Below are positions 1 through 20,572 of a DNA stretch of 20,572 bases, one piece after another. Source of the DNA: a virus; IMG/VR virus record IMGVR_UViG_3300047554_000030, positions 1 to 20,572 of that record. One strand, 5' to 3'. Both the position numbers and the translations under genes were made by a program. The notes under the pieces are model-generated. The model was not told the origin of the DNA, did not search any database, and saw only the letters and a program-made list of their open reading frames with translations. Numbering within the stretch: position 1 is the first letter of the stretch; the number at the start of each line of letters is the position of its first letter.

Positions 1-669
1 CTCATAGACGCTGATTCTTTGTGTTACGCTGTAGGGTTCTCATCAAATGATGTTGATGAAGCCCTAGCAGTGTCTCGTTTAGAATCAACAATGGTTGAGC
101 TGTGTATGGATTTAGAATGCGATGATTACAAGGGATTCCTTACAGGTAAGGGTAACTTCCGAGTAGAACTAGCAAAGACAGTTCCATACAAAGGCACTAG
201 ACCAACTGAGAAGCCAATACACCTACAAGCCCTGAGAGAGCACTTAGTGTCCTCTTGGGGTTTTGTGGTTGTAGACGGTATAGAAGCTGACGATGCTGTT
301 GGCATTGAAGCTTATAAACTACACGAAGATGAATCTATCATGGTTCATATCGACAAAGACTTAAACCAGTTCCGAGGACATCACTATAACTACCGCAAGA
401 AAGAGAAGTATTATGTCTCTGAGTTTGCAGGTTGGTATAGCTTTTATTTACAGATTCTAACTGGTGATAGGATTGACAACATTGAAGGTCTGAAAGGTAT
501 TGGACCTGCTAAAGGTGCTAAGATTCTTAAAGACTGCACCACTATTGAAGAACTATATGATGCTGTGCTTAAAGCCTACGATGGCGATACAGTGCGAGTA
601 TTAGAAAACGGACAACTACTTTATCTACAAAGAAAAGAAGGAGATGTATGGCAACCACCCCAAAGATAA
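1..669 (+). CDS. 5'-3' exonuclease / flap endonuclease (FEN family), 5'-truncated by window edge
   Basis: Phage 5'-3' exonuclease of the FEN/PIN-like family (relative of T7 gp6 and the 5' nuclease domain of DNA polymerase I), which removes RNA primers and flaps and can degrade host DNA. The frame is open from base 1 and its first visible residues, LIDADSLCYAV, match the family's N-terminal metal-binding strand, so only a few codons are missing on the left. Other family motifs: IEADD (about residue 94 of the visible frame), the acidic segment HIDKDLNQ (about 116), and the helix-hairpin-helix region TGDRIDNIEGLKGIGPAKGAK (about 154-173), which binds duplex DNA. A TTG at 19 is in frame but would delete the first metal-binding Asp, so it is not the start. 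The gene ends in TAA at 667-669 and overlaps the next gene by 22 bases. Confidence 0.9.
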   Translation, partial: LIDADSLCYAVGFSSNDVDEALAVSRLESTMVELCMDLECDDYKGFLTGKGNFRVELAKTVPYKGTRPTEKPIHLQALREHLVSSWGFVVVDGIEADDAVGIEAYKLHEDESIMVHIDKDLNQFRGHHYNYRKKEKYYVSEFAGWYSFYLQILTGDRIDNIEGLKGIGPAKGAKILKDCTTIEELYDAVLKAYDGDTVRVLENGQLLYLQRKEGDVWQPPQR

Positions 670-962
670 TCCAGGTGTCTTGGATTGATGCTGTTGCTGA
701 TGTAGGTTGGGAAGGCAAGACTAAAGCAGAGATTCACCATTGCATCACCGTAGGCTATGTTGTAGACGAGACTGACGAAGCATTGTGTCTTGCATCTACA
801 TGGTCAATAGACCAAACAAATGCTCGTATGCACATTCCTAAAGCATGGATTAAGAACAGAAAGGTATTAGCAAGTGAAAACACACCAGTGCAGAAGGTGC
901 GGGGAAAAGTATCCGCAAAGAGAGGGAAAAAGAATATGTCTACAGTGCGAATCAAAGTGTAG
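648..962 (+). CDS. Small phage protein of unknown function, 104 aa
   Basis: Not assigned to a function. The ATG at 648 has a strong ribosome binding site (GAAGGAG, 637-643) inside the end of the exonuclease gene, so the two are probably translationally coupled. Residues 1-73 look like a compact alpha/beta domain (IIQVSWIDA, then an acidic/hydrophobic stretch with VGYVVDETDEALCLAS). The last 30 or so residues are Lys/Arg-rich and low in complexity. This tail lies over the start of the endonuclease VII-type gene in another frame, so it may be a late addition created when that gene arrived. A regulatory or nucleic-acid-binding role can be imagined from the basic tail but is not shown. Confidence 0.7.
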   Translation: MATTPKIIQVSWIDAVADVGWEGKTKAEIHHCITVGYVVDETDEALCLASTWSIDQTNARMHIPKAWIKNRKVLASENTPVQKVRGKVSAKRGKKNMSTVRIKV

Positions 963-1368
963 CACTTGTAATTGTGAATTAACACCAGAAACACAAGACA
1001 AATCTTCAATGTTGTTACGCAATAGTTATAGATGTAAAGCTTGCGTTGCAGCAGGTGTTAGAAATACTGTAGACAAAGAAAAGAGAAGAGATTACGATTT
1101 AAATAAAAACTATGGAATAACCCATGAAATTTATTTAAAAATGCTTGAAGAGCAAAAAGGATGTTGTAAAATATGTGGCATTACAGAACAAGAGCATGGC
1201 AAAAGACTTCATGTTGACCACAATCATAAAACAGGTAAAGTAAGAGGTCTTTTATGTGGACGCTGTAATACTGCCATAGGTAAATTTAAAGAAGACCCTG
1301 AAATAATTAAACGAGCTATTGAGTATATAGAAAGGTGGAACAATGTTAACAAGCTCAGCGAAAAATAA
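874..1368 (+). CDS. Endonuclease VII-type HNH (His-Me finger) nuclease, 164 aa
   Basis: Related to the recombination endonuclease VII family (T4 gp49), which resolves branched DNA; phages also carry such genes as free-standing mobile endonucleases. The core is C97-C98-x2-C101, then VDHNH (114-118) and LCGRCN (127-132): paired zinc cysteines around a His-Me finger, as in T4 endonuclease VII. The N-terminus has extra zinc-knuckle pairs (C6/C9, C22/C25, C29/C32, C54/C57). The start is GTG at 874, chosen because C6 and C9 are needed to complete the first knuckle; it has only a weak AAAGGT site about 10 bases upstream. The first 89 bases overlap the previous gene in another frame. The body is AT-rich: 13 of 60 bases are G/C at 1081-1140 by hand count, against 28 of 60 in the next gene at 1441-1500, which suggests transfer. 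Confidence 0.85.
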   Translation: MKTHQCRRCGEKYPQREGKRICLQCESKCSTCNCELTPETQDKSSMLLRNSYRCKACVAAGVRNTVDKEKRRDYDLNKNYGITHEIYLKMLEEQKGCCKICGITEQEHGKRLHVDHNHKTGKVRGLLCGRCNTAIGKFKEDPEIIKRAIEYIERWNNVNKLSEK

Positions 1369-1684
1369 AGGACGGGCTTTACAAAAGTGGGTCGTCAAAG
1401 AGCTTCTAAAAAGATATCCGCAACTAAGCGAACTTGACCTTCGCAGTTGTCCTATGGGTTCTCATGGTGAAGATGTTGTGATGTCTCAAGCAGCTAAGGA
1501 TGCTATTCCTGCTAACTTTGAATGTAAGTCTTTAGCTAAGGTTGCTGTCTATAATTACTATGACCAAGCTAAGTCACACGGAAACTATGAACCCATCGTT
1601 GTAATAAAGCAAAACGGCAGAGCTCCGTTAGCGGTGATTGACGCTGAAGTATTGTTTGATTTAATGGCTGGCGGTGAAGAATGA
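1343..1684 (+). CDS. PD-(D/E)XK nuclease, Holliday-junction-resolvase-like, 113 aa
   Basis: Small conserved phage nuclease of the PD-(D/E)XK fold. In order: helix 1 with GRALQKWVVKELL and an acidic E20, then MGSHGEDVVMS with D44, then FECKS (E60-x-K62). The E...D...ExK layout is that of Hjc-type resolvases and many phage endonucleases. The likely role is cleaving branched recombination or replication intermediates before packaging, functionally like T7 endonuclease I; this is inferred from the motifs. The ATG at 1343 has AAGGTGG at 1332-1338 and overlaps the endonuclease VII gene by 26 bases. The stop overlaps the next start as ATGA. Base composition is normal for the arm, so this is likely the resident resolvase and its upstream neighbour the newcomer. 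Confidence 0.75.
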   Translation: MLTSSAKNKGRALQKWVVKELLKRYPQLSELDLRSCPMGSHGEDVVMSQAAKDAIPANFECKSLAKVAVYNYYDQAKSHGNYEPIVVIKQNGRAPLAVIDAEVLFDLMAGGEE

Positions 1685-1854
1685 GTTACGGTAAAGACCT
1701 AGCAGAACAGTTTGAGAACTACACTGCTACAATGGAACTAGAAGCTAGATATATGCGTGAGCGTAATCAGAGACTAGAAGCAGAGAACGAATATCTCAAG
1801 AAACAAATTGATGTGTTGTTAAAAGTAATTGGAAAGGAAAGTCATGGAACTTGA
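1681..1854 (+). CDS. 57-aa predicted coiled-coil protein
   Basis: A short gene starting at the ATG of an ATGA overlap with the resolvase-like gene and ending with TGA at 1852-1854. The product is highly charged. Residues 17-50 carry hydrophobic residues at heptad spacing (MELEARYMRERNQRLEAEN, then YLKKQIDVLLKVI), as in a leucine-zipper-like dimerising helix. There is no enzymatic motif. It may be a partner or modulator of one of the adjacent nucleases, but this is inferred only from its position. Support is the perfect coupling with the upstream stop, the open frame and the 11-base overlap with the next gene. Confidence 0.65.
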   Translation: MSYGKDLAEQFENYTATMELEARYMRERNQRLEAENEYLKKQIDVLLKVIGKESHGT

Positions 1855-2041
1855 CATTGATAATGATTTCTGCGATGATATTGTTGCAGGACGATTAGTA
1901 CAAACATATAAATCTTTGAAGAAAGATATCGAAGAAAAGAATTGGGGACAGGAAGACTTAGAAAGCTTTGCAAAGATGGTAGAAGCCTTAGAAGTTGTAG
2001 GTCCTTGGTTTGTTTACGATTGGAAGAAGAAAACTAAATGA
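1844..2041 (+). CDS. Small acidic phage protein of unknown function, 65 aa
   Basis: Begins at ATG 1844 (MELDIDNDF), preceded by AAAGGAAAG at 1833-1841. A TTG at 1829 is also in frame, but it has no better ribosome site and would lengthen the overlap. The protein is acidic at the N-terminus and ends in a short Lys-rich tail after a Trp/Tyr-rich segment (VVGPWFVYDW). No known domain is recognised. Its TGA overlaps the start of the exonuclease gene as ATGA, so it sits in the same coupled operon. Confidence 0.65.
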   Translation: MELDIDNDFCDDIVAGRLVQTYKSLKKDIEEKNWGQEDLESFAKMVEALEVVGPWFVYDWKKKTK

Positions 2042-2772
2042 AGATTCTTTTACTTGATATTGAAACATCGCCTAATAGTGCTTATGTCTGGGGTCTGTAC
2101 GACCAGAACATCGGCATCAATCAAATGATAGACTCATCTCAAGTTCTTTGTTACTGTGCTAAATGGCTCGGTGATAAAGAAGTTGTGTTCGATTCTATTC
2201 ACAAATCATCTCGTAAGAAAATGTTGAAAGGTATTCATGGACTTATCGACCAAGCAGACGGTGTTGTTACTTATAATGGCAATAAGTTCGATTTACCTAT
2301 TCTTAACAAGGAATTCTTACTTCATAATTTTAATCCACCATCTCCTGCTAAGAAGATTGACTTACTTCGTACTGTTAGGAGCAACTTTAGGTTTACTAGT
2401 AACAAACTAGATTATGTCTCTCAACAGTTAGGACTCGGAAAGAAAGTAGACCATGAAGGATTTGAACTTTGGCTTAAGTGTATGGATAAAGATAATGCAG
2501 CTTGGAGTCGTATGGAAAAATACAACATCCAAGATGTCATCTTATTGGAGAAGTTATACTATAAGCTTTTACCTTGGATTAAATCGTTGCCTAATCGCAA
2601 TCTTAACACGGATAATCATGTATGTCCAAGCTGTGCTTCGACAAAGATACAAAAGCGTGGATTCTCTTTGGCAGCAACAGGAAGCTATCAAAGGTATCAA
2701 TGCAAAGACTGTGGTTCGTGGAGTCAAGGGACTACAGCGGTTAAAAAAGGTATCAAGATTAAAGGAATATAA
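2038..2772 (+). CDS. DnaQ-like 3'-5' exonuclease with C-terminal zinc ribbon, 244 aa
   Basis: RNase H-fold exonuclease of the DEDD superfamily, related to the exonuclease domain of family B polymerases and to YprB-type nucleases. Exo I is LLLDIETSP with D7 and E9. Exo II is YNGNKFDLPIL with D85. Exo III is YNIQD with Y162 and D166, the DEDDy form. Residues 196-225 hold two cysteine pairs (CPSC and CKDC) forming a zinc ribbon like those that bind nucleic acid. It probably trims 3' ends or degrades host DNA; whether it proofreads for a phage polymerase cannot be told here, as no polymerase is in the window. Start and stop are both overlap-coupled (ATGA upstream, TAATG downstream). Confidence 0.85.
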   Translation: MKILLLDIETSPNSAYVWGLYDQNIGINQMIDSSQVLCYCAKWLGDKEVVFDSIHKSSRKKMLKGIHGLIDQADGVVTYNGNKFDLPILNKEFLLHNFNPPSPAKKIDLLRTVRSNFRFTSNKLDYVSQQLGLGKKVDHEGFELWLKCMDKDNAAWSRMEKYNIQDVILLEKLYYKLLPWIKSLPNRNLNTDNHVCPSCASTKIQKRGFSLAATGSYQRYQCKDCGSWSQGTTAVKKGIKIKGI

Positions 2773-3356
2773 TGAAAAATTACAGAGATAATCCAGTAGC
2801 TATGCCTACATTAGGTGAGTATATTAAAGCTTTAGAAGGTTTAGAAGACAACGGAGATGTGATGTCTCGTCAAGTAGACTGTAAACCGATAGAAGGGTAT
2901 GAAGGCGATTACGACATTTATACAGACGGTCGTGTTTTTTCTTATAAATCAAACAGGTTTTTATCTCCAAGCAACGACAAAGACGGATATAAAAAAGTTG
3001 TTTTATGTAAAAACGGTATAAAAGGGCATTTTCGTGTGTGTAGATTAGTTGCAAAAGCCTTTGTTGCTAATCCTGCAAACTATCATTTAGTCAATCATTT
3101 AGATGAAGACAAAGCAAACGATAATGCTAGTAATTTGGAATGGACAGATAACTATGGTAATTGGAAACATAGTGAAGACTCTATGCCTGTAAAAGAAACA
3201 GCTGTGATTAAACTAACACTAGATGGAGATTATATTTGCGAGTATAAAGGTTTAATGGACGCTGCTAGAGATACTGGAGTATGGCAAGGAAATATCAGTA
3301 ATTGTTTATCAGGAAGATGTAAATCAACAGGGGGATATAGATGGATAGCGAAATGA
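2772..3356 (+). CDS. NUMOD4-HNH-NUMOD1 homing endonuclease, fused to a foreign N-terminal leader, 194 aa
   Basis: Mobile HNH endonuclease. Residues about 38-65 match NUMOD4 (PIEGYEGDYDIYTDGRVFSY). The HNH_3 core is RLVAKAF, VNHLDEDKANDNASNLEW (107-124). Residues 145-192 resemble a NUMOD1 DNA-binding helix segment ending in GGYRW. Such enzymes cut a specific site and spread by copying. Residues 1-35 are not part of the family and end in MSRQV, very close to MARQV at the start of the conserved part of the downstream DUF3310 protein. The endonuclease therefore seems to have been inserted in frame after the resident gene's first 35 codons. It uses the resident TAATG-coupled start and overlaps the next start by 16 bases. 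Confidence 0.85.
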   Translation: MKNYRDNPVAMPTLGEYIKALEGLEDNGDVMSRQVDCKPIEGYEGDYDIYTDGRVFSYKSNRFLSPSNDKDGYKKVVLCKNGIKGHFRVCRLVAKAFVANPANYHLVNHLDEDKANDNASNLEWTDNYGNWKHSEDSMPVKETAVIKLTLDGDYICEYKGLMDAARDTGVWQGNISNCLSGRCKSTGGYRWIAK

Positions 3357-3379
3357 TGGAAATAATGGCTCGTCAGGTT
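2862..3379 (+). repeat. Imperfect direct repeat flanking the homing endonuclease body
   Basis: ATGTCTCGTCAAGTA (2862-2876) and ATGGCTCGTCAGGTT (3365-3379) match at 12 of 15 bases, lie 503 bases apart, and encode MSRQV and MARQV in the frames of the endonuclease and the DUF3310 protein. They bracket the NUMOD4-HNH-NUMOD1 coding region almost exactly, as expected of the two edges of an insertion that rebuilt the interrupted gene's start. Confidence 0.6.
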
Positions 3380-3580
3380 TCAGGAAACCACTATAAGAAA
3401 GCTATTCAGCCTTGGGATATCATTGATGAATGGAATCTTAATTATTGGGCTGGTAATGTTATTAAATATGTGTTACGATATCCATATAAGAACGGTGTTG
3501 AAGACTTAGAGAAAGCTAAACACTATTTAGAATACTTAATCAAGAAGGAAAAAGATGCCTCTATTGCTACACGAGATTAA
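3341..3580 (+). CDS. DUF3310 family protein, 79 aa, with a probably truncated N-terminus
   Basis: Small phage protein of the DUF3310 family, seen in many podoviruses. The family pattern is ARQVSGNHYKKAIQPWDII (10-28), then the WAGNVIKYVLRYPYKNG core (36-52) and a helical EDLEKAKHYLEYLIKK tail. Related T7 genes are placed in nucleotide metabolism, which fits its place before the reductase, but the activity here is not shown. The chosen start is ATG 3341, with GGGGG at 3330-3334 as ribosome site. ATGs at 3353, 3356 and 3365 are in frame too. The first eight residues (MDSEMMEI) look improvised and lie over the end of the endonuclease gene. See the finding on gene splitting. Confidence 0.85.
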   Translation: MDSEMMEIMARQVSGNHYKKAIQPWDIIDEWNLNYWAGNVIKYVLRYPYKNGVEDLEKAKHYLEYLIKKEKDASIATRD

Positions 3581-3710
3581 AGAGCGACTTACAGAGCTTG
3601 ATGAAGTAACTTTGCTAGAGTTGTTAAACATCACTAGTGAAGATATTGTAGAGATGTTCTCAGACCGCATCGAGGACAGTGCCGATAAACTAGAAAAGGA
3701 AGTTAAATAA
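3555..3710 (+). CDS. Small conserved phage protein, 51 aa
   Basis: ATG 3555 has AAGGAA at 3545-3550 and overlaps the DUF3310 gene by 26 bases; it ends with TAA just before the reductase gene. The product is an acidic helical protein with the segment LTELDEVTLLELLNITSEDIVEMF, of a kind I associate with small genes near nucleotide-metabolism genes in podoviruses. No enzymatic motif is visible. The role is unknown. Support is the good ribosome site, the position in a fully packed operon and the regular hydrophobic pattern. Confidence 0.7.
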   Translation: MPLLLHEIKERLTELDEVTLLELLNITSEDIVEMFSDRIEDSADKLEKEVK

Positions 3711-3712
3711 CA

Positions 3713-5620
3713 ATGACTAAATACACAATGAGTCCTTACAATAATTTTATAGCTAAGTCTAGGTACTCACGCTATCTTGACGATGAAGGTCGTCGTGAGC
3801 ACTGGAATGAAACAGTAGCACGATATTTTGATTTTATGGAGCAACATCTTAAAGACAAGAATAACTATGTCTTGACTAAAGAACTTCGTACTGAATTAGA
3901 GTCTGCAGTAAATAACTTAGAAGTGATGCCGTCTATGCGAGCCATCATGACTGCAGGACCTGCACTAGAGCGTCAGAACATTGCAGCATTTAACTGTTCT
4001 TATTTACCTATTGATGACCCTAAAGCTTTTGACGAAGCGATGTACATTCTCCTATGCGGTACTGGTGTAGGATTCTCTGTGGAGAAGCAATATGTTTCTA
4101 AACTACCTGAAGTCCCTGAGCAGTTGTTCGCTAGTGAGACTACTATTGTTGTGTCGGATTCTAAAGAAGGATGGGCAAAATCACTTAGACAGCTCATTGC
4201 TCTTTTATATTCTGGTGAAATTCCAAGGTATGATGTATCCAAAGTTAGACCTGCAGGAGCTAGACTCAAGACTTTCGGTGGACGAGCTTCAGGACCAGGA
4301 CCTTTGGAAGAGCTTTATAAGTTTTGTATTGCCAAGTTTAAAGGAGCAGTTGGTCGTCGCCTCTCATCACTCGAATGTCATGATATTCTCTGCAAAATCG
4401 GGGAAGTTGTTGTTGTGGGTGGTGTTAGACGAAGTGCAATGATTTCTTTGTCTGATTTGTCCGACGACAAGATGGCTCATGCTAAAGCAGGTAACTGGTG
4501 GGATGGTCAAGGACAACGAGCATTGGCTAACAACTCTGCAGTCTATTCAGAGAAGCCTAGTATCGGTCAGTTCATGCGTGAATGGACATCAATCTATGAA
4601 TCACACTCAGGTGAGAGAGGAATCTTTAGTCGTGATGCATCGCAGAAACAAGCAGCCAAGAACGGTCGTAGGGATGCTACTTACGATTTTGGTACAAATC
4701 CTTGTAGTGAGATTATTCTTCGTCCTTATCAGTTCTGCAATCTATCTAGCTGTATTGTTCGTAGCGATGATGATATGGATTCATTGGCTCGTAAAATCCG
4801 TATTGCAGCGATTCTTGGCACTTTCCAGGCTTCGTTAACTAACTTCCCATACCTTCGTAAGATTTGGCAGAAGAACACTGAGGAAGAAGCTCTATTAGGT
4901 GTATCTATGACAGGAATCTGTGATAATGCATTGTTGAATAACCCTGACGACTTAGAGTTGCCAGCTCGATTGGAGAAACTAAAAGATGTTGCTGTGTCTA
5001 CTAATACTGAGTTTGCTGCAAGTATTGGCATTAATCCAAGTGTTGCGGTCACCGCCGTTAAGCCCGAAGGTACGGTCAGCCAACTTTGTTCTACTGCAAG
5101 CGGTATTCATCCTCAGCATAGTAAGTATTATATTCGTCGTGTTCGGGCAGATAACAAAGACCCTTTGACACAGTTCATGATTCAGTCTGGATTCGTTGCA
5201 GAACCTTGTGTGATGAAACCTGATTCAACAACAGTATTTAGTTTCCCTGTTGCTGTAGCTGACGGTGCTTTATTGCGTGATGATTTATCTGCATTGCAGC
5301 ATTTGAAGTTATGGTTATTGTTCCAAAGACACTACTGTGAACATAAACCGTCTGTGACTATTTCTGTTAAAGAAGATGAATGGATGGAAGTTGGAGCATG
5401 GGTGTTTGAACACTTCAATGAGGTAACTGGTGTGTCGTTCCTACCAATGGATGGTGGCACATACAAGCAAGCACCTTATGAAGAATGCACTGAAGAACAA
5501 TACAATCGATTGAAGTTATTACAGCCTGAAGGTGTTGACTGGGCTAACTTTAAAGAGTTTGATGACAATGTGGAAGGTGTACAGATGTTGTCATGTACTG
5601 CAGGTGGTTGTTCTATCTAG
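3713..5620 (+). CDS. nrdJ: Class II (adenosylcobalamin-dependent) ribonucleotide reductase, monomeric type
   Basis: Reduces ribonucleotides to deoxyribonucleotides with coenzyme B12, supplying dNTPs for phage replication. Landmarks are compared with Lactobacillus leichmannii RTPR. C95 (FNCSYLP) and C342 (QFCNLSS) form the substrate-reducing pair. N329-x-C331-x-E333 (NPCSE) holds the thiyl-radical cysteine, and C331 to C342 is the same 11-residue step as C408 to C419. PEGTVSQL follows. The C-terminal pair C628/C633 (CTAGGCSI) is the thioredoxin-reduced shuttle, with the RTPR spacing of five. At 635 aa it is about 100 residues shorter than the 739-aa Lactobacillus enzyme. Start ATG 3713 follows AAGGAAG at 3696-3702; ATG 3728 is an alternative. 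It is the last gene of the + strand arm. No small subunit or glycyl radical motif is present, as expected for class II. Confidence 0.95.
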   Translation: MTKYTMSPYNNFIAKSRYSRYLDDEGRREHWNETVARYFDFMEQHLKDKNNYVLTKELRTELESAVNNLEVMPSMRAIMTAGPALERQNIAAFNCSYLPIDDPKAFDEAMYILLCGTGVGFSVEKQYVSKLPEVPEQLFASETTIVVSDSKEGWAKSLRQLIALLYSGEIPRYDVSKVRPAGARLKTFGGRASGPGPLEELYKFCIAKFKGAVGRRLSSLECHDILCKIGEVVVVGGVRRSAMISLSDLSDDKMAHAKAGNWWDGQGQRALANNSAVYSEKPSIGQFMREWTSIYESHSGERGIFSRDASQKQAAKNGRRDATYDFGTNPCSEIILRPYQFCNLSSCIVRSDDDMDSLARKIRIAAILGTFQASLTNFPYLRKIWQKNTEEEALLGVSMTGICDNALLNNPDDLELPARLEKLKDVAVSTNTEFAASIGINPSVAVTAVKPEGTVSQLCSTASGIHPQHSKYYIRRVRADNKDPLTQFMIQSGFVAEPCVMKPDSTTVFSFPVAVADGALLRDDLSALQHLKLWLLFQRHYCEHKPSVTISVKEDEWMEVGAWVFEHFNEVTGVSFLPMDGGTYKQAPYEECTEEQYNRLKLLQPEGVDWANFKEFDDNVEGVQMLSCTAGGCSI

Positions 5621-5632
5621 TTTCCTTGTGTA

Positions 5633-5678
5633 GTCTCTTCGGAGACCTTTATGGGGCTGCTTCGGCAGCCTCTTTTTT
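5633..5678 (+). terminator. Two tandem UUCG hairpins with T run: rho-independent terminator of the + arm
   Basis: Hairpin 1 is GTCTC-TTCG-GAGAC (5633-5646). Hairpin 2 is GGCTGC-TTCG-GCAGCC (5655-5670), extendable by two pairs (one G-U) outward, and is followed by TCTTTTTT (5671-5678). Both loops are the very stable UUCG tetraloop. The T run lies on the + strand only, so hairpin 2 should stop transcription coming from the reductase gene. On the - strand the hairpins still form but no T run follows. The T run overlaps the stop codon of the lysozyme gene. Confidence 0.85.
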
Positions 5679-6153
5679 ACGACTCAAACATCTCTTTTTC
5701 GTGAGTTCTGCGTTTAACAAGACCAGGTAATACTTTAACACCTGCTTTAGTCCAGACCAAGAACTGCTGTGCTGCAGCTTCATATTCCTGTCTATTGACC
5801 TTCATACGAAGTGTAGAGTTCTGTAAGTTACCCAACCCTACATTGAAAGAGAAGCTAACCAATGCATCAAATTGACCTTGAGTAAGAGGAGCAGTAATAA
5901 GTCTGGATACACCCTGCTCAAACCTTGCAAGGTCTTTACGAAGTATTTCATCTACTTCCTCCATAGATAATGTTCTGTCCCATCCTGCAGGGATAGGAAG
6001 AGCCTTACGCTGTGCCAAAGGAACTTTAGCGTGTTGTGGGTCGATTACATGACCAACACCAACCGTCCACAGCAATGCTGGACATTGATAAGGACGCTGG
6101 CGAACACCCTCGTCCTTCTTGATGTTGTCAATACACTTTTGACTTACTTTCAT
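5677..6153 (-). CDS. Endolysin: GH24 phage lysozyme, 158 aa, with an E-C-T triad
   Basis: Muramidase that cuts the peptidoglycan glycan chain at lysis. The GH24 catalytic region is E15-G16, C24 and T30 (DEGVRQRPYQCPALLWTVGVGH): the E-x8-(D/C)-x5-T spacing of T4 lysozyme (E11, D20, T26), with Cys in place of the usual Asp, as in some phage lysozymes. Other family patterns are LTQGQFDALVSFSFNVG (90-106) and GLVKRRTHEKEMF near the end. The N-terminus is charged (MKVSQKCIDNIKKDEG), with no signal peptide or SAR anchor, so export depends on the holin encoded immediately upstream, with which it overlaps as ATGA. It has only a weak ribosome site and is probably translated by coupling. It is the last gene of the - strand arm. 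Confidence 0.93.
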   Translation of the reverse strand: MKVSQKCIDNIKKDEGVRQRPYQCPALLWTVGVGHVIDPQHAKVPLAQRKALPIPAGWDRTLSMEEVDEILRKDLARFEQGVSRLITAPLTQGQFDALVSFSFNVGLGNLQNSTLRMKVNRQEYEAAAQQFLVWTKAGVKVLPGLVKRRTHEKEMFES

Positions 6154-6635
6154 TTCTTAGAAAAAGCCTGTGTTCCGAACCAGAATGCAATGATTGAAGA
6201 CACAATCTGCATCTCTTCAGTTGTGAATACTTGGTCTAAAGCTGTTACAAAGTCTACACCTGTGTGAATAGCCCAACCAAGAGACACAAAGTTAATCAAA
6301 AATAGCTCAAGAACGAATAAATATGTTACAATCGGTCTTACAGAAGCTCTTAAGTTTTTAACCCAAGTTGATGTACCTTCATTTAAGGATTTATCATGGT
6401 CATATATAGCAGTCATTACCTGAGCGTTGGTTTGCATTTCTATTTGGTCAGTCCGAATCTCCTCGACCTTGGCTTGCGCTGCGTAGCCTCTTTCTAGCAT
6501 CTGTAGCTCACGCTCAGTTTGCATCTTGGCTAATTCTAGCTCATGCTTCTTGTCAGACTTGTCTTGGAAAAAGTCCAATGCTTTTGGTAAACCACCCATA
6601 AGGAAGGACAAAACGGTTGATAAAAGTGATAACAT
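6150..6635 (-). CDS. Holin, 3-TM type (GTA-holin-like), 161 aa
   Basis: Membrane protein resembling the 'holin of 3TMs, for gene-transfer release' family. Hydrophobic segments are an N-terminal one (LLSTVLSFLMGGL, 3-15), a long one (about 101-123, PIVTYLFVLELFLINFVSLGW) and a C-terminal one (about 143-157, IVSSIIAFWFGTQAF). Between the first two is a highly charged helical region (about 25-75), likely coiled coil. It lies directly upstream of the lysozyme with a 4-base overlap, the classic holin-endolysin pair. Its ribosome site (AAGGAG, 7 bases before ATG) is much better than that of the lysozyme. The family role is forming the inner-membrane lesion that releases the lysozyme. Confidence 0.75.
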   Translation of the reverse strand: MLSLLSTVLSFLMGGLPKALDFFQDKSDKKHELELAKMQTERELQMLERGYAAQAKVEEIRTDQIEMQTNAQVMTAIYDHDKSLNEGTSTWVKNLRASVRPIVTYLFVLELFLINFVSLGWAIHTGVDFVTALDQVFTTEEMQIVSSIIAFWFGTQAFSKK

Positions 6636-6638
6636 GAC

Positions 6639-7082
6639 TTACTCCTTGCTATTTGCTAATGGGTTATCTAAAGCTCGTTTAATCTTCATGTCGGTCTCAC
6701 GACGCATCTCTCGTAGGTCTTTGTCGACATCTCTTGAGAGTTGTTTTCCGTCTCTTTCAACCTGTTCAACAACCTTCTCTAATCGACGAACATCGTTCTT
6801 AATGTCATTCTTAATATCTCTTGTATAGTCGTTGACTTTAGCTGTAGACTCTTCCAAAGTAGCTAATCTTGTCTCAATGTTAGACAAATCAGGTGCTACA
6901 TAACCATCAATCTTTTTCTTGTAAGACTGGTCTTTAGCATACCACTCGAAAGCACCCCACAATGTACCACCAATGATAGGTAATACAGTTACAGCAATCA
7001 TCAATAGCTTGTTAGAGTATTTAAGCTTGTATCCACCGATACTGAACTCATAATCAGGCTTTTTATCTTCTCCACTGCTCAT
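6639..7082 (-). CDS. Single-TM protein with periplasmic coiled coil; candidate inner-membrane spanin
   Basis: A 147-aa protein: a charged N-terminal tail, one membrane segment (about 26-45, LLMIAVTVLPIIGGTLWGAF), then about 85 residues of Lys/Asp/Glu/Arg-rich helix with heptad pattern (NIETRLATLEEST through RRLEKVVEQVE). Lys residues before the segment suggest N-in/C-out topology, the layout of an inner-membrane spanin. It sits three bases upstream of the holin gene in a spanin-like position. No matching outer-membrane lipoprotein is obvious, so the spanin role is inference; an accessory holin is possible. The start is ATG 7082, with GGAG seven bases upstream; a TTG at 7085 is in frame but less likely. 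The gene overlaps the end of its upstream neighbour. Confidence 0.65.
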   Translation of the reverse strand: MSSGEDKKPDYEFSIGGYKLKYSNKLLMIAVTVLPIIGGTLWGAFEWYAKDQSYKKKIDGYVAPDLSNIETRLATLEESTAKVNDYTRDIKNDIKNDVRRLEKVVEQVERDGKQLSRDVDKDLREMRRETDMKIKRALDNPLANSKE

Positions 7083-8271
7083 CAACCATCTCCTCGTGTT
7101 TTAGTTGGCTATTCATTATTAAGTTATACATTGCCCTATTATTATCTTGTATGGGCTTTTTAATCATCTTTTGGTAAGCTAAATCCAATATTATTGGTGC
7201 TTTATACTCGTGAACAGGCTGTGTTATAACAGGTGCTGTCTGCGTGACTTCATTCTTAGCCTCAGTTCTGTTCTGCTTTGCGACGGGTTTAGTTTCCTCT
7301 TTCTTCTCAGTCTTTGGTTCTGCCTGGGAAATACTACTTGTAGCTGTCGTAGTAGTTTGTTGAGTCGATATCGTTGCATTGACTGGTCTCGTAATTATTT
7401 CGTTGACAACTGGGTCAGACACGACAGGAGTTTCAATAGAGACTGTGCCTGTTGTACTGACTTGGACAGTTGGTGCTGAAACAGTAACTGTTGGTGCTGA
7501 CACAACATGAGCAAGTGCGTAAGCTTCTGCGTATCCTGGACAGGCTCTGTCATACAACGAGCTAAGGCTGCATTGTTGATTGAAATAAGCCTGAGCATAT
7601 CCTGGACAGCTTGCGTCATATAGAGCATTCAGTGAGCATTGTTGAGTTAAATAAGCCGCTGCATAACCTGCACAGGTAGGACTCGATAGAGGGTCTACTA
7701 AGCATAAGTCTCCTGTAGATTGTGTAATATACGACACAATTTCGTTACTACTGAACCCTGCACCATGATAATACTGTGTGTACTCACCTAATGATGTATC
7801 ACCAGTTCTACCGATTGTTACAGGTCTCCAAGTGCTAATATTGACCTTTTCATAATGCATACCAATGTAGCCACTAGGTCTAATCTCAACACCGAAAGTA
7901 TTTAAGTTTTGCGGAGCACCGTATTCACTGATGTTTTCCCACTTGTATCGCTGGTAAGTTGATGTACCTTCTGTTAGGAATTTTCCTTGACCATAGTTAA
8001 TCAAGTCAGTTTGTAAAGGCATGATTGCAAAGTTAAACGGAGTACCGTTACTTGTTCTTAAATCGAATCCTGTACAACACCAACTATTTGTAGGATTGAG
8101 AAACCCAACAACACCGTTACTGAACATATAAGATTCAGTAAAGACACGACCATAATAAGGGAATGGAAACTGGAGTGGAACTCTAGCATACCCATCATCG
8201 TATATCTGATGTTGGACTATTTGTGCCTGTGCTATGCCCATACAGGCTAAGAAGGCTACAATCCATCTCAT
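7063..8271 (-). CDS. Exported protein with nidogen-like domain, CPGYAxAY/QQC repeats and Pro/Lys/Glu-rich stalk, 402 aa
   Basis: Function unknown. Residues 1-16 form a signal peptide (MRWIVAFLACMGIAQA, cleavage likely before QIV), so the product reaches the periplasm or envelope. Residues about 20-172 are aromatic-rich, with SNGVVGFLNP, FNTFGVEI-like and SGYIGMHYEKV segments that resemble the NIDO (nidogen-like) beta fold. C65-C66 may be a disulfide. Residues 200-252 are 22-residue repeats: CAGYAAAY, QQC, CPGYAQAY, QQC, CPGYAEAY. Residues 258-345 are Thr/Val/Pro-rich, then Lys/Glu-rich, as in a stalk spanning the periplasm. The gene lies between an exported 4-Cys protein and the lysis cassette. 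It could act in lysis, outer-membrane attachment or exclusion of other phages; nothing visible decides which. Confidence 0.75.
   Translation of the reverse strand: MRWIVAFLACMGIAQAQIVQHQIYDDGYARVPLQFPFPYYGRVFTESYMFSNGVVGFLNPTNSWCCTGFDLRTSNGTPFNFAIMPLQTDLINYGQGKFLTEGTSTYQRYKWENISEYGAPQNLNTFGVEIRPSGYIGMHYEKVNISTWRPVTIGRTGDTSLGEYTQYYHGAGFSSNEIVSYITQSTGDLCLVDPLSSPTCAGYAAAYLTQQCSLNALYDASCPGYAQAYFNQQCSLSSLYDRACPGYAEAYALAHVVSAPTVTVSAPTVQVSTTGTVSIETPVVSDPVVNEIITRPVNATISTQQTTTTATSSISQAEPKTEKKEETKPVAKQNRTEAKNEVTQTAPVITQPVHEYKAPIILDLAYQKMIKKPIQDNNRAMYNLIMNSQLKHEEMVDEQWRR
7516..7674 (-). repeat. In-gene tandem repeat, 22-codon period (CPGYAxAY ... QQCSLxxLYD)
   Basis: Two full units (7674-7609 and 7608-7543) and a partial third (7542-7516) inside the exported protein gene. 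Each starts with C-(A/P)-G-Y-A-x-A-Y and continues with QQCSLxxLYDxx. Conserved cysteines recur at positions 200, 212, 222, 234 and 244 of the protein, a regular 12/10 spacing that suggests disulfide-linked modules. Confidence 0.85.
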
Positions 8272-8702
8272 TTAATCTTTGGTCGACTAGGTTTCATGTC
8301 TGGGTTATTATCCCAGTGTTCTTTAGCAGCCATGCCAACTTTACCCTCAATAGGACATGGTGTTCCTGCATCCCACATACCCCACCAGTTGTTAGCGTCT
8401 TGACACATCACAGCTACAGCAGCAGTCTTCATTTGCATATTGAACAAAGACTCTGCCTTAATAATCATCTCACAGTTACTGTCTCTAACAGTTGTTCCCA
8501 TCGAAATACCAAAGATTTGTGTCTGTACAGCAGCTGCAACACCGCTAGAACACATCTTGTTGTTGATAGTAGTAATAGAAGGACTAATTGCTGATGGAGG
8601 AGGAGACTCTACTTTAGTCTTACTGTTAGAAGTAGACTCAGTAACGATAGGCTGAGCTGCCGCTGCTGAACTAAATAATAGACAAACTAGTAGTTTCTTC
8701 AT
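8268..8702 (-). CDS. Exported four-cysteine phage protein of unknown function, 144 aa
   Basis: Residues 1-16 form a clear signal peptide (MKKLLVCLLFSSAAAA, cleavage near AQP). After a Ser/Pro/Thr-rich linker, a domain from residue 50 to 132 carries four cysteines (C51, C77, C100, C116), an even number as expected for periplasmic disulfides. It includes MKTAAVAVMCQDANNWWGMWDAGTPCP. A similar C...aalllC...M..AGtPCP pattern occurs, as far as I recall, in other phage proteins of unknown role. Coupled by ATGA overlaps on both sides, it is made together with the last internal virion protein and the Cys-repeat protein. It may be an envelope-located partner of the latter; this is inference from shared export and adjacency. 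Confidence 0.75.
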   Translation of the reverse strand: MKKLLVCLLFSSAAAAQPIVTESTSNSKTKVESPPPSAISPSITTINNKMCSSGVAAAVQTQIFGISMGTTVRDSNCEMIIKAESLFNMQMKTAAVAVMCQDANNWWGMWDAGTPCPIEGKVGMAAKEHWDNNPDMKPSRPKIK

Positions 8703-10738
8703 TGATTTCCCTGTTCTAGTTCACGAATACGACGCTGAACGGCTTCTAAATCTCCAGAAGGCTGCTCCATTTGAGGTGTTTGTTGTCTAGCGGTTGGGAC
8801 AGTACCTGCTGCTGAGTATTTAGACAAAAAGTTTAGAGTATCCGCATAAGTCTGAGGTAGTGGTTTATTAGTTACTTTTTGATTAGCTAAGTATCTCAAC
8901 ATAGATTGTCCTTGCGGATTAGTCATCATCCATGCTAATTTTTCAGAGCTTGCTGCAGAACCAGACACCATGTTCATTATATCTTGAACAGTTGCCACAG
9001 CTTTTCCAACAGTCCAACCACCGCCAACAGCTGCTGCCTCTGTCACAGTTCCTTGTAACTGTCCTTGAATAGACTCTACAGGACCTACTGGTTTTTTATT
9101 GATTGACTCTAAATCTCTAATCAGAACACCGACTTTTGCCTTTTCTCCAGGTGTTTTAAATAAAAAATCATTTAAACCTAAAGCACCTTGCTCAGATTTT
9201 TGCTTTGTTACTTCTTTAAGATTTTGCAATAGTTTATTCGTGTCTCCCTTAGCGTCATCAAGAAGCTGTTGCATTGTTCTATTACGCAATGAAGCAACAA
9301 TGTCAGGTCTGTTTGATTCTAGTAAATTAAGCATTACAACACGCTCTGTTGGTGTTGCCTGTGTTAAATACTGAACTGTTTCTGTAGGGTCTAATGCTGA
9401 TGGATTATCTTTCATAAATTTCTTTACAAAAGGAGTTTCAGCGTAAGCATCTAACTCTTTTAAACCGTCTCTAAATTGGTCACGAGCTGTTGTTAATTCT
9501 TTAGCACCTTTAACATTGCTTTGTACTGCTGTGTCTAAGTCATCTCTGAAACCATTAAGAACTCGACGAGCAATACCTTTTACAGTTCCTGGAGCAACTC
9601 CTTTAAACACATTATCAGTACCACCAGGCATTGAAAACTCACCTGTTTTAGCAGCTTTACCCCAAGATTCTAAGTTCTTTTGTAGTTCTGCAATAGTGAG
9701 CTTTTGTGTTCTTTCTGGAACAACATACGCAGGTTTACCGTCAGCTCCTAACACCAAAGAAGGTTTTTCTTGTTGTGTCATTTGACCTTTTAAATCACGA
9801 AGCTTATCAGCAACTTGTTTTAATTCAATAGGCATTCCTTCAGAAGAATAGTAAGCTATCTGGTCATCTAGTGTTTTATTTAATCCAGTAGTTTCAAATA
9901 TTCTTTCATTACCTGCTACTTTTTCGGCAGCAGAAAAGTTTACCCTGTTTTGTGCTCTGAATTTATTTACTAATCTATTATTCTGATAGTTAACAGCATC
10001 AATAACACCTTTATTAATATCTGTTGCTGTTAAATTCTGATTAGCACTAAATTTTTGAATCTTAGATGCAAAATCTTCTGCTGAATCAGCTTGTGATAAA
10101 CCAAATCTTTGAAAGATTGGTGCTCCACCTTCTGTCTTAGCAACTGCAGCCTCTTGTCTTAACAATGATTCTGCACCAGTTCTTTGCCCAGCAGTCATTG
10201 GAATACCTGTTTCTTCAGAAACTGTTGGTTTTCCTGTTAATGGGATATTTCTACGAACAGTTGTAGCAGCTGCTGAAAATAAACTTGGCAATAAACCAAC
10301 TACCATCTGTCCAGTAGGAGACTCAGGAAATAATCCTTTAGCTGCCATGTTTGACAAACCGCCAATTAAACCAGCAGTTCCTACAGCAACTGTTCCGACT
10401 AAAGGACCTGCTAAATACGCAGGAGCAGCCATTGCAGCAGCTGGTGTTGCTCCTTCTGTAAAACGATAAATAGCTTGTTCTGCTCCTGATTTAGGCTCTT
10501 CTGGTATTTGAAATACATCTCTGGCAATAGCAGTAGGAGATGTTTGTTTAACACCAGCCAAGTTTTGACCTATTTGTACTGGAATTGACACCACTTCAGG
10601 AACAAAACCTAACAAATTAGTAGCTCCTGATTCAGCACCGCCTAAAGCTGCTCTTGCGCCTGATGCAATTGCTTCACCTGTTGTTCGTCCTTCACGACGA
10701 GCTATCTCAGCTCTTACAGCATCTAAATCAGTCGCCAT
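8699..10738 (-). CDS. Large internal virion / DNA ejection protein, gp16-position, 679 aa
   Basis: Third of three consecutive large proteins following adaptor and nozzle, in the position of T7 gp16. Such proteins sit inside the capsid and are ejected into the envelope to make a DNA channel. The first 145 residues are Ala/Gly-rich with hydrophobic stretches (AAAMAAPAYLAGPLVGTVAVGTAGLIGGL, about 98-126) that could insert into a membrane. The middle and C-terminal parts are long charged helices with few aromatic residues. It is about half the length of T7 gp16 (1318 aa), and I see no lytic transglycosylase motif. It starts at a TAATG overlap and ends in an ATGA overlap. The assignment rests on order and composition, not on a sequence match. 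Confidence 0.65.
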   Translation of the reverse strand: MATDLDAVRAEIARREGRTTGEAIASGARAALGGAESGATNLLGFVPEVVSIPVQIGQNLAGVKQTSPTAIARDVFQIPEEPKSGAEQAIYRFTEGATPAAAMAAPAYLAGPLVGTVAVGTAGLIGGLSNMAAKGLFPESPTGQMVVGLLPSLFSAAATTVRRNIPLTGKPTVSEETGIPMTAGQRTGAESLLRQEAAVAKTEGGAPIFQRFGLSQADSAEDFASKIQKFSANQNLTATDINKGVIDAVNYQNNRLVNKFRAQNRVNFSAAEKVAGNERIFETTGLNKTLDDQIAYYSSEGMPIELKQVADKLRDLKGQMTQQEKPSLVLGADGKPAYVVPERTQKLTIAELQKNLESWGKAAKTGEFSMPGGTDNVFKGVAPGTVKGIARRVLNGFRDDLDTAVQSNVKGAKELTTARDQFRDGLKELDAYAETPFVKKFMKDNPSALDPTETVQYLTQATPTERVVMLNLLESNRPDIVASLRNRTMQQLLDDAKGDTNKLLQNLKEVTKQKSEQGALGLNDFLFKTPGEKAKVGVLIRDLESINKKPVGPVESIQGQLQGTVTEAAAVGGGWTVGKAVATVQDIMNMVSGSAASSEKLAWMMTNPQGQSMLRYLANQKVTNKPLPQTYADTLNFLSKYSAAGTVPTARQQTPQMEQPSGDLEAVQRRIRELEQGNQ

Positions 10739-11856
10739 TATTTGTTTCCTTTAAGTAACTTTTGCTCAAGGGCTTTTAACTCTTCTAAAGACATATTCTG
10801 TAAAGGGTCTGCTGCAACAGGAGACTGAGGTAATGGTCTCTCATATCCTGCAAACGAACCTTTATTTTGTCTATAGTAATTAAGCCCTTCAGAAGCATCT
10901 TTAAGATTTTTACGCTGAATTGTAAGCATATCGTTAATAAAAGATACCGCAACTTCTGGCTGCATTGAGCCTTTAGCAAACCTATCTAAAGATGCTTGGA
11001 AGTCTCTATCTGTTGGGTTTACACCAAGTTGTTTAGCAACTGCAGAAGCAAGTTCAATTCTATTAGCATTAAATTTATCTGTGTTAGCTAATAAAGAAAT
11101 TGTATCTCTGTCTCTGATGCCTAAAGAAGCTAAAGAATTTAAGAACACTGCTCTTGCGTCAGCAAAAGAACCTTGAACCATTCCTCTGTTAACAGACTTT
11201 AACTGTTCTTCTAAACGAGGAATTGTTCTTTCTGCAGCATCTCTAATCTTAACTAAATTCTCCGCATCTTTTTTATCAATATCAAGAATATTTTTTTCAC
11301 CAGCATCTACTCTGATATTTGTTTTCTGACTAAATCTGCTATAAGGGTCTCCTAGAGTTTTTAGAATATTTCCGTCTTTATCAACAAGAACTTTCTGAAC
11401 CATTTCTGGATTGCCAGGAACACCGACTTCAATCTCTTTACGACCTAAAATACGAGTTTCTTCTACTGTTTTACCAATGCCAGCAGCAGTGCTTGCTCGT
11501 TGTTGAGCCAACATAATAGCTTGTTGTGCACCAGCAGAGTCACCTTGTTGGTTCAAGAACTGAGCCATCTGAACTAAACCTTCTGGAGTTCTAGTATCAA
11601 ACTGTTGTTGTGCTTGTTGTCTTAAACCAGCTAGTCTTTCTTCTGGAGATTGAACACCTAACGCACCACGCAGACCTGCAGCACCTCTTTCAGAAAACAT
11701 TCCTGTTTGACCAAGAATACCGCCTAATAGATTCTGACCTGCTTGTGTTCCTTGAGTGTAAGCTTGTTGTTCTCTAGCCATTTGTAACTGCTGAGGACTA
11801 ACTCCAAATAGAGAGCCTACAATGCTTAGTTGTTCTTTATCAATAGTGTCTGCCAT
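10738..11856 (-). CDS. Internal virion protein, gp15-position, 372 aa
   Basis: Gln/Ala-rich helical protein in the position of T7 gp15, between two other ejection-type proteins. Residues 1-120 are rich in QQ and AQQ helices (PQQLQMAREQQAYTQGTQAG, LRQQAQQQFDTRTPEGL). Residues 120-170 hold a short beta segment (EVGVPGNPEMVQKVLVDKDG), and the rest is charged helix (AERTIPRLEEQLKSVNRG). It has no signal peptide or membrane span. ATG 11856 is nine bases after the upstream stop. Its role in the virion core is inferred from synteny and composition. Confidence 0.6.
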   Translation of the reverse strand: MADTIDKEQLSIVGSLFGVSPQQLQMAREQQAYTQGTQAGQNLLGGILGQTGMFSERGAAGLRGALGVQSPEERLAGLRQQAQQQFDTRTPEGLVQMAQFLNQQGDSAGAQQAIMLAQQRASTAAGIGKTVEETRILGRKEIEVGVPGNPEMVQKVLVDKDGNILKTLGDPYSRFSQKTNIRVDAGEKNILDIDKKDAENLVKIRDAAERTIPRLEEQLKSVNRGMVQGSFADARAVFLNSLASLGIRDRDTISLLANTDKFNANRIELASAVAKQLGVNPTDRDFQASLDRFAKGSMQPEVAVSFINDMLTIQRKNLKDASEGLNYYRQNKGSFAGYERPLPQSPVAADPLQNMSLEELKALEQKLLKGNK

Positions 11857-11865
11857 GTTAGTTCC

Positions 11866-14070
11866 TTAAGATAACCAGTTACCGATTGCTGTTGATAAGC
11901 CTTGTTGAGCTGCAGTAACAAGAGGATTTACAGCACTGCTTAGAGCCTGTCCTTGACCGTAGATACCTGCTAACTGACCTTGTAGTGCAGTTTGAGCAGC
12001 TGTTTGTCCACCTAGTAAGCCTAATTGACCTACTCGACCGCCAGCAGCAGACGCAAGTGTACCAAGATTAGTAGATAATGTCAATGGTTGTTGTGCATAA
12101 CCTTCTAATGTGTTAGCAGCACCAAATAAGCCAGTTCCTGTAGCAATCTGTTGATTCAACAAATTCTGAGCGTATGTCGGAGCATTAGCAGCTAACTGAG
12201 CATCTTGTTGAGCAAGAGCATTGTAATAAGCAGCCATTTCAGGGTTAGTAGCCATTAAACCTGCAGCATTAGGAGCGTATCCTGCTCTAGTACCGCCAGT
12301 AGCCAAACCAGTAGTTCCTCTTTGGAACTGTCTGTTACGCAACTGAGCTAACTGTTGCTCACGACCTGGAGCTAATAAACCTTGTTGCTGTGCAATATAT
12401 TGAGCTTGTACATCAGCAGTGTTTGTAGTTGTCGGCAATGCTGAAGCACCTAGACCAAATAGATTCTGTACTTGTTGCTGTACTTGTGCTGTCGGTGTGT
12501 AACCTGCAGACACTAATTGACCTGTTGTAGGGTCAAATTTGAACTGTGAAGTACCGAATGCAGTTGTTGTTCCTACAGGTTTAAATGTAGCAGCTTGTTG
12601 CGCTTGTTGTGTCGCTGCTTGTTGCTGGGCTACATTCTGTGCATAAGCTTCTTGTAGTTTGCCTAGTTGATTCTGAGACAAGAAATAATTAACACCTGCA
12701 CCTAGTAAACCACCAGCAGTCTGATTACCTGTTGCTAACTGACCAGCTGTGTTACCAGATACTGTTTTACCACCTAATAACAAAGACTTCAAAGCAGAAG
12801 TAGCAACTGATTTAGCACCAGACATAAGATTGTCAAACAAACCGCTAGTAGCTGCACCTATCGGTGCTCCTGTAGCACTGTTGACTGCTTGAGCATACCC
12901 AGAGTTAGTGTCAAGAACATAAGTTCCACCACTATAGTCTGTTACGATAGCTGAACCATCATCAAAGGTCTGAATTGAAGACCCATCGTCAAACATTTGA
13001 ATGTTATCTTCCATAGTTGTTCCTTGCCCACTTAAGGCATTAACTGCGTAGTTTTTCTCTAAAAAGGTTGGTGTATTTTCTTGAATAAAACCTTGTAACT
13101 GGTTTTGTAGTCCACTGATTTGTTGATTAACAGCACCAAATTGTTGCTGCACAGATTCACCTAAAGTACCGTATTGTTGAGACACAATTTGAGATACTTG
13201 AGACTCAGTTAAACCAGCATTTCTTAACGAAGTAATATCTTGTTGAATCTGTGATACTTGGTCGTTAAAAGATGTTTGTAAACCAGCTATTTGATTATAA
13301 ACAGAATCTGATAATTGTCCATATTGTGTTTGTACAATATTCTGTACTTGAGACTCAGTTAACCCTGCAGCTCTTAAAGATGCAATGTCATCTTGAATCA
13401 TTCCAACATCTTGTGATGTTAATTGTTGGTTCTGTTGTAGCTCTGTAGCCCAAGAAGGAACTGTGTTAGAAATAACATTACCAGCAGCGTCTACTGTAGC
13501 TGGTGAAGACAAATCAACTACAGGAGGAAGCGTTGAATCTGTTGTTGAACCACTAAGTAAATTTGCAGCAGTATCAAAAGCTGTATTAACACCTGCCGTG
13601 ATACCACCAGAAGCAGCTCCTGTTAATAAACCTTGTTCAATCGAGTTACCTGTTAGTGCAGCACCTGTGCCTCCTGCAGCAGCACCACCAGCAATACCTG
13701 CAGCTAGTTGAGAGCCTGTTTCAGCACCTACAGCACCTGCTGCTTGTCCACCGACAGAACCTGCAGTAGCACCAATAGCACCTGATTTTAAAGCATCTTC
13801 TAAACTTGCACCACTAGCTAATGCACTTCCTGCTGACACTGCACCACCAGCAATAGCAGCACCTGTGGCAGCTGATGTCCCTAGAGCACCTGCAACAGCA
13901 GGACCTCCAACAGCAATAGCACCAATAGTTGCTGCTGTCTTTAAAGGGTCATCTAATGCAGGTTGAATAACATTATCATCAATGAATGAGCCGACATCGC
14001 TAACGACATCGACCGCACTACCGACAACATCTGAAACGACATTAACTACTGAGGAGACTGCACCGCCCAT
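11866..14070 (-). CDS. Large Gly/Ala/Gln-rich internal virion protein with glycine-zipper region, 734 aa
   Basis: First of the large ejection-type proteins, in the T7 gp14 position, but much longer than T7 gp14 (196 aa). Residues 45-165 are almost all Gly, Ala, Ser and Val (AIAVGGPAVAGALGTSAATG and on), with GxxxG spacing like membrane-inserting glycine zippers. Residues 221-320 hold two 50-residue coiled-coil repeats (SLRAAGLTESQVQNIV and SLRNAGLTESQVSQIV). Residues 358-376 show a small repeat of FDDGS. The C-terminal 270 residues are Gln/Ala-rich with an RNRQFQRGTTGLATGGTRAG segment. It starts in a TAATG overlap. A channel-forming role is inferred from these properties; a tape-measure-like role is an alternative but less likely with podovirus neighbours. 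Confidence 0.65.
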   Translation of the reverse strand: MGGAVSSVVNVVSDVVGSAVDVVSDVGSFIDDNVIQPALDDPLKTAATIGAIAVGGPAVAGALGTSAATGAAIAGGAVSAGSALASGASLEDALKSGAIGATAGSVGGQAAGAVGAETGSQLAAGIAGGAAAGGTGAALTGNSIEQGLLTGAASGGITAGVNTAFDTAANLLSGSTTDSTLPPVVDLSSPATVDAAGNVISNTVPSWATELQQNQQLTSQDVGMIQDDIASLRAAGLTESQVQNIVQTQYGQLSDSVYNQIAGLQTSFNDQVSQIQQDITSLRNAGLTESQVSQIVSQQYGTLGESVQQQFGAVNQQISGLQNQLQGFIQENTPTFLEKNYAVNALSGQGTTMEDNIQMFDDGSSIQTFDDGSAIVTDYSGGTYVLDTNSGYAQAVNSATGAPIGAATSGLFDNLMSGAKSVATSALKSLLLGGKTVSGNTAGQLATGNQTAGGLLGAGVNYFLSQNQLGKLQEAYAQNVAQQQAATQQAQQAATFKPVGTTTAFGTSQFKFDPTTGQLVSAGYTPTAQVQQQVQNLFGLGASALPTTTNTADVQAQYIAQQQGLLAPGREQQLAQLRNRQFQRGTTGLATGGTRAGYAPNAAGLMATNPEMAAYYNALAQQDAQLAANAPTYAQNLLNQQIATGTGLFGAANTLEGYAQQPLTLSTNLGTLASAAGGRVGQLGLLGGQTAAQTALQGQLAGIYGQGQALSSAVNPLVTAAQQGLSTAIGNWLS
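13111..13410 (-). repeat. Tandem duplication, 150-base period, inside the 734-aa virion protein gene
   Basis: Two adjacent units (13410-13261 and 13260-13111) encode residues 221-270 and 271-320. Both contain IQxDIxSLRxAGLTESQVxxIVxxQYGxLxxSV at exactly 50 residues' offset. The spacing and high similarity indicate an internal duplication that lengthens a coiled-coil rod. Confidence 0.8.
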
Positions 14071-14471
14071 TATTTAAGCTCCATAGACCATGCAAAGTTC
14101 TTACCTTTTTTATTTATTTCTAAAGGTAAGCCCATTCTTTGCATCATTGATATAAGTTTAAAGTTATCTGTTTCACCAGTTAGCTTTTTAACACCTGCTT
14201 TAGTTACAGCATCAATACCTACTTTAATTGCACCTGCAAGCATATTAGGACTATCTATTGTATACATATGTACTTCTAATGTGCCTGGCTTTGTTCTAAT
14301 ACCGACAAAGACTGTATTGTTATCACGGACAACCATCGCCTTGTTGTCTTTAATTAATTGTTGTAAACCAGCAAAGAACTTCTTTTCATCTTTGCTGAAT
14401 CCACCACGAGCTAAGTCTTGACGAATAATCTCGCTGGCACTAACTTGTTGGTCAACGATTTGAGCAGCCAT
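14070..14471 (-). CDS. gp13-position virion-associated protein, 133 aa
   Basis: Lies between the nozzle/fibre-like genes and the large internal proteins, as T7 gene 13 (138 aa) does, and is nearly the same length. The middle has a beta pattern (KAMVVRDNNTVFVGIRTKPGTLEVHMYTID) followed by helices (AGAIKVGIDAVTKAGVKKL, KLISMMQRMGL) and a final strand (KNFAWSMEL). This beta-to-helix order resembles a degenerate GNAT acetyltransferase fold, but I see no clear acetyl-CoA loop. It may help assemble the internal core. Both ends are TAATG overlaps. Confidence 0.6.
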   Translation of the reverse strand: MAAQIVDQQVSASEIIRQDLARGGFSKDEKKFFAGLQQLIKDNKAMVVRDNNTVFVGIRTKPGTLEVHMYTIDSPNMLAGAIKVGIDAVTKAGVKKLTGETDNFKLISMMQRMGLPLEINKKGKNFAWSMELK

Positions 14472-14740
14472 TAGAATGTTCCACCATCTACTGAAGCAGC
14501 TTCAAAAGCACCTGTTACAGTCAATGTACCACCTACAGTTCCGTTAGCTGAAACAGCCAATGTAGGGATAGTTACTGTTCCTGTGAATGTAGGACTAGCT
14601 GTGTCAGATTTACTGTTAACAGCTACTTGAATAGCTGCAAACTCTGTGTTGATTTCTGTACCACGAACAATCTTTGATGGATTGCCTGACGCAAGCGAAT
14701 CCTTAGCTGCAAAGTCCGTCGCTTTTGTGTAGTTACTCAT
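14471..14740 (-). CDS. Short fibre-like virion protein, 89 aa, ending DGGTF
   Basis: Residues 1-50 contain TDFAAKDSLASGNPSKIVRGTEI and INTEFAAIQVAVNSKSD, a pattern common at the N-terminus of podovirus tail fibre or fibre-adaptor proteins. Residues 50-89 are Thr/Val/Gly-rich short strands (FTGTVTIPTLAV, GTVGGTLTVTG), like a beta-helical fibre shaft. It ends VDGGTF, nearly the same as the end of the gene at the right edge (IDGGSF). It has no receptor-binding head, so it may be a fibre base or short spike. Start ATG 14740 overlaps the nozzle stop as ATGA. Confidence 0.65.
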   Translation of the reverse strand: MSNYTKATDFAAKDSLASGNPSKIVRGTEINTEFAAIQVAVNSKSDTASPTFTGTVTIPTLAVSANGTVGGTLTVTGAFEAASVDGGTF

Positions 14741-16332
14741 AGTGTCTTACCTCCTTTAACGAAGACATCTACCTTTTGGATAGATACTGCGTTGTTATCA
14801 ATATCTGTTTCAAAACCAAGTTGTAATACTTTACCTGTGCCACCAGCGTTTAAATTAAGACTAAAAATAATGATACCGCCAGCGTAACTGTCTTCACCGT
14901 ATTCACCGATACCATATTCAGCAATCTCTGTAGGGTCTACAACAATAGTTGCTGATTGATATGCTCTCTTGAAGTCGAAGTCCCACTTCAGTGTAATATC
15001 TTGATTCTGTGCACCAACAACTAACATCTGAACTTTCTTAAGAATCTTAGTCATTGTAGGTTGCTGGAAGTCAAAGTAGCTTGAATAGTAAGACATACGG
15101 TAAGAAGCTGTGTTATCTGTATATCCTTCATACAAACCAATATATCCTGCTTGACCTAATAAAAACTCTCTGTCTGCTGTTGTGCAGAAGGCTGTAGGAC
15201 TGATTGTGTCCCATGTAGTTGTTCTTGCTGAACCATCTTGTAAGAAAGTTCTTGTATCAAAGCAATACACTGTATCTTGCTCAGGGAAAGACAACACATA
15301 GAAAGCATCTGTTGCTGAGTATCCTGATTTAATAGTCTTTGCAGTAGCAAGGCTCAATGTAGCTAATAAGTCATCACGAACATTCTTAGAGACATCACGC
15401 ATTGGCATAGACTTCTCTTGAACTGTACGAGCAAAGCTTCTGACACCAGTATCAGACAAGAAGATATAATCAGTGCCTGTAGCCTGTACAGAGTCTCTAG
15501 CAACACAACCAATACCGTTAACTACATCACCTAAAGCCATGGATGCTGGGTCTTGTGCATTGCTGTAAACAACTACATGACGCTCACAGAATATAATTAA
15601 GAAACCATTATGTGCTGCCAAAGCAACAATCTTGTCTCCGTCACCAACTACTTCAGCAATATCTAAAGAACCTGCAGTACCTGTTTGGAAGTTTAAAGGG
15701 TCTAACAAGTCACTAAAATATACTGTTTGTCTATCGTTAACAATGTCTGCCAACCATACACGACCATAGGCTGCTAAAGCACAGTTAGGTTTAAATGTTG
15801 ATGTGGTATGTGCTACAGGAACAGTAGGTAATGTAGCTAAATCACCTAAGCGTCTAATAATATAAGCACTAGTCACTGAAGAATAAGACATAATAAGAGC
15901 TTCTTGTCCTTCTTGAACAATCACAGCTCTAGCCTTAACATTGGTATTATCAGGCAATGAAGCTACCTGCCAATGACTATCAGAAATAGTGTAGACTAAA
16001 TCAGCAGTGTCTACAGAGTTACGAACTGCTTTCTTTGCTAATGCAGTACCTGTAGACAAGAATAATTTATCGTTACCTGCAGCAAATAGCTCGTTAGTGC
16101 CTGTTGGAGACTGAATCTCAGCGATTGTCTCAACATCTGCAGTGCTTAAATCAGCATTCGATGGTAAGTATGTTGACCAGCCTTTACGAGCACCGATACG
16201 ACCAAACTTATCAATGACGCAGTTATTTGCTTCAATGGCAAAACCTGACTCCAAAGATGTTGGGGCATCTTGTAGGTTTAGACCAGCAAAGCCTGGTGCT
16301 GATATAGAAGATGTAACGAGTTGTTTACTCAA
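14737..16332 (-). CDS. Tail nozzle-type protein (T7 gp12-like position), 531 aa, TTG start
   Basis: Structural protein forming the distal tail tube, by analogy with T7 gp12 and P22 gp10. The N-terminal pattern APGFAGLNLQDAPTSLESGFAIEANNCVIDKFGRIGARKGW is common to nozzle-like proteins of marine podoviruses. The rest is rich in beta strands in a propeller-like pattern (repeated LFAAGNDKLFLS, AYGRVWLADI, GFLIIFCERHVVVY, YIFLSDTGVRSFAR). The start must be TTG 16332: it overlaps the adaptor stop as TTGA, has GGGTGG at 16337-16342 upstream, and no in-frame ATG occurs in the next 140 or so codons. It ends in an ATGA overlap. Confidence 0.75.
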   Translation of the reverse strand: MSKQLVTSSISAPGFAGLNLQDAPTSLESGFAIEANNCVIDKFGRIGARKGWSTYLPSNADLSTADVETIAEIQSPTGTNELFAAGNDKLFLSTGTALAKKAVRNSVDTADLVYTISDSHWQVASLPDNTNVKARAVIVQEGQEALIMSYSSVTSAYIIRRLGDLATLPTVPVAHTTSTFKPNCALAAYGRVWLADIVNDRQTVYFSDLLDPLNFQTGTAGSLDIAEVVGDGDKIVALAAHNGFLIIFCERHVVVYSNAQDPASMALGDVVNGIGCVARDSVQATGTDYIFLSDTGVRSFARTVQEKSMPMRDVSKNVRDDLLATLSLATAKTIKSGYSATDAFYVLSFPEQDTVYCFDTRTFLQDGSARTTTWDTISPTAFCTTADREFLLGQAGYIGLYEGYTDNTASYRMSYYSSYFDFQQPTMTKILKKVQMLVVGAQNQDITLKWDFDFKRAYQSATIVVDPTEIAEYGIGEYGEDSYAGGIIIFSLNLNAGGTGKVLQLGFETDIDNNAVSIQKVDVFVKGGKTL

Positions 16333-16982
16333 TTAGCCACCCAATTTGTGTCTTCTAAATAACGGTTACTTTCTAAAGCAATGTAGTCAGCCATCAAGTT
16401 CTTTGCTAATTGATAAGCTTCAGAAGACTGCATACTACCGTCTTCACCACGCTCTACAATAGCTCTTGCATAGGCATTAAGGATAACCACATCTCCAGGA
16501 ACTTTGATAATGTCAGCATCAGCACTTAAAGGCTCTTGAGGCAACATCACATTGAAGTTTAGAGTGTAAACACCGTTAGGAATAGGGTATACATCAACTA
16601 AGGTATCTCCGTTACTGTCTACACCGTTAAAGTTGTAATACAATGGAGAACCTTCTGAAGGGTCAGCTAACAAGAACTGAGCATTCATCCAATGGCTTGG
16701 AGCTAAGTTCATCACTGTATGACTTGTAGTGTTTAAGACATCAGTGACTCTAAAGCGTACACCAGAACCTTCTAAGACATAGCTAAACACACCGTTAGTT
16801 GTAGAAGCTATCAAAGTGTCTGATAAAGCATTCCAACCGTAAGCAGCTTCAACAGATGCCTTAGCATCGTTAACTAACTCACCAATCATGGCTGAGTAGG
16901 CTGTTTCGTTAACTGTAGAAACCTCAGACTCACGCAATCTGCGTAACACTGAGTTCACTGCTTGTAAATAAGTAGTAGCCAT
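16329..16982 (-). CDS. Head-tail adaptor (T7 gp11 / tail tubular protein A-like), 217 aa
   Basis: Connector protein joining portal and nozzle. The opening TYLQAVNSVLRRLRESEVSTVNE and SAMIGELVNDAKASVEAAYGWNAL is the typical helical start of podovirus gp11-like adaptors. The C-terminal half includes DVVILNAYARAIVERGEDGSM and helices ending in YIALESNRY. Position directly before the nozzle gene supports the call. ATG 16982 has only a weak AAGAG site. It is the first gene after the only gap of more than 40 bases in this arm, and a sigma70-like promoter candidate lies there. Confidence 0.8.
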   Translation of the reverse strand: MATTYLQAVNSVLRRLRESEVSTVNETAYSAMIGELVNDAKASVEAAYGWNALSDTLIASTTNGVFSYVLEGSGVRFRVTDVLNTTSHTVMNLAPSHWMNAQFLLADPSEGSPLYYNFNGVDSNGDTLVDVYPIPNGVYTLNFNVMLPQEPLSADADIIKVPGDVVILNAYARAIVERGEDGSMQSSEAYQLAKNLMADYIALESNRYLEDTNWVAN

Positions 16983-16992
16983 ATATTCTCTT

Positions 16993-17021
16993 AGTCTATC
17001 ATAGTTTTAGTGTTGTGTCAA
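16993..17021 (-). promoter_or_regulatory. Sigma70-like promoter candidate upstream of the adaptor gene
   Basis: Read on the - strand: TTGACA (17021-17016, perfect -35), a 17-base spacer, then TAGACT (16998-16993, four of six -10 bases). Transcription would begin about 16986, only a few bases before ATG 16982, giving an almost leaderless adaptor mRNA. The -35 lies inside a dyad, TGTTG-TGT-CAACA (17011-17023). Part of a late-gene operon could start here. Confidence 0.45.
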
Positions 17022-17028
17022 CAAATAT

Positions 17029-17184
17029 TTATCGTCCACGACCTGTTTTTTTCATCATTGGCTTAGATTTACCAGCTTTTGATAAACTGATGGCAATAGC
17101 CTGTTTTTGTGGTTTACCTTCTTTCATCAACATACGGATGTTAGAAGATACTGTCTTATCTGATTTACCTTTTTTTAACGGCAT
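17029..17184 (-). CDS. Small basic phage protein (MPLKKGKS type), 51 aa
   Basis: Begins at ATG 17184 in a TAATG overlap with the upstream gene and ends with TAA at 17029-17031. The protein is very basic: [11 protein letters not shown], then [18 protein letters not shown] and a Lys/Arg/Met tail. This KQAIAI(A/S)LSKAG pattern is widespread in small phage proteins of unknown function (DUF6496-like), often near structural genes. Nucleic-acid binding or packing in the virion is plausible from the charge but not shown. Confidence 0.75.
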
Positions 17185-17534
17185 TATGAACCACCTTTTT
17201 GTTTAACATTGGTATATTCTAGTTCTACAGTTACAATACAAGAACAAGTAGAACCAGTCTCTGATTGAATCCTAATCTCATCGCCTTCTTCTAGCAGTGT
17301 ATAAGCACCGCCATCAATCTTTAAGAAGTTTTTAGCTGTTAGAGGATAGTCTTCAACAATCTTTATTTCAACATTAGCACTTTTATCGTACCACCAAGCA
17401 CTGATATTCTTTGAAGAAGCTGAGTTATTAACAGCATATAATAAACACCATTTACCCACATTCTGTTTAGGAATAGTGTATAGTGTTGTCTTTGTACCTG
17501 CTACTAGGTTAGCACCTACTGATATTGGTCTCAT
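17184..17534 (-). CDS. Probable virion protein of unknown role, 116 aa
   Basis: Beta-rich protein with the pattern [37 protein letters not shown] (16-52), seen in small structural proteins of many tailed phages, followed by [19 protein letters not shown] (71-89) and a C-terminal strand pair. It has no signal peptide or membrane span. It could be a head decoration or head-completion subunit. Overlap coupling (TAATG) on both sides puts it in the structural operon. The call rests on pattern memory, and no specific role is assigned. Confidence 0.6.
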
Positions 17535-17746
17535 TATTTAGCCCAATGATTTGTAATGTAAGTGATAAGACCACCAACACCTGATGCAATGACCATACCC
17601 ATCCAGAATCCGCCTTTAGACTTATTAGCTAGTTCTAATAGCTCTTCCATCCCTGCTTCAAGTTTGTCTATCTTCTTTTCCATAGCTTCAACTTGAGCAA
17701 CTAGCTTACCGTATTTGTATAAATCTACACCGTTGTCAGTGGTCAT
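17534..17746 (-). CDS. XhlA-like small membrane protein, 70 aa
   Basis: An N-terminal coiled-coil region (YGKLVAQVEAMEKKIDKLEAG, then MEELLELA) is followed by one membrane span near the C-terminus (about 47-65, WMGMVIASGVGGLITYIT). This is the layout of the haemolysin XhlA family, which assists holins in some phages. It lies about 11 kb from the lysis cassette among structural genes, so it may instead be a membrane-associated virion or assembly protein. ATG 17746 lies seven bases after the previous stop. Confidence 0.65.
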   Translation of the reverse strand: MTTDNGVDLYKYGKLVAQVEAMEKKIDKLEAGMEELLELANKSKGGFWMGMVIASGVGGLITYITNHWAK

Positions 17747-17752
17747 TCTTAC

Positions 17753-17977
17753 TTACTCCGCTTTAGGTTCTTCTACTTTAGCTAATGATTCTTCAAGCAA
17801 CTTAATAAACGCATCTTTACCAACGGATAATTGGTCAAGGTTAAATTGTGCTGAAGCAATCTTTCTATCTAAATCAAAACAATGCTGTGCAAGCATCTGC
17901 TGTTCGGCTGACATATCTTCAAAGAAGTGTTCTTTGCCGTTGATTGTAATCTGAGTTTTTTTCGTGTCTTTACTCAT
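17753..17977 (-). CDS. Small conserved phage protein (DUF6447-like), 74 aa
   Basis: Contains ITINGKEHFFEDMSAEQQMLAQHCFDLDRKIASAQFNLDQLSVGKDAFIKLLEESL. The ITI(D/N)GKxY...L...LD.KI....FNLDQL.VG..AF order is typical of small, mostly helical proteins in marine podoviruses and myoviruses. Ribosome site AAGGAG lies nine bases before ATG 17977. The function is unknown. Its place in the middle of the structural operon suggests it is made late. Confidence 0.7.
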   Translation of the reverse strand: MSKDTKKTQITINGKEHFFEDMSAEQQMLAQHCFDLDRKIASAQFNLDQLSVGKDAFIKLLEESLAKVEEPKAE

Positions 17978-18007
17978 CTTTACTTCTCCTTACTTAGTTA
18001 AAAAATC

Positions 18008-18346
18008 TTACTTAATCTGCATGGTGTATCTTACTATAAACTGTTTCTTATTATAATCAAAAGAATAGCCTTTAGCATATACACCGACATAAGCACCTGC
18101 TACATCAGCTATAAAGTCTTTATAACTTGCTGTATGACTTTTAGGATGCTTATAGTCATATACTTCTTTAGCGAGTCCAATGCCTACTGATGTTAAGAAA
18201 GCAGACTCTGGACTCATTACCTCACTAAAACTATAAGACAAGACTGCGCTACCTGCAAAGTGCTGTGCTTTGTCTTTTTCAAACCAGCTATCCTGTGCAA
18301 TACAAATAGCTGGTATTAGCAACAACAACTTACCAAGGTGTGCCAC
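18008..18346 (-). CDS. Exported YfiM/DUF2279-like protein, 112 aa, GTG start
   Basis: Residues 1-17 look like a signal peptide (MAHLGKLLLLIPAICIA, cleavage before QDSWF). The mature part has DKAQHFAGSAVLSYSF, GIGLAKEVYDYK and SYKDFIADVAGAYVG, matching the DKxxHF...KExYD...D...D..G pattern of the YfiM/DUF2279 group of envelope proteins, whose function is not established. The start is GTG 18346: AAAGG lies seven to eleven bases upstream and no in-frame ATG is available before the signal peptide. It overlaps the upstream gene by 17 bases. A phage copy could modify or protect the host envelope; this is inference. Confidence 0.65.
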   Translation of the reverse strand: MAHLGKLLLLIPAICIAQDSWFEKDKAQHFAGSAVLSYSFSEVMSPESAFLTSVGIGLAKEVYDYKHPKSHTASYKDFIADVAGAYVGVYAKGYSFDYNKKQFIVRYTMQIK

Positions 18347-18617
18347 TCGCTACCTTTGGTGCTTTTTGTGCTTCAATCTGAGCATCCAAAGCAGCTTCTA
18401 CAGATTCTAAGTCTAACTTAGCTTTAACCCACTCAACTACTGTGGCTTCTGTTAGGCTTGCATAAGGAACAAAGTCATCACCAACTTCTACACCCATTGA
18501 TGAATATACTGATGCTACAAAGTCACCATCAGTCTTAGTAGCTACATAGTGAACTGTAGTTACTACATCACCATCTGTGTTTCTTTCAAGGTTTGGGATT
18601 GTCCATACTGTTGTCAT
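18330..18617 (-). CDS. Small conserved phage protein downstream of the tail fibre (DUF7936-like), 95 aa
   Basis: Starts TTVWTIPNLERNTDGDVVTTVHYVA and ends with a conserved IEAQKAPKVASGTPW, with PYASLTEATVVEWVKAKL in between. This combination recurs in small genes next to tail-fibre genes of marine phages, where it may be a fibre-associated or assembly protein. AAGGAG lies eight bases before ATG 18617. No enzyme motif is seen. The function is unassigned; the family name is given from memory. Confidence 0.65.
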   Translation of the reverse strand: MTTVWTIPNLERNTDGDVVTTVHYVATKTDGDFVASVYSSMGVEVGDDFVPYASLTEATVVEWVKAKLDLESVEAALDAQIEAQKAPKVASGTPW

Positions 18618-18627
18618 TTATTACTCC

Positions 18628-20535
18628 TTATTTATTTAATTGAGCTTTTAAGCTATCTACTTCTGCTTTTAGTTCTTGAATTGACTTCATCAAAGCATAT
18701 ACCAAGTCAGTCTGATAAATAGCTTTTAGTGGAACTCCATCTTCTGGTGTTTCGCCAAAACCATCATTGCTTACAAGCTCAGGAGCAACTGCTTCCACTT
18801 CTTGAGCAATAACACCTAGATTTAAGTCATTATCTGTTTGGTCTTTGTATTTAAAAGTCTTAACTTGAATAGAGCAAATCTTGTCAAGATAATTACCAGC
18901 TAATTCAATATCAGTTTTAGTGCGAATATCTGATAAATTGACATTGTTTGCTGAATAGTTAGCAATACCGCCATTAGAGCGAATAGTTGCTCTTACTCCA
19001 CCTGTGTCAGAAACTTGTAAAAATTCATTAGAAGTTCCATTTGGAGCTGCTGCTGAATAATTTATATATAAACCATAAGGAGAAGCATTGCTATTGTAAT
19101 TTCTAACAATAAAATTAGCTGCAGCACTTGTTACATTTAATTTTTCACTTCCACCAGAGCCACTTGTAGCACCCACTAGCAAGTTACCACTAGCATCTAG
19201 TGTCATTGCCTGTGTAAAGGTAATAGCGTTTCCTGCTGTGCCTGATGCAGCTTGTTTAAATACAAAAGTATTATCATCAAGAATTAACTGTGCAGCAGGT
19301 CTAGCATTTGCATAAACCCATCCAGATGCTAATGTTTGATAGGAGTTACTGTTTAAATATAGTCTTGCAGCAGAAGAACCTGTTGCAGTTATTCCTGTAA
19401 TGCCTGTACCTATTTTTCCTAATTCAATAGATTTAAATGAACCTGTTTCCCAAGCACTAGGAGTAACACCAAGACCTAGGTTGCCTGATGTATCCAATCT
19501 CATTTTCTCTGAGTTGTTTACTACAAAGCCTATAGGTGCATTGCTGTAGTTACCTAGATAACCAATACCAGACTGAGGTGACATACCCATCTGCACAGAG
19601 TTAGCTTGCACAGAAAGCAAATAGTTAGGACTACTTGTTCCAATACCTACATTACCAGCACTAGTGATACGCATAGCTTCTGTCAATGTTACTGCATTAC
19701 CAGCAGTTCCTGAGCCAGCAACTAAAAAATTATGGATTCCGTTTGATTGACCATAATATGAAGCACCAGCAGTGGTTTTATAAACTGTGCTACCACCACT
19801 ATTAATAAATAAATTGTTGCCTAAAAATGAGCCAGCAGATGAAGCAAATAAAGAAGTTGTTGAATTAATATCTAATGATTTATAAGTATTAATCCACAAG
19901 CTAGGAGTAACACCTAAACCCATATTACCCGCTGGGTCAATAGACATTTTTGATGTAATTGAAGCACCTGCACCAGTATAAAAGTTTAAACCAACAGAGT
20001 TAGCACCATCATTAGTTGCACTAATTCTTGCACCTCTAATATTGGTTGTTTGAGAAGAAGGATTAAAGAAAATACCAACTTCTGTATTAGCTGTGCTTGC
20101 ACCATTTCTAATAGTAAAAGCATCTTGCAAAGCACCAGAAGAAGTTGAATCCGCTTGTAAAGCTGTTGCTGGAGCTGTATTACCTACACCAACTCTATTA
20201 TTAGTAGCATCAATAACTAAAGTATTGCTATCAAAGTTCAATCCATTAGGAATAGATACTGCACTAGAGTTAATTGTTAAAGCATCTCCACTAGCATCTC
20301 CTAGTGTTGTACCGCCATTGGCAGCAAATGTTCCAGCAATTGTTGTGTTGCCAGTGAATGTTCCAGTAGTGCCTGATACAGGAGCTCCAGCACCAAGAAT
20401 CTGCACTGGTGAACTAGAAGCATCACCAACCCATACTTTTTTGTCAGTAATGTTTACAGCTGCTTCGCCTTGTGATAGTGTACTAGGTGCTACAGTAGTA
20501 GTAACACTGTTTTTTAGTTTTAATGTAGTTGCCAT
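18628..20535 (-). CDS. Tail fibre with C-terminal S74 intramolecular chaperone, 635 aa
   Basis: Receptor-binding tail fibre. The N-terminus (LSQGEAAVNITDKKVWVGD, 20-38) is a pattern common at the virion-attachment end of phage fibres. Residues 50-530 are Gly/Ser/Thr/Asn-rich with recurring (S/A)GN(L/M/V)G(L/I)G modules at about 202, 293 and 350, as in long trimeric fibres. Residues 535-635 are a peptidase S74 domain: S535-D536-I-R-T-K is the self-cleavage site with the catalytic Ser, then GVIAQEVEAVAPELV (574-588) and a C-terminal coiled coil (MKSIQELKAEVDSLKAQLNK). After trimer folding the roughly 100-residue chaperone should cut itself off. Ribosome site GGAGG lies ten bases before ATG 20535, inside the end of the upstream gene. 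Confidence 0.92.
   Translation of the reverse strand: MATTLKLKNSVTTTVAPSTLSQGEAAVNITDKKVWVGDASSSPVQILGAGAPVSGTTGTFTGNTTIAGTFAANGGTTLGDASGDALTINSSAVSIPNGLNFDSNTLVIDATNNRVGVGNTAPATALQADSTSSGALQDAFTIRNGASTANTEVGIFFNPSSQTTNIRGARISATNDGANSVGLNFYTGAGASITSKMSIDPAGNMGLGVTPSLWINTYKSLDINSTTSLFASSAGSFLGNNLFINSGGSTVYKTTAGASYYGQSNGIHNFLVAGSGTAGNAVTLTEAMRITSAGNVGIGTSSPNYLLSVQANSVQMGMSPQSGIGYLGNYSNAPIGFVVNNSEKMRLDTSGNLGLGVTPSAWETGSFKSIELGKIGTGITGITATGSSAARLYLNSNSYQTLASGWVYANARPAAQLILDDNTFVFKQAASGTAGNAITFTQAMTLDASGNLLVGATSGSGGSEKLNVTSAAANFIVRNYNSNASPYGLYINYSAAAPNGTSNEFLQVSDTGGVRATIRSNGGIANYSANNVNLSDIRTKTDIELAGNYLDKICSIQVKTFKYKDQTDNDLNLGVIAQEVEAVAPELVSNDGFGETPEDGVPLKAIYQTDLVYALMKSIQELKAEVDSLKAQLNK
19168..19713 (-). 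repeat. Repeated fibre-shaft module (SGTAGNAxTxTxAM...SGNxxxG)
   Basis: The segment 19713-19636 (residues 275-300) recurs at 19245-19168 (residues 431-456). Both read SGTAGNA-(V/I)-T-(L/F)-T-(E/Q)-AM and continue into a GN-containing turn. Shorter copies of the GN(L/M)GLGVTPSxW turn occur at residues 203-214 and 351-362. These are coding repeats of the fibre shaft, not spacer-separated non-coding repeats. Confidence 0.7.
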
Positions 20536-20572
20536 TTAGAAAGAACCTCCATCGATTGTTCCAGATATTTTT
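20536..20572 (-). CDS. C-terminal end of a fibre-like gene, cut by the window edge
   Basis: On the - strand the last codons before the fibre gene read KISGTIDGGSF then TAA (20538-20536). The ending is almost the same as that of the 89-aa fibre-like protein at 14471-14740 (VDGGTF), so this is probably a paralogous short fibre-like protein whose body lies beyond the window. The stop codon directly abuts the fibre ATG. The GGAGGT coding Gly-Gly also serves as the fibre gene's ribosome site. Confidence 0.6.
   Translation of the reverse strand, partial: KISGTIDGGSF

Follow-up and report, generated by a model that had tools for sequence, protein, structure and literature searches.

Homing genes need to enter conserved genes without causing the death of their carrier, and introns and inteins manage this by splicing. 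Several mobile endonuclease genes follow other routes. Free-standing endonucleases of the T4 type use host promoters and can split genes, as with mobE in nrdA of Aeromonas phage Aeh1 and mobA in the topoisomerase gene of T4, where both halves of the split gene persist as separate, assembling proteins (PMC2988022). The hidden HNH of ShiLan, inserted in a phage methylase, is likewise neither intron nor intein; translation continues through its insert in the frame of the host gene, and the HNH is out of frame (PMC11855218). In fungal mitochondria, mobile ORFs with a replacement C-terminus are known from atp6 of Allomyces and from atp6, atp9, cox2 and nad3 of Glomus; there, a free-standing LAGLIDADG or GIY-YIG endonuclease gene brings a diverged copy that replaces the 3' end of the host gene (PMC3630166). 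Synthetic home-and-rescue drives, which are engineered, CRISPR-based elements used in insects, carry a recoded substitute for the target piece that they destroy (PMC7968924). Among Lactococcus skunaviruses, the approximate positions of I-HmuI-like HNH genes have been mapped, some beside core genes such as sak, and marker exclusion against sk1 has been observed for some of the enzymes (PMC12724721). Start codons and overlaps did not come up in a text search of that study, and no description of a 5' version of a resupplying mobile ORF was found in the open-access literature, subscription papers lying outside the search.

The window analysed here, a stretch of 20,572 bases forming an IMG/VR virus record, contains such a 5' arrangement. 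Comparison with relatives makes it highly probable that a free-standing NUMOD4/HNH homing gene was inserted in the 5' part of a DUF3310 gene, borrowed its start and supplied a replacement (Table 1); cleavage, homing and expression are inferred, as are all start codons. As with mobE and mobA, a free-standing HNH gene splits a phage gene without intron or intein, but here the N-terminal piece joins the endonuclease and the remainder is rebuilt with a new start. The ShiLan insertion differs: in the window, the HNH shares the reading frame of its leader, and the host gene has a restart of its own. As fungal mobile ORFs do, the inserted gene appears to import a diverged version of a piece of its host gene; by analogy, the phage arrangement is their mirror image, since the 5' end is replaced, by NUMOD4/HNH and Endonuclease VII genes, and the endonuclease takes the resident start too. 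The likeness to home-and-rescue drives, a homing element carrying a substitute for the destroyed piece, is an analogy only.

Table 1. Features of the two insertion loci in the window
Feature	Position	Strand	Basis or remark
Endonuclease VII gene	874-1368	+	PF02945, Pfam E=8e-27
Captured resolvase start GTGAAAACACA, now Endonuclease VII start	874-884	+	identical to resolvase start of L001
Inserted Endonuclease VII part	885-1368	+	missing from all relatives compared
Replacement Shine-Dalgarno AGGTGG and ATG for resolvase	1333-1345	+	inside Endonuclease VII 3' end
Resolvase-like gene (phrog_244), rebuilt start	1343-1684	+	overlaps Endonuclease VII by 26 nt
Imported 12 codons of resolvase 5' end, TSSAKNKGRALQ replacing TQSAKAKGRNLQ	1349-1384	+	boundary against L001
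NUMOD4/HNH endonuclease ORF	2772-3356	+	194 aa
Captured leader, codons 1-35: original start and 5' end of DUF3310 gene, now endonuclease N-terminus	2772-2876	+	homologous to uninterrupted leader-DUF3310 proteins of 44 contigs
Left 15-bp repeat copy (MSRQV), host-native; possible internal start ATG 2862	2862-2876	+	ATGTCTCGTCAAGTA
Endonuclease body (I-HmuI-like), own start codon absent	2877-3356	+	Pfam, PHROG, 1u3e alignment
Replacement Shine-Dalgarno GGGGG (3330-3334) and ATG 3341	3330-3343	+	within C-terminal GGYRW codons of the endonuclease, other frame
DUF3310 gene, rebuilt N-terminus MDSEMMEI-MARQV-SGNHY..	3341-3580	+	79 aa; PF11753
Right 15-bp repeat copy (MARQV), replacement copy	3365-3379	+	ATGGCTCGTCAGGTT

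The uninterrupted form of the target gene is widespread. An IMG/VR search with the DUF3310 protein returned 80 loci, and in 44 viral contigs (L001-L044) a single unbroken frame runs from a leader through [ML][SA][RK]QV and xGxHY into the DUF3310 domain. The leader of these proteins follows the pattern ..P[VI]AMP...EDxGD[VI][ML][SA][RK]QV and is joined straight to GGNHY, as exemplified by L010 (MSGNHNMYSSPVAMPTLGEYYKGLEDQGDVMSRQVGGNHYKRACQPW), while L045 and L046 have an unbroken DUF3310 frame with a different leader. The site is thus polymorphic, the endonuclease being present in the window and absent from all 46 intact relatives. The closest of these, L001, is collinear with the window (main aligned flanks 91%, 86% and 85% identical) and lacks both the NUMOD4/HNH and the Endonuclease VII gene. 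Because more distant relatives are unbroken too, insertion rather than loss explains the difference, and the interrupted state is the derived one. The initial annotation, made from the sequence alone, had held that the endonuclease gene split a DUF3310 gene and that a search with the leader joined to DUF3310 should recover uninterrupted homologues; the 44 contigs, whose proteins span the junction, bear out both points. It had also regarded the 35 N-terminal codons as foreign to the endonuclease family, a claim that finding the leader on other NUMOD4/HNH proteins would have refuted. None was found among the homologues inspected: residues 1-35 are missing from eight annotated phage homologues, all of which start at or just before the EIWKDIxGYEG NUMOD4 motif, and the leader is likewise lacking in almost every one of some 30 further viral homologues, a few of which have short unrelated extensions.

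Beyond the leader, the protein is an I-HmuI-like endonuclease. Pfam places NUMOD4 at residues 38-78 and an I-HmuI NUMOD-like domain at residues 157-190, with PF07463 and PF22083 exceeding the cut-off, and the HNH endonuclease families phrog_59 (E=6e-34) and phrog_959 span the body. The alignment to I-HmuI (PDB 1u3e, E=1e-13) starts at residue 36, and in an AlphaFold2 model pLDDT is mostly 95-98 over the body against 59-83 at residues 1-30. Residues N108, H109, N121 and N130 are invariant across the family. At residue 90 (window 3039-3041), the near-invariant His of the family (VHRLVA) is replaced by Cys, which leaves the activity of this endonuclease uncertain. Its own mobility is also not directly seen, because close relatives are lacking: IMG/VR yielded a single match at 38%, and the genome contigs none.

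The manner in which the two genes are read follows from the position of their start codons. The first 41 codons of the inserted body contain no in-frame start codon, so translation of the endonuclease must begin either at 2772, where DUF3310 originally started, or at the ATG at 2862, which derives from the host gene. The earlier proposal that the leader start drives the endonuclease stands for the captured start, with the refinement that the internal ATG, whose anti-Shine-Dalgarno pairing is -6.6 kcal/mol, could serve as an alternative. The ribosome site of its own that had been assigned to the DUF3310 restart is likewise present, and start 3341 pairs at -9.4 kcal/mol, where the best 1% of random positions reach -8.4. 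This ATG straddles the AGA TGG codons of the conserved GGYRW motif of the endonuclease, the GGYxW form of which is found across the family, and the two genes overlap by 16 nt. The rebuilt DUF3310 protein retains PF11753 at residues 16-64 (50.6 bits against a cut-off of 24). The two MxRQV segments indeed form the direct repeat noted initially, with 12 of 15 bases identical between ATGTCTCGTCAAGTA and ATGGCTCGTCAGGTT, a level attained by 8e-4 of all ATG-to-ATG pairs in the window. Compared with close intact relatives, the left copy matches at 10-15 of 15 bases and the right copy at 9-13. For the right copy, the bin means are 10.6 and 9.5 of 15 bases, those found among relatives being 11.7 and 12.1, and its possible recoding is only weakly supported.

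A second insertion of this kind is located in the same window, at the start of a resolvase-like gene. The Endonuclease VII gene is absent in 33 of 33 relatives with a comparable site, where the empty site has a gap of 23-26 nt. In L001 the resolvase-like gene begins GTG AAA ACA CAA TCA GCG, and this GTG start (GTGAAAACACA) has been taken over by Endonuclease VII. The resolvase restarts at ATG 1343, with a pairing of -7.2 kcal/mol. From ACA onwards, 36 nt of the rebuilt gene match L001 at only 23 positions, and the sequence beyond at 47 of 48, a sharp boundary; the same stretch is about 90% alike among relatives. This indicates that a replacement 12-codon 5' end arrived with the insertion. The imported codons resemble another lineage, L011, and were perhaps acquired by co-conversion from an L011-like donor. 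The insertion also replaced the C-terminal tail of an upstream overlapping gene (window 648-962; L001 1217-1537), in which 27 residues with 10 K/R gave way to 25 residues with 9 K/R, encoded in another frame of the endonuclease 5' end. At the start of the ribonucleotide reductase gene, relatives carry two further endonuclease types (L004 1914-2399; L011 2912-3274), and the reductase ATG lies within their last codons. Such endonucleases also occur in L003, L021, L024 and L030 and are missing from L001 and L022/L025/L029.

Gut phages provide an independent case, in which movement as a unit can be followed. The target gene starts MATIK[AS]YTD-LEQSKKLAEILP (the MATIKxYTD-LEQSKK gene), is intact in many contigs and is interrupted in L206, L209, L211 and L213; in L214 the cassette is also present, but its endonuclease frame is broken. 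In each case the endonuclease consists of a local leader (MATIKSYTD, MKSYTD, MATIKSFTD or MATIKAYTD) fused in frame to EIWKDVVGWEG, and the gene restarts as METS[VI]NNK[CR][KR]AF[TA]S-LEQSK. As at DUF3310, the two genes overlap by 16 nt and the ATG straddles a TGG codon. Sequence identity between these contigs amounts to 81-98% for the endonuclease, in which indels are absent, and to 83-95% for the rebuilt start, whereas it is 40-46% for the 400-nt left flanks and 60-72%, with indels, for the remaining host gene. Conservation of endonuclease and rebuilt start within diverged flanks is direct evidence for one mobile unit. The co-movement expected of a mobile ORF of the fungal type is found in the gut phages for endonuclease plus rebuilt start; the resolvase shows the 12 imported codons, and at DUF3310 only one copy is known, the part concerned being 5' and not 3'. 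The captured and rebuilt five-codon copies of the gut phages share 6-9 of 15 bases, and recoding of the rebuilt copy is clear both here and at the resolvase. A search of the cultured-phage collection with the joined protein gave no match. L225 (around 2001) has the rebuilt start METSVNNKCKAFTS but no upstream endonuclease, which is likely a scar of endonuclease loss. In L159 (1923-2969) an HNH gene also starts with MATIKAYTD, a leader of the captured type, but the LEQSKK gene does not follow it, and L159 was for this reason excluded as a gut-phage case; the different gene found downstream would fit either a joint relocation of leader and endonuclease or a substitution of the target.

A further case is found in isolated phages, the Lactococcus skunaviruses, whose HNH genes belong to the same endonuclease family and genus as those mapped previously (PMC12724721). 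In CHPC361 and JG8 an HNH gene is inserted at sak; it begins MSVFE-TFVKI, and Sak restarts MSVFE-QLN. The repeat is exact in CHPC361 (15/15), ATGAGCGTATTTGAA being followed by ACTTTTG at the HNH start and by CAACTT at the sak restart, and the repeat copy is not recoded. The site is empty in p2, sk1, RM5 and CHPC959, while the related HNH of bIL170, CB20 and 1W08F begins MSEVE instead. Among the matches listed, 25 records, some of them RefSeq duplicates, contain the complete captured left junction.

Recognisable start duplication is uncommon among viral HNH loci and is not general: of 80 viral NUMOD4/HNH loci surveyed, L134 from Lactococcus alone passed 12/15. The sole IMG/VR match to a DNA pattern of MS[RK]QV plus the NUMOD4 motif, L083, was judged to be a chance match without endonuclease context. 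In eight phage HNH homologues (L109-L116) the following gene starts directly after the HNH gene or in its last 47 nt, and several of them have GGAGG within the final HNH codons.

Other explanations of the DUF3310 locus can be considered. One possibility is that the endonuclease resides in a self-splicing element, either group I intron or intein, and that splicing of RNA or protein unites leader and DUF3310. In-frame fusion to the upstream exon is frequent among intron endonucleases, and I-HmuI itself is intron-encoded. Yet the 488 nt between the repeat copies (2877-3364) are nearly all endonuclease coding sequence, which leaves no room for a ribozyme outside the ORF, and no Rfam intron family matched at the gathering threshold or at a relaxed E-value. 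Leader and DUF3310 lie in different frames, the latter with a strong Shine-Dalgarno sequence and ATG of its own; a stop codon at 3354-3356 ends the endonuclease frame, and Pfam gave no splicing-domain match. A self-splicing element is thus very improbable. Even less credible is an assembly chimera of two phages. The endonuclease allele at DUF3310 is known from one contig only, but its two junctions keep the reading frame and a functional restart, a single relative, L001, is collinear with the window on either side of the insert, and the same design exists in isolated, sequenced phages.

The insertion could instead have broken the DUF3310 gene, leaving a decaying or non-functional remainder, and the conserved leader motifs PVAMP and EDxGD are indeed missing from it now. 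This is unlikely given that the domain is complete, its core aligns with intact relatives without indels at a dN/dS of 0.09-0.24 (much of the divergence may predate the insertion), and its new start has a strong Shine-Dalgarno sequence. In addition, leader length varies among relatives, and the downstream gene is also intact in the gut-phage and resolvase cases. Ordinary recombination deserves slightly more weight, though still little: it would have placed the endonuclease ahead of a DUF3310 allele of foreign origin with the native start MDSEMME (MDSEMMEIMARQV), the repeat then being the conserved RQV of two alleles and no cassette with a rebuilt start being involved. The differing codons of the right and left copies fit this reading, as does the L011-like character of the imported resolvase codons, which donor co-conversion would produce. 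None of the DUF3310 relatives inspected, however, has an MDSEMME-type start, whose discovery would also have refuted the initial annotation. Moreover, the new start sits within the endonuclease's own final codons, and in the gut phages endonuclease and rebuilt start are co-conserved across unrelated flanks.

Insertion of a homing gene with start takeover therefore remains the preferred reading, and the anatomy of the insertion is well supported. Sequence comparison shows an inserted unit without a start codon, fused in frame to the resident leader, so that its translation is inferred to depend on the ribosome site and start of the resident gene. Its 3' end provides, in another frame, a Shine-Dalgarno sequence and an ATG, together with a short copy that stands in for the first conserved codons of the target, and the resident gene is inferred to restart inside this end with its conserved domain intact. 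Endonuclease and rebuilt start would travel as one unit, joining any leader present, as observed in gut phages and inferred for the window. The enzyme may cut uninterrupted alleles near the MSRQV codons, and repair of the break from the endonuclease-bearing genome would drive spread; the insertion and the altered right-hand copy may protect the new allele from cutting, and translational coupling over the 16-nt overlap may keep the resident gene expressed. Precise insertion, a captured start, a startless body and a rebuilt start can be demonstrated, at the level of sequence, in three phage groups and two endonuclease families. Recurrence in the window and, independently, in two unrelated phage groups makes the arrangement look like a way to insert without breaking the target gene.

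Start takeover combined with a replacement start would allow homing genes to enter conserved genes without splicing machinery. It would also account for odd N-termini and short overlaps near phage HNH genes, and it cautions against taking captured leaders for endonuclease domains in annotation. Isolated Lactococcus phages with (CHPC361, JG8) and without (p2, sk1) the insertion make cleavage, homing and translation testable. It is possible, though tentative and still short of probable, that these cases represent a phage class of startless homing cassettes, comprising at least two families (HNH and Endonuclease VII), which are read from the start of their target and carry at their 3' end a recoded, uncuttable target 5' end that restores the gene. 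Such a class, if true, would be a natural counterpart of the engineered home-and-rescue drives.
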